Below, in pieces: positions 1 through 64,000 of a DNA stretch of 64,000 bases. The notes beneath the pieces are model-generated. The model did no database searches, was not told the origin of the DNA, and saw nothing but the letters and a program-made list of their open reading frames with translations. The translations under genes were made by a program, and so were the position numbers. Numbering within the stretch: the stretch's first letter is position 1; each line of letters begins with the position of its first letter. Source of the DNA: Nitrospirales bacterium (GTDB taxonomy: Bacteria > Nitrospirota > Nitrospiria > Nitrospirales > UBA8639); contig BQIV01000021.1 in NCBI GenBank assembly GCA_021604005.1, positions 1-64,000 on the forward strand, written 5' to 3'.

Positions 1-462
1 TGGTTGGTGGGGCGGGCTAACTCGCTGCGCTCAAACAAGCCCGCCCAGTATGCGAGGCGTTCACTCAACGGACTCTAGCGAAACCTCATCCCTTCTCACG
101 GAATACACATGCCCGGTCGAACGCAAGAACACACGTCAACCATATGAAAGAGTCGTGGCACGGCTAGAGCCTGCAGGCGTCAAAGCATAAGCACTGAGAA
201 AAAGTTAGAAAACTACACATGTTCTTCACGTTCCGTTCTCTAGGCAAAGCGGACGCTAAAACACTGGGAAAAAGCATAAAAACTCACTCTGATTCATTCA
301 CATTGCACTCATAAGCAGCAGCATAACAAGACACACCCCCGTTGCCGACTCTCGCGTTCAACGATTAGGTCTGCGTAAACATTGTGAAAAATTCAGTTGT
401 GTTTTCGGCTACGCACCGCCCCCAGCTCTCGAAATTTCTGAGAGCTCAACACAGGACAAGAG
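1..462. other. Non-coding left end with hairpin and degenerate direct repeats
   Basis: No credible reading frame is seen. A perfect 9-bp inverted repeat lies at 10-18 and 38-46 (GGGCGGGCT / AGCCCGCCC) around a 19-nt loop. Two imperfect copies of an AT-rich unit beginning CACTGRGAAAAAG start near 192 and 262, with a weaker third near 379, so the spacing is about 70 bp for the first pair. The GCTAAC plus hairpin plus GGCGTT arrangement at 15-62 faintly recalls an integron attC site, but the consensus core sites are not met. Confidence 0.5.
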
Positions 463-1056
463 CTACGATGATTTCAGAGGAAATTCAATAATGACCCCCC
501 CCATGACATCGTTAAGCTTGTAGTTCGTCCTTGGACTGAGCGGATGTTTATTGTGACAGGTTACACACGTTTCAGAGACCGCTTTATCCGCATAGATCGC
601 TTTAAAAACGGGACCTGTTGGTCTTTTGATCATACTCGTATGTACGGTGCCCGGATCATCCGACACCGTCTGCAACCCTGTCCGTTCACGGTCATTGGCC
701 GGCCCATTTGTCTTATCAACGGGCCACAAACTCGCGAGCCGGTACTTCAAGCCGATCCCCTTTCGTTCTACCTCCAATCCTGCAAACTGTAGCATTTGTG
801 CTGGCAGGGGAAGCTTGTTCTTTTGGGCCCAGTCTTCCGCCACTAAGTCTTTTCCATAATGCCGCATCCTTTCCACCACAAGGGACGCATATAGGGTCCG
901 GTCCGCTTCAATGATGGTATGGACATAATCTGCAACTACCTCTGGTGCTACACAGGCCCCGACATTGGCCTCTCTTGTTCCTGAGGAACAACCCACCAAC
1001 GCGACGAACACGATCCCGGTAACAAAAATTCTCCTCATGAATTGTGTATTGATCAT
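463..1056 (-). CDS. Tll0287-like (DUF3365) haem-binding lipoprotein
   Basis: This is an exported lipoprotein of about 197 residues. The start at 1056 is chosen because AAAGGAGGTG lies just upstream and the protein then opens with a charged n-region, a hydrophobic stretch and a lipobox ending VALVGC. The body resembles the DUF3365/Tll0287-like family, a PAS-like sensor fold that can carry covalent haem. A C-V-T-C-H motif sits near the C terminus, the usual class I c-haem attachment site. The family is linked to redox or gas sensing in the periplasm, which is known for the family and not shown here. The gene stands alone, with non-coding DNA on both sides. A longer reading frame begins at 1134 but would bury the signal peptide. 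Confidence 0.75.
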   Translation of the reverse strand: MINTQFMRRIFVTGIVFVALVGCSSGTREANVGACVAPEVVADYVHTIIEADRTLYASLVVERMRHYGKDLVAEDWAQKNKLPLPAQMLQFAGLEVERKGIGLKYRLASLWPVDKTNGPANDRERTGLQTVSDDPGTVHTSMIKRPTGPVFKAIYADKAVSETCVTCHNKHPLSPRTNYKLNDVMGGVIIEFPLKSS

Positions 1057-1506
1057 GACAGCACCTCCTTTGTATGTACTCCCGCTCAAAAGAGAACGAC
1101 TCGCACGGCCAGAGAGAAAAGGAAATTCCTTCATCTCTCCAGACCGGACTCAGTTGCCCCTCTCTGCTTGTGCACAACACACAAAAGCCCTCCAGGCACA
1201 GGCTCGCCCGCAGGGCTCTTTCAGGAAGTCTTGATGATCGAGGTTGTATGTTCACGCCAGTCACTCCATGGCTTAGCCCTGGCTGATGCTTGTGAACACG
1301 TCGAGTCTACGCCTCCCCAGCACCCGAGTCAACAAGGATGCTTTCCTGGGCTCCCACTTTGCCTTGCTATGATGTCAGTCAGATCAAGTTGAAGAGAAAC
1401 AAAGGCCCAATGTCCCATCTTCGCGCATAAGAGATGTCAAAAAATTGGTGATGTGGTTCGAGTCCTAAAAACTCAAGAATTTACATGCCCGATAGAAGTT
1501 CCCTTT
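1057..1506. other. Non-coding stretch
   Basis: Upstream region of the haem lipoprotein gene. Its ribosome-binding site (complement of about 1062-1071) is the only element I can support. No conserved protein remnant was recognised in any frame. Confidence 0.4.
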
Positions 1507-1735
1507 TTATTCAACGTGGGATTCCACAGGGTAATGCTTTCGTGTCTCGGCCAGATAGTGATGATTGATCCACTCCACGTTTACCAGCAATCCCACTTTG
1601 AACGTACATTCTTCGGCTTTATCATAAAATCCGCATTAGGGCGTTAATACGCTTGGGGTTACTGCCACGCAGCATACGTTCACTGGAGAACGGATTGACT
1701 CCATTGGCGGCCCAAAACACATAGCCTGTACTCAT
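1507..1735 (-). pseudogene. Frameshifted small gene, unknown family
   Basis: Reading on the minus strand from an ATG at 1735 gives 37 codons (MSTGYVFWAANGVNPFSSER onward) and then a TGA at 1624. Shifting one base at the TTTT run near 1626-1629 opens a second stretch, containing LLVNVEWINHHYLAETRKHY, that runs to a TAA at 1507-1509. Removing one T would restore a single protein of about 75 residues. Both halves look protein-like in composition. I do not recognise the family. It could be a sequencing error, a decayed gene, or less likely a programmed frameshift. Confidence 0.45.
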
Positions 1736-1841
1736 TCCTTACACATCAGTTGAACAATTGCGTAATCAGGCGATGCCTTAACCTTGTACATCGCGAGCAT
1801 GAACCATCCCTGAATAAGAAACCCACTATTAACATACACTT

Positions 1842-2171
1842 ATCGGCACCACTATCACGAACACCATTGTCAGCTTGGGGCACGTCAAACAAGGCGCGGA
1901 ATTTAAACGGGCCTTTGCCGCCGCCACGATTCACGACTTTTTCAATGTCATAAGTGTCGTGATTTTTTTGCCGTTAGAAATCATGTTTGGGATACTGCAT
2001 AAATCAGGAGCCATGCTCTCGAATCTCATGATTGGTGGCAACTTCATGTCCATGAAAGGGCTGAACTTCATTAAGCCCCTAGTCAAACCTCCAATCCAAG
2101 CAGTCCAACTAGGCGTCTTCTTCCTGTTTCCGCTGAGCTTAATCGGCGCGAGTCAGGCTTTTAGTTGGTAA
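1842..2171 (+). pseudogene. Na/Pi symporter (NptA/PNaS) remnant
   Basis: The translation contains IGTTITNTIVSLGHV followed by KQGAEFKRAFAAATIHDFFN, the hallmark region of Na+/phosphate cotransporters (PF02690), where GTT-x-TNT forms part of the QSS/GTT transport repeat. Complete proteins are several hundred residues with two such repeats. Here an in-frame TAA at 1830-1832 cuts off the 5' half and the frame ends after about 100 further codons. Only hydrophobic helices from the middle of the protein survive. The piece is best read as a deletion remnant. A tiny expressed membrane peptide cannot be excluded, since a TTG start is available at 1875. Confidence 0.65.
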
Positions 2172-2191
2172 CAACACATAAGGAGGATTGG

Positions 2192-2437
2192 ATGTTGAAT
2201 ACGATTGCAACCCGAAAACACGCCTTAAAACAAAAAGTCGATGAACTCGAAGATACGCTGCTTCAGCTTAAACAGCAATTACAAAAGGAACGAGAGGCCG
2301 AGCAGCATGAAGCCATCGATCATCTTGAGGAGTATTTAGAGCAGATCAATAATAAATACGCAAACCTGCAAGGCTTTTGGAAAATCCTACGAAAAGAAAT
2401 TTCAGAGCTATTGCCAATCAATTCTGGGAAAAAGTGA
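2192..2437 (+). CDS. Small coiled-coil protein
   Basis: An 81-residue soluble protein rich in Glu, Gln, Lys and Leu. Residues about 8-60 form a continuous heptad-like helix (VDELEDTLLQLKQQLQKERE), so a coiled coil is predicted. The start at 2192 follows AAGGAGG at good spacing; an upstream start at 2165 would overlap the symporter remnant and lacks such a site. Its stop abuts the ATG of the following exported protein, so the two are almost certainly co-transcribed. No family recognised. Confidence 0.65.
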   Translation: MLNTIATRKHALKQKVDELEDTLLQLKQQLQKEREAEQHEAIDHLEEYLEQINNKYANLQGFWKILRKEISELLPINSGKK

Positions 2438-2944
2438 ATGGAGCCTATCAAATCCATGAAAAACATTCATTCAGCAGTCACTCTGTCCATCGGCATGCTG
2501 GTAACAAGTTTCACTCTCCCCGCATGGGCCGGCGTGGAACCCCCAATAGAACTCAACGCTATACCGGCAACCATCATGCAACAGGCGCAAGAACAATTCC
2601 CTGATGCCACTTTCGGGAGCGCGAATACGGAAACTGAACCTGGCGGTAACTTTGTCTATGAAATTCAAGGCATTCTTCAAGATGGTCGGAAGTTAGAATA
2701 TGACGTCAACCCCAGCGGAGAAATACAAGAAGTTGAAATAGAATTCCAAAGCGATATGGTCCCTGGAGCCGTCATGAAGGCCATTCAAAAAAACTTACCT
2801 GGATTTACCCCAACCTTCATCGAAGCCAGTCACTCGGCGAGCATGCAAGTCGTCGGCTATGAATTTGTCGGGCAAATTGGGAAGAACACCATAGACATTA
2901 ACGTCTCGGCCGATGGAAGCAAAATTGAGATCTCGGATAAATAA
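2438..2944 (+). CDS. Exported PepSY-like protein
   Basis: A protein of 162-168 residues with a signal peptide ending near LPAWAG. The mature part looks like two PepSY-like (beta-lactamase-inhibitor-like) repeats. Each has the pattern of an alpha helix (IMQQAQEQFPDAT; VMKAIQKNLPGFTP) followed by strands with YEIQG/YEFVG and a DGRKLEYDVNPSGEI-type hairpin. PepSY-like domains are periplasmic or extracellular and often inhibit or bind partners. The ATG at 2438 directly follows the previous stop; an internal ATG at 2456 gives the cleaner signal peptide. A short 5-bp hairpin (ACTCC/GGAGT) follows the stop. Confidence 0.65.
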   Translation: MEPIKSMKNIHSAVTLSIGMLVTSFTLPAWAGVEPPIELNAIPATIMQQAQEQFPDATFGSANTETEPGGNFVYEIQGILQDGRKLEYDVNPSGEIQEVEIEFQSDMVPGAVMKAIQKNLPGFTPTFIEASHSASMQVVGYEFVGQIGKNTIDINVSADGSKIEISDK

Positions 2945-3417
2945 CTCCCGGAGAACGGAGTGTCAGAATTATCATACTTGCGTACATTCGTCAAAACTTA
3001 TCCTCCCTCTACCTCAGAGGCATGTAACCACCTTTAAATACAGATGTTTCTCCTCAGTGTAAGGAATTTGCGTTCGCTAAACCGCAGAGTCTCACCCCTT
3101 GACTCATCTTGCCGTTCGTCGACGTAAATCGAGACTGACATCTGGGTCATGATGGCGGCCAATACTAGCCAAGTACCAGACGACCGGGAGAGCGACCAGG
3201 ACGACCACGGCGTCATGAACCGTTTCAAAACGCGACGCGAGTCAATACATGAGGCTCTGAGCAGTCAGCTGCCGCCACATTCACGAAAAATAACGACTTT
3301 CAGAGATGTCCTTGAGTTGCGAGACAACCCATAACCACGTACCGATGTATTGCCTTTTTATGAATAAATGAGTAAGTTGAGAACGTACCTGTATCGTTAT
3401 TTGTGTAGAGGAGCCGC
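2945..3417. other. Intergenic stretch without recognised gene
   Basis: About 470 bases between two small exported-protein genes. Short open frames exist on both strands, but none has a good ribosome-binding site or family similarity that I recognise. Confidence 0.4.
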
Positions 3418-3750
3418 ATGAATCGCTGGAGAGAAGGCAGAAGAACAATCGGATTACTCGGTTGTTCGGGAGTTGTCCTTACGTCACTTCTCCTCTTCTC
3501 CATCCCGGCCGACAGTGATGAGCTCAGGAAGTTTCAGCTTCCCAGTCAAAAAAATGCTCCTATCATCCGAAATATGCAGGAACCACCGGTCTATCGCCGC
3601 TTTCGAAACGACACGCGAAGTTGGACGGTAGACAAGAAAAATGCCATGATCGCCTCGCTGGAAAAAAAAGTTGATGCTGCAAGAAAAACCAGAAATTTTT
3701 CACAAATCCAGCATTACTCCAAACTTATCCAAATACTTCAAGAGCGATAA
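3418..3750 (+). CDS. Small exported protein, unknown function
   Basis: A 110-residue protein. The N terminus is basic (MNRWREGRRTIG) and followed by a hydrophobic segment, LLGCSGVVLTSLLLFSIPA, so it is probably a signal peptide or an anchor. The rest is Lys/Arg/Gln-rich, with a predicted helix near MIASLEKKVDAARKTRNFSQ. GAGG lies upstream of the ATG (GAGGAGCCGC). It is followed after 3 bases by the next membrane-protein gene, so an operon is likely. No family recognised. Confidence 0.55.
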   Translation: MNRWREGRRTIGLLGCSGVVLTSLLLFSIPADSDELRKFQLPSQKNAPIIRNMQEPPVYRRFRNDTRSWTVDKKNAMIASLEKKVDAARKTRNFSQIQHYSKLIQILQER

Positions 3751-3753
3751 CGA

Positions 3754-4257
3754 ATGCTGAAGGATAAGAGGCTGCTCATGCAATTCATAGTCTGCGGCCT
3801 TGTATTTTGTACTTACGCCTTGTGGGGAACAGGGGCTGTGTTGGCAGAAGACATGGGAACTGAAATCGACATTGACGCACAATATCCAGTTCCCCAAGAC
3901 TCTCCCACACAGGAAATTTTCTCCGAAGCCGATAAATATACGTTTGAATTCAATCAACTCAAAGAACAGAACCGCTTATATCAAACCCTTGGCGTTGCCA
4001 TTGCCGGCATGATTTCGCTCATGATCATGCTGTTCGTGATTAGCAAGAGCAAAGACTACACGGCTCAAGATGTCATTTATGCCAGCGGGCTCGTCTTTGT
4101 TATTTTTGGCACGATTGCGATTGTCGTCATCGCGGACGTTGAACAACAACTGACTGCCTCTATTGGAATCATGGGAGCAATTGCCGGGTATCTATTTGGA
4201 AAAATGCATGATCGACAGGATAAAAAAGAAAAAAACCCTTCCCACGATGAGCCATAA
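3754..4257 (+). CDS. Membrane protein with signal peptide and C-terminal TM helices
   Basis: A 167-residue protein. Residues about 8-31 form a signal peptide or first membrane helix ending TGAVLAED. An acidic extracytoplasmic segment follows (about 32-75). Three closely spaced hydrophobic helices come next, near residues 77-95 (LGVAIAGMISLMIMLFVI), 107-127 (VIYASGLVFVIFGTIAIVVI) and 133-147 (SIGIMGAIAGYLFGK), then a charged cytoplasmic tail. It starts 3 bases after the preceding exported-protein gene. The layout suggests a small inner-membrane component acting with that neighbour. No family recognised. Confidence 0.6.
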   Translation: MLKDKRLLMQFIVCGLVFCTYALWGTGAVLAEDMGTEIDIDAQYPVPQDSPTQEIFSEADKYTFEFNQLKEQNRLYQTLGVAIAGMISLMIMLFVISKSKDYTAQDVIYASGLVFVIFGTIAIVVIADVEQQLTASIGIMGAIAGYLFGKMHDRQDKKEKNPSHDEP

Positions 4258-4350
4258 TGCCTCATGCGTTGGCATTCACCCCTTACCCCGATTACGACAC
4301 ATCCGAAGTATATCGAACATATCCCCTGTCATAATGTGCCGACGCATTTA

Positions 4351-4377
4351 TTCGAGTCTGACCCTATTTATATACAT
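4351..4377 (+). repeat. Copy of a dispersed TCTGACCCTATTT motif
   Basis: The sequence around GAGTCTGACCCTATTTATAT recurs in diverged form at 30808-30824, at 32061-32088 (opposite strand), and more weakly at 34815-34826 and 7323-7336. It lies in non-coding DNA each time. Motifs of this type are often left by small mobile elements, but the element itself is not visible here. Confidence 0.4.
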
Positions 4378-4383
4378 AGGCTA

Positions 4384-4710
4384 TCAATAAAATTCAGTGC
4401 TACCCATTCGAACGGGAACTGGATACCACCGTGTTTGACCAGGAACAGACATATAGGCTTGATCTTGCCCCCAATCGTATTGAAACCGGTACCAGCCTCT
4501 GTGTATAGGAAGCGCGATGAAGACTTCATGGCCATTTCGCTTCAAATGAAACTCACCTCGATTGACCCAGGCAGAGAAGGTGCACTCTGGCGAGGGGTTA
4601 GGGATCGGTTCGTAGCTGTGATCCTCGAGATCCGTCCCACCAAACAGATAGGCAGCAAATACGCAACTGGCAATTGTTGGAAATGATATTACCATGTCCG
4701 AACTATGCAC
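4384..4710 (-). CDS. Possible small hypothetical protein
   Basis: A 108-codon frame starting with GTG at 4710 (ATG alternative at 4695). The N-terminal part, MVISFPTIASCVFAAYLFGG, could be a weak signal peptide. The remainder is aromatic-rich and beta-like (GWYRFQYDWGQDQAYMSVPG). Composition is protein-like, but there is no strong ribosome-binding site and no recognised family, so this may be a remnant or chance frame. Confidence 0.3.
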   Translation of the reverse strand: MHSSDMVISFPTIASCVFAAYLFGGTDLEDHSYEPIPNPSPECTFSAWVNRGEFHLKRNGHEVFIALPIHRGWYRFQYDWGQDQAYMSVPGQTRWYPVPVRMGSTEFY

Positions 4711-5414
4711 CTCTGGCAGAATATTCCGCGTCTATTCTACCGTTTAAAATAACTCCAATATTCAGATATGCCTCGTTGACGAGGTATATGTTGAAATATT
4801 GTACCGGCTCCTCTATCTCAATGCAAAATCAACGTGAGGCAGGCCAATACATCATGATGATTCGGTTTCGACTGCCATGGAGTTAGTGTTGAGATCTGAA
4901 AACATGTCGATCGTGACTGTCATGTTGTGGTGGCGCATTCACATGATCAGGACAATTTCCAAAACGTTTTTCCCTACATAAAAGAACTCAGAAAGGAGAG
5001 AACATATGAGGGTTTCTTACTTGACTTATGTCTCCCAACCAAACACAAACGAGCCACTGAGATTCGGGCAGGAAACCGAATATGTCTTATAATATTGGCC
5101 AACGTTCGACCTCCTTCACCTTTACGCCCTTGCTCAAGAATCAATGTGCACGTATAACGTATATAGGTATACGTCATTTATTTTCTCATGCATGGCAAAC
5201 TCACGCTTCGGCTAAAGTCTAGTACGATCAAGCAGGCAAAAGCTTGCGCAAGACGCTGCCGTATTTATTTATCTCAAACCATGGGAATGCGCCCACAAGC
5301 CGGATGAAAGAACGACTGACTCTCTCTGAAGATTCTGAAAAGTCTATAGAAAGTCTATAGGGTCAAGACTAGTTTTATAATATCTAAACTGAGAGATCTT
5401 CCATATGAAAAGAA
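4711..5414. other. Long non-coding stretch with small palindromes
   Basis: No supported gene. A hairpin lies at 4768-4787 (CCTCGT-TT-style stem with ACGAGG, two-base loop). An ACGTATA/TATACGT inverted repeat with a 4-base spacer lies near 5157-5174. A tandem AAAGTCTATAG repeat lies at about 5338-5360, close to the 3' end of the SelO-type gene. None can be assigned a role. Confidence 0.35.
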
Positions 5415-7277
5415 CTACAGGCTTTCTCGATACTCCCGCACCAACCCAATAATCTTGTTCATCACCTGTTGGGATCGTCGTTGCTCTTCTGAATGGAGCA
5501 TTTTCACTTCTGTTTTCTTCTCCGAACCGGGCCGCATCTTTTGATACTGAATAAAATCATGAATCACCTGTTGCATTTCGTCAAAGGATGACCGTCTTCG
5601 TTCTCTCAGAATTTTTCCCGTTACCAAAAGGATGGATCCACCGGTGATGCGATCATACTGGTTAATGATGGCTGACCGCATCCCGAGTTCGAGTAAAAGT
5701 TTTCGTTCAGGTTTGTTGAATCTGTCGGCTGTCTGCCGAACTAATGCCAGGTACCGTTTTTGAAACTTCTGTATCTTTTTAATTTTTGTTTCATTGAGTG
5801 TTCGGTCCCGTTTGGTGGCATAACTTGACGCAATGGTATTCATAAAGACTGCGGGAGACATGATCGCTTCTTTTTCACACAGATGAACGGGAAGTTCTCG
5901 TAACATATCTCTCATACAATAAATCGCATCCCAGGTCCAACCGTCTGAGACTTTGTGCGGGCCTCTTTTTGATTTTGCCTTTTCAAAGTAACGAAACACC
6001 CGTTGAAATTTTTCAATGAGATCCTGCTCTTCGTTGAGCAGATATTCACGATGCAATGCGTTGAAGCCGATTTTATATAACAGATGATGATACAGATGGC
6101 GTTCAAATTCCCGATCAAACACCTTCAGCAGTGTATGGCGAGTAAATGTTTGAATCGGGCGCTTCTTGCCATTGACGAGAAAATCACTCAGTTGAATGAA
6201 GGTTTGAACGATATATCTGGCCTTTCGCTTTTGTTCGGGAATCGTCGTGGACCAACGGTCCGTATCGTCAAATCGGTACTCATGGTGATACAGACCAAAC
6301 TGCCTCACTGAACCATAGTCAATAATCCCGCCATCCATCAAAATATTGTCTCCATCCCAATCTAACCAGACAAAGAGATAGTCGGATTCGAATCTCGCGG
6401 CGGCCTGAGCAAAACGCCGGGCCATATATTCGGCAAGATACGCATAGTGTTTCTTTCGAGAAACATGTTTGGGCCAGTGACCATTCGAACGTTGTCGAGC
6501 AATAAAATAGTCAACCGCCTTACAAAGTCCTTCAAGGTCCCCCTGCTTCAGGTATCGAAAGAGATGTGACGGTCGCAACAGGTTCGGTCCCGCACGAACA
6601 TTAATTGCGTTTCCATGTGGATACTCTATGACTGCCAAGGTTCGCTCCGTCGAGATTCCATTTCTGTAAAAAATTTCACTCATTAAGGCTGCCGAAATGC
6701 CAAGTGAGAGGTTGGCATACCCACACCCATACGAGACGGAGGGGTCGCCAGTCTTAAAATATTTCTGCTCAATGGCCGTCGCCGGACTCAGGCACGTCGC
6801 CCCTGTCCCACAGCTGGAAATGTCCCACGTCGTACCTCGAGAGGAAATCTGGCCGTTCCATATGCTTCGACCATCTCCAGAGGTGCGTCCGGTATGGTCC
6901 GGGTGCTGCAATTGAAGATACCGGGTCGCCATGTACGTATGAGATTTCATATTCTTTTTGGGAATGGGAGTATTATTCATCACATCATATTCATTGATGA
7001 TTTGAATGCCGAATGTATCAAGAACCGTTGCCGCAAGCTTTCGATTCATTTTCTGGGGGTGGTCCGCAGCAATCAGCCCCATCTCCTTGGCGAGGGCGTA
7101 GTTGAAATAGGCAAGCCTTCCCCCTTTTCGCAAGCGAACGGAGTATTCTACAGCCCCCTGTGGGACGGCTTCCTTGAAGTCATGGGTCCCATTGATCAGA
7201 CGAAATCTGTCATAACGCCAAGGATTTTGTTTCCCTTGACGCGCGGAAGCCCGTTGAGGTTTCGTGTTAGACTTCAT
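5415..7277 (-). CDS. SelO-family protein (pseudokinase-like adenylyltransferase)
   Basis: A 620-residue soluble protein. Characteristic blocks are SGDGRSIWNG (about 132-141), DISSCGTGATCLSPATA (about 152-168), SYGCGYANLSLGISAALMSE, NGISTERTLAVIEY, NAINVRAGPNLLRPSH and LFVWLDWDGDNILMDGGIIDYGSVRQFG. These match the layout of the SelO/YdiU (UPF0061) pseudokinase fold, in which inverted ATP binding supports AMP transfer to Ser/Thr/Tyr residues. It belongs to a divergent branch: the usual LKGxG lysine block reads SSCGTG here. The WDGDN and DYG segments probably supply the metal ligands. AMPylation activity is inferred from the family only. The gene is monocistronic; basic N-terminal residues precede the domain. 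Confidence 0.7.
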   Translation of the reverse strand: MKSNTKPQRASARQGKQNPWRYDRFRLINGTHDFKEAVPQGAVEYSVRLRKGGRLAYFNYALAKEMGLIAADHPQKMNRKLAATVLDTFGIQIINEYDVMNNTPIPKKNMKSHTYMATRYLQLQHPDHTGRTSGDGRSIWNGQISSRGTTWDISSCGTGATCLSPATAIEQKYFKTGDPSVSYGCGYANLSLGISAALMSEIFYRNGISTERTLAVIEYPHGNAINVRAGPNLLRPSHLFRYLKQGDLEGLCKAVDYFIARQRSNGHWPKHVSRKKHYAYLAEYMARRFAQAAARFESDYLFVWLDWDGDNILMDGGIIDYGSVRQFGLYHHEYRFDDTDRWSTTIPEQKRKARYIVQTFIQLSDFLVNGKKRPIQTFTRHTLLKVFDREFERHLYHHLLYKIGFNALHREYLLNEEQDLIEKFQRVFRYFEKAKSKRGPHKVSDGWTWDAIYCMRDMLRELPVHLCEKEAIMSPAVFMNTIASSYATKRDRTLNETKIKKIQKFQKRYLALVRQTADRFNKPERKLLLELGMRSAIINQYDRITGGSILLVTGKILRERRRSSFDEMQQVIHDFIQYQKMRPGSEKKTEVKMLHSEEQRRSQQVMNKIIGLVREYRESL

Positions 7278-7543
7278 ACTCTTAAAATCGGCTACTTAGG
7301 TAAATTAGTTTAATATAATTGTCACAGGGGTCAGGTTTTTCTATAACAATCACTGAGAGAAAAACCGTATGTTCGGTGTAGAATACCCTGAAAGGGAGGA
7401 AGATCTTGCAACAACACATGCGGGCTAGTTCTGCTCCTTACAACAGAACAGTTATCTACAATGCTTGCCATATTGTGGGTGAAGGCATACAAATGGGCTT
7501 ACGCGTCATATGACTTGCCCCGTGCTCTTTTTCATATAGCGTA
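7278..7543. promoter_or_regulatory. Divergent intergenic region between SelO-type and DUF1801 genes
   Basis: About 265 bases separate two divergently read genes, so it must hold both promoters. It is AT-rich near 7300-7320. It contains GGGGTCAGGTTTTTC at 7323-7336, a weak copy of the dispersed GACCC motif. No clear operator palindrome is seen. Confidence 0.35.
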
Positions 7544-7987
7544 ATGGGTGTAACTTCTCGTGCTCGTGTCATTGAATTTCCAATGAATCACTCCAAAGAA
7601 CTTTTTATATTTGCCGAAGCGGCGCGTCACGTGTCTGAGATTGATGAATGGCTTTCCCAAGAACCCCATGAGCTATTTTCAATCGCTCGGCAATGGTTCA
7701 CAACATTTCGACAATGTGGTGAGGACGTTGACGAAATTGTGCACGATGGCTGCCCCACGGCTTGTATCAATGGCGCGGCTTTTGGCTATGTGAATGTGTT
7801 TACAGCACATGTGAACGTCGGGTTCTTTACCGGCGCTTTTCTTCCCGATCCTCACAAGCTTTTAGAAGGCACAGGGAAGCGAATGCGGCATGTGAAAATA
7901 CGACCAGGTATTGTCCTCGAAGCTCACGCTCTTCACGAGTTAATTGAACAGGCCTACGTGGACGTCAAAGGACGGGCACAACAATAA
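7544..7987 (+). CDS. DUF1801 (YdhG/YjhX-like) protein
   Basis: A cytosolic protein of 134-147 residues. The core contains a helical N-terminal half (VSEIDEWLSQ...HELFSIARQWF), then EIVHDGCPTACINGAAFGYVNVFTAHVNVGFFTGAFLP and a C-terminal segment RMRHVKIRPG. This is the DUF1801 pattern (pfam PF08818), a small fold related to frataxin/YdhG whose biochemical role is unsettled. The ATG at 7544 is plausible; an ATG at 7583 would also keep the full domain. It is followed after 53 bases by a VOC-family gene on the same strand. Confidence 0.7.
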   Translation: MGVTSRARVIEFPMNHSKELFIFAEAARHVSEIDEWLSQEPHELFSIARQWFTTFRQCGEDVDEIVHDGCPTACINGAAFGYVNVFTAHVNVGFFTGAFLPDPHKLLEGTGKRMRHVKIRPGIVLEAHALHELIEQAYVDVKGRAQQ

Positions 7988-8040
7988 GCCAGCTTTCTTT
8001 TGGATACATTGGGTTCGACGTTTAACAAAGGAGTAGAACA

Positions 8041-8478
8041 GTGGGAGTCGTATTTCATGTGGCATTTCCTATGAAAAACATTGAAGAAACAAAGCGGTTT
8101 TATGTAGAAGGACTCGGCTGCACGTTAGGGCGAGAATCCAAAGTGGCGTTGACACTCAATCTTGGGGGCCATCAAATCGTGGCGCAGATGACCACTGAGG
8201 CTCTCGAGAAACCCCGTAGTATTTATCCCCGCCATTTTGGACTCGTGTTTACGTCGAAGACAGAGTGGCAAACCATGGTAGATCGAGCCAAAGACAAGAA
8301 ACTGTCTTTTTTCAAAGAACCCCGTACTCGGTTTGCAGGTTCCCCGCTGGAACACCACACCTTCTTTCTAGAAGACCCGGCACATAACCTGTTGGAGTTC
8401 AAGCAGTACACCAAGGAATCGGCGATATTCGGAGAACGGGAATTTGGTGATGTGGGAGATGCCGACGAACCGCGATAA
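8041..8478 (+). CDS. VOC/glyoxalase-family protein
   Basis: A 145-residue single-domain protein with a GTG start at 8041 preceded by AAAGGAG. Two beta-alpha-beta-beta-beta units are visible: FHVAFPMKNIEETKRFYVEGLG opens the first and HFGLVFTSKTEWQTMVDRAK the second. Candidate metal ligands are His6, His near 75 (YPRHFGLVF) and the Glu in NLLEFKQY. The closing DPAHNLLEFKQY is typical of glyoxalase/bleomycin-resistance/extradiol dioxygenases. The substrate cannot be read from sequence. Confidence 0.85.
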   Translation: MGVVFHVAFPMKNIEETKRFYVEGLGCTLGRESKVALTLNLGGHQIVAQMTTEALEKPRSIYPRHFGLVFTSKTEWQTMVDRAKDKKLSFFKEPRTRFAGSPLEHHTFFLEDPAHNLLEFKQYTKESAIFGEREFGDVGDADEPR

Positions 8479-8655
8479 CGAAAGTATACTCGTTCATGAC
8501 CAGAAACAACTGAAAGAATATATCACTGCTCGGCTTGCTACTGAGATGTGAGGTTGGGTTAAATCCCAAGGCCGAAGCTATCGGTCCCGGATGAAGGTGG
8601 TGCCGCGACTGTATAGTATTGTAACTGTCAACTGGGACACATGACGTTCCCCTCG

Positions 8656-8673
8656 CCCCTCTGGGGAGAGGGG
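8656..8673. repeat. GC-rich hairpin
   Basis: Perfect 7-bp stem CCCCTCT / AGAGGGG with a GGGG loop. It resembles the palindromic CCCTC-GAGGG repeats dispersed in many bacterial genomes. Confidence 0.5.
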
Positions 8674-8740
8674 ACACGCTCATTTGAAAGGTAAGCCACT
8701 TATAGTAGGACGCGCACAAAGATAGCTCGGCAAAGGACTA

Positions 8741-8770
8741 ATCAGGAATCTGTCAGAGAAGATTCCTGAT
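8741..8770. terminator. Inverted repeat, possible bidirectional terminator
   Basis: Perfect 11-bp stem ATCAGGAATCT / AGATTCCTGAT with an 8-nt loop, placed between the convergent VOC gene and the exported-protein gene at 8839-9255. There is no U tract, so a terminator role is inferred from position only. Confidence 0.4.
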
Positions 8771-8838
8771 ACCGTTTCATGTATCTTTACGGCGAAAATG
8801 CCTGGAGGATAACAAGAGAGAAATGAATGTATCCTTAT

Positions 8839-9255
8839 TTACGATTTCCCATTTTTCCCTTCTCCATGAGGTACAGCCATCGCGTTAAGTTGTTTTGCCT
8901 GCTCGTAATGCCAAGCAATTTGCTCTAGTAGCTCCTTCAGTTCGGCTCGGTGAGATCCCATAAGTAATCTCCACCCCTGTCGCTTAAACCCTTTCGGATC
9001 CAAATAGGGCTTTTTCGTAAATCTCGCTATTCGTTGCTCCAAGTGCCCCACCTTTGCTTCAAGACGTGCTGCGGTTTCTTCAAAAAGGTTCGCCGCAATC
9101 AGATGTTCTTCTGCAGACCACTCGATTTCGATCTGCTTGGGAGAAGGGGCAGAAATCGTTTCAGGCGTTTCTGCCAATCCGAACTCTAACAAACTTGCAA
9201 GCCCCAAAATTGACAAAAACACCACGGTAGCTTTGAGAACGAGCTTCCTTTTCAT
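8839..9255 (-). CDS. Small exported helical protein
   Basis: A 138-residue protein with a signal peptide (KLVLKATVVFLSILGLASLLEFGLA). The mature part is strongly helical and charged: EEHLIAANLFEETAARLEAKVGHLEQRIARF, then a conserved-looking linker PYLDPKGFKRQGWRLLMGS, then HRAELKELLEQIAWHYEQAKQL. It looks like a short periplasmic coiled-coil hairpin. GAGGAGGTATACTT precedes the ATG. I do not recognise a named family. Confidence 0.65.
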   Translation of the reverse strand: MKRKLVLKATVVFLSILGLASLLEFGLAETPETISAPSPKQIEIEWSAEEHLIAANLFEETAARLEAKVGHLEQRIARFTKKPYLDPKGFKRQGWRLLMGSHRAELKELLEQIAWHYEQAKQLNAMAVPHGEGKNGKS

Positions 9256-9757
9256 AAGTATACCTCCTCTATATTTTGATGCCCTCTACATACTATAGAT
9301 AATCGTTTTGGTTTTTGTCACCCTGATCTTCCCCCATGACATTAGACATTGCGGTTCAGCGACCTTCTCAACCACCAGTGGAATCTGAAGTCCTGCTGCA
9401 GAGTGCCGTCTCTACCTGGCGAAGTCCGATGCTTCCGAACCATCTTGAAGCTCAAAGCCGGGAAATACGTCTCTCGAGGTCGTCTCTTCAGCAGACAGGC
9501 CTTGCATCGGTACCCATACCATGCCACGTTTCTTAGAGCGTATCCACTTATCCCATTATTCAGATTTTTGAGACCGCCTCGGACTGGATGAGCAAAGCTC
9601 CAAACCTAGGTCGTAACACATACCGATCTCGTTGCTCTTTGTCAGGCACTGGAGGAAGTGGAATTGACCGCGTCGCACACTCTATTCAGATTAGAGACAT
9701 TTCTCATCCGTTTGCGAAGAACCTCTTCCCCTCTTCCTTGGCAACGGGAACGTGCGC
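9256..9757. other. Intergenic stretch
   Basis: About 500 bases downstream of the exporter operon and upstream of the small exported protein. Several short frames overlap one another with stops and no ribosome-binding sites. No recognisable remnant was found. Confidence 0.4.
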
Positions 9758-11425
9758 TTACAGAATTCTCGCCTCTGTTTCAGAAAAAATGAGACTCTTC
9801 TCAACATAGCTTTTGATATGTTCGTCTGTCGTCACAATGACCAGCGTCCAAGGGTCTTCATGAGAGCCGAGATACTGAAGAATTGGTTCCCGAATATGAT
9901 GAGGCACTTCATGCATGCCTCCATCTAAGATCAGCAGCGATGGACGGGTAATGATGGCCCGAGCCAAAAGGATCCTGAGACGCTGACTGGGAATAAAAGT
10001 CTTCCCCCCTTCTTTCACCATGGTATCTAGGCCCTCAGGCAACTCTTCGATTTCTTTATCGAATTGTGCCGCGCGCACGGCCCATAACAAATCCTCCGTT
10101 TGGATGTCTGGGCGACCCATCGTGATATTGTCGGCAACTGACCCCTCAAAGAGCGTGAGATCTCTTCCAAAAACAATACTCCGCTGTGTGTTCATTTGCT
10201 CAGTCGAGAGACTTCGCAGGTCAACCCCATTGTATTGCACGATCCCTGTTGGAGGTTCCTCTAACCCTGCAAGCACTAACGAGACACGATGACGGGCTGA
10301 TTCTGTAGAGCAGATCAACGCCCATTTTTCACCAGGCATGGCCTCAAACCGGATTTCTTCAGGACGAACACGTACTCCCCTCGCCCAACCTATTTGGCTG
10401 CAGACCAAATGAAGCCCAGCGGTATCGGACTCGACAATTGACAAATCCGATTCGCTTGGAGCTTTGTCTTGAGGCAATAAAAAGAGATGATTCAGTTCCG
10501 TTAATGCTGTCAAAAAATAAAACATGACGTATGTGCGTTTCGCTACGGAATCGATGCTCAAGAGCAGGCTGGCAACAATCACCTCTGCCGCCACAAGTTG
10601 TCCTAGCGTCAATTCCCCTCGACTGAGCAACCACCCAGCGGTTCCCAACAACCCCGTGTGTAAGATGATTTGAAGCGTCAGCGAACCGATGTATTGGCGA
10701 AGTAACACGCGAAACCGAGATTGACGTGCGTGCACATAGGTCGTAGCCAATCTATCCGCGTTCCGTAAAACAAGGTCCGAACAATTCGTCGTTTTGAAAT
10801 GTAAAAGATTATCGGCCACCTCCTGAAACCAATGAAACACATTATATTTCGACTCGGACATATGAAGAGTCGTGCGAAGTCCGTCTTTGCCCAGTAATCC
10901 AATGAGCATGACGGATCCAATGAGCACGACATCAAAGACCAGAAAATATGGGTGATACAAGACCAGCAAGGTCATGCCAATCAATCCGCCGATCAGCACA
11001 TTGGTCAGATCAACAAAGAGGCTTGAAAACGCCCGCTGAAGAAACACGATTTCAAAAAATCGACTGATGGCATCAGACTGGAAGGTCGCTTCTTTATAGC
11101 GGGGAAGGACTCGTGCCAACGCGAGGGTCACTCGAACAAAGACCCGTCGTTCGAGTATGTCTGTCGCATAGAATTGTAAGACTTTAAAAATTCCTACAAA
11201 GACCAAAATTACCGACATGATTCCAACAATCGTGACCACCATCACAGGAGAGATGGCAAACGCAAATGTGTTGACCAATTCTTGAACGGTCAGTGGAATA
11301 ATGAGGGAAAAAACACCTACCGCAAGGGCATAGATCAGAATACCTAAGAGAATCGAACGTTCTTGCTTCAGGAATAGGGCAAGACGATCAAGATTTTCTC
11401 GAAGAAGGGGAGCCTGTTGATTCAT
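9758..11425 (-). CDS. ABC exporter half with degenerate nucleotide-binding domain
   Basis: A 555-residue fused membrane/ATPase protein of the type I secretion exporter class. About six membrane helices lie in residues 25-315, followed by an ABC domain from about 335. The ATPase motifs are lost: the P-loop region reads ICSTESARHR (371-380) in place of GxxGxGKST, the signature region is FIPSQRLR (477-484) in place of LSGGQ, Walker B ends LLILDGG (498-503) with Gly in place of the catalytic Glu, and the switch His is Thr (VTTDE). Flanking parts such as RSIVFGRDLTLFEGSVADNITMG remain well conserved. The frame is intact, so this is selected loss of catalysis, not simple decay. It starts 8 bases after the TolC gene stop and is last in the operon. 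Confidence 0.8.
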   Translation of the reverse strand: MNQQAPLLRENLDRLALFLKQERSILLGILIYALAVGVFSLIIPLTVQELVNTFAFAISPVMVVTIVGIMSVILVFVGIFKVLQFYATDILERRVFVRVTLALARVLPRYKEATFQSDAISRFFEIVFLQRAFSSLFVDLTNVLIGGLIGMTLLVLYHPYFLVFDVVLIGSVMLIGLLGKDGLRTTLHMSESKYNVFHWFQEVADNLLHFKTTNCSDLVLRNADRLATTYVHARQSRFRVLLRQYIGSLTLQIILHTGLLGTAGWLLSRGELTLGQLVAAEVIVASLLLSIDSVAKRTYVMFYFLTALTELNHLFLLPQDKAPSESDLSIVESDTAGLHLVCSQIGWARGVRVRPEEIRFEAMPGEKWALICSTESARHRVSLVLAGLEEPPTGIVQYNGVDLRSLSTEQMNTQRSIVFGRDLTLFEGSVADNITMGRPDIQTEDLLWAVRAAQFDKEIEELPEGLDTMVKEGGKTFIPSQRLRILLARAIITRPSLLILDGGMHEVPHHIREPILQYLGSHEDPWTLVIVTTDEHIKSYVEKSLIFSETEARIL

Positions 11426-11432
11426 AGTTCTG

Positions 11433-12902
11433 TTAGAATTTTTCCTCTGTTTTCTTGTGACGGGCGGCGTACGATGGGGCAGTCACCCATTCACCGATAG
11501 CCCATTGATACAGAGCGAGCGCTTTCTGATAATCGGCCATGGAGACAATCCATCCCTCAGCGGCTTGCAGCACATTGCGCTCACGAAGATTGACAAAGAG
11601 TAATGTGGTTGCCCCGAGTTTAAATCGTGTACGCTCTCCTTTCTCGAGTTTTTTCGCTAATTGAAAAGCCTGCTCCGCGACTTGTGTACGCTCATGCGCT
11701 CGTGTGATCGCTGAGTGAGCATTGGCGACATCCATGCTGACCTGTTGCAGACGATAGTGCTCCAAGAGTTTAAGCCGTTGGGCTTTTCCTTTTAACTGGA
11801 GTTGGTCGCCGCGCGCTTCACGCTGAAGAAACGGAACACGCAATTGCGCGCCAAACCGATACCCTAGTCCTAAGACAAAATCCTCCGGTTTCCTCGAAGG
11901 TGCTGCTTCGACTGTCAGATCGGGGAGAAAATTATTGACCGCCACCTCTAGATCGATGTCATTTAACTCAGCCTCCAAATGCACGAGTTGAACTTCAGGA
12001 CGAACTGTTGCGGCTTGCCGCGTGTCTTGTTCATTTGGCTGCAACCTATAGTGGGAGCTGACCGAAGGAAATGGTGGAGCATCCATATGTTCTGGAATCA
12101 CCAATGAATCCTCTTCCCACAAAAATAAGGCAAGCGTATATTGCTCCCGGTCTATTTGGCGTTGGGCTTTGATCAGACGATCTCGACGACGTTGAACTTC
12201 TTGGTGGGCTTCGATGACATCAAACTTCGCTCGTGCTCCGGCTTTGGCTTGTTTCGTTAATTGTGCGGCTCGAGTCTCTGCCACGGCAACCGCCTGCTGT
12301 TGTAATTTCATGAGTTGACAGGCTGACACCCAACTCCAATATTGTGTCGCGGCACCGAGATAGAGATCCTGCCGAGTTTGTTGAATTTCTAATTCCGCTT
12401 GCCTGTCAGCTAATGAAGATTTTTTTAATTCGGCATGATCCGGGTTCGTGATGAATCCTCGGAGGAGCGGGAACACGATGCCTAACAGGGGTTGATTCGT
12501 GGTGTTGATGCCGAGATCCGCGACCTCCACATCTCCAATTCCGGCTCGAAATCCTGCAAATCCTTTGATTCCCCACGGGTGTCGCATTTCCACAAGCGTG
12601 TCATTGAATCCGACGCTAGTCGTTTTCCCATTCTTTACAAGCCGCTCTAGCTCCCAATCATTCACGAGATTTGGTTCGAACTTCCCGAGTGCTGCTAACA
12701 ATTTTCCGCTGGCTACCATCTTTTGCGTTTGACGTCCACGCAGTAAGGGATGCCCCTTTTCCACACGGGTCAACACGGATGACAAGGTCAAGACGGGCTT
12801 GAAGTTGTTCTCTTGTGATATAGGCGTGACGTTCTGTGCCCACAGAGATGTCACGTGGCAGACCATTAGCATCCCTACGCCAACTAGAAATTTCATTTTC
12901 AT
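11433..12902 (-). CDS. TolC-family outer-membrane channel
   Basis: About 489 residues. The start at 12902 is preferred because GAGGAGAGAGGA precedes it and a signal peptide follows (MKMKFLVGVGMLMVCHVTSLWAQ); an ATG at 12935 is in frame but buries the signal. Two long helical repeats typical of outer-membrane efflux proteins (PF02321) are visible, for example LYLGAATQYWSWVSACQLMKL and VSMDVANAHSAITRAHERTQ, with RFKLGATTLLFVNLRERNVL near the C terminus. It would form the outer-membrane exit duct for the HlyD/ABC partners encoded on either side. Confidence 0.85.
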   Translation of the reverse strand: MKMKFLVGVGMLMVCHVTSLWAQNVTPISQENNFKPVLTLSSVLTRVEKGHPLLRGRQTQKMVASGKLLAALGKFEPNLVNDWELERLVKNGKTTSVGFNDTLVEMRHPWGIKGFAGFRAGIGDVEVADLGINTTNQPLLGIVFPLLRGFITNPDHAELKKSSLADRQAELEIQQTRQDLYLGAATQYWSWVSACQLMKLQQQAVAVAETRAAQLTKQAKAGARAKFDVIEAHQEVQRRRDRLIKAQRQIDREQYTLALFLWEEDSLVIPEHMDAPPFPSVSSHYRLQPNEQDTRQAATVRPEVQLVHLEAELNDIDLEVAVNNFLPDLTVEAAPSRKPEDFVLGLGYRFGAQLRVPFLQREARGDQLQLKGKAQRLKLLEHYRLQQVSMDVANAHSAITRAHERTQVAEQAFQLAKKLEKGERTRFKLGATTLLFVNLRERNVLQAAEGWIVSMADYQKALALYQWAIGEWVTAPSYAARHKKTEEKF

Positions 12903-12966
12903 CGTGTCCTCTCTCCTCGAAAAATGCTCATTCAAATTTCAAAAGTCAATTAGATTTTCTCACACC

Positions 12967-14361
12967 CTATTTTTTCGGTCTTCCGGCTTTTGGTAACAGC
13001 ACATCTTTCAAGCTTGGCGTTCCGGATTCATAATCTGCTGGGAATAAATTGACACGCCGCCATATTTCATACCACAAGGGGACTCGATTGAGGATAACCC
13101 ACCCCATCACCTCCGTGCCCTGTCGTACCTGATCTTGAGGAGGCCAATCTCGTCGTTCGGTCTCTGGGACAACCCACAGACGAAATTGACGATTGGTCGA
13201 AGCCGATTGATCCACCACCTGAATCCTTCCATCATAGGTGCCTGCCATAATTTCTGGCCATGCCGAGAGAGGAATAGCGGGCACCCCCTGAAAAAGCAAG
13301 CGAACGGGACGCCCGGGTTTGAGCAATGGAGCGTCAATTGCATTGGCCCACATCTCGATGGCTGGCGTAGCACTTAACGGCACAATGGTGAACAAGAGAT
13401 CTCCGGGATGAACGATTTCACCAGGACCAATCCGTGTCAGACGGACCACTGTACCGTCGAGTGGTGCGACCACTCGACTCGCCACACGCCGCTGCAGAGC
13501 ATTGGATCGGGTCAATTCTAAATCGGCCAAGTCCTTAGAAGCCTTTGCGGCTTCTCCTAGTGCTGAAGCTCGTTGGGATCTCGTATCTAAGAGACGCTGG
13601 ACGAGTTCCGCATCGATGTGATCACGACTGTACACCAACGCCCGTCGTGCTTGTTGCGCTTCACGAAGAGATGCGTGGGCGGCTTTCACATCTGCCTTCG
13701 CAGCTGTGGCGGTTTGAACGGCTAGTTCCAATTCACGTCGCGAGAGTAATCCTTCCGCTTCTAGCACGCGTGATCGATCGAGGTTTAACACCGCAGTCTC
13801 CTCAGCCACGTTGGTGGCAGCCACGCGTTGTTCGGCACTTTGTACTTTATGATCGGCTTCTGCCACTCGTGCTTCGGCTGATGTCGTCGCGGCCTTCGTC
13901 AAGGTGGTCATTTCCTTGAGCCGTTCAGCTAAAATACTGGCACGCTCAAGTGCAGCCTGCCGCCGTTGCTCCAAGGCTTCACGAGATTCCTCGAGCCGTT
14001 GGACAAGATCTTGCGCCATGAACTGAGGATTGACATCGTCCAGTTCAAGCACTAAGTCACCTTTCTTCACTGTCACGCCTTCGTTCACATGCCACGTGCG
14101 AATATTGCCATTAATCTGGGCATGAATTTCTTGAGGCCGTTCTCTGGGTGAATAGGCTGAAAGGGCACCCTGAACCGTAATCGTTTGGGTCCACGGCACA
14201 AAGGCAACAATAACTCCAAACATGATGAACATCATCAAAGCCAACCGAGACCAAACCTGCAACTGTTGAGGCACTTTGACTAACGTGTGGGATTGGAGCC
14301 GCTGAGGCTTTACGCGAATTGTGTCCACAAGCGGGTCTGTACCCTCAACAGATTTCATCAT
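12967..14361 (-). CDS. HlyD-family membrane fusion protein
   Basis: A 464-residue periplasmic adaptor, first gene of the exporter operon. It has a cytoplasmic N terminus, one membrane helix near residues 38-56 (LALMMFIMFGVIVAFVPW), a first lipoyl half (INGNIRTWHVNEGVTVKKGDLVLELDD), a long alpha-helical hairpin (about 120-270, Ala/Glu/Arg-rich), a second lipoyl half (SRVVAPLDGTVVRLTRIGPGEIVHPGDLLFTIVPL) and a beta-barrel region. It should bridge the ABC protein in the inner membrane and the TolC channel. The TolC gene starts 64 bases downstream. Confidence 0.85.
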   Translation of the reverse strand: MMKSVEGTDPLVDTIRVKPQRLQSHTLVKVPQQLQVWSRLALMMFIMFGVIVAFVPWTQTITVQGALSAYSPRERPQEIHAQINGNIRTWHVNEGVTVKKGDLVLELDDVNPQFMAQDLVQRLEESREALEQRRQAALERASILAERLKEMTTLTKAATTSAEARVAEADHKVQSAEQRVAATNVAEETAVLNLDRSRVLEAEGLLSRRELELAVQTATAAKADVKAAHASLREAQQARRALVYSRDHIDAELVQRLLDTRSQRASALGEAAKASKDLADLELTRSNALQRRVASRVVAPLDGTVVRLTRIGPGEIVHPGDLLFTIVPLSATPAIEMWANAIDAPLLKPGRPVRLLFQGVPAIPLSAWPEIMAGTYDGRIQVVDQSASTNRQFRLWVVPETERRDWPPQDQVRQGTEVMGWVILNRVPLWYEIWRRVNLFPADYESGTPSLKDVLLPKAGRPKK

Positions 14362-14502
14362 TCTTGATGCCTCAGGTCACGTGTCAGTCTTCATGATTGA
14401 TCGACAGAATTCTACTCTCTACGTAATGTTATCGTCTCACACTGCTTTTAGTCGTACCGACTTGAAGAATCGCGCGCTCTCAATAATGTCCGAATACTAC
14501 GA

Positions 14503-15003
14503 TCTTCTTGTTCTGAACATCCTTACTACCTTTAGTGGTTATCAAACACATAACATGCGCATTGGCATATTCGAGTCGAACCGTAGCGTTTTATCCGGCA
14601 GCGCCGGAAATCGTGTGAGTTCAGCGACATACCAGACCATAGACTTAAGTGTGCAGCTTCGTACGCTGGAAGATACCACAGAAGAACCACTATTTGAACG
14701 CGTGAACCGTGGATTGATCCTCACAGAGGTCGGGAAAACGACATACCGTTATACCGATGAGATTTTCCGTCTCGGTCACGATTTCATCAATACTTTCCAA
14801 GGACGAGAGTCCGACAACCCTATTCGCCTCGTGGTAGGCATCGCAGAAGTGGTTCCCAATAATGGTGGCTTATAAATTCTTGAAAGTCGCGTTTCAACAG
14901 TTCGAACACATTCGGATTGTCTGTTGAAAAGGTCGCTTAGAACAACCACTAGGAGAACTCACTCTCCATATTCTCGACATGATACTCACCGATATTGTCA
15001 CAA
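14503..15003 (+). pseudogene. Broken NhaR-like LysR regulator gene
   Basis: Fragments align in order with the NhaR branch of LysR regulators. An HTH remnant reads YQTIDLSVQLRTLEDT. It is followed by EEPLFERVNRGLILTEVGKT and YRYTDEIFRLGHDFINTFQG, then NPIRLVVGIAEVVP. The frame then ends at a TAA near 14872. In the next frame the effector-domain start continues as VAYKFLKVAFQQFEHIRIVC, a TGA, then KGRLEQPLGELTLHILDMIL. Upstream, the HTH beginning (EHPYYL, stop, WLS) is also interrupted. At least two stops and one frameshift therefore disrupt the gene, and the C-terminal half is absent. It is divergent from the HlyD gene. Confidence 0.7.
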
Positions 15004-15238
15004 GATTTTAAGACTAATCCGCCATTTTCAAGAAAGAACTCAGATCAAGGTCAAGTCACACTTATAATATGAAGGAATGTTCTCGATTACCAGTCTTGCG
15101 TTAGAGGTAGTTCAAATAATCAATTCATCTATCCTGCTTTCTCTCCGAACGTGGCGGGAACAATTGGAAGATTGGTCAGACCGATAGTGCAACAAGGCAT
15201 GTCCTTGGTATAGACATAGGATATTCGATGGAGGCAAC

Positions 15239-15901
15239 ATGAGTACCGAAGACATGAGAGTGAAAAGCCGCCTGTCCAATCGACTCGCTCGCTTGGCGCG
15301 CGCCGTGTTGGAACCTGAACATAGGGTCGACCCTGCGACCGTTACGATCAAAAAAAACAACGGATCATTCGAAATTCCAGACTGCAAAAACTGTCGGGAC
15401 CGCTGCTGCGTGCACCCGCGGCGAGACGAAGGCATCCTTCTCTCTCTCCGGGATATCGCCACTTTTGTGGATAGTGGCCTAGGCGACTTTATCGTCGGTC
15501 GATACACATTCAAGAAAAAGAACGGCACCGTTCAGCCTGAGATCGACCAGATGCCGCGCTTGAAGAAACGTAAAGGAAATTGTATTTTTTACGACGAGGA
15601 CTCCGGGTTGTGCACTGAATACGGCCTGCGTCCGACAATATGCCGACGGTTCCCGTACGAAGTTGACTATCGAAATACCAAATCTGGTGCGGTACCCATC
15701 GCACGGTTTATTTCAGAAGTATCCTGTCCTACGATTTCAATTCGTTATAAGGAAAATTCTGTTCAACAGATGGTCGCCGACGCGATCGAGAACGAAAACA
15801 TGTCTATCGAAGATGAGCAACTGCTTCCACAACATCACAAAGAACTCAGAAAGATGGGATTCGGTCCGTATTTGCCGGCCCCGAAAGATTGTCCAACATA
15901 G
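15239..15901 (+). CDS. YkgJ-family cysteine cluster protein
   Basis: A 220-residue cytosolic protein with the Zn/Fe-chelating YkgJ-type cysteine signature (PF03692). It has CKNCRDRCC near residues 49-57, then GNCIFYDEDSGLCTEYGLRPTICRRFPY, and a late CPT. Family members bind a metal or iron-sulfur cluster, and their function is mostly unknown. GGAGG precedes the ATG by 6 bases. The N-terminal 45 residues are basic and helical. It reads alone, with a broken LysR gene upstream and a convergent SnoaL-like gene downstream. Confidence 0.85.
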   Translation: MSTEDMRVKSRLSNRLARLARAVLEPEHRVDPATVTIKKNNGSFEIPDCKNCRDRCCVHPRRDEGILLSLRDIATFVDSGLGDFIVGRYTFKKKNGTVQPEIDQMPRLKKRKGNCIFYDEDSGLCTEYGLRPTICRRFPYEVDYRNTKSGAVPIARFISEVSCPTISIRYKENSVQQMVADAIENENMSIEDEQLLPQHHKELRKMGFGPYLPAPKDCPT

Positions 15902-16001
15902 AGATTACTCGGAATGGGTGGCGAGTCAACTACCGTCCATTCCGAGTGCTCCGCTGAACATACCTCAAAAGACATTACCCGGAACTCTCAGTTTTTACGC
16001 T

Positions 16002-16385
16002 TCAAGCACCGGGATCGAAATTTCCATAAAACCGAATATGAGCGATTTTTCCATCCTTCCACCGCTCCACGACCACTTGATTGACCGAGACACGACCTTT
16101 GTCGCTCTGATCCCATTGCATGATGGCTTCGTAAAGCACCACGCCGGTTCCCCCTCCTTGATCATCGATGGCCGTCGCTAATATCTCGATACCATGATAG
16201 GCCGTCACCTTCGTGAGAAACTCACGTTCATTCTGTACCATCGTGGCCCGGCCAACAGTAGGGAGATTGGTGTTTTCTTGTGCCGTGGCATCTTCCGCGT
16301 AAAAATCTTCAATGCCTTCAACAAACCTTCCCTGTTTCATATACTCAATCACCTGTGCATGGAGGTCTTGTAAATTTTGTGACAT
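16002..16385 (-). CDS. SnoaL-like / NTF2-fold protein
   Basis: 127 residues. The start at 16385 is chosen because GAAGGA precedes it; an upstream ATG at 16424 lacks such a site. The cone-shaped NTF2 fold pattern is visible: helix LHAQVIEYMKQGRFVEGIEDFYAEDATAQE, then NLPTVGRATMVQNEREFL, then strands VVLYEAIMQWDQ and VNQVVVERWKDGKIAHIRFYG. SnoaL-like proteins can be isomerases, hydratases or ligand-binding proteins. It lies 60 bases after the cytochrome P460 gene on the same strand, so it is probably the last gene of that operon. Confidence 0.75.
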   Translation of the reverse strand: MSQNLQDLHAQVIEYMKQGRFVEGIEDFYAEDATAQENTNLPTVGRATMVQNEREFLTKVTAYHGIEILATAIDDQGGGTGVVLYEAIMQWDQSDKGRVSVNQVVVERWKDGKIAHIRFYGNFDPGA

Positions 16386-16445
16386 ATGTCTGTTCCTTCG
16401 TTGATGTGATAAAGATGAGTACACCAGATGGCGATACGTACGTTC

Positions 16446-17045
16446 TTATTTCTTCTTCAGCACCGGATACCCCAATGTATAAATCCATTTGTCATCCTTT
16501 TTGGCATTCTGCGGGGCTAATTCTAAGGCCGGGGTATGACATGGCACACAATCGACCTTGTAATCTTTGGATGTCGTGGTAACGCGATCATCCGCGTTGA
16601 AAAACGACCAACCCCAGCCATCCCCCCACAATGCCGAGCTTTTAAACCGTCCCTTGGCATCTCGCACCAGAACGAAAAAACCTTTGATAGTCGTAGCATG
16701 GCCCACGGCCGGACCTGTGGTCATGGACATGGTTTCCGCATGCAGGAGTTCTTTCACCAGGATGGCTCCGTCGGGAAACCGGCGATGTTTTTGATAGTAC
16801 GCGATGGTTGTCGGCTGCGTGTAGACCACATGATATTCATGAATATTCGCGTTGCCCTCATCTACCTTGGCATGCGTCCAGGTACCGAGTGTTGGCCATC
16901 GTGTATAGTCTTCAGGAACACTAATGGCTCCGGTCTTCATATTCACATTCGAGGCAAATGGTGTTTCGCCTTTCGCCATCGCACCCCCAGCCCAATTCCC
17001 CAAACTAACAAGTATCCCCATGACTAGAATCAAAACTCGTTTCAT
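16446..17045 (-). CDS. Cytochrome P460 family protein
   Basis: A 199-residue periplasmic c-type haem protein. A signal peptide (VLILVMGILVSLGNWAGGAMA) precedes a beta-rich domain containing DYTRWPTLGTWTH, IHEYHVVYTQPTTIAYY and FPDGAILVKEL, and the C-terminal haem site C-V-P-C-H. This is the cytochrome P460 pattern. In ammonia oxidisers P460 oxidises hydroxylamine through a Lys-haem crosslink, and related proteins act on NO or unknown substrates. Whether the crosslinking Lys is present cannot be decided without alignment. AAAGGAGAAATCG precedes the ATG. It lies between the YHS and SnoaL-like genes. Confidence 0.9.
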   Translation of the reverse strand: MKRVLILVMGILVSLGNWAGGAMAKGETPFASNVNMKTGAISVPEDYTRWPTLGTWTHAKVDEGNANIHEYHVVYTQPTTIAYYQKHRRFPDGAILVKELLHAETMSMTTGPAVGHATTIKGFFVLVRDAKGRFKSSALWGDGWGWSFFNADDRVTTTSKDYKVDCVPCHTPALELAPQNAKKDDKWIYTLGYPVLKKK

Positions 17046-17125
17046 CGATTTCTCCTTTATGTGCGTTGTCTCATATAAAAGGTGAGGCCTGCCTAAGCCT
17101 TCGCAGGCCTCTCATGTCACGTGGC

Positions 17126-17587
17126 TCACAGGGCCGACGGCGCCCTACCCTTAATCTCTTTCCAGTTTGCCTCGGACTGTTCAATATAGCCAGGAATATC
17201 CTTGAGCCATTTGCTTTGGATATCTTGATCTAAATTCAGATACAGTCTGCCATCGACGATCTTCCATGCTTCCGGGTCGGAGACAAATTTCTTTCCGACT
17301 GCTACACCATAAGCGCAATACCCTCCGTAAGCCGGCACATACTTCTCAGGGTTGCCTTCGAACATGTCTTTGTGCTCCTCACTGACAAAGGCATAGGTCA
17401 CACCATCGAATTCGGCAACATGATACCCACTGCCTTTCATGGGCTTACCTTCGGTAAAGTAGCCAACCGGATCATATCCGCTAATGCCCGGAGTACTGTT
17501 TGTGAAATCCTGGGCGAAGACCGGCGTGGCGGCCACAGCAATAATAAGAACAAGAGCTGAACCAATTGATGTGAACATCATCCTCAT
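17126..17587 (-). CDS. Exported YHS-domain protein
   Basis: 153 residues. The start at 17587 follows AAGGAG and gives a clean signal peptide ending ATPVFAQ; an ATG at 17647 is in frame but less likely. The YHS domain is clear: GISGYDPVGYFTEGKPMKGS, then VTYAFVSEEHKDMFEGNPEKY and VPAYGGYCAYGVAVGKKF. YHS domains are small, often metal-binding modules; periplasmic versions of this type are widespread and of unknown role. It is the first gene of a three-gene run with cytochrome P460 and a SnoaL-like gene. It is divergent from a TetR gene whose likely operator lies 38 bases upstream of this ATG. Confidence 0.85.
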   Translation of the reverse strand: MRMMFTSIGSALVLIIAVAATPVFAQDFTNSTPGISGYDPVGYFTEGKPMKGSGYHVAEFDGVTYAFVSEEHKDMFEGNPEKYVPAYGGYCAYGVAVGKKFVSDPEAWKIVDGRLYLNLDQDIQSKWLKDIPGYIEQSEANWKEIKGRAPSAL

Positions 17588-17624
17588 GATGAATCTCCTT
17601 GTAGCAATGGTGAATAATATTACA

Positions 17625-17640
17625 TATACAGATCTGTATA
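17625..17640. promoter_or_regulatory. Perfect 16-bp palindrome, candidate TetR operator
   Basis: TATACAGATCTGTATA is a perfect palindrome in the intergenic region between the YHS gene (minus) and the TetR gene (plus), 38 bases from the YHS start. Size, symmetry and position fit a TetR-family operator. Binding is inferred. Confidence 0.55.
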
Positions 17641-17812
17641 CTTTCAATGTTAGTCTGACAAGGAATGGATTTGTTACAGCTCCATTAAATTCTTGTACCT
17701 CATGCTGCTATTCGAAAAATATCATTGTTTTTAAAGGGTATTTTTCATACCATCATGAAATAGCACAGACACAGTTAAAAAGTTTTCCTACTACACAACG
17801 CTGTATGAACTT

Positions 17813-18424
17813 ATGAAGCGAAAATCCAAGGGTCTCTCAAAGAGAGAGCAACTCCTCAACACCGCGCTCGAGCTCTTTGCAAGGCAAGGGATTCATGCCA
17901 CTGGCATTGATACGATCGCGGAACAATCCAGAGTCACAAAAAAGACGCTGTATGCGCATTTTCACTCGAAAGACGAACTCGTACTTGCCGTCCTGCGTCA
18001 TTACGATGGACTGGCTCGGAATGAATTTATGCGTCACGTTGAACGTAGAGGAAAAACACCACAAGCGAGACTATTAGCCATCTTCGATGTGGCTCAACGA
18101 TGGTTCCAGCAAAATAACTTTTATGGGTGCCTGTTCATCAATACGATTGGTGAGTATTCAGACGCAGACACACCCATTCGCCAGATTTGCAAGGAATATA
18201 AGAAGCTCGTGAAGGGCTACATCCGAGAGCTGTGCGAACAAGCCGGAGCTCTAGACCCTAATGAATTGGCAGAAGAATTAGCTCTCATCTTGGAAGGTGC
18301 GACAGTCACGGCTCAAGTTTCTCAGAATCCCAAGACTGCACACATCGCCAAACGTGCAGCTAAAGCCCTGATTGACAAGGCCATCCCACAAACTCGTTCA
18401 ACTCGATCGGCACACTCACAGTAG
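17813..18424 (+). CDS. TetR/AcrR-family regulator
   Basis: A 203-residue repressor-type protein. The N-terminal HTH is textbook: REQLLNTALELFARQGIHAT, then IDTIAEQSRVTKKTLYAHF and SKDELVLAVL. The helical ligand-binding domain that follows contains WFQQNNFYGCLFINTIGEY, a feature of the TetR_C_33-like group. It is divergent from the YHS/P460/SnoaL cluster and probably represses that cluster and itself through the palindrome between them. The C-terminal tail is Ser/Arg/Thr-rich. The ligand is unknown. Confidence 0.85.
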   Translation: MKRKSKGLSKREQLLNTALELFARQGIHATGIDTIAEQSRVTKKTLYAHFHSKDELVLAVLRHYDGLARNEFMRHVERRGKTPQARLLAIFDVAQRWFQQNNFYGCLFINTIGEYSDADTPIRQICKEYKKLVKGYIRELCEQAGALDPNELAEELALILEGATVTAQVSQNPKTAHIAKRAAKALIDKAIPQTRSTRSAHSQ

Positions 18425-18489
18425 ACATTCCACAAACAATCATGAGATAACTGCATATCGATCATTTTTCATCAACAAGGAGAAGACTC

Positions 18490-18771
18490 ATGGCAAAAGC
18501 ACGTGCTCGACACATTTTGGTCTCGACGAACGAAGCTTGTGAAAACCTGAAAACGCAGATTGAAGGCGGGTCGGACTTTGGAGAACTGGCGAAAGAACAT
18601 TCCTCGTGCCCGTCAGGGAAACAAGGTGGAGACCTTGGAGAATTTGGGCCAGGTCAAATGGTTCCCGAATTTGACAAGGTTGTATTTAATGAAGAAGTCG
18701 GGAAAGTTCATGGTCCCGTCAAAACGCAATTTGGCTATCATCTGCTAGAAATTACAAGCCGCACACCATAA
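18490..18771 (+). CDS. ppiC: Parvulin-type peptidyl-prolyl isomerase
   Basis: A 93-residue single-domain PPIase of the PpiC/Pin1 parvulin class. Visible landmarks are ARHILVSTNEACENLKTQIEGGSDFGELAKEHSSCPS, then GKQGGDLGEFGPGQMVPEFDKVVF and TQFGYHLLEI. It has no signal peptide, so it is a cytosolic foldase of the E. coli PpiC size. AAGGAGAAG lies upstream of the ATG. A stem CTTTCTCG / CGAGAAAG with a loop of about 24 nt (near 18793-18832) follows and may mark the transcript end. Confidence 0.92.
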   Translation: MAKARARHILVSTNEACENLKTQIEGGSDFGELAKEHSSCPSGKQGGDLGEFGPGQMVPEFDKVVFNEEVGKVHGPVKTQFGYHLLEITSRTP

Positions 18772-18943
18772 TCACTCGACAAAGCGAGAGGTCTTTCTCG
18801 GATTGTTGCCTGTATTGCGCATTCGAGAAAGGCTTCTGTCTATTCGAAGACACAGTCCCCTCCTCATTTGCTCATAGTCGCAACCAAATGCGGCACAACA
18901 TCCTCATACGTTCCTCTTTTTTCACAACCAACAAGCAAATATA

Positions 18944-20095
18944 TTAGGCAGGCATATAGAGACTACCCTGATTGAGCAGATCGACAAGAAGTTGAAGTTG
19001 TTCGTCTGACTGCTGATACTGACGCGGATTGATCGTCAAGTCGGTACATAATGCCTGGACCAATTCAGCCTGATGCGCAGCACATTCATAACGATGGGCA
19101 TCCACAAATAACCACACCACAGGACCTCGATCCTGAAAGACCATTCGTGTCCCTTCATTTCGTCTCAGCATTCCGCCTTTGGCTATATGGGCACGCAGAT
19201 CCACTAATCGATAGACTGCAGATGCACTGGCTTCTTCAGGGTATTTCTGCGTAGTGATAAACCGCCCAAACCATTCCGCTAACATATCTTTATCTTCGAG
19301 ATACTGTTTCACTATCAGATGAACGTTCTGTAACGCATCTGGCGTCAAACATCCGGGATGTCTTGGGACAGCAAGGTTGGAGTCGGTATACCGGACTTCT
19401 TCACTGAGCGTATCACCAATATAGTCTGCAAACCCTCGAAGAATTTCACTGTGAGAAGGCGCACGAAACCCCACGGAGCACGTCATACAATTATCACCTA
19501 CCGCAATCCCACTATGGCCAACGCGGGGGGGAATATAGAGTAGATCTCCAGGCTCGAGAATCCATCGTTGCTCTGGTTTCCAATCGGACAGAATCATGAC
19601 GGGCGTATCCGAACGGCGAGGGGAATTCGCATCGAACCTGCCTCCAACTTCCCATTGCCGACGACCACTGGCTTGCACGAGGAAAACATCGTAGTTGTCA
19701 TAATGTGGGCCGACGCCACCACCATCGACGGAGTAACTGATCATCAAATCATCAATGCGCCAGCTCGGAAGAAAATGAAATTGTGCTAGAAATTCCGCCG
19801 CTGCTGGCACCCAAAAATCCACAGCCTGGACCAGCAATGTCCAATGCATGTCGGGCAACGACTGGAACGTCTTTTCCGTAAATGGCCCGTGCGTTAATTC
19901 CCACCGGTCGCTGACACCATCCTGCACGACCAGGCGAGACTCGACACAGTCTTCGCATGCCAATCCAGCCAATTCATCAGCCGCAAGAGGCAGCTCAATA
20001 TTCGGTAATGCCTGCCGCACAAGAAGCGGTTTCTTCTGCCAATAGTCAGCAAGAAATGTCTCCAACGATATATCACCTAATGGAACAGTCTTCAT
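18944..20095 (-). CDS. roxA: Ribosomal protein uL16 arginine hydroxylase (RoxA/YcfD-type JmjC oxygenase)
   Basis: A 383-residue Fe(II)/2-oxoglutarate oxygenase. Its N terminus fits the YcfD type (FLADYWQKKPLLVRQALP). The JmjC cupin carries the metal triad in GPHYDNYDVF (HxD) and GHSGIAVG (distal His), with SYSVDGGGVG before it and a C-terminal winged-helix region. In E. coli YcfD hydroxylates an arginine of ribosomal protein uL16; the same role is inferred here from the shared layout. It reads in the same direction as the ElaA-type gene but is separated by about 90 bases. Confidence 0.85.
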   Translation of the reverse strand: MKTVPLGDISLETFLADYWQKKPLLVRQALPNIELPLAADELAGLACEDCVESRLVVQDGVSDRWELTHGPFTEKTFQSLPDMHWTLLVQAVDFWVPAAAEFLAQFHFLPSWRIDDLMISYSVDGGGVGPHYDNYDVFLVQASGRRQWEVGGRFDANSPRRSDTPVMILSDWKPEQRWILEPGDLLYIPPRVGHSGIAVGDNCMTCSVGFRAPSHSEILRGFADYIGDTLSEEVRYTDSNLAVPRHPGCLTPDALQNVHLIVKQYLEDKDMLAEWFGRFITTQKYPEEASASAVYRLVDLRAHIAKGGMLRRNEGTRMVFQDRGPVVWLFVDAHRYECAAHQAELVQALCTDLTINPRQYQQSDEQLQLLVDLLNQGSLYMPA

Positions 20096-20186
20096 ACGTA
20101 TGACACATCAATCAAGACGCCAAAATTGTCAGCACTCAACACATTGCTCAAAACATGTCGAAGGAAGCCGTAGAGGAATTCAAACA

Positions 20187-20684
20187 TCACGATTCTTTCC
20201 GCATGTCGATATGCGGAATACCCGCATCACGATATATTTCGGAAACCGGTGTAAATCCATATTGCATGTAGAAATCCTTGAGGTACGTTTGAGCAGAAAG
20301 TTTGACCGAACAACCAGACCACAATTGCCGTACCTCGTCTAACGACCGGCGCAATAATTGATGGCCGAGCCCTTGCCCTCGCATGTCTTTTTGTACCACA
20401 AATCGCCCCACGCACACGTCAGAAAAATGTAATCCTGCTGGAAGGAGCCGTGCATAGGCGACGAGATTGCCACATGTATCATGTCCTTGCAGGTGCCTTG
20501 TCTCGACCTGTCGATCGTACGCATCTATTTCAGGGTAGGCACATTGCTGCTCAACAACAAAGACATTAACCCGCAGTTGCAGGATATCAAACAGTTGATC
20601 GGCCTTGAGCCCGGAAAACGTCTGAACCGTCCAGAGGGGAGTAAACATTCTGATAAATGGGGAAGTTCGATAACAGTAAGACAA
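20187..20684 (-). CDS. elaA: ElaA-type GNAT acetyltransferase
   Basis: A protein of 153-165 residues. ElaA hallmarks are LFDILQLRVNVFVVEQQCAYPEIDAYD, then ARLLPAG, SDVCVGRFVVQKDMRGQGLGHQLLRRSL (the acetyl-CoA pyrophosphate loop QGLGH) and LSAQTYLKDFYMQYGFTPVSEIYRDAGIPHIDM. This is a cytosolic N-acetyltransferase whose substrate is not established. The ATG at 20684 or the one at 20648 could be used; the domain begins after the second. Confidence 0.85.
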   Translation of the reverse strand: MSYCYRTSPFIRMFTPLWTVQTFSGLKADQLFDILQLRVNVFVVEQQCAYPEIDAYDRQVETRHLQGHDTCGNLVAYARLLPAGLHFSDVCVGRFVVQKDMRGQGLGHQLLRRSLDEVRQLWSGCSVKLSAQTYLKDFYMQYGFTPVSEIYRDAGIPHIDMRKES

Positions 20685-20868
20685 CCCCTGCCTTTTTAGA
20701 AAAACGTCATGAAATCACAAATAGAAAGCCATTTCGCCTGAAGGGCTAAGTCACAGGTCCTCCTCCCACACCTTATGTCATCAACATTCATGGATTTTCT
20801 AGTCAAGAATAACGAGGAACAATCCGAAGTAAAAGGCAGTTCTTCATTCACCTGGAGGAGCCAAGCCT

Positions 20869-21261
20869 ATGGAAATCACGACTTCAACAAAACAGCACAC
20901 GACAATCCACACTCTTTTCGGACGTCTCGACTACCGGGCCCGACAGATCTTTACCTCCACGATTCACGAGAACTGCACTTCAGAGACACACGACATCATT
21001 CTTGATCTAGAGGCAGTCACGTTTATCGATAGTTCTGGCCTTGGTCTCATCCACAAATGCATTACTGAATCACAGGCGCAACAGGTGAACGTCACGCTAG
21101 TAAACCCCAAGGACCAAATCTACAGCATCCTGGAACTCTGCAACATGGCTCAATTCGTCTCCTCATCCGATGAACCCCTGTCACAAGAACAATCTGCCTC
21201 AGCCACAGTCAGACACAATCCACATGTCTTAACACGAGACGCCCTGAGCATCATCGATTAA
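20869..21261 (+). CDS. STAS-domain anti-anti-sigma factor
   Basis: A 130-residue protein of SpoIIAA type. The core reads HTLFGRLDYRARQIFTSTIHE, then DIILDLEAVTFIDSSGLGLIHKC; the Ser in FIDSSGLGL is the usual phosphoacceptor. It ends with NVTLVNPKDQIYSILELCNMAQF and a loose Ser/Gln-rich tail. Such proteins bind an anti-sigma kinase when unphosphorylated. No kinase, phosphatase or sigma gene is adjacent, so the partner must be elsewhere. GGAGGAGCC precedes the ATG. Confidence 0.85.
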   Translation: MEITTSTKQHTTIHTLFGRLDYRARQIFTSTIHENCTSETHDIILDLEAVTFIDSSGLGLIHKCITESQAQQVNVTLVNPKDQIYSILELCNMAQFVSSSDEPLSQEQSASATVRHNPHVLTRDALSIID

Positions 21262-21315
21262 TTGCAAACTCAGGTTTATTGCTTTCATGTCTCCGGTCTG
21301 ATCATTCGTTCTACA

Positions 21316-21525
21316 ACACCCTACCTTCTTATCCCCATTTTTCATACGCGAGAGAAGCCTGGTGGGCTTGATTCCGAGCAGTTCGATGGCTCCGTCTTGA
21401 GCATAGATTTTTCAATGTGTATGGTTCAGCACAGCTTCAAGATTGGACTGTTCACGTAAACGCATGTCTTCTTCGGTCAGAATTTCGTAGAGGTTGGCTC
21501 GAAGTTGTCTCTATGTTTCTAGCTC
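21316..21525 (-). pseudogene. Remnant of a sigma-54 regulator C terminus (Fis-type HTH)
   Basis: The minus-strand translation gives LYEILTEEDMRLREQSNLEA, then VLNHTH, stop, KIYAQDGAIELLGIKPTRLL and SRMK. This matches the closing helix-turn-helix of NtrC-type activators, where WKIYGxxGAAxLLGIKPTTLxSRMKKLGI is typical. A TGA stands where the conserved Trp codon TGG is expected, and the AAAA run after SRMK has lost a base. The ATPase and receiver parts are absent. This is a dead tail fragment. Confidence 0.6.
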
Positions 21526-21654
21526 AGAGTCTTGAGTGATGTACCATCGGGTTGTGAGGACGTGAGGTCATCTTACCGAGCCATTATCACGATCAGCTCA
21601 ACTACAGTTGTTCGTGCGAATGCTCTCAAATATTCCGTCGGTTCTGATTGCTGA

Positions 21655-21915
21655 TTAGGGAAGAGGCTCTATCTTTTCCAAAGGCTCTAAATTCTTCGCT
21701 TTTTGCCAATCAGAGATAAGCTCTTTTTGATGGAGAGTTGCCCATTCAGTGACGAGGGCATACGCTCGAGCTGGCAACCGACCTAAAAATACCACTAACG
21801 TATTCACGTCAATGAGCGCTTCTTCGCCGAAATACTCAGCATGAAAGTGAGGAGGATTATGGTCGTCGAAGTACATCTTGATCACAATCCCGTAAAAGCG
21901 GCAGATTTCAGGCAT
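21655..21915 (-). CDS. DUF4160 protein
   Basis: An 86-residue protein with the DUF4160 signature: RFYGIVIKMYFDDHNPPHFHAEYFGEEALID, then RLPARAYALVTEWATLHQKELISDWQKA. The ATG overlaps the 3' end of the DUF2442 gene by 8 bases, so the two are translationally coupled. DUF4160 and DUF2442 are frequently neighbours and have been suspected of forming toxin-antitoxin-like modules; no activity is established. Confidence 0.85.
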   Translation of the reverse strand: MPEICRFYGIVIKMYFDDHNPPHFHAEYFGEEALIDVNTLVVFLGRLPARAYALVTEWATLHQKELISDWQKAKNLEPLEKIEPLP

Positions 21916-22189
21916 TCACGCCTGTCTTTAGATTGGGAAACACATCTTCGGGTGATTTTTTCGTCAATCTCATGTAGAGCGAATCCGAGCACAAATCAAT
22001 ATCATCACTCCATGTAATTTCTCCATGAGGTCCAATTCGAACTTGGGTGAAAAAACCCTGATGATCCCAAGCCTTAAAGACACCCCTCCCCGCTAAGTCG
22101 GACAAGTCAACTTCTCCCGACGTTTCATCATCATAGCGAAGCCATAAACGGTAACCTGAAAGTGGCTTGACTTCCAATGGTTTTGCCAT
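21908..22189 (-). CDS. DUF2442 protein
   Basis: A 93-residue protein. The pattern KPLSGYRLWLRYDDETSGEVDLSDLAGRGVFKAW, then FTQVRIGPHGEITWSDDIDLCSDSLY, is characteristic of DUF2442, a small beta-rich domain related to NifR/YP-type proteins. It is the first gene of a two-gene unit with DUF4160. GGAGGG lies upstream of the ATG in the complement. Confidence 0.85.
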   Translation of the reverse strand: MAKPLEVKPLSGYRLWLRYDDETSGEVDLSDLAGRGVFKAWDHQGFFTQVRIGPHGEITWSDDIDLCSDSLYMRLTKKSPEDVFPNLKTGVNA

Positions 22190-22626
22190 TTACATCCCTC
22201 CATTCCATTTATGATAACACTCAGGCCCCATGAGACCAGGAAGTATTATTTATCTTAGCCTTCAGAATATCTTTACACAACTATTCTTCATGTAAGAAAA
22301 GATATCTTGCTTGAGGATAATGCATTTTGACGATCTAGCTACAAAACCTTCAAGACCGTATTACAGCATTCGAATGGGGAAATGCTTCATTGAAAGACCT
22401 CCAGACAGCATAAGCCATATTTTCCGCCCCCAAAACCCACATCTCTTCGCAAATTCGCTCACAACACCTGTACATATCATGACACATCGCACAGATTAAA
22501 CCTTTCAAATACAAACACCGATAAAAATATTCAACAATACCAATGTTCCAAAAAGAACAGATTGTTCTTGATGAAGGAACTCTTATAATCATTCATATTT
22601 AACATGTCTGAGGAGAATGAAGTACT
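22190..22626. other. AT-rich promoter region
   Basis: No gene is supported. It contains the start region of the DUF2442 gene and, near its right end, the inverted repeat and promoter listed at 22553-22589. Confidence 0.4.
22553..22589 (+). promoter_or_regulatory. Candidate promoter overlapped by an inverted repeat
   Basis: TTGTTC (22562-22567) and TATAAT (22584-22589) are spaced by 16 bases and resemble a sigma-70 promoter. A perfect 7-bp inverted repeat AAGAACA / TGTTCTT with a 3-base spacer (22553-22569) covers the -35 box, as an operator would. It lies about 40 bases before the small gene at 22627. Confidence 0.45.
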
Positions 22627-22791
22627 ATGAGTCAATTTGCCCCCAAACCTGTCCGTGAATTCTTAAAAGATGTCAAACGGGCTTCGATAAAAGACAAAAA
22701 GAGTTTGATTATGAGTATGAAAAAAGCTCAAGACATTGCTGAAGCCTTAGAAGATACCTTCGCCACTCATCAAATGTCTCAAAGCTCATAA
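22627..22791 (+). CDS. Small basic helical protein
   Basis: 54 codons from an ATG preceded by GAGGAGAATGAAGTACT. The product is helical and lysine-rich (VREFLKDVKRASIKDKKSLI), ending ATHQMSQSS. A strong-looking promoter and operator-like repeat lie upstream. A protein-like frame without its own start continues in the +1 frame at 22751-22990, so this may be the 5' part of a frameshifted gene. No family recognised. Confidence 0.5.
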   Translation: MSQFAPKPVREFLKDVKRASIKDKKSLIMSMKKAQDIAEALEDTFATHQMSQSS

Positions 22792-22990
22792 CGGAAAGTT
22801 CGTCACAAGGCATGCCACAACAGACCCGGAAGAACCACAGCATGGCCATCTCATAATTTTCGTTGACGCCCATCGTGAAGGCATGACTGAATCCGACTGC
22901 TCCGCTTCAGAACTATTTCAGGATTCCACCGGACCGCACGCATTCTTCCAATACCCCCACAAGCCTTACTCCTCATGGATTATCCAATGA
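22751..22990 (+). pseudogene. Start-less open stretch after a possible frameshift
   Basis: The frame one base ahead of the small gene at 22627 is open for 80 codons and reads as plausible protein, for example PQHGHLIIFVDAHREGMTES, then DCSASELFQDSTGPHAFFQY. It contains no ATG, GTG or TTG until codon 45. It overlaps the end of the upstream gene. It is either the rest of that gene after a +1 shift or a fragment. Family not recognised. Confidence 0.35.
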
Positions 22991-23054
22991 GACCACTGTA
23001 AAATAGCCGCCTCTGCGAAAGAATTCGAAGACAACACAAGGCTTGCTCTCAACC

Positions 23055-23915
23055 ATGAAACCAAATATGCCGCTCATTGTCATCGATACGCACGTGCATA
23101 TGTACGACTGCTTTGAGCTGGCAACATTCCTAGCTTCCGCCTATAAAAACTGCCAAGTACACGCAGCACATCGGCAACATCACGGACCGGTCCTCGGCGT
23201 CCTGCTTTTGACCGAATCCTCCTGGGACCATTGGTTTCAACAATTCGTAACCTTTGCCGACCAGAACACGGACATCTCACATCCCGGTTCCAGTACTTGG
23301 CATTTTCGACGAACGAATGAAGACTTCACCCTCTTTGCCGAATCAACACAGGGTGAAAAACTCTTGATTATTGCGGGACGACAGCTTGTCACCAAAGAAA
23401 AATTCGAGGTCTTGGCCCTCATGACCAATCAGACATTTCAAGATGGCATGACGATTCAGGAATCAATTGAACAGGTGAAAAACAGCGGCGGCATGCCGGT
23501 TATTCCATGGGCATTTGGAAAATGGTGGGGAACAAGAGGAAAGATTCTGACAGAATTGATGACCTCAGCGGTTATGAGCCAAGTCCTGCTCGGAGACAAT
23601 AGCGGTCGTCCCAAATTTCTTCCCTATCCGGAACACTTCACCTTGGCTCACACGCAAGGAATCCGGATCTTGCCTGGGAGTGATCCACTTCCCTTGCCAT
23701 CGGAATATTGGCGTCCCTGTAGCGTCGGGCTCTCTTTCAAAACTGCGTTAGACGATGCGACACCCGGAATCCACCTTCAGCGCCTCATTCTGGATACAGG
23801 CACAGCGACGACCGCATATTTTCAACATGAGCGACTCTCCCGATTTATCAAAAATCAGATAGCCCTAAACATGCGGAAACATCGTCCGGCAACAGCCTAT
23901 AGCGAAACCAAATAA
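23055..23915 (+). CDS. PHP/amidohydrolase-like metal-dependent protein
   Basis: About 286 residues; an in-frame TTG lies at 23043, but the ATG at 23055 is preferred. The N terminus has a metal-site motif IDTHVHMYDCF typical of PHP or amidohydrolase barrels. Other distinctive blocks are LLIIAGRQLVTKEKFEVLAL, GGMPVIPWAFGKWWGTRG, LLGDNSGRP and GIRILPGSDPLP, where His/Asp residues could complete a metal site. No signal peptide is seen. The nearest gene upstream is the small frameshifted locus. The substrate is unknown; a phosphoesterase or hydrolase role is inference. Confidence 0.6.
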   Translation: MKPNMPLIVIDTHVHMYDCFELATFLASAYKNCQVHAAHRQHHGPVLGVLLLTESSWDHWFQQFVTFADQNTDISHPGSSTWHFRRTNEDFTLFAESTQGEKLLIIAGRQLVTKEKFEVLALMTNQTFQDGMTIQESIEQVKNSGGMPVIPWAFGKWWGTRGKILTELMTSAVMSQVLLGDNSGRPKFLPYPEHFTLAHTQGIRILPGSDPLPLPSEYWRPCSVGLSFKTALDDATPGIHLQRLILDTGTATTAYFQHERLSRFIKNQIALNMRKHRPATAYSETK

Positions 23916-23999
23916 CTTCCACCCGAATTTACATCATGAACGCAGTGCAAAAACACACGTCGTACAGACGGAAGTATATTGGAACGGCTATAACGTAGC

Positions 24000-24857
24000 C
24001 TATTCTGTTTTAGGGCAAGAGCGATAGAGTGATGAGGCGAGCCCAAACATGGATAAGCCATAAATCAGCCACTTGGAAGGATCAAAGTTATACCATTGGA
24101 GCCCATTGCGATAGTCACTCGGATACATGTGGTGATAGTTGTGATAGCCTTCGCCAAAGGTCACGAGTGAAATCAACCAACTATCACGGCTTGAATCCGT
24201 ATGCCCGTGAGGTTGATTGCCCCACAAATGACAAATGGAATTAATACAAAAGGTCGAATTCAACACAAAAAACACTCGTCCCACCCCGGCTAAGAGAAAA
24301 CAGCCAAGCCCGCCAATCCATCCATTAGCCAGAAACCCGACAACAAACGGCAGAAGCAAACCTGAGACAAAAATCGGGACATAGTTCCGATGTTGCCACA
24401 TGACGACCGGATCCTTCACTAATCGACCAGGAAATGGATAGTTACGATGAGGATCTCTCCAAAACAACCAGGCACAATGACTAAACCAAAATCCTCGTTT
24501 GGCATTGTACGGGTCCTGCTCTTGATCACAGTGAGTATGATGTCGAATATGATCACGCGCCCACTTCAAAGCGGAATTCTGCAAGGCGATTCCGCCACAG
24601 ATCAACAACACGCCCTTGACCCAATTAGGGCACACAAAACTCCGATGTGTGATCAATCGATGATAGCCAACGGTAATTCCCAATCCACTCGCAATATACA
24701 TCACGACAAACATCGACCAATCGACCCAGCTATAGTCGTAAAAATACGCAAAGGTTGGAACACCGATCATCGTCCCTACAGCGATAAGGCTAAAAAGAAA
24801 CGTTGTCGGGAAATCAAACGAACGCGTACTGAGCGGAAGTAACGTTGTAGCGGTCAT
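24000..24857 (-). CDS. Membrane fatty-acid (acyl-CoA delta-9 type) desaturase
   Basis: About 285 residues from the ATG at 24857; the longer frame to 24923 would run through a strong hairpin and is rejected. Three histidine boxes of stearoyl-CoA-type desaturases are present: HRLITH, HIRHHTH and HNYHH, with paired membrane helices before the first (VDWSMFVVMYIASGLGITVGY) and between the boxes (PIFVSGLLLPFVVGFLANGW). It uses a di-iron centre to insert a cis double bond in acyl chains at the inner membrane. It lies downstream of the RNA-binding-protein gene on the same strand, but a hairpin separates them. Confidence 0.9.
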   Translation of the reverse strand: MTATTLLPLSTRSFDFPTTFLFSLIAVGTMIGVPTFAYFYDYSWVDWSMFVVMYIASGLGITVGYHRLITHRSFVCPNWVKGVLLICGGIALQNSALKWARDHIRHHTHCDQEQDPYNAKRGFWFSHCAWLFWRDPHRNYPFPGRLVKDPVVMWQHRNYVPIFVSGLLLPFVVGFLANGWIGGLGCFLLAGVGRVFFVLNSTFCINSICHLWGNQPHGHTDSSRDSWLISLVTFGEGYHNYHHMYPSDYRNGLQWYNFDPSKWLIYGLSMFGLASSLYRSCPKTE

Positions 24858-24883
24858 AGGCAGAGAGGTTAGGACAATATCGA

Positions 24884-24914
24884 CGGAGAGGCTTTCTGAC
24901 AGAAAGCCTCTCCG
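24884..24914 (-). terminator. Strong hairpin after the RRM gene
   Basis: Perfect 14-bp stem CGGAGAGGCTTTCT / AGAAAGCCTCTCCG with a 3-nt loop, 28 bases past the stop of the RNA-binding-protein gene. No U tract follows. It probably terminates or stabilises that transcript upstream of the desaturase. Confidence 0.65.
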
Positions 24915-24941
24915 TATGCTCAACTCGGTATCGATAAAAGG

Positions 24942-25262
24942 TTAGAAGCGGTTGCCCCGGCCACCGCCACGGTTTCCACCGCCGCCACCAAATCCACCAC
25001 CACCGGTTCGAGGAGCCATTGGCTTGGCCTCGTTCACGGTTAAGGTACGTCCACCCATTTCAGTGGAATTCAACGCGGAAATAGCTGCTTCGGCTTCTTC
25101 CGAGGTAGACATTTCAACAAAACCAAAGCCTCGCGACTGTCCGGTAAATTTGTCCGTAATCACTCGTGCTGACTGCACCGTGCCATGCTCGGCAAACAAT
25201 GCTTCCATTTCAGCCTCTGTCGCGGAATACGGCAAACCACCCACATAAATTTTTGAACCCAT
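24942..25262 (-). CDS. Glycine-rich RRM RNA-binding protein
   Basis: A 106-residue protein with one RNA-recognition motif: RNP2 IYVGGL (residues 5-10), RNP1 RGFGFVEM (about 44-51), and a Gly/Arg-rich RGG-like tail (GGGGFGGGGGNRGGGRGNRF). Bacterial proteins of this class are cold-induced RNA chaperones. AAAGGAGGAACCTC gives a strong ribosome-binding site. The 600-base AT-rich leader region upstream could contain a long 5' UTR, as is common for cold-shock genes. Confidence 0.93.
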   Translation of the reverse strand: MGSKIYVGGLPYSATEAEMEALFAEHGTVQSARVITDKFTGQSRGFGFVEMSTSEEAEAAISALNSTEMGGRTLTVNEAKPMAPRTGGGGFGGGGGNRGGGRGNRF

Positions 25263-25865
25263 GAGGTTCCTCCTTTAAAGTAAAGATACTTGATATTGCC
25301 TTGAGCTGGAGAAGGTAAACACATCGGGAAGGAGTAGGCCGCGGACGCGACAATTGAGGCGACTCTGGTCAGGCTTCCGAGTAAACTCCCGGGCAAAACA
25401 ACATCGGTTATTGGACCTGATTCACTAACCCGTCATCATGAGGTCCCATCTGACACGGTACTTTTAGCCTAGCATAGCGTTTCAAAAAAAGATACAAAAA
25501 CTTTCATGTAAAGAAAGACCTAAAATTATCACTTGACAAATCAACTCCGCCTAGAACCGAAATAAATATCGCTTTACTATTTACAACATTTTGCTGCAAA
25601 CACATAGGTCTTGGAATCCAATAGCACACTCCTTTTACTGTTGCCTTTTAATGCTAATTACCCCCAAGCAAGAAGCCATACACCTGCCATCGAATTCTCC
25701 CTGCTTTGCATTTCTAAGCACAGGCATGATCGACGACACCACACGTCCACATGCTTCTCAATGAAGCGCATGCAACGGGGTATCACACAAGGCTTACCAT
25801 GAGCGCTTTACTCTACCAACTAGTTGGTATAACATAATGCTATTATCCATTTCTGGAAAACAAGT
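25263..25865. other. Divergent promoter region between RRM and TetR genes
   Basis: About 600 bases, AT-rich around 25480-25600, with a TTGACA at about 25533. No gene is supported. The right end contains the TetR-type palindrome at 25814-25829. Confidence 0.4.
25814..25829. promoter_or_regulatory. Perfect 16-bp palindrome, candidate TetR operator (copy 1)
   Basis: TACCAACTAGTTGGTA lies 36 bases before the TetR ATG. A near-identical site lies at 26463-26478, before the thioredoxin gene. The shared core ACTAGTTGGT and the symmetry fit autoregulation by the adjacent TetR protein. Confidence 0.65.
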
Positions 25866-26432
25866 ATGTCTGACAGAAAAGAACAGATATTAGACGTCGC
25901 GGAGGAATTACTCCAAACTCGCAGCTTTAGTGCCTTCAGTTACCAGGATGTATCGGACCGGATCGGCATCAGCAAAGCAACTATTCATCACCACTTTCCT
26001 AGTAAAGACGATCTCAGCCTGGCATTGGTCACTCGACATCACATGTCACTCGTTTCGGCATTGGAAACAATTACCAAAGAACACTCCGATTCCTGGAAAC
26101 AACTCGAGGCCTATATACAGCTGGTGTCACAGATTATGCAGTCTGGTCATAAAATTTGCCTTACAGGGTCACTCCAAGCCGAATTCGCGACTATCTCAAA
26201 CAGTACGAAGCAGGAACTTGCCAACCTTTGCACATGTATCCACGCATGGCTCACCCGGCTACTGATAGAGGGGAGGAAACAACAAGTGATGACTTTTCCA
26301 GGGAATCCTGAAGACCAAGCGTCGCTGATTCAAGCGGCACTCCAAGGGGCCTTGCAACAAGCACGCGCCCATGGACCGAAACAGTTCACGACCGTTGTAC
26401 GCCAGATAAAAGCCATACTAAAAACATCATAA
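25866..26432 (+). CDS. TetR/AcrR-family regulator
   Basis: A 188-residue regulator. HTH region: KEQILDVAEELLQTRSFSAF, then SYQDVSDRIGISKATIHHHF and PSKDDLSLALV. The ligand domain contains KICLTGSLQAEFATISNST and a Cys pair in LANLCTCIHAW, which might sense redox or electrophiles as in NemR-like proteins (inference). It is flanked by two copies of the same palindrome and followed by trxA, which points to a thiol-stress circuit. Confidence 0.88.
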   Translation: MSDRKEQILDVAEELLQTRSFSAFSYQDVSDRIGISKATIHHHFPSKDDLSLALVTRHHMSLVSALETITKEHSDSWKQLEAYIQLVSQIMQSGHKICLTGSLQAEFATISNSTKQELANLCTCIHAWLTRLLIEGRKQQVMTFPGNPEDQASLIQAALQGALQQARAHGPKQFTTVVRQIKAILKTS

Positions 26433-26462
26433 GGCATTGACTTTTTATTTCGACTGATTATC

Positions 26463-26478
26463 TACCTACTAGTTGGTC
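26463..26478. promoter_or_regulatory. TetR-type palindrome, candidate operator (copy 2)
   Basis: TACCTACTAGTTGGTC matches the palindrome at 25814-25829 at 14 of 16 positions and lies 35 bases before the thioredoxin ATG. A TTGACT -35-like box lies at 26437-26442, so the site would overlap the -10/start region. Confidence 0.6.
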
Positions 26479-26513
26479 ATGCAATAATCAAATTTCAACA
26501 CGGAGGAAATATC

Positions 26514-26864
<351 letters not shown>

Positions 26865-27023
26865 GAGAAATTCCCATTGACGCTGGGCCAGGTGAGTCAG
26901 GCACATGAATACCTTGCGGTAAACGGATATTCGGCCAAAATCGTCATTGATCATTCAGTATAATCTGCCATGTGACAACAAAAGGACAATGACGCCAGTC
27001 AAAGAGATAAAAGGAACTGACAC

Positions 27024-27569
27024 ATGAACAGCACAGACCACCAGAAAGAAACAGCATCATGGGTTGAAGAATTTACGCGCCTGTACGAAACCGCCGTTCA
27101 AACCTTTGCGAATGGCACGAGAGGGGCCAACAAGCTCTTTTCTGATGCAGACATTCGTCAATTAGCATCCATCGGAGCGACGCCACAAGAAATCTATGAT
27201 TTCGTCGAAGATTGTCATGACGTTGGAGAACCGGATTTCCCAACGGTATTGGGTATCACAACGGTTCGAAGAGAATATTTTCTCCGCGAGCAGAACGGAA
27301 TCCCTTCCGGCAAACACATCTCCATGCAGGATCTTCCAGCTATGGGTGCGGCGTTAGAAGGATATCGTTGGCTTCCACGGATTATCGAAAAGGCCAAAGC
27401 CAAACTCCGCGGGGAAATGCCGCCAGAACTAATGTATGCCTGCGGCGGGGATCGCCCATTTCTGAGAAAACTTGGCATTGATCCGACTGACTTTCTTCGA
27501 ACCGTCTGGAAAGCCGGAAATGACGAACGACAAATTCTGGACTACGTGAAACGGCAATCTGTAAATTGA
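27024..27569 (+). CDS. DUF5069-like protein
   Basis: A 181-residue cytosolic protein. The second half matches the DUF5069 type: VLGITTVRREYFLREQNGIPSGKHISMQDLPAMGAALEGYRWLPRIIEKAKAKLRGEMPPELMYACGGDRPFLRKLGIDPTDFLRTVWKAGND is the characteristic block. The first half (FTRLYETAVQTFANGTRGANKLFSDADIRQLASIGATPQEIYDFVEDC) looks like a helical domain joined to it. The family's function is unknown. It lies 160 bases after trxA on the same strand. Confidence 0.75.
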   Translation: MNSTDHQKETASWVEEFTRLYETAVQTFANGTRGANKLFSDADIRQLASIGATPQEIYDFVEDCHDVGEPDFPTVLGITTVRREYFLREQNGIPSGKHISMQDLPAMGAALEGYRWLPRIIEKAKAKLRGEMPPELMYACGGDRPFLRKLGIDPTDFLRTVWKAGNDERQILDYVKRQSVN

Positions 27570-27937
27570 ATCATGCGTGAAGGCCCTACTTCGATGAAGC
27601 ACGTAATACATGCCGAAGAACATGGCCTGCAATTTTCTTTGACAGATATTCTCTGCGATTTTATAATTTTGTCATATCTTTTACTTACGGCTCATTCGCT
27701 AATCACTGACAGGTCTATCTATCACAACCCACAAAGAACTCCGTCAGGCACCGGCACGCACGCGCATGACTCGGCATGAGCAGCTGCGAAGATGGTCTCA
27801 TAAACCGACGAGGCGAATTATCATCAGTCGCACAGGACACCCAGGGAATGACTGCCGTCCCACTGCGTTGCAGATGAGCCGCCCCCAAGATGATCTCTAT
27901 GCAACGGCAATGACTATTCGAACATGATGGAGACTCC
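27570..27937. other. Intergenic stretch
   Basis: No supported gene. Short frames overlap without ribosome-binding sites. It presumably contains the dapF-like promoter near its right end. Confidence 0.4.
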
Positions 27938-28807
27938 ATGAACAACCAATTTTTTAAAGGGCATGGGCTAGGCAATGACTATATTGCCCTTGATCCTTCG
28001 AGCCTCACCTTCAAACTCACACCCCGTATCATTCGAACGATTTGTGACCGAAATTGGGGAATCGGCAGTGATGGAATCTTAGCCCTGCATCCTACAAAAA
28101 AAGCCGACTTTGGATTGCGCATTTATAACCCTGACGGCTCTGAAGCGGAAAAGTCTGGAAATGGATTGCGAATTTTTGGGTGTTACCTCTATGCCACGCG
28201 AAAAACCCGAAAACGGAAATTTAGCGTACAGACCAAAGGTGGACTCGTACAGGTTCATCTGGGCGTGAATGGAAATGGGTATGTCGATGAAGCCACCGTT
28301 GAGATGGGACGGGCCTCATTTCAACCCATTGCGCTCCCCTGCTCGCTCCGCGTCCCCGAACTCATCCAACAACCCGTCAAAGCGGCGGGACAATCGCTAC
28401 GATTTATGGGAGTCAGCGTCGGTAATCCCCACTGTATTGTCTTTAAAGAAAAAGGTGAAGCGTGGACACGTGAAGACTTGCTGGAAATTGGACCTGAACT
28501 CGAAACCCATACGATCTTTCCAAAACGCACGAACGTCCAACTGGCCGTCCCAATAGGACCAAAATCCATCTCAATCCTCATTTGGGAACGGGGTGCTGGG
28601 GAAACACAAGCCTCAGGATCATCGGCTTGTGCTGCCGCCAGTGCCGCCATCCGCCTAGGGCTTGTGAAAAGCCCCGTCACCGTCAAGGCTCCAGGCGGTA
28701 ACCTCGAAGTGGCCATTGACCCTCAATATAACATCACCATGAAAGGGCCGGTGGCCGAAGTCGCGAGAGGAGAATTCAGTACCCCATTCATACACCATTT
28801 CCGGTAA
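27938..28807 (+). CDS. DapF-like epimerase lacking both catalytic cysteines
   Basis: A 289-residue protein with the pseudo-symmetric DapF fold: KGHGLGNDYIALDP at the N terminus, EKSGNGLRIFGCYL (71-84), VGNPHCIVF and GAGETQASGSSACAAA (219-234). Canonical diaminopimelate epimerase uses two cysteines, one in NGxRC and one in ACGxGA. Here these positions are Ile79 and Ser226. All other family landmarks are intact, so it folds as DapF but should not use the two-thiol racemisation mechanism. It may be an isomerase with another chemistry or act on another substrate; a canonical dapF may exist elsewhere. A strong terminator follows. Confidence 0.8.
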   Translation: MNNQFFKGHGLGNDYIALDPSSLTFKLTPRIIRTICDRNWGIGSDGILALHPTKKADFGLRIYNPDGSEAEKSGNGLRIFGCYLYATRKTRKRKFSVQTKGGLVQVHLGVNGNGYVDEATVEMGRASFQPIALPCSLRVPELIQQPVKAAGQSLRFMGVSVGNPHCIVFKEKGEAWTREDLLEIGPELETHTIFPKRTNVQLAVPIGPKSISILIWERGAGETQASGSSACAAASAAIRLGLVKSPVTVKAPGGNLEVAIDPQYNITMKGPVAEVARGEFSTPFIHHFR

Positions 28808-28811
28808 TCTC

Positions 28812-28850
28812 AAAAAAAAGAGCCCTCAGTCAATTGACTGAGGGCTCTTT
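28812..28850. terminator. Bidirectional intrinsic terminator
   Basis: A perfect 34-nt palindrome (28817-28850; arms AAAGAGCCCTCAGTCAA and its complement) lies between the convergent DapF-like and PEP-CTERM genes. On the minus strand it is followed by an 8-9 base U tract (complement of the A run 28812-28819), and on the plus strand by UUU. Confidence 0.9.
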
Positions 28851-28885
28851 CACACACATGACTTACCCTCAGACGTTTTAACCGT

Positions 28886-29782
28886 TTAATGAAGAACCTG
28901 CTGAGTTTTTCTCCAGCGCCATGCAACGAGCCCCACGAACCCAGACCCAAACATCAACACAGTGGATGGTTCGGGCACTGCGGACACGGTCACACGTGCA
29001 ACGTGATAGCCTTCTTGCGTAAAATCCGCAGCTAGTCGGTCAATAGTAATATTCCCGCCAGGACCGGCAGTCGTTGCTCCTAAAATCAACGCTGTCCCTC
29101 CGGGATTGCCTATCGAGTTAATGAACCCTGGATGCAGTTGAACCACGCCACCTTCCACATCTCCCGTATTGGCTGCGAGTTGATTCAGAAATGCCGCCTC
29201 CATCTCGGTATTGACTTCCGTCCCGCCATCAAGCACCTGGCTCCCAAGCACAAGGAAATCGACTCCCACAAAGTTCCCACTTTCATCAAACAATTCATGC
29301 GCAAACGGATTCCCATTGGCAATGAATGCATCATTCGAAGGGATGACCATTGAGGCATAACTGAAATGTCCATTGCGTCCAGCCTGAATATCAAAGGCCT
29401 GACTCGTCACCCGTTCACCAGGATCAATCGGTCCCGGTATACCAGCCGGACCAATAACTGTTCCGTCGACACCGCCGTTACTTCCAGCCGAGCTATTGGC
29501 AAAATCAGTTGACAGCGATGCGGTGTTTCCATCCTCCACAAGCGATTCTAAACTTGAGGGCAAACCGGCAGCACCAATCGCGCGCCCACGGTCGTAGAGA
29601 TCGAAACTCCCATCATGAAATCCTACCCAGGTTGGAGTCAGAAAAATCCCATTATTCGGTGATAGATTTTGAATACTCACTTGAACGGGAACCGCCAGCG
29701 CAAGCGAAGAGGTAAAGAGCAGAGTACCAAATATGCCGATTGCGGCATGCATGACTGCAGGCTTAGACGTCAGAGTAACCAT
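28886..29782 (-). CDS. PEP-CTERM spondin-domain protein
   Basis: A 298-residue secreted protein. It has a signal peptide (MHAAIGIFGTLLFTSSLALA) and a spondin_N domain over about residues 32-265, with QNLSPNNGIFLTPTWVGFHDG, then FSYASMVIPSNDAFIANGNP as landmarks. The C-terminal sorting signal VPEPSTVLMFGSGFVGLVAW plus RWRK is a standard PEP-CTERM motif, which directs processing by an exosortase during export to the cell surface or matrix. No exosortase gene is in the window. AAGGAGGG lies 9 bases before the ATG. Confidence 0.93.
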   Translation of the reverse strand: MVTLTSKPAVMHAAIGIFGTLLFTSSLALAVPVQVSIQNLSPNNGIFLTPTWVGFHDGSFDLYDRGRAIGAAGLPSSLESLVEDGNTASLSTDFANSSAGSNGGVDGTVIGPAGIPGPIDPGERVTSQAFDIQAGRNGHFSYASMVIPSNDAFIANGNPFAHELFDESGNFVGVDFLVLGSQVLDGGTEVNTEMEAAFLNQLAANTGDVEGGVVQLHPGFINSIGNPGGTALILGATTAGPGGNITIDRLAADFTQEGYHVARVTVSAVPEPSTVLMFGSGFVGLVAWRWRKTQQVLH

Positions 29783-30149
29783 CAGTTATTTCCCTCCTTG
29801 GATGAAACGAGACATTCGACACCATGACACACTCCTATCATTGCATACAGTCCAAGGACTCATTCAAACGTTACACAATCAACATATAGTCGTCCCCACC
29901 TTAATATTACGTACCATCATCATCAAGACTCACATCGACCTCTACTGAACGAGAAAAATCGCTAGAGCACTTTGTGAAATATTCTTCCCATGACAGATCG
30001 CAACACAAAAAATTCCGTACCCTCTAGATCTGCGCAAAAAATTCGAGTACCCTCAGGTGTTCGCATTAATGAGCATGACCTTCGAGTCACCATCCACAAC
30101 TTCAATACAACCCCCCTCGGTTTTTTCACACTAACCTGGAGGTATCGTT
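29783..30149. other. Divergent promoter region with tandem repeat
   Basis: No gene seen. It lies between the PEP-CTERM gene (minus) and the BON-LysM gene (plus). A tandem repeat is listed separately at 30006-30055. Confidence 0.4.
30006..30055 (+). repeat. Two direct repeats upstream of BON-LysM gene
   Basis: CAAAAAATTC followed by CG or GAG and TACCCTC occurs at 30006-30025 and again at 30035-30055, a 29-30 base spacing (about three helical turns). The pair lies about 100 bases before the gene start and could be an activator site. Confidence 0.45.
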
Positions 30150-30581
30150 ATGGGGCTCTTTGATTTCGTCAAAGACATCGGAGAAAAAGTATTTGGTAGC
30201 AATGATGACCCGGCCGAAAAGATTAAAGAACACATCGAAGCACGCAATCCCGGCATCAAGGATCTCAACGTGGAATTCAAAGATGGGGAGGTGAATCTTT
30301 CGGGCGATGCGGCCAGTGCCGAGGCCATGGAAAAGGCCGTCTTGCTCGCGGGAAATGTACAGGGCGTCACAGATGTTGGAGCCGGTAATGTGAAGGCTCC
30401 ATCCCAAACGGATAAAGTGGAATATTATGTCATTGAAAAAGGCGATACGCTCGGAGGCATTGCCCAAAAATTCTTAGGCAATGCGATGGAATATCCAAAA
30501 ATTTTCGAAGCCAACAAAGAAGTCATCAAAAATCCCGATTTAATCTATCCCGGGCAAAAGATTCGCATTCCCATCGGATAA
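30150..30581 (+). CDS. kbp: BON-LysM protein (Kbp/YgaU type)
   Basis: A 143-residue protein with a short helical N terminus, a BON domain (about 25-80: KEHIEARNPGIKDLNVEFKDGEVNLSGDAASAEAMEKAVLLAG) and a C-terminal LysM domain (EYYVIEKGDTLGGIAQKFLG, then IFEANKEVIKNPDLIYPGQKIRIP). It has the order and size of E. coli Kbp/YgaU, a potassium-binding, stress-induced protein. No signal peptide is visible. CTGGAGG lies before the ATG. Confidence 0.92.
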   Translation: MGLFDFVKDIGEKVFGSNDDPAEKIKEHIEARNPGIKDLNVEFKDGEVNLSGDAASAEAMEKAVLLAGNVQGVTDVGAGNVKAPSQTDKVEYYVIEKGDTLGGIAQKFLGNAMEYPKIFEANKEVIKNPDLIYPGQKIRIPIG

Positions 30582-30628
30582 TGCACGGCCCACCCTCGCC
30601 CGTATCTTGCTGGATAATTCGAAGTGCA

Positions 30629-30656
30629 GGAGAGACGCCAAGCATGGCGTCTCTCC
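30629..30656. terminator. Hairpin after BON-LysM gene
   Basis: Perfect 11-bp stem GGAGAGACGCC / GGCGTCTCTCC with a 6-nt loop, 48 bases past the stop codon. There is no U tract. Confidence 0.55.
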
Positions 30657-30807
30657 ACGAGAAATACAACTCCATGCCTTGCAAAAAGTTAGGCCAGATC
30701 ATTATCGATATCAATCATATCCTCTTCGTTTCATTACAGTAAAAACTTTCTATCGCGATGTCCAAGGAAGGGAAAAAGAGATATAGAGAATTTAATCAAT
30801 AGTTATG

Positions 30808-30824
30808 CCTGACCCTATTTATAT
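30808..30824 (+). repeat. Left inverted-repeat-like motif beside DUF4143 gene
   Basis: CCTGACCCTATTTATAT lies 12 bases beyond the 3' end of the DUF4143 ATPase gene. It pairs with an inverted, diverged copy at 32061-32088 on the other side of that gene. Confidence 0.4.
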
Positions 30825-30835
30825 TCCCTATTCAG

Positions 30836-32011
30836 TCACTTCCATGCCATAATTTCCTCCATCAACTCACGAAGAGAAATTGCCTGGACGCCCTTTCCCA
30901 TCGTGAACGTATCGTCGCCGGCATATACCACAAACTGCTTGTCGGGCCTCACATCGTCACACGCGCTATAAAACCCTTTAGACAGTGATGGAGCTGAGCC
31001 GCGCTTAATCTCAATCGCCCATCGCTCCTTCCCAGGCCGGTCAAGGATCAGATCAATTTCTGCACCGCCGGTAGTACGGTAAAAGAAAGGTTGGGCACGG
31101 GAACCCGCCACAGCCATGATATTTTCAAGAACAAACCCTTCCCAACTCCCTCCAATAACAGGATGTCCCAATAATTCGTTCATAGAAGCGATGTGTAAAA
31201 GACTATGCGTGACCCCACTATCCTTGACAAAGACCTTGGGAGAACGCACCAGCCTTTTGCCCACGTTAAAGGTCCAGGATGGCAACCGGCGGACCAAGAG
31301 TAAGTCAACCATCAGATCTAGATACCGTCCAACCGTGACACCAGACACTTCCAGATTTCGGGCCATGTGTGCCGCATTGAGTACAGTGCCTTGATTGTGC
31401 GCCAACATCGTCCAAAAGCGCGAAAGTGTTTCTGCAGGAAGACGTGGGCCAAGTTGCGGAATATCACGTTCGAGATAGGTTCTGAGGAAATCATGACGCC
31501 AGGCAAAACTATTCGCTTGAGAATCGGCCAAAAAACTTTCGGGAAAACCGCCCCGTAACCACAGCTGATTCATTGTCTCTGCTTTGCTTCCAGAGCATTC
31601 CAAAAGGTCAATGGGAGCAAGCTCAATGTAGGCAATCCGACCGGCCAATGATTCACTCGTTTGCTTTAACAGATCACGAGAAGCCGACCCTAAAAATAAA
31701 AATTTTCCAGTCTTTCTCCCTTGCCGCCGTTCCCGGTCAATGATGCCACGCAGCGACGCAAACACATCAGGCAGCCGTTGAATTTCATCCAGAATAATCA
31801 ATTTATCTCGATTTGCTGCATGAAACGCTTTGACATCTCGAACCTTTTCAAGATCTACGCGATCTTCAAGATCTAGGTATACAGCAGGAATGCTGTGAGA
31901 AATCGCATGCGCTAACGTCGTTTTCCCTACCTGCCGTGGACCAAGCAACGCCACGGAAGGAATACGCTTCAACGTTTCTCGAACTTTCACTTCAAGTCTA
32001 CGAGTTATCAT
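30836..32011 (-). CDS. DUF4143 AAA ATPase
   Basis: A 391-residue AAA_14/DUF4143 protein. It has a Walker A LLGPRQVGKTTLA (about 22-34), Walker B KLIILDEIQRLP and a sensor-like FLFLGSASRDLLKQTSESLAGR. The C-terminal DUF4143 part contains LRGGFPESFL, FLRTYLERDIPQL and a PD-(D/E)xK-like nuclease motif in TTGGAEIDLIL and WAIEIKRG. Such genes are common, mobile and of uncertain role, often associated with defence or toxin-like functions. Both flanks carry short inverted repeats. No partner gene is adjacent. Confidence 0.92.
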   Translation of the reverse strand: MITRRLEVKVRETLKRIPSVALLGPRQVGKTTLAHAISHSIPAVYLDLEDRVDLEKVRDVKAFHAANRDKLIILDEIQRLPDVFASLRGIIDRERRQGRKTGKFLFLGSASRDLLKQTSESLAGRIAYIELAPIDLLECSGSKAETMNQLWLRGGFPESFLADSQANSFAWRHDFLRTYLERDIPQLGPRLPAETLSRFWTMLAHNQGTVLNAAHMARNLEVSGVTVGRYLDLMVDLLLVRRLPSWTFNVGKRLVRSPKVFVKDSGVTHSLLHIASMNELLGHPVIGGSWEGFVLENIMAVAGSRAQPFFYRTTGGAEIDLILDRPGKERWAIEIKRGSAPSLSKGFYSACDDVRPDKQFVVYAGDDTFTMGKGVQAISLRELMEEIMAWK

Positions 32012-32060
32012 CCATGCAAAATTAACATAAAATGTAAGATTTGCATAGAAGACTTCAAAC

Positions 32061-32088
32061 TATAAAATAGAGTCAAACTCGAATAAAT
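32061..32088 (-). repeat. Right inverted-repeat-like motif beside DUF4143 gene
   Basis: The minus strand reads TTTATTCGAGTTTGACTCTATTTTATA in two adjoining parts: TTCGAGTTTGAC and TCTATTTTATA. This resembles the motif at 4351-4377 and the inverse of that at 30808-30824. It lies 50 bases upstream of the DUF4143 start. Confidence 0.4.
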
Positions 32089-32245
32089 ACTTATTTTTCC
32101 TTATAACGCTCTACACCATCATACCGTTCAATCGAATATCCTCTGCTTGCAAGGGTTCTCCCTTATAGCGATTTGGTCTCTTCATTCGTTAGACTTTCCT
32201 TCCCTCCTCTTGTGTATTTCTTCCATCTTCAGTCAAGGAGTCATC

Positions 32246-32432
32246 ATGAATATCTTGAAAACCATCATGAATGCCAGCGGTGGGCGCGCTGAGCAAGCAG
32301 GTATCGAGTGCCGGCATGATAGACACACAGACGGCACACGGCCTCAGTGGGTTCGCCACCGTTCTTGACTTTGCTCAAGATGGTTCTCTTGCCGATGACC
32401 TGCTCGGCCTTGTCGCCAGACGTTTTTTTTAA
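32246..32432 (+). pseudogene. Frameshifted DUF937-like gene
   Basis: An ATG at 32246 after AAGGAG opens MNILKTIMNASGG, the typical start of DUF937 (YidB-like) proteins, but this frame soon becomes unlike the family and stops at 32368. A shift after codon 13 gives GALSKQVSSAGMIDTQTAHG, then FATVLDFAQDGSLADDLLGL and VARRFF up to a TAA at 32430-32432. The result is a short, frame-broken relative. It ends at a T8 run and a hairpin. Confidence 0.45.
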
Positions 32433-32441
32433 CAATGCAGA

Positions 32442-32463
32442 AAGCGCTCTTGTTGAGCGCTTC
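32442..32463 (+). terminator. Hairpin before M48 protease gene
   Basis: Stem AAGCGCTC / GAGCGCTT with a TTGTT loop lies just after the DUF937 remnant and about 10 bases before the ribosome-binding site AAAGGAG of the protease gene. It could terminate the upstream transcript or modulate translation of the protease. Confidence 0.45.
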
Positions 32464-32486
32464 AACCATAAAGGAGAAATAAGACT

Positions 32487-33344
32487 ATGCCCTTCGGCGG
32501 CTTTGGTCGGCGACGGTTTCCGAGACAACGGCGCCCCCGCATGAGTTTGAAAATGCGGTTGATCCCGCTTGTCCTGTTTGCCTGTTACGGACTCTATTAT
32601 TACGTCGCCAATCAAGAAACGGTTCCCATCACTGGCCGCTCGCAACTGGTTGATATCGACCGGCAACAGGAAGTGGCTCTCGGCCTCCAATCCTATCAAC
32701 AAATTCTCAGCGAGTCCCAAGTGCTCGCTCAAGGAGAAGTCGTTGATCTCGTTCGACGTATTGGACAGCAATTGGCCACAGCGGCCGTCGACGTCGACCC
32801 TGGCTTTCAATGGGAATTTAACGTCATTCAGTCGGAACAAGCCAATGCCTTTGCCTTGCCTGGCGGAAAAACCGCCGTCTACACCGGACTCCTTCCGGTC
32901 GCAGAAAATGCCGACGGACTCGCCGTGGTCATGGGACATGAAATCGCGCATGCTATCGCCCGGCACGGCGCCGAACGCATGGCGCATCAAAAACTCATGC
33001 AAATTGGATCCATGGCGGCCAGCGTCGCGTTGGGTGACTTGGATTACAATACCCAACGTATGGTCTTAGGCGCACTTGGAGTAGGTGCGCAATATGGCAT
33101 CATGCTCCCATTTTCACGCGATCACGAATCGGAAGCGGATTACATGGGCCTCCTCTTTGTCGCACGAGCCTGCTTCGACCCAACCGAAGCACCGAAGCTC
33201 TGGCAACGCATGGGGCAGATGAGCCAAGGGAAAAAACCAGCGGAGTTTATGTCCACACATCCAAGTAATGAAACGCGCATTCGCCAATTCCAGGAATGGA
33301 TGCCGGAGGCTCTCGCAGTCTGGCAGCAACATTGCCAAACGTAA
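32487..33344 (+). CDS. M48-family membrane-bound metalloprotease
   Basis: A 285-residue protein. An arginine-rich N terminus (GRRRFPRQRRPR) precedes one membrane helix (LIPLVLFACYGLYYYVA), so the catalytic part is periplasmic. The M48 zinc site HEIAHAIARH is followed by the third ligand in RDHESEADYMGL, and the C terminus has THPSNETRIRQFQEWMPEA. This is the LoiP/YggG/BepA-like subgroup (Oma1/HtpX relatives) involved in outer-membrane protein quality control. AAAGGAGAAATAAGACT precedes the ATG. Confidence 0.9.
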   Translation: MPFGGFGRRRFPRQRRPRMSLKMRLIPLVLFACYGLYYYVANQETVPITGRSQLVDIDRQQEVALGLQSYQQILSESQVLAQGEVVDLVRRIGQQLATAAVDVDPGFQWEFNVIQSEQANAFALPGGKTAVYTGLLPVAENADGLAVVMGHEIAHAIARHGAERMAHQKLMQIGSMAASVALGDLDYNTQRMVLGALGVGAQYGIMLPFSRDHESEADYMGLLFVARACFDPTEAPKLWQRMGQMSQGKKPAEFMSTHPSNETRIRQFQEWMPEALAVWQQHCQT

Positions 33345-33372
33345 TGTTCCGAAGAATCAACACCCCGGTGTC

Positions 33373-34677
33373 TTATTCTGAAATCTCAAGATTCAATTTG
33401 ACTGAGAACTGACGGTGAGGATCCTGACGGCGGCGGGCTTCATGAAGTAGGGTTTCGAGATTGGGAGTCATGATGCCTTCAAAAGACCGTTTTCCATTTG
33501 TTTCAACGCGAACAGGCTGTGAGAGGTCAACAAGGTCATTATTCAAGAACAAAGTGTAACGCTTGACACGTTTGGTTTTCACCGCAATTCGATTTGGTGA
33601 AATGATTTCGGCTTCCAATTTGGCATAGACTTTCCCAGTGATAAACGAATCGCGACTGTCAACCAGATTCTCGGAAAAGGCCGCGATCTGATCTGTCGCA
33701 TCAATCCGGACCCAACTGAAATTCGACAAATGCGTCGCATCACGCACCACAGATACGCGTTGAGGGAGTGCTCCCCGTGTCTGCCTATCGAACCATGACA
33801 CCAGTGCCGGCAACTCTTCTCTTGGGAAAAAGTGTCCCCCGGCGTGCGGATGCGTAAAATTGTGCTCTCGATACACATGCTGAATACCGCGACTTCCCAT
33901 CTCCTTCACCAACGTACGGCTGAGGCTGACCGGCATGACTTGATCATGAAGTCCGTGAATAATGTATACGGGTGTATTGTGTAAGTTATCGAGGAATGGA
34001 AATAGCACATCATCGATACCACTCGCCATTGGGGCAATGCCTGCAAACGTATCGGCATGATGCATCCCAATGATCCATGCCCCGACTCCCCCATTCGACA
34101 TCCCCGTCAGAAAGATCCGATCACGCTTGACATGATAGTCCGTTTGAATTGTGTTAACAATTTTCAACACTAAGTCTTCCGCAAAACGGCTCCACCACGC
34201 TCCCATCGAAATCGTCGGACATACGAGGATATAGTGGTCATCTAACCGAGGCACCCATCGCTCTACATACGACTCACCCGTAAACCCCGCGCCATGCAAA
34301 CACACAATCAGAGGATACGATTTGGCAGAGTCATACGAAGGGGGAACATAGAGACTGTATCGATACTGACGACCGCGTACCGTAATCGCTTGTGATGGCT
34401 GAAGGCCTACCGGATGCGTGGAAAATTTGGGGGATTGTTTAAGAGCTTCCGACACCGCCGAAACAGACACATCGGGATACTGCAGAATATCCGACAATAC
34501 CGTTTGTGCAGACTCACGATCTGAAGCTGTGAGGTAATCTTGAACAAGAGACGTGAGGGAGCTGGACTTTTCAGAAATATGTTCCGAGGAGCGATCGGCG
34601 CTTTCCGAATACCCTACACCCAAGAAGCCAATCAGGAGCACAAACACAATTGTGAGAACACCCGGAGCCCATCGCAT
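33373..34677 (-). CDS. Secreted alpha/beta-hydrolase (esterase/depolymerase type)
   Basis: About 434 residues from the ATG at 34677, chosen for GGAGGAAAGGAG upstream and the signal peptide APGVLTIVFVLLIGFLGVGYS. A helical segment of about 80 residues precedes the hydrolase. The hydrolase has YRYSLYVPPSY, oxyanion HGAGF, nucleophile elbow FLTGMSNGGVGAW, the acid in HGLHDQVMPV and the His in HPHAGGHFF. A beta-rich C-terminal extension (about 330-434) follows. This resembles PHB-depolymerase or feruloyl-esterase-like proteins. The substrate is not determined. Confidence 0.85.
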   Translation of the reverse strand: MRWAPGVLTIVFVLLIGFLGVGYSESADRSSEHISEKSSSLTSLVQDYLTASDRESAQTVLSDILQYPDVSVSAVSEALKQSPKFSTHPVGLQPSQAITVRGRQYRYSLYVPPSYDSAKSYPLIVCLHGAGFTGESYVERWVPRLDDHYILVCPTISMGAWWSRFAEDLVLKIVNTIQTDYHVKRDRIFLTGMSNGGVGAWIIGMHHADTFAGIAPMASGIDDVLFPFLDNLHNTPVYIIHGLHDQVMPVSLSRTLVKEMGSRGIQHVYREHNFTHPHAGGHFFPREELPALVSWFDRQTRGALPQRVSVVRDATHLSNFSWVRIDATDQIAAFSENLVDSRDSFITGKVYAKLEAEIISPNRIAVKTKRVKRYTLFLNNDLVDLSQPVRVETNGKRSFEGIMTPNLETLLHEARRRQDPHRQFSVKLNLEISE

Positions 34678-34864
34678 GCATTGCTCCTTTCCTCCAACCC
34701 TCAAATCTTTCGAGCACTTCCTTCACCCTACCAATCCCCTTCCTGCTCAGTCAAAATAGAGGTTGATTCCATGTACGCGCACACCGACTGCTTCACTGTA
34801 ATGAGCCTAGAATTTAGAGTCTGACCTTACTAATGAGGGAGGGAGGGAAACGTAGTGCTACTCG

Positions 34865-35854
34865 TTACTTGGAAGTTTTATTTTTCACCATAGAAAGCAC
34901 GGCGGAAATCGTTCCGGGAATAAATGCGGGAATAGCTTGCGGGTCCATTTTGATGAAATTCATAAATTCCTGTTTGTTGATCGGCATTCGATGCGTTAAC
35001 CGGTGGAGGAGTTCTCTCACAAAGGATTGTCGTAAACTCGTAATGCGTTCATTCAATGCATGCCGTTCGATCTCATTGACTTCATACCGTTCGAAAATTT
35101 TCTTTCGATAGCGCATGTCATCATAAATTTTTTCGATCGCACGTTCATGTCCCCACATGGTCGCCGAATAGACGTTCATGCCTTCGCCATATCGACATTC
35201 ACATTTCGTGGAAAAGGCAATCTTGTCCGATGCCTTGGCCATATCAAGCCAAAACAAATATTCTTCGCCTGTAATCGTAAACTCGATCGGGTATCGAATG
35301 TCGGGCATTTTGGTATATCGATAGACAATCGTCGATTGCCCCAAAATATTTCCCACGATAATTTGCGTAAACATATCCTCGGTAAACTTATACAGATGGG
35401 TCGAGCCTTCTATCAATGGATGCTTAGCCATATCCACACGCTTCATGCGATCAAAGGCCGACACCGTCTGATGCAACTGATAATGATCCGTAAAATAGAA
35501 GTCATAGCCTTTATCTAAAGCAAAAATCGCATTGGCGAGATGATCATCCGTCCATTCATCGTCGGAATCTAAAAAAGCGACATACTCCGTCTCAGGCCGT
35601 AACTCATCCAGAGCCCGGTTTCTGGCACGCCCTTGTTTCATGTTTTTTTCTTGTTTCAGAATACGAATTTTTTCAGGATGGGCCTGCATGATGTCCCCAA
35701 TCTCCGATTCGGGAGTGACAGGCGACACATCATCCACAATGATGATCTCATAATCATCGATGCCCTTTTGCTCTATCGCAGACGTGATGCACTTCCTCAG
35801 CACGCCTTCCTTCTTTTGAAAGTAGGGAATCACCACAGCTGTGCGAATAGTCAT
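34865..35854 (-). CDS. Family 2 glycosyltransferase
   Basis: A 329-residue GT-A glycosyltransferase. It has VVIPYFQKKEGVLRKCITSA, IIIVDDVSP, NMKQGRARNRALDEL and the metal-binding DXD-like AFLDSDDEW. The acceptor side has EEYLFWLDMA (ED-type catalytic base region). No membrane helices are seen. GAGAAAGGACTTACG precedes the ATG. It stands apart from any polysaccharide cluster in the window. The nucleotide sugar and acceptor are unknown. Confidence 0.88.
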   Translation of the reverse strand: MTIRTAVVIPYFQKKEGVLRKCITSAIEQKGIDDYEIIIVDDVSPVTPESEIGDIMQAHPEKIRILKQEKNMKQGRARNRALDELRPETEYVAFLDSDDEWTDDHLANAIFALDKGYDFYFTDHYQLHQTVSAFDRMKRVDMAKHPLIEGSTHLYKFTEDMFTQIIVGNILGQSTIVYRYTKMPDIRYPIEFTITGEEYLFWLDMAKASDKIAFSTKCECRYGEGMNVYSATMWGHERAIEKIYDDMRYRKKIFERYEVNEIERHALNERITSLRQSFVRELLHRLTHRMPINKQEFMNFIKMDPQAIPAFIPGTISAVLSMVKNKTSK

Positions 35855-36130
35855 CGTAAGTCCTTTCTCATCGAATGCCTCTTATGAGACCAGCCGCATC
35901 AATTTCCGGTTCCACAGCATGGAGATGTTCTACGATTATTCCTTCATTCAATGTGCAGCCCTGCTGAATTATGAGGTTGGAGAACGAACCATTTTACACA
36001 GACACCCGAAGACGTTTTCGGCTCACTCAGCAGAGAACTTGACCCATATTCGCCCCGCAACACTCGTCAAATGACACATGGCTCTATTCGAGCAAGGCTT
36101 CGATATTCGACAGGCAGGAAGCAGGTCATT

Positions 36131-37276
36131 TCAGACCTTCCGTGTTTGACAATGAATGCCATGGCCAATCCAGACAAAGTCCTCTCCAAGCCGATGAACG
36201 GTGAGGTCATCAATCGAAAACGCTTGGTTCAAATGCATTGGCGACAACCCGCCGATAAGCCCTTTGGCATTTTGACCACCCAACACCCGGGGTGCCATAT
36301 AGAGTTGGACCTGGTTGACCAAGCCCGAATGCAGGACCGCGGCATTCAATTCGCTGCCGCCTTCTACCAACACACTCGTAATTCCCAACTTCCCAAGTGT
36401 GTGAAAACATGCGGTTAACGACACATGATTATTTGTCTGAGGAAATTCAAGCACGGTGGCATGGGATTTTTTCAGCAGATTTTTTTTGTCTCGTGGCGCC
36501 AGTGCAGTTGTGCAGAGAATCGTTGGTTGTTCACGTGTCCACCGTAAGACGTTTGACTTTGGAGGAATTCGCAATCGGCTGTCGAGAACGATTCGCGTGG
36601 GTTGCCGCACATCAGGCGTTCGTTTAGGGCCAAGGCTTTTTCGCACCGATAATTCCGGGTTATCTGTCATAACGGTACCGATCCCAACCATGATGGCATC
36701 GACTTGACTGCGCAACGCATGGACATGTCGCCGGGCCGTTTCTCCGGTAATCCATTGAGACTCACCCCCTGCCGTTGCAATTTTCCCATCAAGTGTCATT
36801 GCGGCCTTTAGGATGACGAAGGGACGTCCTGTGCAAACCCAATGACAATAGGCTCGATTAAGTTTCTGCGCTTCGTCCTCCATGCAGCCAACATCGACAG
36901 CTATTCCTCCTCGTCGAAGTTGTCGAATCCCCTTTCCTTTTACCTTGGGATTCGGATCTTTCATCGCCACAACGACGCGGCGAACGCCGGCATCGCGTAA
37001 GGCCGGCACACAAGGCGGTGTTCGTTTCGAGGTATGACAACAGGGTTCGAGTGTCGAGTAGATGGTGGCTCCACGTGCCTGAGGCCCAGCCTGCTTCAGC
37101 GCAAGAATTTCAGCATGCGGGCTCCCCGCTTGACGATGGTACCCTCGTCCCACCACACGACCGTTTTGAACCACCATGGCCCCAACCATGGGATTGGGAC
37201 TCGTTCGCCCTTTTGCCTTTTCGGCCAGACGGAGGGCCTGCTTCATGTGCACCGTGTCTTGAGACACGTTGTTCAC
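36131..37276 (-). CDS. ribD: Bifunctional riboflavin deaminase/reductase RibD
   Basis: A 381-residue two-domain enzyme of riboflavin synthesis. The N-terminal deaminase has the zinc site SPHAEILAL and STLEPCCHTSKRTPPC. The C-terminal reductase has VILKAAMTLDGKIA, SQWITGETARRHVHALRSQVDAIMVGIGTVMTDNP and VLVEGGSELNAAVL. It converts 2,5-diamino-6-ribosylamino-pyrimidinone phosphate to the 5-amino-6-ribitylamino-uracil phosphate. Its ATG overlaps the ppdK stop by 4 bases, so it is coupled to ppdK, an unusual pairing. Confidence 0.95.
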   Translation of the reverse strand: MNNVSQDTVHMKQALRLAEKAKGRTSPNPMVGAMVVQNGRVVGRGYHRQAGSPHAEILALKQAGPQARGATIYSTLEPCCHTSKRTPPCVPALRDAGVRRVVVAMKDPNPKVKGKGIRQLRRGGIAVDVGCMEDEAQKLNRAYCHWVCTGRPFVILKAAMTLDGKIATAGGESQWITGETARRHVHALRSQVDAIMVGIGTVMTDNPELSVRKSLGPKRTPDVRQPTRIVLDSRLRIPPKSNVLRWTREQPTILCTTALAPRDKKNLLKKSHATVLEFPQTNNHVSLTACFHTLGKLGITSVLVEGGSELNAAVLHSGLVNQVQLYMAPRVLGGQNAKGLIGGLSPMHLNQAFSIDDLTVHRLGEDFVWIGHGIHCQTRKV

Positions 37277-40200
37277 CTGCGAGTTGTAGACTTTCGCGTT
37301 CGAGCAAGAGGCGTTCGAGACCGACTGCGTGTCTTACTGGACGCCTTCGCTGTATTTTTCACTGGAACTTTGACCGCGCGCTTTGTTGGAGCCTTGACTG
37401 TGCCCTTTGCCGAGGCCTTCCCTTCCACGCTCGACTTTGCGTTTTTCGTTGTACGCGGTTTTTTCACTGAAGGCTGTGCCGCATTTTTCGCCTTCCCTTC
37501 AAGGGTTGCTACCGCAGCCTGCGCTGCAGCCAACCGGGCAATTGGCACTCGATACGGCGAACAACTCACGTAATGCAAGCCAAGTTGATGGCAAAATTCG
37601 ACAGAACTCGGGTCGCCTCCATGCTCTCCACAAATGCCAAGCTTAATATTCGGACGAGTTTCACGACCGGTACGAATGGCCCACGTCATCATTTCGCCAA
37701 CCCCTTCACGATCAATAACCGCAAAAGGGTCGAATTCCAAAATATTCTCGGCCTTCTTGTCGATAGACAACTTGCACATCCGGCATACCATGTTTTTCCA
37801 ATCGACATTCGTGCGTTGGCAATAGGGGCATCGATCCTGCCGATCCATATAAAATCCGGTAAATTTTGCCGAATCGTCACGAGAAAATCCGTAGGTCGTT
37901 TGCGTTAAATCATTTGTGCCAAATGAGAAAAACTCGGCTTCCTGTGCAATGTGACCAGCCGTCACCGCAGCGCGAGGCAACTCAATCATCGTTCCCACTA
38001 AATAGGTCAACTTTACGCCACATCGTGCCATCGTATCGGCTGCCACTTCACGGATGAGTTCTTTTTGCGCTTTCATTTCTGAAGCCATGCCAACCAATGG
38101 AATCATAATTTCCGGGACAATCTTTTTGCCTTCTTCTGCCACTTCGCATGCCGCCTCAAAGATAGCGCGAATTTGCATACGCGTAATTTCCGGCATGGTA
38201 ATGCCCAATCGACATCCGCGAAGTCCGAGCATAGGATTGAATTCATGAAGCTCCTCAACACGCGCTAACATTTGCTGTTTTTCTTGAATATCTAGCGGAT
38301 TGCCATTGGTCGCCTCTAAACGAGCTAATTCCACCATCAAATGTTCGCGCTTGGGCAGGAACTCATGTAAGGGAGGGTCCAGCAAGCGAATGGTAACGGG
38401 ATACCCTTTCATTTCGCGATACAATCCGATGAAGTCTTGTTTTTGCAATGGAAGCAACTGCGCTAAATATTTTTCACGGTCTTCCCTCGAAGAGGCGAGG
38501 ATCATTTGCTGCATAATCTCCACGCGGTCTTCGGCAAAAAACATATGTTCCGTGCGGCAGAGCCCAATTCCTTCGGCTCCAAACCCTCTGGCAATTTGTG
38601 CTTGATCCGGCACATCGGCATTTGAGCGGACCCGCAACGTCCGGAAATGATCAGCCCATTTGAGTAGCGTAGAAAAATATTGATACTTCTCGGATTGCGA
38701 GGCAGCCATTTTCCCTTGGATGACCTGAATGACTTCTGAGTCCACCACGGGAATATCCCCCGCGTACACCTGGCCCGTAAATCCATTGAGTGAAATGGGA
38801 TCTCCCTCGGTCAAGACCATCGTACCCATTCGAACCCTTTTATCTCCAAGCACTTCCACGCCATCACATCCTGCGACACAGACCTTCCCCATTTGTCGCG
38901 CAACGACTGCGGCATGAGAGGTCATGCCTCCCTTGGCAGTCAAAAAACCTTCCGCGGCATGCATCCCATGAATATCATCTGGACTGGTTTCTTGCCGCAC
39001 AAGAATGGCTCGCTCACCTCGACTTTTCAGTTCCACCGCCAAATCGGCGGTCAAGACGATTTTTCCAGCCGCCGCACCTGGGCCGGCCGGTAACCCCTTA
39101 CCCACTGATTGATATTTCTCTTCTTCTGATCGCTCAAAAATTGGATAAAGATATTGAGATAATTGCTCTGGAGCCACTCGTTGAATCGCTTCCCGTCGAT
39201 CAATCAATCCCTTTCTCACCATATCAACCGCAATTCTGACCGCAGCAATCCCCGTACGTTTTCCTATACGGGTTTGCAGCATGTACAGTTTTCCCTCTTG
39301 AATTGTAAACTCTAGGTCCAACATGTCACGATAATGCTTTTCCAACGTCTTCTGTGTTTTCGTGAGGGCTTTGTAGGCTTGAGGCAATTTTTCACGTAAC
39401 GCCGAAACCGGAAGTGGTGTGCGGATACCAGCCACCACATCCTCACCTTGGGCATTCAAGAGACATTCCCCAAAAAATACCGGTTCGCCGGTCGCAGGAT
39501 TCCGAGTAAAGGCCACACCGGTTCCACTCGTGTCCCCCATATTCCCAAAAACCATCGCCACCACATTAATAGCCGTTCCCCATTCATCAGGGATGTCATA
39601 CAGTCGTCGATACGTCACTGCACGATCGCCGAACCACGACTCAAACACAGCATTCACCGACATACGCAATTGTTCAAATGGGTCCTGAGGGAAATCGCGG
39701 CCTGTCTCGGCTCGCACCAATTGCGTGTAACGAGTCACAAGATCATGAAGAGCCTCTTCAGATAAATCCGTATCATGTACGGCATTGTGCACGCGTTTCA
39801 CTTCCTCTAACACTTTTTCAAAATGCTCCCTGGACACATTCATGACCACATTGCCAAACATGGCGATAAAACGACGATACGCATCAATGGCAAATCGAGG
39901 ATTCCTTGTTTTCTTCCCTAGTCCCTTGACAGTTTGATCATTCAAACCAAGATTGAGCACCGTATCCATCATCCCCGGCATAGACGCACGGGCTCCTGAC
40001 CTCACCGAAACCAGGAGCGGGGTGTCCACGTCCCCCAAGCGAGCATTCATCGACTTTTCAACACGCTTTAATCCCAAGAGTGTCTGATCCCACATACCTG
40101 GGGGATAGCGCTTCTTTGAGTGAAAATACTCCACACACGCCTCGGTCGTAATGGTAAACCCAGGTGGCACGGAAATGTTGAGATTCGTCATTTCGGCCAG

Positions 40201-40293
40201 ACCGGCTCCCTTCCCCCCCAGGAGCTCCTTCATCGAACCTTTTCCCTCTGCCTTCCCATCACCGTAAAAATATACGTACTTTTTGTGACGCAT
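37273..40293 (-). CDS. ppdK: Pyruvate, phosphate dikinase with basic C-terminal tail
   Basis: About 1006 residues from the ATG at 40293 (GGGGGAGCG upstream; the longer frame to 40344 is not needed). PPDK domains follow in order: the ATP-grasp start YFYGDGKAEGKGSMKELLGGKGAGLAEMTNL, the phospho-His swivel domain with GGMTSHAAVVARQMGK, and the PEP/pyruvate barrel ending GICGEHGGDPSSVEFCHQLGL. It interconverts pyruvate, ATP and Pi with PEP, AMP and PPi. After the usual end (PIARLAAAQAAVATLEG) a tail of about 70 residues follows. It is made of Lys/Arg/Ser/Thr/Ala repeats (for example KAPTKRAVKVPVKNTAKASS), resembling histone H1 tails. Confidence 0.95.
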   Translation of the reverse strand: MRHKKYVYFYGDGKAEGKGSMKELLGGKGAGLAEMTNLNISVPPGFTITTEACVEYFHSKKRYPPGMWDQTLLGLKRVEKSMNARLGDVDTPLLVSVRSGARASMPGMMDTVLNLGLNDQTVKGLGKKTRNPRFAIDAYRRFIAMFGNVVMNVSREHFEKVLEEVKRVHNAVHDTDLSEEALHDLVTRYTQLVRAETGRDFPQDPFEQLRMSVNAVFESWFGDRAVTYRRLYDIPDEWGTAINVVAMVFGNMGDTSGTGVAFTRNPATGEPVFFGECLLNAQGEDVVAGIRTPLPVSALREKLPQAYKALTKTQKTLEKHYRDMLDLEFTIQEGKLYMLQTRIGKRTGIAAVRIAVDMVRKGLIDRREAIQRVAPEQLSQYLYPIFERSEEEKYQSVGKGLPAGPGAAAGKIVLTADLAVELKSRGERAILVRQETSPDDIHGMHAAEGFLTAKGGMTSHAAVVARQMGKVCVAGCDGVEVLGDKRVRMGTMVLTEGDPISLNGFTGQVYAGDIPVVDSEVIQVIQGKMAASQSEKYQYFSTLLKWADHFRTLRVRSNADVPDQAQIARGFGAEGIGLCRTEHMFFAEDRVEIMQQMILASSREDREKYLAQLLPLQKQDFIGLYREMKGYPVTIRLLDPPLHEFLPKREHLMVELARLEATNGNPLDIQEKQQMLARVEELHEFNPMLGLRGCRLGITMPEITRMQIRAIFEAACEVAEEGKKIVPEIMIPLVGMASEMKAQKELIREVAADTMARCGVKLTYLVGTMIELPRAAVTAGHIAQEAEFFSFGTNDLTQTTYGFSRDDSAKFTGFYMDRQDRCPYCQRTNVDWKNMVCRMCKLSIDKKAENILEFDPFAVIDREGVGEMMTWAIRTGRETRPNIKLGICGEHGGDPSSVEFCHQLGLHYVSCSPYRVPIARLAAAQAAVATLEGKAKNAAQPSVKKPRTTKNAKSSVEGKASAKGTVKAPTKRAVKVPVKNTAKASSKTRSRSRTPLARTRKSTTRR

Positions 40294-40365
40294 GATGTCG
40301 CTCCCCCTTAAAAGAATGCTCGCCTCGTTTTGTGCGTACGACATCGATGAATAAGCCCTCCTGTA

Positions 40366-40385
40366 TTCGTGTCTCCCAACACGAA
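40366..40385. terminator. Small hairpin downstream of the two-helix membrane protein gene
   Basis: Stem TTCGTGT / ACACGAA with a 6-base loop lies between the membrane-protein gene (3' end 40470) and the ppdK start. There is no U tract, so a terminator role is weak. Confidence 0.35.
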
Positions 40386-40469
40386 CCCACGCTCACTCAC
40401 CACTCGCTGGAGCATCCCATAACTCATAAATAAAGAATAGAGAAAGATTACATGAAACACAATCGACAT

Positions 40470-40934
40470 TCACAATGCCGGTCCATTGAGACGTTGCAAG
40501 CGTCTCGCATAGCGTGCAATCAAGGAGTGCTTGGCCCACATGCCAGCGCCGATCACCACCATGACAAACAACACAAGACCAATCAGGCGAAAATCTTCGT
40601 TTCGCTGCTCCTCATAATGGAGGGTTCCATCCACACCCACCGTTAACGCGTGCCCTTCACGAATGGTATGCGTATTTCCAGATGGGTCTGCAAGATCCAG
40701 CCATTCCGTACACACTTTCATGGGCCGGTCAACTCCGACGACCTCCATCCATTTCACTTTCACACAATAGTGGCTGCTCACATCATAGATTTCTGGCTTC
40801 GACAAGGCGACCTCTAAATTCAGGCCACTCATCCACCAACCGAACACGATGAGTCCATTGCAGACAAGAATAAGGGCAACCGTGACTCCACGGGTAAACC
40901 ATATCATTCGTCTGCCTTGATCGCCGGTCGACAT
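40470..40934 (-). CDS. Two-helix membrane protein, unknown
   Basis: A 154-residue protein. The first membrane helix lies at residues about 12-32 (FTRGVTVALILVCNGLIVFGW). An extracytoplasmic beta-rich domain follows (about 35-115) containing Cys residues in SSHYCVKVKW and MKVCTEW that could form a disulfide. A second helix (LIGLVLFVMVVIGAGMW) and a basic cytoplasmic tail complete it. The topology is reminiscent of DUF3592 proteins but the match is weak. GGAG precedes the ATG. It lies between the glyS and ppdK genes on the same strand. Confidence 0.6.
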   Translation of the reverse strand: MSTGDQGRRMIWFTRGVTVALILVCNGLIVFGWWMSGLNLEVALSKPEIYDVSSHYCVKVKWMEVVGVDRPMKVCTEWLDLADPSGNTHTIREGHALTVGVDGTLHYEEQRNEDFRLIGLVLFVMVVIGAGMWAKHSLIARYARRLQRLNGPAL

Positions 40935-40988
40935 GAAACGAACTCCAGGCTTGCATCATGAGAATGTCACATCACCCATTCCTGTTCA

Positions 40989-43271
40989 CTATTCCTTGGC
41001 GTTCGTATGGCATGAATTCATCGATGTTTGAATTCGCGAAAAATCTGCCAATGTCAAAAACAGTTGATTCACACGCCCTAACAATGAGAGACGATTCGCA
41101 CGAACAGCCTGATCGGGAGCATTCACCATGACACCATCAAAAAATCCATCAATGGGAGTCTTCAGTTGTAGCAACGTCGTCATCGCACCAGCATAATCGT
41201 GCGTAACCAAATGGGTATCCAGTGATACGCGAGCGGTCTCAAGGGCTTCGAACAAACTCCGTTCACTCTCATGCTCAAATAAAGCCTGATTGATGCGATC
41301 GTCTTGCCATTGTTCTTTCTGAAGAATCCGACTCACGCGTGTATATCCGCCAATTAACGCATCAAACTCTGGCCGCGCAGCTATGTGATGAAGGGCTTGC
41401 ATACGGGCGACTAAATCCGTGCAATCACAGACAGTCGATGGCCTTGCAGCCAGCACGGCATCCATTCGATCATCGGCAATCCCGTAACGCGTTTTCATGA
41501 AAAACCTGAGTCGTTCAATCAAAAACTCCACAAGACTTGCCACCACAGAATCATTCGATGCCGATTTCGCGACATTTTGAGATTTGAGAATCTGCTCTGC
41601 CTCGGCAATGAGTTGACTCACATTCACTCTCAACCCTTTTTCCACGATGATTCGGACAAACCCATAGGCCAACCGACGCAAGGCCAGTGGATCCTCAGAA
41701 CCAGACGGGATCATGCCGACGAAAAAAAACGCGGTACAGGTATCGAGTCGATCACCGAGTCCCAATACGATTCCCAAAGTCGTGCGTGGGAGCTCACCGT
41801 CCGGTGAACCAGGAAGGTACACTTCTCCCAACGCCTCACTGACCTCCGTACGCTCTCCATCTTGCTTGGCATATTCACGCCCCATAACCCCTTGAAGAGT
41901 CGGAAACTCTCCGACCATGCCCGTCGACAGATCGGCTTTCGCTAGGTAGGCTGCCCGTTCACACACATCTTTCAACTCATGCGCACCAATGGCTTCAGCA
42001 ATTCGAGGAACGAAGGATTGCAACCGACACACCTTCTGATGCATCGAACCAAGTTTTTGGTGAAAGGTGATACCCTGCAAGTCTTCGACACGATCGGCTA
42101 ATGACTTTTTTCGGTCTTCACGGAAAAAGTATTGAGCATCATTCAAACGGGCCGAGAGCACGCGCTCATGTCCCTGGCGGATCACGGCCATATTCGGCAG
42201 TTTCATATTCGTCACCGTAATAAACTTCGGCAACAGCACCCCATGTTTCCCAATCAGGGAGAAATATCCTTGATGCTCTTTCATGGCCGTGATCAACACC
42301 TCTTGAGGCAATGCGAGAAAATTGGGAGGGAAGCTTCCAAGAATGGCATGAGGCCATTCTGCCGTGTTCACGGCCTGCTCCAATAACTCCAGGTGATGCT
42401 CGGCATACACCGTCCCTTTTACCGACTTCGCTAGCCCACGGACTTCGTCTTGAATCACGGTTCGTCGTTCCTGGGGATCAACCATCACCCCGCTCCGTTT
42501 CATCGCGGCTTCATAGGATGCCGGATTCTTTATGATAATAGGGACACCATTTTTTGAACGCGGAACGCCAAGAAACCGATGACCAAAGGTCTTAGCCCCT
42601 GACGTGACGCCTCCAATAGCAAAGCGGAGCGTCCGCGTACCATACAACGCCAGAATCCATCGAAGTGGACGAGCGAAGCGGAATTGAGAATCGTTCCATT
42701 TCATAGACTTTTTGAAGGACAATTGCTGAATAACCTTGGGAAGATGCTCCGTCAACACCACAGACGTCGTTCGACCAGGTTCGTATTTCAGGGCACACAC
42801 ATACGCACCTTTTGCCGTTTCTCGAATTTGCAGAGCTTCCACCGACACACCCTGCGTACCGGCGAAGCCTTGAGCCGCTTTTGTGGGATTCCCTTGCTCA
42901 TCATACGCAATAGACCGTGGAGGCCCCATGACCTCTTGCTGTAAGGCGGACTGCTTCGCCACAAGGCCATCGACACACACCACTAGCCGGCGAGGCGTTC
43001 CAACCGTGCGAATCGAGTCATAGTTCAATCGCTGCTCACGCAGTGTCGTTGCAAGCAGAGTCGAAAGTTGCTGTAACGCAGGACCAAGAAACGAAGCGGG
43101 AAGTTCTTCTGTGCCAAGTTCCAATAACAATGATGCAACTGGGGACTGCCGCCGAGCCGGTTTTCGGGTAGAGGATCGCGTTCGTGTTTTGGCTGAAGGT
43201 GATGGTGCACGCCCCCCGGTTTTACCCTGAGTTGTTGCGCTCCGGCGCATATTCAGACGTGATGATTTCAT
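40989..43271 (-). CDS. glyS: Glycyl-tRNA synthetase beta subunit with basic N-terminal extension
   Basis: A 760-residue protein. The canonical subunit starts at [22 protein letters not shown] (about residue 48). It continues with [45 protein letters not shown], and the HD-like [13 protein letters not shown] and [27 protein letters not shown]. It aids tRNA-Gly recognition in the alpha2beta2 enzyme. Ahead of it lie about 45 residues rich in Arg, Lys, Ser and Thr (for example [19 protein letters not shown]), which is not typical of GlyS. The ATG overlaps the glyQ stop by 4 bases. Confidence 0.95.
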
Positions 43272-44215
43272 GACCGTGAGGCCGTACGCACTCGACGCGT
43301 GTTAGGAGATTGTTTCGTGGCCTTTTGGGCAACGTCTTGCTGGAGGAGTGGAAAACCCAGCCCTTCACGTTGCGCAGTATAGGCTTTCGCACAACGACGG
43401 GCTAACCCTCGTACCCGGGTAATATATTCCGTCCGTTCCGCGACACTAATAACCCCTCGCGCATCCAGCAGATTAAACAGATGCGACGTTTTCATACAGT
43501 AATCATACGCGGGAATAACTAAATCGTGCTCCAGCAACTGTTGACATTCCCGTTCATTCGCATCAAAGGTATGCCGAATCATCTCAACATTCGCCAGTTC
43601 AAAATTGTAGGTGGAATGCTGAACTTCCGCTTCACGATACAGTTGTCCATAGGTGACGCCCTCCGACCATTGAACATCAAAGACGTGATCCACCTCTTGC
43701 ACATACATGGCGATTCGCTCTAACCCATAGGTGAGCTCGACGGTCACCGGATCGACTTCTAGGCCGCCCACTTCCTGGAAATAGGTGAATTGGGTGATTT
43801 CCATCCCATCCAGCCTCACCTCCCACCCTAATCCCCAAGCCCCCAGTGTCGGCGATTCCCAGTCATCCTGAATGAACTGGATATCATGGTATCGCGGATT
43901 AATGCCGAGGGACGCAATGCTTTTCAGATACAGGTCTTGGACATCCGACGGTGCGGGTTTTAACACGACTTGATATTGGTAAAAATGCTGAAGTCTATTG
44001 GGGTTATCGCCATAGCGCCCATCCGTCGGTCGGCGGCACGGTTCGATGTAAGCCGCTCGCCAGGGTTCAGGTCCAAGGGCACGAAGAAACGTCGAAGGGT
44101 TAAAGGTGCCGGCCCCTTTTTCCGTATCATAGGGTTGGGTGAGGATACAGTGCTGTGTAGACCAAAACTGATGAAGGGAGAGGATCAAATCCTGGAGGGT
44201 CACAACTTCTTTCAA
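43268..44215 (-). CDS. glyQ: Glycyl-tRNA synthetase alpha subunit
   Basis: A 315-residue catalytic subunit. Class II landmarks are [63 protein letters not shown], then [31 protein letters not shown]. Only TTG (44215) or GTG (44203) starts are available, as an in-frame stop lies further upstream; AGGA precedes the TTG. It is translationally coupled to glyS by an ATGA overlap. The C-terminal tail is somewhat basic ([15 protein letters not shown]), like the GlyS N terminus. Confidence 0.95.
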
Positions 44216-44467
44216 CCGTTCCTGCGAAGGACACGATTCTCATATAGATCACTGGTCGTTAAGGAGCATCAGAGTCATTCACGATGCTTCATCGGGTAAC
44301 GGGCAAGGTAGCAACAAACCTTCTGGTAGTCAAGAAAAGTTCGCTGAGACTCGGGGTATGACGGCAAAGCCAAAATGGGATCACGACGACGATTCAGCTT
44401 GTGTTTGTACGCTGTGTTCATTTAATATACCGGCGTTTTGTCATTCTTTTTAGGAGGGGCCTTTGCT

Positions 44468-44773
44468 ATGAAAAGTTCACTGTCTGTCTTGCTAGGAGCT
44501 ATGGGGCTTGTCGTCCTGCTCGGTGGATGCCAACAGCCATACAAAACAGGAAATGGAGCAAGTGCCTCGGGCACTTCAGCAGCACACACTGAATCGACCA
44601 ACAACGCCTCACCAGGATCTCCGGCAGGAAGTCTACAAGCCTGCCTGGACAACATTGGTGACGTCAGTCCTGGACAACGAATGCTGGCTGAAACAACCTG
44701 CCACCGTAATGCAAAAGTCCAAGAAGCCATGGACAACAATCCTGGAGACTACCTTCCACCTGCTCAACGATGA
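44468..44773 (+). CDS. Small lipoprotein
   Basis: About 101 residues from the ATG at 44468, preceded by GGAGGGG. The signal peptide LSVLLGAMGLVVLLGGC ends in a lipobox (LLGGC). The mature part is Ser/Ala/Asn-rich and ends with a segment containing two Cys (LQACLDNIGDVSPGQRMLAE, then TTCHRNAKVQEAMDNNPGDY). No family recognised. A terminator-like hairpin follows at 44793-44825. Confidence 0.7.
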   Translation: MKSSLSVLLGAMGLVVLLGGCQQPYKTGNGASASGTSAAHTESTNNASPGSPAGSLQACLDNIGDVSPGQRMLAETTCHRNAKVQEAMDNNPGDYLPPAQR

Positions 44774-44792
44774 ATGTCATGTCAAGAGGCTG

Positions 44793-44825
44793 GAGCCGTT
44801 TCGATACATGGTACCGGAACGGCTC
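44793..44825 (+). terminator. Terminator-like hairpin between convergent genes
   Basis: Stem GAGCCGTTTCG / CGGAACGGCTC (11 pairs, one G-U) with an 11-nt loop, followed by TTT. It lies between the lipoprotein gene and the convergent cupredoxin gene. Confidence 0.65.
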
Positions 44826-44876
44826 TTTACAATCTCAGACTGAAACGTCCATCGCCTCGCATGTTCCCTGTCAGTC

Positions 44877-45323
44877 TTACAAGCTCTTACCGTCTCCTAC
44901 ATTGACTATTCCTTCTCTGCGCACAACAATAACCCCCTCCATCCCCCGATGTCCTTGAATGACACACCGGAATGGATAGAGACCAGCCGGAAATGTTGCG
45001 GTAAAACTCACCGATTGTCCACGAGCAAGATGAACGGCGTTTTTATTATCAAAAGGTTGGGTGAGAGGGTCCCATACGACACGAACTCTATCATCATTAA
45101 GCAATGAACCAGAAAAGGTATGGCGTTCCCGCCCATCGTTGCTGATCACGAATCGGACCTCTTGAAATGCCATGACCGTAATCGTCTCCGGACTAAATCG
45201 AAACTCATCCGCTCGAATGCGAATGGTAGGAATGGAACCGACAGAGAACGCCCACAGGCCAAGACAGGTTACACCTACGAAAACAACGAGTATGATCCCG
45301 ATCAAGAGTTTCTGGCTCGCCAT
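44877..45323 (-). CDS. Membrane-anchored cupredoxin-like protein
   Basis: A 148-residue protein. An N-terminal helix (LLIGIILVVFVGVTCLGLWAF) anchors a periplasmic beta-sandwich. Likely type 1 copper ligands are His68 (RERHTF), Cys120 (FRCVI), His125 and Met128 (GHRGMEG). The pattern RIRADEFRFSPETITV and GLYPFRCVIQGHRGM is typical of cupredoxin_1 proteins. An electron-transfer or copper-handling role is inferred. It is divergent from the FolB-fusion gene, with about 45 bases between the starts. Confidence 0.85.
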   Translation of the reverse strand: MASQKLLIGIILVVFVGVTCLGLWAFSVGSIPTIRIRADEFRFSPETITVMAFQEVRFVISNDGRERHTFSGSLLNDDRVRVVWDPLTQPFDNKNAVHLARGQSVSFTATFPAGLYPFRCVIQGHRGMEGVIVVRREGIVNVGDGKSL

Positions 45324-45368
45324 GTACGTTACCTTGACATCCTCTCACCTCTCACAGAAAATGCCGTG

Positions 45369-46307
45369 ATGGAACAGTCTATAATTATTGACGGCATACA
45401 ATGTTCGGTTCATTGCGGTGTCACGAGTATGGAACGACGACAACCGCAACCCATCGCGGTTGACCTTGAATTCACATGTGCCAATGCACAAGCCGCCATT
45501 TCCGACGATTTAATGGATACAGTTGACTATGGAAAAATCGTGGGACGCGTGGTCGACATCGCCAGCACATCCCGGTTTTGCTTACTTGAAGCCTTGGCTG
45601 AACGCATCAGCCAAACCCTGTTCCACGAATTTCCCATTACTCACCTAGATGCATGGGTACGTAAAACCTCCCCACCCTTAGATCATATAAACGGCTCTGT
45701 TGGTGTTCGACTGTCACAATCCCGTTCGCACCTCACTCCCCAATCCCCATCCAACCAGCACATGGAACTCAGCCCGTTCTTTCTCGAACACGCTACGAAC
45801 CTAGCGCCGGGGAAAATCCTAGACATTGCCACGGGCTCCGGTCGTCATGCACGATATCTTACCTCACGGGGATTTTCTGTGGTTGGCATTGACCGGGATG
45901 AGGCCGCATTAGCCGATGCTCAGAAGTTCATGTCCGGTCTTCCCGGCACCAAGGATCTTCAGTTCACCACACAACTGATCGACCTGGAAGCCAATCCGGA
46001 TAATCCACCGGACCTCGGCAAGGAAGAGTATGACGGCATTCTTGTCTTTTTTTATCTCTATCGTCCGTTATTTCCACGTATCATCCAGGCACTCAAACCA
46101 GGAGGCCGTTTGATGTATGAAACATTCTTAATTGATAATCATATTCGTCATGACCATCCTCGAAATAAAGAGTTTTGCCTTGAACATAATGAGTTATTGA
46201 CTCTCACCAATGGTCTACGAATCTTGCATTATCAAGAGGGAGAACACCAAAGCCCACAAGGGAAAGACTCCGTCTTCACGGCACGGTTAATCGCACAAAA
46301 GGATTAG
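45369..46307 (+). CDS. folB: FolB (dihydroneopterin aldolase) fused to SAM methyltransferase
   Basis: A 312-residue fusion. Residues 1-117 are a FolB domain: MEQSIIIDGIQCSVHCGVTSMERRQPQPIAVDLEF with Glu22 and a C-terminal Lys99 (WVRKTSPP) as expected for the aldolase. Residues about 133-312 are a class I methyltransferase of the TehB-like kind: motif I ILDIATGSGRHARYL (150-164), GIDRD acidic loop (173-177), YDGILVFFYLYRPLFPRII and PGGRLMYETF. A Ser/Pro/Gln linker joins them. The long upstream frame to 45120 is antisense to the cupredoxin gene and is rejected. FolB acts in folate synthesis; the methyltransferase substrate is unknown. Confidence 0.85.
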   Translation: MEQSIIIDGIQCSVHCGVTSMERRQPQPIAVDLEFTCANAQAAISDDLMDTVDYGKIVGRVVDIASTSRFCLLEALAERISQTLFHEFPITHLDAWVRKTSPPLDHINGSVGVRLSQSRSHLTPQSPSNQHMELSPFFLEHATNLAPGKILDIATGSGRHARYLTSRGFSVVGIDRDEAALADAQKFMSGLPGTKDLQFTTQLIDLEANPDNPPDLGKEEYDGILVFFYLYRPLFPRIIQALKPGGRLMYETFLIDNHIRHDHPRNKEFCLEHNELLTLTNGLRILHYQEGEHQSPQGKDSVFTARLIAQKD

Positions 46308-46323
46308 GGATTTGCCTTCAACA

Positions 46324-47187
46324 ATGAATCGTATTGACCTCCACTTGCACAGCACCTATTCAGATGGCAGTTATTCTCCAACAGATGTCGTCGAGTTGGC
46401 TCATCAGGCTCAGGTCTCCACGCTCTGCCTGACTGATCACGATACCACCGACGGCATAGCCGAAGCGTCACAGGCCGCCTCTTCGTATGGCATTGAAGTC
46501 ATTCCGGGAGTAGAAGTGAGTTCCCTGTATCGAGACAAAGAAACACATATTCTTGGATATTTCGTGAATCATGAAGACGCACAATTCCAACAACATTTAA
46601 CATGGTTACGGAACAGCCGCCATGAACGCATACCCCGCATTATCGATAAACTACATCACGTGGGTGTTGACATTTCGTATGAAGACGTCAAAGCGGCGGC
46701 GGGGCATGGCTCTATCGGCCGGCCACATGTTGCACAAGTCCTCGTTCAGCAACGCTACGTGCCGACTATTGAACAAGCCTTTTCTCGTTTTCTGAAAGAA
46801 GGGTCGACGGCATACGTCGCTCGACAATTACCGGATGCCAAAGAGGCGATTCGATGGATTCGAGAGAGCGGAGGCGTAGCGTCACTCGCCCACCCAGGTT
46901 GGGTCAGGCAGTCACTCAGCGAGCTCGAAATTGCCTGCCGGGAGTTACAGACATGTGGATTGCAAGGTCTCGAGGTGTTTTATAGTTCGCACACGTCACG
47001 GCAAACATCTGAGTATCTTGGCCTCGCCCATCGCCTTAACCTGACAGCGACTGGAGGGAGCGACTTTCATGGATCAACTAGGCCAGATATCGTAATAGGA
47101 GTTGGGAGAGGAAATCTGAACATTCCCGAGAAGATTGTAGAACCTCTGAGGCAATGTGCGAAGGAAAACCGAAAGACTGTACAGTGA
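46324..47187 (+). CDS. PHP-domain phosphoesterase (nucleoside bisphosphate phosphatase type)
   Basis: About 287 residues; a TTG at 46312 is in frame, but the ATG at 46324 starts directly at the domain. PHP metal motifs are RIDLHLHSTYSDGSYSP, CLTDHDTTDG, IPGVEVSS, SLAHPGW and GGSDFHG, forming a three-metal site. This is the YciV/RNase AM-like subfamily that hydrolyses 3',5'-nucleoside bisphosphates or trims short RNA 5' ends. It follows the FolB fusion after 16 bases and is probably co-transcribed. Confidence 0.88.
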   Translation: MNRIDLHLHSTYSDGSYSPTDVVELAHQAQVSTLCLTDHDTTDGIAEASQAASSYGIEVIPGVEVSSLYRDKETHILGYFVNHEDAQFQQHLTWLRNSRHERIPRIIDKLHHVGVDISYEDVKAAAGHGSIGRPHVAQVLVQQRYVPTIEQAFSRFLKEGSTAYVARQLPDAKEAIRWIRESGGVASLAHPGWVRQSLSELEIACRELQTCGLQGLEVFYSSHTSRQTSEYLGLAHRLNLTATGGSDFHGSTRPDIVIGVGRGNLNIPEKIVEPLRQCAKENRKTVQ

Positions 47188-47260
47188 GCCATAAGCAGAT
47201 GAGAAAACGTGAGCCCTCGCCCGACTTATCACACTATCTACGTTGACACTTCAGGTCTCT

Positions 47261-48274
47261 TCAATTTTCCGGCGCTTCGACAATATGATTTTCGAATCGC
47301 GCACACCCTTCGGCAAGCAGCCGGTTGGTTAACATTTCCCCTGGCCACTCAATCGGCAAATCCGCCGTGAACACCCACACATCGGGCGATGTCCAAATCG
47401 GCCCATGATCCTCCGGCAACTCAGGATCAAAGAGATCAGTCCATACCGGCATATAGACCCCGTTCCCGCATTGCGTATGTAAATGGACAATCGTCCGACT
47501 TCGCACAGGCACTTCCAGGTCATGCCACACCGCAGCGGTTTCATCGGCAAGCCGATGCAATCGAACCGCGTTTTGGGCATCAAACATCGCATACGCGGCA
47601 TACGATGGAGCTTCCAACATATGGGGAGCTGAGGCGACTTCCGGACATTGTCCCACCAATCCCTTGATTAACCCCTGACAATCGTCTTCGTCTAAAGCTT
47701 TTGGCAACTCTGTATCAGAGACCCCGACGATTTCAAAGAACAAAAAGGCCGTGGACTCGACCGGTGGATGCAACCGCGCCGCAATGGGTAAACGGCGTTG
47801 AGAACTGGCCACCCCCGTAATATGTTCATGCATCTTCTGAAGGCTGAGAAAGTCAAGCGTCGTATCCGTTAATAACCGCGGCTCTACATTGACAACCGAC
47901 CCAAGAGAAAGATGAAGATGTTTCCGTAGCAAATCTGCCGTGGCAATAGGGTCAAGCTTCAAACCCAATGGAGCCTGCAAATTTGCTTGAAGCGGCAATT
48001 CCAACGCCGCCAAGATAGCATAGGAAGATTTTTCCTCAGGCTGACCTTCAATCAACACGGCACAGGAGGCTTCGGCTAAGAGATCAAACAACCACTCGGC
48101 CATGCTTTCATCGAGTGCAGCAAGAACAGTCAACACGTCATGCTCACGCTCTTGTTCCAACAGCGCCTGCAGGACTTCAATCGCTAACTCCGAATCCCCA
48201 TGATCATGCCGACGAGCATTGATCAGATGAATTAAGTCTCTTGTTAAGGGATCAGGACGATACCAACTCGACAT
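47261..48274 (-). CDS. Unrecognised 337-residue protein
   Basis: A well-formed reading frame with no membrane helix or signal peptide. The first 130 residues are helical and leucine-rich (LQALLEQEREHDVLTVLAAL), and the second half is mixed alpha/beta with an acidic bias and blocks such as AAYAMFDAQNAVRLHRLADE and PVWTDLFDPELPEDHGPIWT. Gene spacing and sequence quality say it is real. I do not recognise a family. It converges with the PHP gene and lies downstream of yjbQ. Confidence 0.75.
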   Translation of the reverse strand: MSSWYRPDPLTRDLIHLINARRHDHGDSELAIEVLQALLEQEREHDVLTVLAALDESMAEWLFDLLAEASCAVLIEGQPEEKSSYAILAALELPLQANLQAPLGLKLDPIATADLLRKHLHLSLGSVVNVEPRLLTDTTLDFLSLQKMHEHITGVASSQRRLPIAARLHPPVESTAFLFFEIVGVSDTELPKALDEDDCQGLIKGLVGQCPEVASAPHMLEAPSYAAYAMFDAQNAVRLHRLADETAAVWHDLEVPVRSRTIVHLHTQCGNGVYMPVWTDLFDPELPEDHGPIWTSPDVWVFTADLPIEWPGEMLTNRLLAEGCARFENHIVEAPEN

Positions 48275-48320
48275 ACATTAACTCCACATCGACATCATAG
48301 GCGTTTTGAAGAACATCGGT

Positions 48321-48437
48321 TCATACAGGTGCCCCTAGGGCACGGTACGGGGCCGTTGTGAAACCTACTGATGCGTCAACTTTGTTCAAACTTAGAACGC
48401 CTTCTTCCATCTCGATTACAGGTGCCCTAGGCACCAA
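48321..48437. repeat. Duplicated CAGGTGCC(C)CTAGG motif around yjbQ 3' end
   Basis: CAGGTGCCCCTAGGGCAC near 48327 and CAGGTGCCCTAGGCACC near 48420 are near-palindromic and almost the same. The second overlaps the last codons of yjbQ (CLGHL stop). They look like a local duplication of the gene end. Confidence 0.4.
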
Positions 48438-48847
48438 TAATTTTGATGAGGACGCGTTTTTTTTCGTCGGCCATCGAACTCGGCATAAAAAATTTGCTCC
48501 CACGGCCCAAAGTCTAACGCCCCATTCGTAATCGCGACGACCACTTCCCGCCCCATCAGTTGTCGTTTGATATGGGCATCGCCATTGTCTTCCCCTGTGG
48601 CATGATGGCGATACGCTGCACCTTGGGGTGCGAGTTTTTCTAAAAACTCATCATAATCTTTAATGAGTCCGGGTTCATCATCATTGATGTACACACTCGC
48701 CGTGATATGCATAGCATTGACTAAGACCAATCCTTCCCTAATACCGCTCTTCGTCACAGCACTTTCGATACGGGGCGTGATATTAATATACGCGCGTCTC
48801 TCGTCTGTCTGAAACCATAATTCTTCACGGAAGGATTTCATTTCCAT
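48416..48847 (-). CDS. yjbQ: YjbQ/UPF0047 family protein
   Basis: A 143-residue protein from the ATG at 48847 (AGAGAT upstream). UPF0047 landmarks are [75 protein letters not shown] and [22 protein letters not shown]; the His residues bind metal. E. coli YjbQ has weak thiamine-phosphate synthase activity, but the true role is unknown. The frame remains open for 95 more codons upstream, which do not belong to the family. Confidence 0.9.
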
Positions 48848-49351
48848 ATCTCTCTTCACACAATGAACGCTAGAACCATTCTGCCTCAGGTTATCATGAG
48901 ATGCAAGACGATTATCGACCCCACCGAATTCATGCAACGTATCCGCGGACAACTCTACCAGCGCATCACCAATATCACCACGACACTCACACTCAATGAA
49001 ACCATTTGACCGTTCCTGCAACATCAATTCAAACCGTTCCGTACCCTGCGCACTCTCACTCCTCGTGCCACTGACGATGTGTGCTAGCACATAGAGTCCT
49101 TCGCTACCGATATCGGTAAAACTCCGCAGCAATGATTGAGAAGAGATGTCTCAATACCAACGAACGGCAATCACACCATGCGCGTGAAAATGGTACATGA
49201 CTCAACCTTTCGTTTGACAAGGCACACAAGTGATGGTATGTAGAAACTAATCGGTAGTTAACCTTAGTCAGACCGCCATTCACCGCATAGATGAAGAAGG
49301 GTACTCACCAATACTGCGTGGCACCCAGGTTCAAACCGGAGCATCCCTACT
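48848..49351. other. Intergenic region, partly open in the yjbQ frame
   Basis: On the minus strand the yjbQ frame stays open back to an ATG at 49132 ([20 protein letters not shown] onward). This part has no recognised domain and no strong ribosome-binding site. It may be chance or an N-terminal extension. Nothing else is seen. Confidence 0.35.
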
Positions 49352-49906
49352 ATGACTGGACACGCGAATTCGGCAATCTTTGCTCACCCGCCTGGAGAAT
49401 GGTCAACGGTTTTGGCACAAGACCCCGATCAGGATTTAGAATTTGACGAAGGCTTGGAAGATGATGAGTTACAGCAACACAAACCACCAACACGCAGACC
49501 TCTCCTCTGGATTCTCATTTTATTGATTGCCATAGGGTTTCTCTATTGGACCATGAAGCCAGACCTGGCGAAACTCCCCGGAATGCCTGCGACGTCCGAC
49601 AGTCTGCCAGCATCTCCTCAGAAGCCTGAATTGACGCCGATACCCTCACAGCACGCGATACCCTCTACTCCAAAATTCGGAGAAGGCGATACCGTAATGG
49701 TACGTTCGGATCCATCAGGGGGGCATGCGCCACTCCCACTCTCCAGTGACTCAACTGGGAGACAATCCAACGCAACCGTCGCACAGGGGGACATCTTAAC
49801 GATCATTGATGGTGAGACAGTGAATGGGGAATGGATGTATTACATCAGCACAGCATCAGGTGAACATGGATGGATTTTAGAGAAGCATCTTCAGAAAAAG
49901 CTGTAA
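49352..49906 (+). CDS. Membrane-anchored SH3b-domain protein
   Basis: A 184-residue single-pass protein. An acidic cytoplasmic N terminus (DPDQDLEFDEGLEDDELQQH) precedes one helix (PLLWILILLIAIGFLYWTM, about 49-67), a Pro/Ser-rich periplasmic linker, and a C-terminal bacterial SH3-like domain (FGEGDTVMVRSDP...GDILTIIDGETVNGEWMYYISTASGEHGWILEKHLQ). Such SH3b domains usually bind cell-wall peptides. No close partner gene is visible; hpnD follows about 375 bases later. Confidence 0.75.
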   Translation: MTGHANSAIFAHPPGEWSTVLAQDPDQDLEFDEGLEDDELQQHKPPTRRPLLWILILLIAIGFLYWTMKPDLAKLPGMPATSDSLPASPQKPELTPIPSQHAIPSTPKFGEGDTVMVRSDPSGGHAPLPLSSDSTGRQSNATVAQGDILTIIDGETVNGEWMYYISTASGEHGWILEKHLQKKL

Positions 49907-50282
49907 CCACCCCGTCACTATAACAGGCCACATAATCAGCAAATGCGCGACGGCCTCCCCGTTGCGACAACGTCCGTGAAACAATCTCCTGCCCGAAGAC
50001 ATCATCACCCCGTTGCCCATAGAGCCGCCCAAGCCTCCAGGAGCGGTACGATATCCGCTTCCACCTGTATGCGTGGCAAAGCTGCTTGGCGTGACAACCA
50101 ACAGACTTTCTCAGCGTAATTTTTCATGACGAATAGTATTGTGGTACAGTAGGGTCGCTTTATACCGATTTCTGAACCACAGCAACGAATCACACTGATT
50201 CAGAGTTGGAATACATGTTGAGCCTGCATTGCATACAGCAAGATATTTCATCTCTTCCATACTTTCGTTCATAGGGAGAACC
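49907..50282. other. Intergenic region before hpnD
   Basis: No gene supported. A minus-strand frame at 49877-50101 overlaps the SH3b gene end and has no family features. The region presumably carries the hpnD promoter. Confidence 0.4.
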
Positions 50283-51164
50283 ATGTCTCCCCAAGATGCC
50301 CAAACATACTGTAAGAATGTCTCAAAGAACAGCGGAAGTAATTTTTATTACTCCTTCTTGTTTTTGCCTCCAGACCGCCGGGATCTGATGTATACGATCT
50401 ATGCATTGTGTCGCGAAGTTGACAATGCCGTCGACGACCCGCCACCAGGAATCGATCCACTCGACCAAGTGAGATGCTGGCGCAAAGAAGTAGCCGCAGC
50501 CTACGAAGGCACGCCGACGTTTCCGGTGACCATAAGCTTAGCCCATCACCTTCAAACGGTCGATATCCCTCAAATACATTTCCAAGAACTTATTTCAGGC
50601 GTTGAGATGGATCTGACCATCACACGATATCAGACATTTGAAGACCTCTATCCCTATTGCTACCGGGTCGCATCTGTTGTTGGACTGATCTGCTTGAACG
50701 TGTTCGGAACACGAGCACCAGAAGCAACTGAATATGCGACGAACCTTGGCCTTGCCTTCCAACTAACCAATATCCTTCGTGATGTTGGAAGTGATACCGA
50801 AAACAACCGCATCTATCTTCCACAGGAAGACTTCACTCGCTTTGGGTATTCCGAGCAAGATTTATTCGCTCGGCAACACACACCAGAGTTTATCGAGTTC
50901 ATGAAGTTTCAATGTAGACGTGCGCGTGAATATTACTCGCACGCTCAGCGCATTTTACAGGCACTCCCACCTGCTGACCGTCGCGCCCTAATCGTCGCTG
51001 AAATTATGCGTGGCGTGTATAGTCGAATTCTCGATAAAATTGAAGCCAACAACTATCAGGTATTTGGACCACGAGTCAGCCTCCCCTCATCCAACCGACT
51101 ACTCATTGCTGCGGGGATTTGGCTTCGCTCTTCCCTCTTTGGAACCACAACACAACAAGCGTGA
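50283..51164 (+). CDS. hpnD: Presqualene diphosphate synthase HpnD
   Basis: A 293-residue trans-isoprenyl diphosphate synthase; the ATG at 50283 follows AGGGAGAACC. Aspartate-rich motifs YTIYALCREVDNAVDD (first DxxxD) and LTNILRDVGSDTENNRIYLP (second) bind the Mg-diphosphates, with YCYRVASVVGLICLNVFG between them. It couples two farnesyl diphosphates to presqualene diphosphate for squalene and hopanoids. hpnE overlaps its end; hpnC, the usual third partner, is not in this window. Confidence 0.9.
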   Translation: MSPQDAQTYCKNVSKNSGSNFYYSFLFLPPDRRDLMYTIYALCREVDNAVDDPPPGIDPLDQVRCWRKEVAAAYEGTPTFPVTISLAHHLQTVDIPQIHFQELISGVEMDLTITRYQTFEDLYPYCYRVASVVGLICLNVFGTRAPEATEYATNLGLAFQLTNILRDVGSDTENNRIYLPQEDFTRFGYSEQDLFARQHTPEFIEFMKFQCRRAREYYSHAQRILQALPPADRRALIVAEIMRGVYSRILDKIEANNYQVFGPRVSLPSSNRLLIAAGIWLRSSLFGTTTQQA

Positions 51165-52531
51165 AGCCTCACATCCTTGTTATGGGGGCTGGGCTTACCG
51201 GCCTCACCACAGCCTTTCGTCTGGCCTCACATGGCTGTCAGGTGTCGATTGTAGACCAAGGTCAAGACCAGCCGTCACTCGCCTCCACATCCCCTGACTC
51301 GCACAACATCCATTCAGAAACACGCCCGCCTCTTCACCCTAGCCCTTTGGTCATCCATGGATTTCAGCATGCGACATGGGCTCTCATGCGGGAGCTACAG
51401 ACCGACGCCCTGTTGATGGCAAGCCCGCCTGTTCCTTTAGAGTTTCTATCCGGCAGAGCTCACCACCCTACGCCGTTCAACCCTGGATGGGCTCCCCCGC
51501 CCCTTCATACGCTCATCGGCCTCCTACGTTTTCAGGGCATCCCCTTTGCTGAACGCTGGACCTTGGTCAAACGGTTGGAACAGTATTGGGAAGGAGACCT
51601 TGAACTACCCCAAGACTTGGAGAGTCAAAGTGCAAACGCCTGGCTTAGCACATTGGGACAATCGAAACACACCATTAATACTATTTGGGATGCCTTATGC
51701 CAATTTTTTCTTGGCTCAGACACGCATCACACCTCAGCCCACTATTTCAAAGCGTTTCTCGCACACTATTTTTTATCCACGCGGCAAGACCATCGAACAC
51801 TTATCCCTTCATTTAACGAGAACACCCTACTGTTCGCCCCACTTCGAAACGCTCTCATCTCCCACGATGTCAGCATGCATAACCACTCACCCATTTCATA
51901 TTTTCACTATGACGCCGCAGGGCTTTCAGGAGTCATATTGAACGACGGAACACGACTGACTGCCGACTATTACATTTCAGCATTACCGCGACACACCCTC
52001 ATCGCATGCCTTTCCGATCGCCTGTTGACAAAATATGCATATTTTTCCAACCTTACGAAATTACATGAACAATCTCTGCTTGTGATCCACATTGAGATTC
52101 CCACCCTCTGTCCCAAGCCCCGCTTGTGGCTGTTGGCGAACACCTTCAACTGGATGACCGTCCGACCAGTACGCCAGACACCTGAACACACGTCACACTC
52201 CACACTCCTGTCATGCGTAAAAACCAGTGAACTGTCTCTCGCGGAGATCACTGATCAGGACATTCTCGCAGAAGTATCGAACCTCTTACCTGCTTCAATC
52301 ACACCACACCTCCACCAATCGGAATCAATTCGAATGGCTCGAACGATGCGGACCTACGTAACCTGCCACCCGGATACAGCCGTCTTTCGCCCAATTCAAA
52401 AAAGCCCATTGTCAAACCTATTTGTAGCAGGGCCTTGGACGGACACAGGCTCCCCAGCATCCCATGAGAGTAGCATCCTCAGTGCCACGCTTTGTACACA
52501 AGCGGTTCTCGATTCGATTGCGTGCCGCTGA
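51161..52531 (+). CDS. hpnE: HpnE squalene-forming FAD oxidoreductase
   Basis: A 456-residue protein starting with GTG at 51161, overlapping the hpnD stop by 4 bases. The FAD-binding Rossmann motif HILVMGAGLTGLTTAFRLASHG lies at the N terminus. The C-terminal amine-oxidase/desaturase segment reads SPLSNLFVAGPWTDTGSPASHESSILSA. This is the HpnE pattern: in the HpnCDE route it reduces hydroxysqualene to squalene. Gene coupling with hpnD supports the assignment. Confidence 0.9.
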   Translation: MKPHILVMGAGLTGLTTAFRLASHGCQVSIVDQGQDQPSLASTSPDSHNIHSETRPPLHPSPLVIHGFQHATWALMRELQTDALLMASPPVPLEFLSGRAHHPTPFNPGWAPPPLHTLIGLLRFQGIPFAERWTLVKRLEQYWEGDLELPQDLESQSANAWLSTLGQSKHTINTIWDALCQFFLGSDTHHTSAHYFKAFLAHYFLSTRQDHRTLIPSFNENTLLFAPLRNALISHDVSMHNHSPISYFHYDAAGLSGVILNDGTRLTADYYISALPRHTLIACLSDRLLTKYAYFSNLTKLHEQSLLVIHIEIPTLCPKPRLWLLANTFNWMTVRPVRQTPEHTSHSTLLSCVKTSELSLAEITDQDILAEVSNLLPASITPHLHQSESIRMARTMRTYVTCHPDTAVFRPIQKSPLSNLFVAGPWTDTGSPASHESSILSATLCTQAVLDSIACR

Positions 52532-52570
52532 ATTGACAAGCCTTTCAACGAACTCTAAGATGAGCGGGCT

Positions 52571-53221
52571 ATGACGCTTGATGAATTGCGAATATCGTTA
52601 ATCGATTGTCAAAAATGCCGTTTAGCATCCGGTCGCACGCAAGTCGTCTTTGGTGTTGGGAACCCAAATGCCGACATCATGTTTGTTGGTGAAGGCCCAG
52701 GATATTATGAAGATAAACAAGGCGAGCCGTTTGTGGGAGCTGCAGGAAAACTTCTAACCGAATTACTTGAATCAGTCGGCCTCTCGCGTCAAGAAATTTA
52801 TATTGCGAATGTTGTCAAATGTCGTCCCCCCAATAATCGCGATCCGCAACCAGACGAAATTGAAACATGCCAGCCGTTCTTATTACAGCAAATCAAACTC
52901 ATTAACCCGCAGCTTGTTTGCAGTCTCGGAAACTTTGCGACACAGACTCTGCTCGGCCAAAAAGTCGGGATCACCAAAGTCCGTGGCCGCACATTTCAAC
53001 GCCCAGACTTTACGCTTTTTCCATTACTCCATCCTGCCGCAGCTCTTCATCAAGGCAATCTTCGGACACCGCTCAAAGAAGATTTTCAAAAACTCAAACA
53101 TGTTCTCGACAAGATGAAAAACACTCCAGCTCACTCCAACGCATCGGACGCCGCAAAACCAACAACCAGCGATTCGCAAGTCGAAGCGGACACACCACCT
53201 CAACAAATGGATTTATTTTAA
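52571..53221 (+). CDS. udg: Family 4 uracil-DNA glycosylase
   Basis: A 216-residue DNA-repair enzyme. The four iron-sulfur cysteines are Cys13, Cys16, Cys84 and Cys100. Motif A reads GEGPGYYEDKQGEPFVG (40-56), and motif B contains the late HPAAALHQGNLR. It removes uracil from deaminated DNA. A hydrophilic tail of about 40 residues ends QQMDLF, which resembles a sliding-clamp-binding peptide (Q-x-x-[M/L]-x-[F/L]F-like; inference). It reads downstream of hpnE. Confidence 0.9.
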   Translation: MTLDELRISLIDCQKCRLASGRTQVVFGVGNPNADIMFVGEGPGYYEDKQGEPFVGAAGKLLTELLESVGLSRQEIYIANVVKCRPPNNRDPQPDEIETCQPFLLQQIKLINPQLVCSLGNFATQTLLGQKVGITKVRGRTFQRPDFTLFPLLHPAAALHQGNLRTPLKEDFQKLKHVLDKMKNTPAHSNASDAAKPTTSDSQVEADTPPQQMDLF

Positions 53222-53232
53222 ACCTCTATTGG

Positions 53233-53877
53233 TCACGTTCCGTCATTCGCCGTAATACCTTCTCGAAGCGTTTGGATCGCACCCATGACCTGCTCCGTGA
53301 CCTCTTCAATATGCGTTCGGTCAGGTTTTGATTCTTGAGGAAAAACGAGTGGACTACCGTAACGAACCACGGCCTTACATGGAATACACAGTGTCCGGAC
53401 AATAGACGTCACCGATCGCTTCTTCGCCCAGACCACGGAAACGGGCACAATCGGGGCTCCAGTCTTCAAGGCGAGATACCCAATCCCGGGACGTCCTTCT
53501 TCCATTCGAAAGTTATCAAGACCGCCTTCTGGAAAAAGACCGACGACCTGATTGTCCCGGAGCCGCTGAAGCATGCTTCGAACCGCATTGATGTCTTGAC
53601 GACCCCGACGCACAGGAATCGTGTCCATGGCTTCATAGGCCCACTGAAATCGCGATGCATAAATTTCCTGCGCCATCAAAAACGAAATATGCCGTCCGGC
53701 GGAAGCAAGCAAGACAAGTGGGTCTCCAAGTGACGAATGATCACACACAACCAACACAGGACCTTTTTCAGGAAGCGGTGATGGCTCTACGCCCGTCACG
53801 CGAAACATGACCCGGCAGACAAGACGATTCAGCCAAGAGAGCCATATGCGATTGATGTGAATGAGGGGTTGTGCCAT
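53233..53877 (-). CDS. plsC: 1-acylglycerol-3-phosphate acyltransferase family
   Basis: A 214-residue membrane-associated acyltransferase. Motif I HX4D is CDHSSLGDP, motif II is in DTIPVRRGRQD, motif III FPEGGLDNF, and motif IV GAPIVPVSVVW. It transfers an acyl chain to lysophosphatidic acid or a similar acceptor. It converges with the UDG gene, separated by only 11 bases. Confidence 0.88.
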   Translation of the reverse strand: MAQPLIHINRIWLSWLNRLVCRVMFRVTGVEPSPLPEKGPVLVVCDHSSLGDPLVLLASAGRHISFLMAQEIYASRFQWAYEAMDTIPVRRGRQDINAVRSMLQRLRDNQVVGLFPEGGLDNFRMEEGRPGIGYLALKTGAPIVPVSVVWAKKRSVTSIVRTLCIPCKAVVRYGSPLVFPQESKPDRTHIEEVTEQVMGAIQTLREGITANDGT

Positions 53878-54492
53878 GATGCGCGACGATTATGAACAAT
53901 AGAGCGAATCCAAAAGATACCCCAAACAGGAACATATCATGAGCTTCGCGCAGTACAATATCTCAACGAGCGGAAATTCCGAGAATCGGTTATATAGCCA
54001 CATTCCGATACAAACAAATTTTACCGAATGCGTCCGCAGGCTTCTCTATAGTTAATTCAATTAATTTCCGCTCGTTCTCTAGCTAGGAGAAGAAGTGGAA
54101 AAATCCAAAACTCGAAATCCGAAACACGCTCCAAATTCGAATGACCAAACACCTCAAACACCCTGTTCCCTCTTGCACGTGGGTTTCGATATTCGAAATG
54201 TGGTCATTGCGAGAGCCGTTTCCATGAACGTCTCTTGATGGAGTGGGAGTTTTCGCGGTGTTTGTCTGATGTAAGTCACAAGGAATGTTTTTCGATTCGC
54301 TCTCGTTGTTTCGAAATTCGTATTTTAAGTGTGTGGAATTTAATTGGAACGTCTATAAGAAGCGCCTTGAAACACTCTGAACCGGGGACAGACGTTCACC
54401 TACTCGTCGAGAATATGACGAAATTCGATGACGGTTGGAATATCAAGAATAGAGAGATAAATGCGAGAAGAAAACGTGAAGGACTCGCGATC
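53878..54492. other. Non-coding region with a large imperfect inverted repeat
   Basis: The arm near 54103-54145 (CTCGAAATCCGAAACACG) pairs imperfectly with 54322-54350 (TTGTTTCGAAATTCGTATTT). Other pieces of the CGAAAT/ATTCGAA theme lie between them (54195-54206). No coding frame is convincing. Such elements are found as dispersed non-coding repeats; the origin here is unknown. Confidence 0.4.
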
Positions 54493-54993
54493 CTACGAAT
54501 CCGCAGAAACAGATCGCGACGTTTCGGTTTCATCAGATGCTCGTGTCTCATCACCGGACTCGCCAGACTCTGTATTCTCAGCATCGGCCTCCGGCATTTC
54601 CTCGAAGACTTCGTCTTCAGGATTGATATGCCACCTGATCAACATTTCATCCCACCAGACTTCATTGACGTCTTCGCCAGGATCGACGCCTAACAGTTTC
54701 ACATCCTCTGCAGAGAGGGCTTCGTCAATGACAGCAGGCTTGAAGCGAGCCCGATCAATGACTTCTTTCGTTGCAAACCCACCGACGATCCACGAGGGAG
54801 CATCAGCCCGACGTGACTTGTAGGCCTGAAGACCAAGCTTTAAATACAAGAACACTTTGCGTTGGACATCATCGTTCAGTCCACTGGGCGGGAGCGAAAG
54901 CATCTTTTCAATTTTCTTCCTCCACTCACGTTGATTGTACCTCGAGGTTATTAATTGAAGAGCTTTTTCACCATCTGTGGCATCTAACGGCAT
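54493..54993 (-). CDS. Conserved-looking protein with acidic C terminus
   Basis: A 166-residue soluble protein; AGGTAGGACG precedes the ATG. Residues 1-125 look like a compact helical domain (KALQLITSRYNQREWRKKIE; LKLGLQAYKSRRADAPSWIV; EVWWDEMLIRWHIN). The last 40 residues are almost only Glu, Asp, Ser, Thr and Ala, as a disordered acidic tail. No family recognised. It lies downstream of the pmbA/tldD genes in the same direction. Confidence 0.7.
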   Translation of the reverse strand: MPLDATDGEKALQLITSRYNQREWRKKIEKMLSLPPSGLNDDVQRKVFLYLKLGLQAYKSRRADAPSWIVGGFATKEVIDRARFKPAVIDEALSAEDVKLLGVDPGEDVNEVWWDEMLIRWHINPEDEVFEEMPEADAENTESGESGDETRASDETETSRSVSADS

Positions 54994-55065
54994 ATCGTCC
55001 TACCTTGTGGCTATGAAATGCCACGCATACATCTTTATTAATAGGGTACCATCCTGCAGGCTGCC

Positions 55066-56436
55066 TTAATTACCGGCAACCATCAATTCTCGAACTTTTA
55101 CGGTCGGGCTGGCAATACGGCCTCGAAACTCTAGATCATTGCCGACAATTTCAATATCGGAAAATATGTGCTTAAGATTGCCGGCAATGGTAATTTCCTC
55201 AACTGGATAGGCGAGTTCGCCGTTTTCAATCCAATACCCGGCTGCACCACGCGAATAATCTCCCGTCAGCATATTCACCCCGAATCCAATTAATTCCGTG
55301 ACATACAATCCCTGTTTCACCGAACCGATAATCTCAGCAGGAGAAGTCGTTCCTGGGTCTAAATATAAATTGGTTGGCCCCACGGAAGGATTATCTCCAA
55401 CCCCTCGCGATGCATTGCCGGTCGATTTCATTCCAAGCTTTCGCGCCGAATAGGTATCTAACAAATAACTGGTTAACAGGCCTTGCTCCACAACTGACGT
55501 TTTTCTGGTCGCCAATCCTTCGCCATCAAATGGACGGGATCCCAATCCTTCAGGCAGTCGTCCATCGTCGTAGACATTCACAAAGCCTGGCGCCAGCCGC
55601 TTGCCAAGATACCCCAATAGAAATGAGGCACCTTTATACAACGAGTACCCTGAAACGGCGGTAGCCAAATGCCCAAGTAAACTTTGCGCGGTTTCTTGAT
55701 CAAAGACAACTGGCACTTGCTGGGTAGAGACTTTTCTAGCGCCTAAGCGACGGAGGGTCCGGCGAGCCGCTTCTTTTCCGATGGCCTCCGGACTATCGAG
55801 TTGCTGATACTTTCGCTTTACGGAATACCACGCATCACGCTGCATGCCCCCATTGTGGCTGTCTCCGGCTATTGGCGACACTGAGAGCGAGTAGGTAGAG
55901 CTTTGATGACATCCCACAAACCCATGGTGATTCGCCAAGAGCACGGTCCCATGCGACACCGCGCAATCTGCACCTTCAGAGTTGGTAATTCGTGAGTCGG
56001 CCGACATGGCGGCTTCTTCCGTTCGGCGGGCTAAGTCTATTTCTTGATCTACGCTTAACGTCGTGGCATCGTAGACATTCAAGTCTGGAAAGTCCTGTGA
56101 CAGCAGATTGGCATCAGGGAGGCCGGACATCTCATCTTCCGCCACAGCCTTGGCTAAGGCACAGGTATCGGTAACCAACCGGGACAACGAGTCTCGAGAA
56201 AAATCAGACGTCGACGCCGACGCCGACCGCTTGCCGAAAAATACACGCAATCCAAGGCTTTTTTCACGTGCCTTGGACAAACGATCAACCTCCGCAAGCC
56301 TGACCTGGACGGAGACGGAATCGCCTTCTGCTACAAGGACATCCGCTTCGGTTGCTCCTAGTGATTTGGCACGATCCAGCATTTCTGTTGCGAGCGAGGC
56401 AAATTGCTGATGTTCAGGGACCAATGAAGTGCTCAT
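55066..56436 (-). CDS. pmbA: TldE/PmbA non-catalytic peptidase subunit
   Basis: A 456-residue protein of the TldD/PmbA (U62) family. It has VQVRLAEVDRLSKAREKSLGLRVFFGKRSASASTSDF near the N terminus and FDGEGLATRKTSVVEQGLLTSYLLDTYSARKLGMKSTG near the middle. It lacks the HExxxH motif present in TldD, as expected for the PmbA/TldE partner that forms a heterodimer with TldD. Together they degrade unfolded peptides, and in some bacteria mature microcins or act on gyrase-toxin systems. It follows tldD on the same strand after 67 bases. Confidence 0.93.
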   Translation of the reverse strand: MSTSLVPEHQQFASLATEMLDRAKSLGATEADVLVAEGDSVSVQVRLAEVDRLSKAREKSLGLRVFFGKRSASASTSDFSRDSLSRLVTDTCALAKAVAEDEMSGLPDANLLSQDFPDLNVYDATTLSVDQEIDLARRTEEAAMSADSRITNSEGADCAVSHGTVLLANHHGFVGCHQSSTYSLSVSPIAGDSHNGGMQRDAWYSVKRKYQQLDSPEAIGKEAARRTLRRLGARKVSTQQVPVVFDQETAQSLLGHLATAVSGYSLYKGASFLLGYLGKRLAPGFVNVYDDGRLPEGLGSRPFDGEGLATRKTSVVEQGLLTSYLLDTYSARKLGMKSTGNASRGVGDNPSVGPTNLYLDPGTTSPAEIIGSVKQGLYVTELIGFGVNMLTGDYSRGAAGYWIENGELAYPVEEITIAGNLKHIFSDIEIVGNDLEFRGRIASPTVKVRELMVAGN

Positions 56437-56503
56437 CTTAATTGTTCAGATGTGTCTGCTCTTGAGAAGAACCGGGCCTTGTTGTAGATGTTTACGTATC
56501 ATA

Positions 56504-57946
56504 TTATCCCTCAACACTGGTTCCTCCGACTGTAATTTCATCAATACGGAGAGTCGGTAGGCCAACGCCAACAGGCACCGACTGACCTTCCTTCCCACAG
56601 GTTCCAATGCCCGCATCGAGTTGAAGGTCATGCCCTACCATGGATACGTGTTTGAGAATGTCTGGCCCGCTCCCGATCAAAGTTGCTCCTTTGACTGGCT
56701 TGGTGACCTTTCCATCTTCAATGAGGTAGGCCTCGCTGGCTGAAAACACAAACTTTCCATTTGTAATATCAACCTGCCCCCCCCCAAACGACACGGCATA
56801 CAGTCCCTTCTTGACCGACCGGACAATATCTTCCGGGTCTGATTCTCCCGCCAACATAAAGGTATTGGTCATGCGAGGAAGGACGATACTTCGAAAATCT
56901 TCCCGTCTGCCATTTCCGGTGAGTGGAATTCCAAGAAGTTTGGCATTTAATCGATCGGTAATATACCCGCGGAGAATGCCCTTTTCAATAAGCATGGTTT
57001 GGGAAGTGGGCGTTCCTTCATCATCCATATTGAGTGATCCCCGACGAAACGGCAGGGTTCCGTCATCGACGATTGTACACACCTCGGATGCCACTCGTTG
57101 TCCGATCAAATCACTAAAGGCTGACGTCTTGCGGCGATTAAAATCCGCTTCCAAGCCATGCCCGATGGCTTCATGCAATAAAATGCCTGGCCACCCGTTT
57201 CCCAGAACGACAGGCATCACGCCTGCTGGTGCATCAACCGCCTGTAAATTCAGAATAGCTTGCCGGGCCGCTTCACGTGCAAAGTGACGGACACGGTCCG
57301 CTTCATAGTAATACGAAAACGCCACGCGACCGCCTCCACCGAATGATCCCACTTGATGATTACTTCCCTCTTCGGCAATACACGTCACTTGAAGGCGGGA
57401 CAACGGCTGGATGTCTCCCACAAGCTGCCCCTCAGAATTGGCGACCATCACCACCTTCTGTTCAGTGGTAAACGAAGCCATCACCTTGGCAATTCTGGAG
57501 TCATATTTCCGAGCGGTTGCATCAATGAGATTTAATAACTGCACACGTTCTTCGGTTGCGATGTCACTCACCGGCTGTTCCAGAGGGTACAGATTCTGGG
57601 GTGGATTTGAACGATGCGTCACAGCAATAGGCGTCTCACCTTGGGGAGAGTTGGCTATATACCTGGCCGTATCGGCTGCGATTTCTAAGTCTTTTTGAGA
57701 GAGGTCGTCCGAATAGGCAAACCCGGTCTTCTCTCCAGCCGTAGCTCGAACGCCAGCTCCCTGGCCAATATGCTTGACGGCCCGTTTGACAATCCCTTCC
57801 TCCATAGAGACCGACTCGGAAATATTCGACTCAAAATAGATATCTGCATAATCAACATCACGGGCTTTGACCCGGCTCAACGCCTTGAGCACATCGTGTT
57901 CCTCTAATGCAAAATGGTGCAGTCCTGGTGTTGTGACATCAGCCAT
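56504..57946 (-). CDS. tldD: TldD metallopeptidase subunit
   Basis: A 480-residue catalytic subunit. The zinc site HEAIGH occurs in NGWPGILLHEAIGHGLEADF, followed by RRKTSAFSDLIGQRVASEVCTIVDDGTLPFRRGSLNMDDEGTPTSQTMLIEKGILRGYITDRLNAKLLG and a C-terminal third ligand region. The N terminus reads KARDVDYADIYFESNISESVSMEEGIVKRAV. AAGGATAGACC precedes the ATG. First gene of the tldD-pmbA pair. Confidence 0.95.
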   Translation of the reverse strand: MADVTTPGLHHFALEEHDVLKALSRVKARDVDYADIYFESNISESVSMEEGIVKRAVKHIGQGAGVRATAGEKTGFAYSDDLSQKDLEIAADTARYIANSPQGETPIAVTHRSNPPQNLYPLEQPVSDIATEERVQLLNLIDATARKYDSRIAKVMASFTTEQKVVMVANSEGQLVGDIQPLSRLQVTCIAEEGSNHQVGSFGGGGRVAFSYYYEADRVRHFAREAARQAILNLQAVDAPAGVMPVVLGNGWPGILLHEAIGHGLEADFNRRKTSAFSDLIGQRVASEVCTIVDDGTLPFRRGSLNMDDEGTPTSQTMLIEKGILRGYITDRLNAKLLGIPLTGNGRREDFRSIVLPRMTNTFMLAGESDPEDIVRSVKKGLYAVSFGGGQVDITNGKFVFSASEAYLIEDGKVTKPVKGATLIGSGPDILKHVSMVGHDLQLDAGIGTCGKEGQSVPVGVGLPTLRIDEITVGGTSVEG

Positions 57947-58198
57947 GGTCTATCCTTGTTTCAATTTCATAGAGTGGCGATAAGCAGGGGGAGTATAGCC
58001 CATCCGCTTTTAATGGTGCAATTTTGCTATGAATATCTACGGCATGCCTAAGGAAACGAAGAAAAATGACGCAGCTATCCTTCAATCAATTCTTATTCGT
58101 TTGACAAACACCCCATTCCTCAGTAGACTTGAATTTGTCGAGTTCTTCTAAACTTTCCCAGTAGCATTCTCCTAATTCCTGACCCGCTTAGCTAATTC

Positions 58199-58996
58199 AT
58201 GAGCAACTCACAAGTTGTGTCCCTTGGTCAAATCGCTGAAGCTGAATTGTTAGCGCAAGTAGATTCAGAGCTCCTGCCTCGCCATGTGGCGATTATTATG
58301 GATGGGAATGGCCGATGGGCCGCGCTCCGTGGACTCCCACGCATTGAAGGGCACCGCCAAGGCTTGACTGCGCTCCGTGATGTGCTTGACTTATGCCATG
58401 AAGTCGGCATTCCGCATGTCACCATTTATGCCTTTTCGCATGAAAACTGGAATCGCCCGGCAGCTGAAGTCTCCATGCTTATGAGGCTGCTTGATGACTA
58501 TTTAAAACACGAGCGACAATTATTTATGGAACGCCGCGTGCGGTTTTTTCCAATTGGACGATTAGAGAAACTTCCTCATACGGTACGAACCTTAGTTCAG
58601 GAAGTTGCCGACGAAACACAACATTTTACGGATCGGGTACTCACGGTTGCGCTTAGTTATGGAGGCCGGGCGGAAATCATCGATGCCGTGAAACATCTTG
58701 TCAAAGATGTCCAAGTGGGAGCCGTAGGCGAGGAGCAAATCGACGAAGGCCTCTTTGAAGGATACCTTGCCACACACGGCCTGCCCGATCCGGACCTCTT
58801 GATTCGAACCAGCGGGGAAACACGCATCAGTAATTTCCTGCCTTGGCAAATCGCCTACACGGAACTGTATTTCACGAAAACGCTCTGGCCTGACTTTCGT
58901 CGTCAGGAAACCCTCGCCGCGCTTCTCGACTATCAAAGTCGCGAGCGACGCTTTGGACGCGTCTCACATACCGTGTCCCCTCAGAATGGGCTGTGA
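58199..58996 (+). CDS. uppS: Undecaprenyl (isoprenyl) diphosphate synthase
   Basis: A 265-residue cis-prenyltransferase. Diagnostic blocks are HVAIIMDGNGRWAALRGLPRIEGHRQG (catalytic Asp in MDGNGRW), VTIYAFSHENWNRPAAEV, VALSYGGRAEIIDAV, and PDPDLLIRTSGETRISNFLPWQIAYTELYF. It makes the C55 carrier lipid for peptidoglycan. It is first in the uppS-cdsA-dxr-rseP run, and its stop overlaps the cdsA start by 4 bases. Confidence 0.96.
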   Translation: MSNSQVVSLGQIAEAELLAQVDSELLPRHVAIIMDGNGRWAALRGLPRIEGHRQGLTALRDVLDLCHEVGIPHVTIYAFSHENWNRPAAEVSMLMRLLDDYLKHERQLFMERRVRFFPIGRLEKLPHTVRTLVQEVADETQHFTDRVLTVALSYGGRAEIIDAVKHLVKDVQVGAVGEEQIDEGLFEGYLATHGLPDPDLLIRTSGETRISNFLPWQIAYTELYFTKTLWPDFRRQETLAALLDYQSRERRFGRVSHTVSPQNGL

Positions 58997-59889
58997 AGAA
59001 CGACCCCAGAGATTCTAGCCTCTCCTCACAACCGGGGAGTCCGGAAGCCCATTCAACACCCCATCGCTTCACCTTACAACGGGTCTATCCAGCACTGATC
59101 TTCGCCCCGCTCTTTTATGTCTTCATACGATATTTTCCGCCGCTTGCCTTTTGGGGCCTGATTGTCCTTGTGGCCGGATTAGCCTTTTGGGAATTCACAA
59201 AAGTCACGCTTTCTCCCCCACCGACATCGCGAGTCTCAGCCATCTGCATTGGATCGATCGGCATCCTGTTAGCGGTGATACAATGGACGACGTCTCTTGA
59301 CCCCATCATGGTCGCTACCGTCGTCGTTGTCGCACTCCTCATGGCCTTCATGCTGGCCCCTCAACAATTCCGGCAACGTCTCCCGCGACCGGCGGCCATC
59401 GTGTTCGGCATTGGATATATCGGACTCTGCCTCGGACACCTCCTGCTCATCCGTAAGCTTCCATCGGGGGACCTCCTGATATTTTTTGTGATCGTGGTGA
59501 CATGGGCAGCCGACACCGGTGGGTATTATATTGGCGCTTCAATGGGCAAACGACCAATCGCACCCCGGTTAAGCCCAAAGAAAACCGTTGAAGGTTTTCT
59601 TGCCGGCATTATCTTTTCAGTCATTCTTGCGATCGTAAGCCACGTATGGTTTCTTCCGTCCCTTCCATTATTTGATTGCCTCATCATTGGCATTTTGCTT
59701 GCCTGTGTGGGATTATTAGGAGATCTTGCTGAGTCGGCCTTTAAGCGAAGTGCCGGAGTGAAAGACTCCGGCTCATTGATTCCTGGACATGGAGGTATCC
59801 TTGATCGAATCGACAGCCTACTGTTAACGGCTCCGGCATTCTATTACTATATCCTGCTTAGTCAGAACCCGGCCCATTATTATGTCTAG
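58993..59889 (+). CDS. cdsA: Phosphatidate cytidylyltransferase
   Basis: A 298-residue integral membrane enzyme with about eight helices. The family signature near the C terminus is clear: LGDLAESAFKRSAGVKDSGSLIPGHGGILDRIDSLL. It makes CDP-diacylglycerol from phosphatidate and CTP. The N-terminal 30 residues are hydrophilic. The start overlaps uppS, and dxr follows after 12 bases. Confidence 0.95.
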   Translation: MKNDPRDSSLSSQPGSPEAHSTPHRFTLQRVYPALIFAPLFYVFIRYFPPLAFWGLIVLVAGLAFWEFTKVTLSPPPTSRVSAICIGSIGILLAVIQWTTSLDPIMVATVVVVALLMAFMLAPQQFRQRLPRPAAIVFGIGYIGLCLGHLLLIRKLPSGDLLIFFVIVVTWAADTGGYYIGASMGKRPIAPRLSPKKTVEGFLAGIIFSVILAIVSHVWFLPSLPLFDCLIIGILLACVGLLGDLAESAFKRSAGVKDSGSLIPGHGGILDRIDSLLLTAPAFYYYILLSQNPAHYYV

Positions 59890-59901
59890 AAGGATTTCTT
59901 C

Positions 59902-61062
59902 ATGAAGAACATTGTCATTCTTGGCTCAACCGGTTCAATCGGAGCCAGTACACTGGATATCGTATCGAGGTTTCCCGATCAATTTTCCATTGTGGGTCTA
60001 ACGGCCGGTCACAACGACCAGAAACTCGAAGAGCAAATTCGAACCTTTCAACCACAGGTTGTTGCGCTTTCCTCTCACACAGCCGCCGACGCCTTACGCG
60101 CTCGACTTAATGGCCATCCCGTTGAAGTCTTGAGTGGAGAAGCAGGACTGTGTGCGGTTGCACAACAGACGGAATGCGATGTCGTGATTTCCGCCATCGT
60201 AGGGGGAGCCGGACTCACCCCCACCATCGCGGCCATTCGTGCAGGCCGGCAGGTTGCTCTCGCGAATAAAGAGCCCATGGTCATGGCGGGGCATCTCATG
60301 CAAGACGAAGCGCAGAAACAGGGGACTAGGATTTTCCCCATCGATAGCGAACATAGCGCCGTGTTCCAATCACTCGAAGGACACCGCCGGGAAGATGTTC
60401 GCCGTATTGTACTCACCGCTTCCGGAGGACCGTTTTGGGACTGGCCACTTGATAAAATAAAGAATGTCACCATAGAACAGGCCTTAAAACATCCAAACTG
60501 GGACATGGGGGCGAAAATTACCATCGATTCAGCCACATTAATGAATAAAGGCTTGGAAGTGATTGAAGCCCGCTGGCTATTCGATATCCCCCCCGCTCAA
60601 ATAAATATTGTGATTCACCGAGAAAGTATTATTCATTCTTTGGTAGAATATCGTGATGGCTCTGTCATGGCTCAGCTTGGCCTACCTGATATGCGAACAC
60701 CCATTTCTTACGCACTCAGCTATCCGAACCGGATCCCCCTAGATCCTCCACTTCTCGACCTAGGCACGATCGGCCAATTACACTTTGCCCCACCGGATTT
60801 CAAAAAATTTCCATGTGCACAATTAGCCTATGATGCACTGGCCGAAGGCGGAGGGCTTCCAGCAACCTTGAATGCCGCGAATGAAGTGGCCGTTCAAGCA
60901 TTCTTGAACAAGACCATTTCGTTCTTAGATATCCCCAAAATCATTGAAGACACCATGCTGGCCTACACACCTCAAGCCTTACATTCAGTGGAGGATGCCT
61001 TAGAAGCCGATCGCTGGGCACGGGAAAAGGCCTCGATGCTCAAAAACGTGGCAGTCAAATAG
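59902..61062 (+). CDS. dxr: 1-deoxy-D-xylulose 5-phosphate reductoisomerase
   Basis: A 386-residue MEP-pathway enzyme. It has an NADPH-binding start NIVILGSTGSIGASTLDIV, ALANKEPMVMAGHLM, the metal/substrate block PIDSEHSAVFQSL, LTASGGPFWDW, HPNWDMGAKITIDSATLMNKGLEVIEARWLF, and HRESIIHSLVEY. It supplies isoprenoid precursors used by the uppS and hpn products. Placed between cdsA and rseP as in many bacteria. Confidence 0.97.
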   Translation: MKNIVILGSTGSIGASTLDIVSRFPDQFSIVGLTAGHNDQKLEEQIRTFQPQVVALSSHTAADALRARLNGHPVEVLSGEAGLCAVAQQTECDVVISAIVGGAGLTPTIAAIRAGRQVALANKEPMVMAGHLMQDEAQKQGTRIFPIDSEHSAVFQSLEGHRREDVRRIVLTASGGPFWDWPLDKIKNVTIEQALKHPNWDMGAKITIDSATLMNKGLEVIEARWLFDIPPAQINIVIHRESIIHSLVEYRDGSVMAQLGLPDMRTPISYALSYPNRIPLDPPLLDLGTIGQLHFAPPDFKKFPCAQLAYDALAEGGGLPATLNAANEVAVQAFLNKTISFLDIPKIIEDTMLAYTPQALHSVEDALEADRWAREKASMLKNVAVK

Positions 61063-61071
61063 GTTGATACA

Positions 61072-62472
61072 ATGACGCTCTCTCCTTTCATGTTCATGGC
61101 ACTATCCCCTGACGCTATTTTTGTCTTTGCCCAAAAAATATGGTGGTTTCTCATTGTTCTGGGCGTATTAGTCGCGTTCCATGAATATGGACATTTTTTA
61201 GCTGCACGCTGGGTTGGCGTCAAAGTCTTAAAATTTTCTATCGGGTTTGGACCAAAAATTTTCAGCCGGACCGTCGGCGGTACCGAATACCTGATTTCGG
61301 CCGTTCCCCTCGGTGGATATGTGAAGATGTTCGGCGAAGACGACACTGAGGTCGTCATCCCTGAAGAACGAGGACGATCCTTCACCCATCAATCGTTGCC
61401 CAATAAAACACTCATCGTCGCGGCAGGTCCTGGATTCAATTTCCTGTTGACCTATCTGATTTTCTCTGGACTTCTGGCTAGTGGTTCTCCGCTCTTTGTA
61501 CCCACATTCCAAGACCTGACACCGCAAATCCAAGCGATTATTCCCGACTCCCCTGCCGAACAGGTCGGCTTACATGTCGGGGATCGCATCCTTCGCGCCG
61601 ATGACACAGAAATTACCACCTACGGGGAATTAGCCGAGTCCATTGAACAGAGTCACGGACGATCGATGACCATCGATGTGCTCCGAAATGATGCTGTGAA
61701 AACCTTTGTCATCACGCCATCATCGAAACCCAACCCGAATCAACCCGATGAACTCGTCTATGGATTGGGCATTGAAGCGATCCCCCCCCTGGTCGGCGAT
61801 GTTGTGCCCAACACCCCGGCGATGGAAGCCGGCCTACTTGCAGGTGATCGAATCCTTGCAATCAACGACCAGTCGATTCACACCTGGAGACAAATGACCG
61901 ACATTGTGCGGAGTCACCCGGACCAGCCCATTGTGATGATCGTGTTACGTGGTGAGCACACACATGCGCTTAATGTCACGCCTGCCGCTGAAAATTTCAC
62001 GACTGAAGACGGCGAAACGCAAGTGATCGGGAAAATAGGCATTCGAGTGCAGGGACGATCGATGTTCACGACCGATTCGGCCCTGACAGCACCATTGGAC
62101 GGGCTTATCGCCACCTGGAAATGGTCGGAACTGACTGTTGTGGGGGTCTACAAACTCTTGACCGGAGAAATTTCAACGAAAAACATCGGCGGACCCGTTA
62201 TGATCGCCAGTGTCTCGGGCGAACATGCCGAACAAGGTCTTTCGAGTTTAATTTTTCTCATTGCCATTTTGAGTATTAATTTAGGCATTCTCAATTTACT
62301 CCCCATTCCTATTTTAGACGGCGGCCATTTGTTCTTCTTTGCCTGCGAAGCCATCCTTGGTCGTCCACTTGGAGAACGGTCTCGTGAGATTGCCCAACAA
62401 GTTGGCATGGTCTTACTGCTTTGCATTATGGTCTATGCCACGTGGAACGACGTATCACGTCTTCTGCAGTAG
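61072..62472 (+). CDS. rseP: Site-2 intramembrane protease RseP
   Basis: A 466-residue S2P metalloprotease. The zinc motif HEYGH is at residues 37-41 in the first membrane helix. Two PDZ domains follow: IQAIIPDSPAEQVGLHVGDRILRADD, and VGDVVPNTPAMEAGLLAGDRILAIND. The second zinc ligand region is NLLPIPILDGGHLFFFACEAI (LDG motif). It cleaves membrane-bound anti-sigma factors and signal peptides. It starts 9 bases after dxr. Confidence 0.96.
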   Translation: MTLSPFMFMALSPDAIFVFAQKIWWFLIVLGVLVAFHEYGHFLAARWVGVKVLKFSIGFGPKIFSRTVGGTEYLISAVPLGGYVKMFGEDDTEVVIPEERGRSFTHQSLPNKTLIVAAGPGFNFLLTYLIFSGLLASGSPLFVPTFQDLTPQIQAIIPDSPAEQVGLHVGDRILRADDTEITTYGELAESIEQSHGRSMTIDVLRNDAVKTFVITPSSKPNPNQPDELVYGLGIEAIPPLVGDVVPNTPAMEAGLLAGDRILAINDQSIHTWRQMTDIVRSHPDQPIVMIVLRGEHTHALNVTPAAENFTTEDGETQVIGKIGIRVQGRSMFTTDSALTAPLDGLIATWKWSELTVVGVYKLLTGEISTKNIGGPVMIASVSGEHAEQGLSSLIFLIAILSINLGILNLLPIPILDGGHLFFFACEAILGRPLGERSREIAQQVGMVLLLCIMVYATWNDVSRLLQ

Positions 62473-62561
62473 AAATGCTAGTCCATGGTTGTCTGTCCTC
62501 TTGACTACACTCTCCCCACTCGTTTAAGACCAGGGCTTCACGTTTTCACGTTCTGATACCT

Positions 62562-64000
62562 ATGCGTACCACACACATGTTCATCCCCACCTTGCGGGAA
62601 GACCCCGGTGAGGCAGAAGTGATCAGCCATCGGCTCATGCTCCGGTCCGGCATGATTCGAAAGGTTGCCGCAGGAATTTACTCATACCTTCCTCTCGGCC
62701 TACGTGTTATCCGGAAAGTCGAACAAATCATTCGGGAAGAGATGAACCGCATCGGGGCTCAAGAAGTTCTTCTCCCCGTTCTCTCTCCGGCAGAACTCTG
62801 GCAAGAAACTGAACGGTGGGATTTTTACGGAAAGGAACTGATCCGTTGCCAGGATCGTCATGATCGCGACTTCTGCTTGGGACCGACCCACGAAGAAGTG
62901 GTCACCGACCTCTTCCGACGCGAAGTCCGGTCCTATCGGCAATTGCCGGTCACGCTCTATCAGATTCAAACGAAATTCCGTGATGAAATTCGCCCTCGAT
63001 TCGGACTAATGCGCGGGCGTGAGTTCATTATGAAAGACGCCTACAGTTTCGACCAAAACGAAGGAGAGGCTCAAAAGAACTATCAAGCGATGTATGAGGC
63101 CTATCATCGTATTTTCACGCGCACGGGGCTTCAGTTTCGCGCTGTAGAAGCCGACACGGGCCTTATTGGCGGAACCTCATCTCATGAATTTATGGTGCTC
63201 GCCAACACAGGTGAAGAACTCATCGTGTTTGATCCGGAAAGTTCTTACGCGGCCAATGTCGAACGGGCAGAAGTCGTTCCCGTTGAGCGTTCCCAATCCA
63301 TTACATCTCCACAACCGCTCAAAAAAGTCAGCACGCCACAGGCCAAGACCGTCACGGAAGTCTGCCAACTACTCAACACGACACCAGACCGCCTTGTGAA
63401 AACATTACTTTACACGACACCGGACAATTCACCGATTGCCGTCTTAATTCGTGGAGACCATCAAGCCAATGAAATAAAAATTCAACGTCATCTTGGTATT
63501 CACGACCTAACACTCGCCGACTCTGAATGTGTGCGTACCCTCACGAATGCTCCCACAGGATTTGCCGGACCCATCGGACTTCACGGCCTGACCATTCTGG
63601 CTGATCATGCGGTCGGCACGCTCAGTAACTTTATCGTTGGAGCCAATGAAGCAGACATGCATTACATCAATGCCAATGCTGGGCGCGACTTTACCATCGA
63701 CGTCACCGGCGACTTTCGACAGGCTCAAGCAGGCGATTCCTCACCCCAGAGCCAAGCAAAGCTTGAGACGGCACGAGGCATCGAAGTCGGACACGTATTC
63801 ATGCTCGGCACCAAATATAGTGAAAAAATGGGAGCGACGTATTTAGACTCGCAAGGAGCCGAGCACAACGCCGTCATGGGCTGCTATGGCATTGGCGTCG
63901 GCAGAACCGTCGCAGCGGCCATTGAGCAAAATCACGATGACCGTGGCATCATGTGGCCGATTCCCATCGCGCCATTTCACGTCCATTTACTTCCAGTGAC
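62562..64000 (+). CDS. proS: Prolyl-tRNA synthetase (partial, cut by window end)
   Basis: At least 479 codons from the ATG at 62562; no stop before the window edge. Bacterial-type ProRS landmarks are MFIPTLREDPGEAEVISHRLMLRSGMIRKVAAGIYSYLPLG, the class II motif 2 region LCLGPTHEEVVTDLFRREVRSYRQLP, RDEIRPRFGLMRGREFIMKDAYSFD, and an editing (INS/YbaK-like) insertion with RGDHQANEIKIQ and GFAGPIGL. The later part reads GHVFMLGTKYSEKMGATYLD and VMGCYGIGVGRTVAA. It follows rseP after about 90 bases. Confidence 0.96.
   Translation, partial: MRTTHMFIPTLREDPGEAEVISHRLMLRSGMIRKVAAGIYSYLPLGLRVIRKVEQIIREEMNRIGAQEVLLPVLSPAELWQETERWDFYGKELIRCQDRHDRDFCLGPTHEEVVTDLFRREVRSYRQLPVTLYQIQTKFRDEIRPRFGLMRGREFIMKDAYSFDQNEGEAQKNYQAMYEAYHRIFTRTGLQFRAVEADTGLIGGTSSHEFMVLANTGEELIVFDPESSYAANVERAEVVPVERSQSITSPQPLKKVSTPQAKTVTEVCQLLNTTPDRLVKTLLYTTPDNSPIAVLIRGDHQANEIKIQRHLGIHDLTLADSECVRTLTNAPTGFAGPIGLHGLTILADHAVGTLSNFIVGANEADMHYINANAGRDFTIDVTGDFRQAQAGDSSPQSQAKLETARGIEVGHVFMLGTKYSEKMGATYLDSQGAEHNAVMGCYGIGVGRTVAAAIEQNHDDRGIMWPIPIAPFHVHLLPV

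Follow-up and report, generated by a model that had tools for sequence, protein, structure and literature searches.

ABC exporter-like proteins lacking an ATP site are encoded with HlyD and TolC in Nitrospirales and other bacteria

An operon of a Nitrospirales genome (4.7 Mb) was found to encode an HlyD-family adaptor and a TolC-family channel together with an ABC exporter-like protein that has lost its ATP site. The operon lies in the window, that is, the stretch of 64,000 nucleotides of contig BQIV01000021.1 analysed here. Comparison of the sequences demonstrated that the ATP site is lost in every member examined of a protein family, that these members group in one membrane-domain clade, and that purifying selection and the operon are maintained. 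We infer that the protein forms a complex with HlyD and TolC which exports a putative substrate, and more tentatively suggest that transport may be coupled to ions via the membrane domain. The best explanation, to which we assign a probability of roughly 0.45, is that the protein would be a naturally occurring pseudo-ATPase of the ABC exporter type that serves HlyD-TolC and hydrolyses no ATP, possibly in an ion-coupled manner.

The three open reading frames are tightly packed on the minus strand in the order HlyD-TolC-ABC, at the positions given by a preceding sequence-only reading of the window. The gene for the HlyD-family periplasmic adaptor (464 aa, 12967..14361; HlyD_3, 2.7e-11) is separated by ~31 bp from that for the TolC-family outer-membrane channel (500 aa, 11433..12935; Pfam OEP, 6.5e-31), which is followed after 7 bp by the gene for the ABC protein (555 aa, 9758..11425). 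The HlyD gene is also a conserved neighbour in relatives, where the TolC gene adjoins the ABC gene. The locus combines the HlyD adaptor and TolC channel of a type I secretion operon. Against TIGR01843, the HlyD protein scored 74.7 bits, under the cut-off of 208.65. No RTX- or adhesin-like substrate gene was noticed beside the operon in gene maps covering its neighbourhood. On the minus strand, 16446-17045 of the window encodes a small secreted product that contains a CVPCH motif and, by eye, looks similar to proteins of the cytochrome P460 type.

The ABC protein was identified by its open reading frame, matches to TIGR03375 and ABC_tran, and the family alignment. It consists of an exporter membrane domain with six transmembrane segments (TM; residues ~12-335) and a degenerate nucleotide-binding domain (NBD; 336-548). 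The closest NCBIfam family was TIGR03375 (LssB type; residues 19-548, 4.7e-36), although the score of 124.3 bits was under the curated cut-off of 693.1, as was that against TIGR01846 (HlyB; 77.8 vs 725.55 bits). Matches to PDB profiles spanned most of the protein, with ComA matching over residues 20-555 at 2.3e-35, and these together with the TIGR03375 match indicated the fusion of an exporter-type membrane domain (TMD) with an NBD-like domain. ABC_tran was barely detected by Pfam (32.4 bits, cut-off 25), whereas the HlyD and OEP domains of the neighbouring proteins were clear. An AlphaFold2 model of the protein built from six sequences was unusable (mean pLDDT 43, pTM 0.31).

The residues quoted by the sequence-only reading at the four key motifs were exact, and alignment confirmed that each motif was degenerate. 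The Walker A position is occupied by ICSTESARHR (residues 371-380; 10286..10315, minus strand) and the ABC signature position by FIPSQRLR (477-484; 9974..9997, minus strand), both motifs being lost. At the Walker B position, LLILDGG (497-503; 9917..9937, minus strand), the Asp is kept and the catalytic Glu is replaced by Gly, and at the switch or H-loop position, VTTDE (531-535; 9821..9835, minus strand), Thr stands in place of His. When aligned on E. coli MsbA, the protein retained 2 of 12 diagnostic ATP-site residues, compared with 10-11 in 19 canonical exporters, in which one residue fell short as the Q-loop column was set off by one. A complete ATP site, composed of Walker A, signature, Walker B Glu and switch His, was absent. 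The claim that every ATPase motif had been lost was nevertheless slightly too strong; 10 of the 12 residues are gone, but the Asp of Walker B (D501) and the Gln of the signature remain. The former switch strand is preceded by a conserved Trp, W526 (9848-9850), in a PW[ST] motif that replaces the canonical sequence; this Trp was invariant in 18 aligned Nitrospirota/Nitrospinota members and found in most Bacteroidota members.

The distribution of the family was examined in several collections. Among 295 Nitrospirota genomes searched, strong homologues (E < 1e-100) were confined to Nitrospirales, in which 77 of 98 sampled genomes were carriers. As counted from the table, the family to which the window's genome belongs contributed 8 of its 18 genomes, a sister family that we take to be Nitrospiraceae 69 of 79, and a third family 0 of 1. 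Beyond Nitrospirota, the breadth of the family is seen through two Nitrospinota genomes of the public genome collection (L003, L004) and through the plasmid collection, the latter being the source of the Bacteroidota and Pseudomonadota members. The plasmid relatives were full-length with ~24-28% identity and E-values down to 9e-62, and belonged to Bacteroidota (Persicobacter, Aureibacter, Riemerella) and Sphingomonadales (Novosphingobium, Sphingobium, Sphingomonas, Croceicoccus). The phage collection gave weak matches only.

In the alignment of 103 family members with the 19 canonical exporters, no member had a complete ATP site, and at most 6 of the 12 diagnostic residues were found in any of them. 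The switch His was present in 0/103 members, the first Walker A Gly in 3/103 and the catalytic Glu in 2/103 (L081 and L087, neither of which had a complete site). The pattern of loss varied among lineages. The Walker A lysine is gone in the clade of the window protein, with TESARHR-like sequences, while most Nitrospira copies kept the lysine and have APTH- or TPSQ-like signatures and LIFDG. Nearly all ATP-site residues are gone in the sphingomonad members, and Walker A is near-complete in some Nitrospira copies of the B type described below, which may still bind ATP. The NBD fold and two features of intracellular loop 2 (ICL2), W199 and K211, were retained. The alignment with homologues linked to HlyD and TolC, proposed by the sequence-only reading, thus revealed the loss of equivalent functions in every lineage examined, and the predicted loss of ATPase activity is a trait of the family across several phyla, not of one odd gene.

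To keep the dead NBD from influencing the grouping, the maximum-likelihood tree (IQ-TREE) was restricted to the membrane domain. All pseudo-ATPase members formed one clade (support 100/99) that joined those of Nitrospirota/Nitrospinota, Bacteroidota and Sphingomonadales, separated by a long stem branch from 18 canonical-type controls including type I secretion (T1SS), C39-peptidase and MsbA types. Given the long stem and the few controls, a single loss of function would be the simplest reading. A further candidate, the Eleftheria terrae protein annotated as "ABC transporter transmembrane domain-containing protein" (L106), was placed with the canonical exporters and served as a control. Estimates of dN/dS from three genomes 85-88% identical were 0.08-0.09 for the TMD, 0.11-0.16 for the dead NBD, 0.08-0.10 for HlyD and 0.11-0.13 for TolC. 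The dead NBD is therefore still under purifying selection, which refuted relaxed decay. Sequencing error was also ruled out because independent assemblies with 85-88% protein identity share the losses. These results bear on the possibility that the gene is a decaying pseudogene or an assembly error of this genome. A neighbouring regulator has indeed decayed, as a remnant of a divergent NhaR-like LysR gene, truncated and split into two broken frames, occupies 14441..14999 (plus strand), where relatives carry an intact gene beside the operon. However, the frame of the ABC gene is intact, dN/dS is ~0.1 and the losses are matched in ~100 relatives, which already refute this explanation and leave it a negligible probability. 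Close relatives with a normal Walker A and relaxed selection on this copy, which the sequence-only reading had named as grounds for abandoning its claim, were not what was found; the losses are common to relatives and dN/dS is low. The family is evidently ancient and still maintained in four phyla.

The operon described from the window is also maintained in relatives. Of the 40 Nitrospirota loci sampled (L037-L076), 33 encoded HlyD, TolC and the pseudo-ABC protein side by side, and the triplet recurred in all annotated Bacteroidota and sphingomonad loci except one. In Novosphingobium aromaticivorans DSM 12444, the three genes are SARO_RS19820-RS19810. In the Nitrospiraceae, the position of the operon is conserved beside genes read as putative purE and purK. 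The remaining seven Nitrospirota loci have an orphan pseudo-ABC gene lacking HlyD and TolC, indicating that not every copy of the family is part of an exporter in cis. These orphans (L058-L061, L064, L069, L072) are of the B type, one of two paralogous groups in Nitrospiraceae, A and B (the latter with 27 members and support of 0.975). At least 14 sampled genomes have both A and B, arranged in tandem or else with B at a separate site as an orphan. The co-occurrence of A and B, both dead, suggests that they may pair as pseudo-pseudo heterodimers.

Several loci showed other arrangements. Three consecutive TolC-type genes followed by the pseudo-ABC and HlyD genes were seen in five Nitrospira loci (L055, L065, L066, L073, L074). 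In Sphingobium sp. TKS (L082:5001-8054), a gene annotated as an IS3-family transposase apparently interrupts the operon on the downstream side of the ABC gene, and S. baderi (L086) has a complete operon encoding an identical membrane domain. On a Sphingobium plasmid (L079:1362-5664), a DUF2309 gene, which we take to be of DabA type, immediately precedes the pseudo-ABC gene. In GC-rich Nitrospira loci, tandem open reading frames on the strand opposite the ABC gene (clusters 22 and 25) looked spurious.

The orphans raise the alternative that the protein no longer transports and has become a regulator, receptor or scaffold, which would sense a cytoplasmic or membrane ligand and control or anchor the HlyD-TolC of another pump. 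Pseudo-enzymes often become regulators, one kind of orphan (L064, L069) directly precedes the genes for a paired sensor kinase and response regulator, and some Nitrospira loci have two or three TolC-type genes per pseudo-ABC gene. A regulatory role would also fit an NBD that is more constrained than expected of a free-floating relic. However, dN/dS indicates that constraint on the protein is strongest in its membrane domain, and the ABC-HlyD-TolC triplet recurs in Bacteroidota and sphingomonads with no gene for another pump, so that we regard this alternative as distinctly unlikely. Among the options raised by the sequence-only reading, a complex powered in another way is favoured over a regulatory role.

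Another of those options was an NBD supplied in trans. Each composite ATP site is formed by the Walker A of one NBD and the signature of the opposite NBD (PMC7756269). As the NBD of the window protein lacks both, pairing with a canonical partner would give two incomplete sites and no consensus site. In a search of the protein's own genome with the family profile, the window protein scored 883 bits and the runner-up 100 bits, and the profile searches found no stand-alone NBD close to the family in that genome. Neither the Nitrospirota nor the annotated Bacteroidota and sphingomonad loci viewed had a canonical ABC gene in or beside the operon. With tandem partners dead as well, no partner restoring one consensus site was identified in the operons, and the genome showed no close paralogue; neither a second NBD acting as dimer partner nor the orphan ABC ATPase of matching type that had been envisaged was borne out.

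More broadly, an ATPase encoded elsewhere in the genome could provide the energy, be it a canonical ABC protein that forms a mixed dimer with the pseudo-ABC subunit or an unrelated enzyme that docks on the pseudo-NBD. Heterodimers with a degenerate site are common (PMC7756269), the genome encodes five other complete TMD-NBD exporters, and HlyD/OEP loci of another type, which have no ABC gene, have been suggested to use a SecA-like ATPase (PMC4452313). These SecA_DEAD-HlyD-OEP loci were considered as a match for the present operon and rejected, because they have no ABC homologue and no recurrent SecA-like gene was noticed beside the operons here. The mixed dimer would have no consensus site, the genome has no close paralogue, tandem copies are both dead, and no ATPase gene recurs beside the operon. 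Such an energy source appeared improbable as a whole, but an unrelated ATPase may still dock from outside.

Two titratable residues in hydrophobic stretches were specific to the family. Glu281 in TM6 (10583..10585, minus strand), in the column of MsbA F288, was shared by 88 of the 103 members, the other 15 carrying Gln, and had no counterpart among the 19 canonical exporters. His158 in the TM3-TM4 turn (10952..10954, minus strand), in the column of MsbA S164, was conserved in 102 of 103 members and found in 1 of 19 canonical exporters. The members with Gln belong mostly to one Nitrospira subclade, which also includes four of the five loci with three TolC-type genes. This Gln implies that Glu281 is not an obligatory proton carrier in all members, and His158, at the periplasmic turn, may be structural. 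Ion-coupled transport has been reported for MsbA and LmrA with the NBD deleted, and the TM6 glutamate E314 of LmrA was needed for its proton coupling (PMC4979069, PMC2704374, PMC6155054). The column of E314 differs from that of Glu281, being ~20 residues deeper when numbered from the Walker A lysines. To our knowledge, ion coupling of LmrA and MsbA is not generally accepted as their physiological mechanism.

Regulators encoded divergently beside some of the operons (L041, L055) passed the NCBI cut-off for NhaR, and related LysR genes lie beside others. Intact NhaR-like genes at the equivalent position were seen in loci L041 and L042 of the window's own family and in Nitrospinota L004. In E. 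coli, NhaR activates a Na+/H+ antiporter. With these neighbours, the two residues and the LmrA/MsbA precedent, ion-coupled export is the most attractive mechanism, on circumstantial grounds. The protein retains the membrane domain of an exporter, with the intracellular loops that usually form the interface to the NBD, and its NBD-shaped cytoplasmic domain is unable to form an ATP-hydrolysing site. In the proposed mechanism, the window protein would most likely act as a homodimer, whereas two pseudo-paralogues may pair in Nitrospiraceae, and the dimer would be the inner-membrane part of the HlyD-TolC conduit. An ion gradient through the membrane domain may then drive transport, with Glu281 and His158 as candidate coupling residues, and the pseudo-NBD may serve as a structural or gating domain. 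The most specific form of this proposal, in which the family dropped ATP hydrolysis, the HlyD-TolC pump became a secondary one driven by ions via the TM6 glutamate and the former ATPase domain became its gate, is tentative and somewhat unlikely to be correct in full.

Alternatively, the pseudo-ABC dimer may be a passive or substrate-gradient-driven conduit, a gated pore or facilitator that hands a metabolite over to HlyD-TolC with no coupling to energy, in which the pseudo-NBDs gate the dimer or clamp it shut. The absence of the ATP site in every member (n=103) and the retained NBD fold and ICL2 residues agree with such a conduit, as does the possibility that several B-type copies bind ATP without hydrolysing it. 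The family-specific Glu281, however, suggests binding of cations or protons rather than a bare pore, and we consider this alternative unlikely.

The novelty lies in the missing motor, the fold and the operon type being familiar already; no published description of a pseudo-ATPase HlyD-TolC exporter family was found in open-access text. As in the LssB/LapB group (TIGR03375) and HlyB/PrtD, a six-TM domain is fused to an NBD and HlyD and TolC are encoded alongside, but the window protein has neither an ATP site nor a C39-like domain and belongs to a separate membrane-domain clade. Evolutionary loss of ATP-site residues with retention of transport is known from TmrAB, TM287/288, BmrCD, TAP and Pdr5. 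In these systems, each dimer still has one full consensus site (PMC7756269), whereas the window protein provides neither half of one. For LmrA-MD and MsbA-MD, it was reported that the membrane domain of an ABC exporter can act independently of ATP, as proposed here. Those are artificial truncations, while in the present family, known from sequence, an NBD-shaped domain is kept by selection and the Glu is in another column of TM6. An ABC-HlyD-OMP operon of a sphingomonad, HlyBD2-OMP2 of Blastomonas fulva, is similar in composition, and its ABC protein is reported to be ~52% similar to one of Novosphingobium aromaticivorans (PMC9505733). That paper presents it as an ordinary ABC "HlyB" pump, unlike the pseudo-ATPase family; as a lead from this comparison by description, it possibly belongs to the family.

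An ATP motor is the defining feature of ABC exporters, and yet this family has been selected in four phyla, in the classic arrangement with HlyD and TolC, with no ATP site in the members examined. It represents a natural version of the disputed LmrA-MD and MsbA-MD experiments, and the question of whether the membrane domain of an ABC exporter can act as a secondary transporter becomes testable on proteins tuned by evolution. The label "ABC transporter ATP-binding protein", given to these genes by annotation pipelines, is misleading. As the operon is present in most sampled Nitrospira genomes, at a conserved position beside the putative purE/purK genes, the system probably matters to nitrite oxidisers.

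Follow-up and report, generated by a model that had tools for sequence, protein, structure and literature searches.

Probable thiol-free diaminopimelate epimerases: a sister clade of DapF with serine at both catalytic positions

A DapF-family gene and its surroundings

The locus described here carries a gene of the DapF (diaminopimelate epimerase) family and lies in a 64,000-nucleotide stretch of a Nitrospirales contig (BQIV01000021.1), the whole of which is referred to below as the window. DapF, an antibacterial target under study, is a textbook example of an epimerase that works with two thiols and no cofactor. The gene, its marker codons and its flanking elements are as follows:

27639..27667, plus strand: probable promoter, perfect sigma-70 consensus (TTGACA-17-TATAAT), 270 nt 5' of the ATG
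27929..27932, plus strand: GGAG, ribosome-binding-like, 5 bases 5' of the ATG
27938..28807, plus strand: Ser/Ser DapF-family gene, ATG to TAA, 289 aa plus stop
28151..28153, plus strand: Lys72 codon AAG, clade marker adjoining catalytic Ser73
28154..28156, plus strand: Ser73 codon TCT, site of the first catalytic Cys
28172..28174, plus strand: Ile79 codon ATT, aligned to the non-catalytic C of NGxRC
28613..28615, plus strand: Ser226 codon TCA, site of the second catalytic Cys
28622..28624, plus strand: Ser229 codon TCG, clade marker; canonical DapF has Gly there
28812..28850, no strand assigned: possible two-way terminator between convergent genes, a perfect palindrome of 28 nt (28820-28847) with A8 and T3 at its flanks

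An equally perfect sigma-70 site lies upstream in 5 of the 30 loci read in the host's family, the window's own included (L003, L005, L006, L007 and L023), a count in which one locus (L027) has no upstream sequence; shuffled controls yielded such a site in 3 of 600 under a looser rule allowing at most one mismatch. The palindrome was not counted by the terminator scan of the window, which accepts loops of 3-8 followed by five T, and an Rfam search of the window returned no family at the gathering threshold. The convergent neighbour (28886-29782, minus strand) codes for a PEP-CTERM protein with a spondin domain (NF038123).

Serine at both catalytic positions

The protein matches the PF01678 profile with 169.2 bits and the DapF equivalog profile TIGR00652 with 224.2 bits, against a cut-off of 114.65. 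Its residues were mapped by alignment to canonical DapFs in the Anabaena numbering of PMC12039745, which gives Cys75 and Cys224 as the catalytic cysteines; in this alignment every mapped Anabaena position shows the residue expected of it in a canonical DapF, that of Westiellopsis (L206). The catalytic positions of the window protein are occupied by Ser73 (in K-S-G-N-G) and Ser226 (in A-S-G-S-S), and neither carries Cys. This bears out the original prediction that the gene product lacks both catalytic cysteines and is thereby barred from the canonical two-cysteine mechanism. The same prediction had located the lost thiols at Ile79 and Ser226, taking the C of NGxRC for a catalytic thiol: the second of these sites stands, and the first is to be corrected to Ser73, as the Ile79 column, which corresponds to that C and holds Cys in 53 of the 54 Cys/Cys rows, is non-catalytic by the Anabaena numbering. 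The pair is thus Ser/Ser and not Ile/Ser, and with Ser at both catalytic positions we file the protein in a Ser/Ser sister clade and not with canonical DapF.

We then considered the remainder of the active site across an alignment of 176 different sequences derived from 208 reads (117 Ser/Ser, 54 Cys/Cys and 5 Ser/Cys). The DAP contacts given for the Anabaena enzyme (PMC12039745) are N13, N66, G76, N77, N164, N197, E215, R216, G225 and T226; their equivalents are identical in the window protein at N13, N64, G74, N75, N163, N199, E217, R218 and G227, with Gly74, Asn75 and Gly227 being backbone-contact positions, and T226 is replaced by Ser228. Across the 117 Ser/Ser rows these contact residues are invariant except for one gap at Asn13, and position 228 is Ser in 110 and Thr in 7. 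The Ser/Ser class was defined solely by Ser at the two catalytic sites, Lys72 and Ser229 forming no part of the definition; Lys72 is present in every one of its 117 rows and in none of the 54 Cys/Cys or 5 Ser/Cys rows, and Ser229 in 115 of the 117 and in none of the 59 other rows. The position of Anabaena Gly47 is Gly in 117 of 117 Ser/Ser rows; according to PMC12039745, the absent side chain at this position gives space to ordered water in the enzyme of Anabaena and in that of plants.

Predicted structure and comparison with characterized relatives

An AlphaFold2 model of the window protein (pLDDT 96.9, pTM 0.91) displays the canonical DapF fold of two pseudosymmetric halves, with Ser73 and Ser226 placed immediately before helices 74-86 and 227-239; the cysteines of DapF are likewise described at helix N-termini (PMC12039745). 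The top PDB matches of the model are DapFs (8qzy: Z 36.5, 1.8 A over 271 residues), and Cys occupies both sites in the five best of the profile alignments to 17 matched sequences. The model, these structural matches and the retained DAP-contact residues agree with the earlier claim that the fold is otherwise intact, and the same holds for the substrate site.

Canonical two-cysteine DapF (TIGR00652; PDB 8qzy, 9mro and 1gqz) shares with the window protein its profile, fold, DAP-contact residues and pathway position, whereas the window protein differs in having Ser/Ser, with Lys72 where the canonical enzymes have Met/Phe/Ile and Ser229 where they have Gly, and in belonging to a separate clade. 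In the C73S and C217S forms of H. influenzae DapF (PDB 2q9h and 2q9j), which have a similar fold, the same two positions are changed to Ser singly; these are engineered single mutants of a Cys/Cys enzyme, whereas the window protein stands for a natural double-Ser clade. The PhzF family has the DapF-like fold in common with the window protein (1xub, Z 25.4) and, like it, is not known to have the cysteine pair, but uses other catalytic residues (a catalytic glutamate) and substrates, and is not among the Pfam and NCBIfam matches listed for the window protein. The histidine racemases HisR/CntK and O-ureidoserine racemase also have a DapF-like fold (7vdy Z 34.5, 6jis Z 24.4, 9cr1 Z 23.3) but act on other substrates, and HisR has two catalytic Cys according to PMC11602996. 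Finally, the proline racemase superfamily has a related fold (4lb0 Z 23.5, 4k7g Z 24.1), and in its Ser/Cys and Ser/Thr enzymes, as described in PMC4113996, the first catalytic Cys is replaced by Ser as in the window protein; identity by structure is 13-15%, the substrates are of the proline type, and the second residue is Cys or Thr. Alongside this structural similarity, the superfamily does not appear among the Pfam and NCBIfam matches listed for the window protein at E 0.001. The literature searched, with most subscription papers outside its reach, held no description of a natural Ser/Ser DapF and gave nothing useful on the cell wall of Nitrospira.

Distribution and phylogeny of the Ser/Ser clade

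A match was found in 42 of 48 genomes of the host's family, with none in the other 6 (3 among the 33 better genomes), and all 30 loci read from these (L003-L032, including the window's own) have Ser at both sites, which argues that the serines are not a sequencing error. Across the phylum 225 of 245 genomes gave a match and the motif was read in part of them, two loci at which the motif patterns read nothing (L078 and L081) being left out of the counts. Of 13 genomes read in f2, a family of the same order, 8 are Ser/Ser and 5, belonging to genera g13, g16, g18 and g20, have Ser at the first and Cys at the second site; f19, a family of another class, is Ser/Ser in 7 of the 7 loci read, and the other families read are Cys/Cys, with one genome (G053, family f16) having one of each kind.

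A scan of genome contigs matched 548 relatives, and of the best 80 of these, 75 are Ser/Ser and the other 5 (L172, L192, L196, L197 and L203) are Cys/Cys; as the scan patterns favour the Ser form, the Ser/Ser prevalence is to be read as a lower bound. By record title, the Ser/Ser members of these best 80 span about a dozen phyla, namely Nitrospirota, Gemmatimonadota, Chloroflexota, Armatimonadota, Bacillota, FCPU426, Dictyoglomus, Methylomirabilota, Rokubacteria, Dadabacteria, Cyanobacteria, Bacteroidota and Aquificota, many of the records being MAGs in which binning errors are possible. Ser/Ser records that are not labelled as MAGs come from Sunxiuqinia dokdonensis, Tangfeifania diversioriginum, Apibacter mensalis, Maribellus sp. 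CM-23, Westiellopsis prolifica and Clostridium sp. LS.

For phylogenetic analysis the 176 sequences were thinned to 96 rows, in which the operonic group and L208 were flagged as long branches. The 54 Ser/Ser rows of this tree fall on one side of a single branch with support of 100/100. The active-site columns were considered as the source of this grouping and rejected: on removal of window residues 70-80 and 223-231 the Ser/Ser rows still occupy one side of a branch, with an SH-aLRT of 100. The only Ser/Cys row in the tree sits among operonic Cys/Cys DapFs, so that its first-site Ser has a separate origin and marks a second loss of a catalytic Cys.

The Ser/Cys DapFs of f2 (L064, L068, L073, L074 and L075) belong to the same fold family and are operonic, with the motif EFSGNGARC; their first Cys is likewise Ser, but they retain the second Cys and have Phe instead of Lys before the serine. 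At L088 and L096, the two loci examined for gene order, the gene is flanked by lysA and dapA. G053 has both an operonic DapF of the Cys/Cys type and an unlinked one of the Ser/Ser type (L106 and L107), and the latter is the deepest branch of the Ser/Ser clade.

Pathway context in the host and its order

The original prediction had pointed to a second, canonical dapF as something to be sought in the genome. A PF01678 profile search of the window genome (G000, rated 100% complete) found none: its only two matches are the two halves of the window gene, which is thus the sole DAP-epimerase-family protein found there. The absence of any other dapF was one of two observations that the prediction had named as marking the gene as the real epimerase, and it favours that reading.

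The window genome has an argG-argH-lysA-dapA-dapB cluster, with all five genes identified by profile, from which dapF is missing, and a genome of g11 (L089) has the same arrangement, likewise without dapF; four others have dapF between lysA and dapA (G107 and G185 of f2, G053 of f16 and G060 of f13). Seen locus by locus, the lysA-dapA gap is without dapF in the checked genomes with an unlinked Ser/Ser dapF (L087 and L089) and holds it in L088, L096, L097 and L099. The Ser/Ser dapF genes of Nitrospirales lie outside the lys cluster, with varying neighbours.

The product of DapL is LL-DAP and the substrate of LysA is meso-DAP, so that an organism with both needs an LL-DAP epimerase. Within the order, all 57 genomes score above the cut-off for LysA and 36 of 39 do so for DapL (TIGR03540), with 623 bits in the window genome, the MurE of which carries DNPR, the motif of meso-DAP-adding MurE. 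In this genome the window protein is the only LL-DAP epimerase candidate found. A bypass by meso-DAP dehydrogenase (Ddh) was considered and rejected, with none of the 57 genomes of the order above the Ddh cut-off; some Ddh match at E 0.01 or better occurs in 38 of the 57, that of the window genome amounting to 19.6 bits over about 40 positions. The Ddh matches of three f2 genomes (L118, L119 and L120) reach 109-129 bits, below the cut-off of 180.6. Two genomes, G010 and G116 (rated 95% and 99% complete), have LysA and no DapF match, pointing to draft gaps or another solution.

Co-occurrence and gene neighbourhoods beyond the order

Searches covered 31 of 32 genomes reached through Ser/Ser loci, that of L149 being left out, and in 27 of the 31, the completeness of which is not stated, the Ser/Ser protein is the only TIGR00652 match; the Ser/Ser state was read directly in 26 of these and via locus L181 in the other (G313), while for L233 the reading of the first site came from its source locus, L195. 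The 27 include Maribellus, Sunxiuqinia, Tangfeifania and Apibacter, none of which has Ddh above cut-off; in the whole set 26 lack it at that level and only G312 has it. LysA is above cut-off in 19 of the 27 and gives some match in 25 and none in 2. The remaining 4 of the 31 also have a canonical DapF; two belong to Bacillota, Clostridium sp. LS being one, and the other two are cyanobacteria. With G053, these make a separate function of the Ser/Ser protein possible, at least in those genomes.

Among 15 Bacteroidota Ser/Ser loci, with neighbours identified by BLAST and part of them also scanned by profile, 11 have dapL and/or lysA within about 1.4 kb. A divergent dapL is found in L144, L156, L159, L163, L171, L177, L179 and L195, and lysA lies downstream in L145, L155, L159, L162, L163 and L171 and upstream in L177 and L195; neither gene was found near L151, L153, L158 and L176, for the first two of which the upstream sequence extends to only about 1.6 kb and 2 kb, respectively. 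The profile TIGR03542 recovered DapL in all four loci tested (L144, L163, L179 and L195) with 613-638 bits, against a cut-off of 364.7. For LysA, TIGR01048 gave 298-379 bits in L163, L177 and L195, against a cut-off of 297.9, and 284 and 287 bits, slightly below it, in L145 and L162.

Proposed function, mechanism and competing explanations

Based on this genomic evidence we infer that the window protein is quite likely the organism's real DAP epimerase, with Ser73 and Ser226 as its acid/base pair. As the only such enzyme found here and in many other genomes, it probably does the same job as DapF by different chemistry, and is probably a thiol-free DAP epimerase of a Ser/Ser sister clade of DapF. 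The original prediction left the reaction open; this now appears less likely than it was made out to be, given a sole DapF, no Ddh above cut-off, the presence of DapL, LysA and MurE, and relatives that adjoin dapL or lysA. The wider proposition, that the clade is an ancient branch of DAP epimerases reaching about a dozen phyla by record title and using a thiol-free Ser/Ser proton relay tuned by the conserved Lys, we hold to be evenly poised.

In the scheme that we propose, DapL would make LL-DAP, which the window protein would convert to meso-DAP for use by LysA in lysine formation and by MurE in peptidoglycan formation. Ser73 and Ser226, at the N-termini of two helices, would act as an acid/base pair in the manner of the DapF cysteines, most likely through a 1,1-proton transfer with the two serines on opposite faces. 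For the DapF thiols, PMC12039745 invokes helix dipoles and water exclusion, and treats the removal of a proton of pKa ~29 by a thiolate of pKa ~8.5 as unusual; we posit that the same two effects may also tune the serines, aided by Lys72 and Ser229. Precedent for a serine at the first site comes from the proline racemase superfamily, a Ser/Cys member of which is a 4-hydroxyproline epimerase and a Ser/Thr cluster of which mixes epimerases with dehydratases (PMC4113996).

A related but unlikely alternative is that the protein is a DAP epimerase without a Ser/Ser two-base mechanism, in which proton movement falls to a single serine, to bound water or to a nearby residue, for example Lys72. Serine is described as a poor acid/base for a C-alpha proton (PMC8142540), and both the invariant Lys72 of the Ser/Ser clade and the Gly found throughout at the Anabaena Gly47 position, with its room for an ordered water, would suit such a mechanism; the exact placement of both serines at the cysteine positions, at what are predicted to be helix N-termini, speaks against it.

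We regard it as improbable, too, that the protein acts on DAP or a related amino acid through some other reaction, such as an elimination or a one-way inversion, with meso-DAP supplied by an unseen epimerase or route. In the proline racemase superfamily, the Ser/Thr cluster includes dehydratases alongside epimerases (PMC4113996, in which accessions differ between text and figure legend), and PMC8142540 describes Cys/Thr racemases and, in one related enzyme, a Cys-to-Thr change that accompanies dehydratase activity; the coexistence of a canonical DapF in G053 and in 4 of the 31 genomes would also fit. However, this explanation requires that many phyla have an enzyme that has escaped notice, the gene adjoins dapL and/or lysA in 11 of 15 Bacteroidota loci, and 26 of the 27 sole-DapF genomes have no Ddh above cut-off.

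That the gene is a decayed or inactive DapF, or its serines an error of sequencing or annotation, is highly improbable, and we reject sequencing error and pseudogene. The loss of both catalytic thiols and the near-inactivity of engineered Cys mutants of such enzymes (PMC8225329, PMC11602996) would favour such a reading, but the frame is open and both serines are present in all 30 family loci read, a single clade reaching about a dozen phyla by record title retains the contact residues, and in 27 of 31 genomes no DapF other than this one was found.

Several observations count against our main reading: the Ser/Ser dapF of Nitrospirales lies outside the lys cluster, 6 of 48 family genomes have no match, LysA is above cut-off in 19 of the 27 sole-DapF genomes, some genomes also have a canonical DapF, and mutants of two-cysteine enzymes are impaired. 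Cys mutants of PddB keep less than 0.1% of activity, and the same is stated for Cys-to-Ser Mt-DapF (PMC8225329); C67S and C209S forms of HisR are greatly reduced (PMC11602996), and C72A and C207A forms of Chlamydia DapF lost in vivo glutamate racemase function (PMC5885031). A clade in which both catalytic residues, Lys72 and Ser229 have changed together is not equivalent to a point mutant. For the window protein we retain, as our inference, LL-DAP epimerisation with proton carriage by both serines and tuning by Lys72 and Ser229.

Implications

If this reading is correct, a natural, widespread and apparently indispensable Ser/Ser enzyme would show the thiols to be dispensable and provide a ready comparison system for studies of mechanism, and an annotated DapF need not be Cys/Cys. 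Thiol-free chemistry would also be expected to escape disulfide or peroxide inactivation as well as thiol-directed DapF inhibitors, the latter being predicted to spare Ser/Ser bacteria. DapF of C. glutamicum is described as inactivated by peroxide via a disulfide between its two cysteines (PMC5296763), an inactivation to which meso-DAP synthesis by Ser/Ser enzymes is predicted to be resistant; we speculate that this escape is a possible selective reason for Ser/Ser.

As a minor observation on gene content, one Ser/Ser locus (L066; G235:C22:829700-832300) has two different Ser/Ser dapF genes in tandem.
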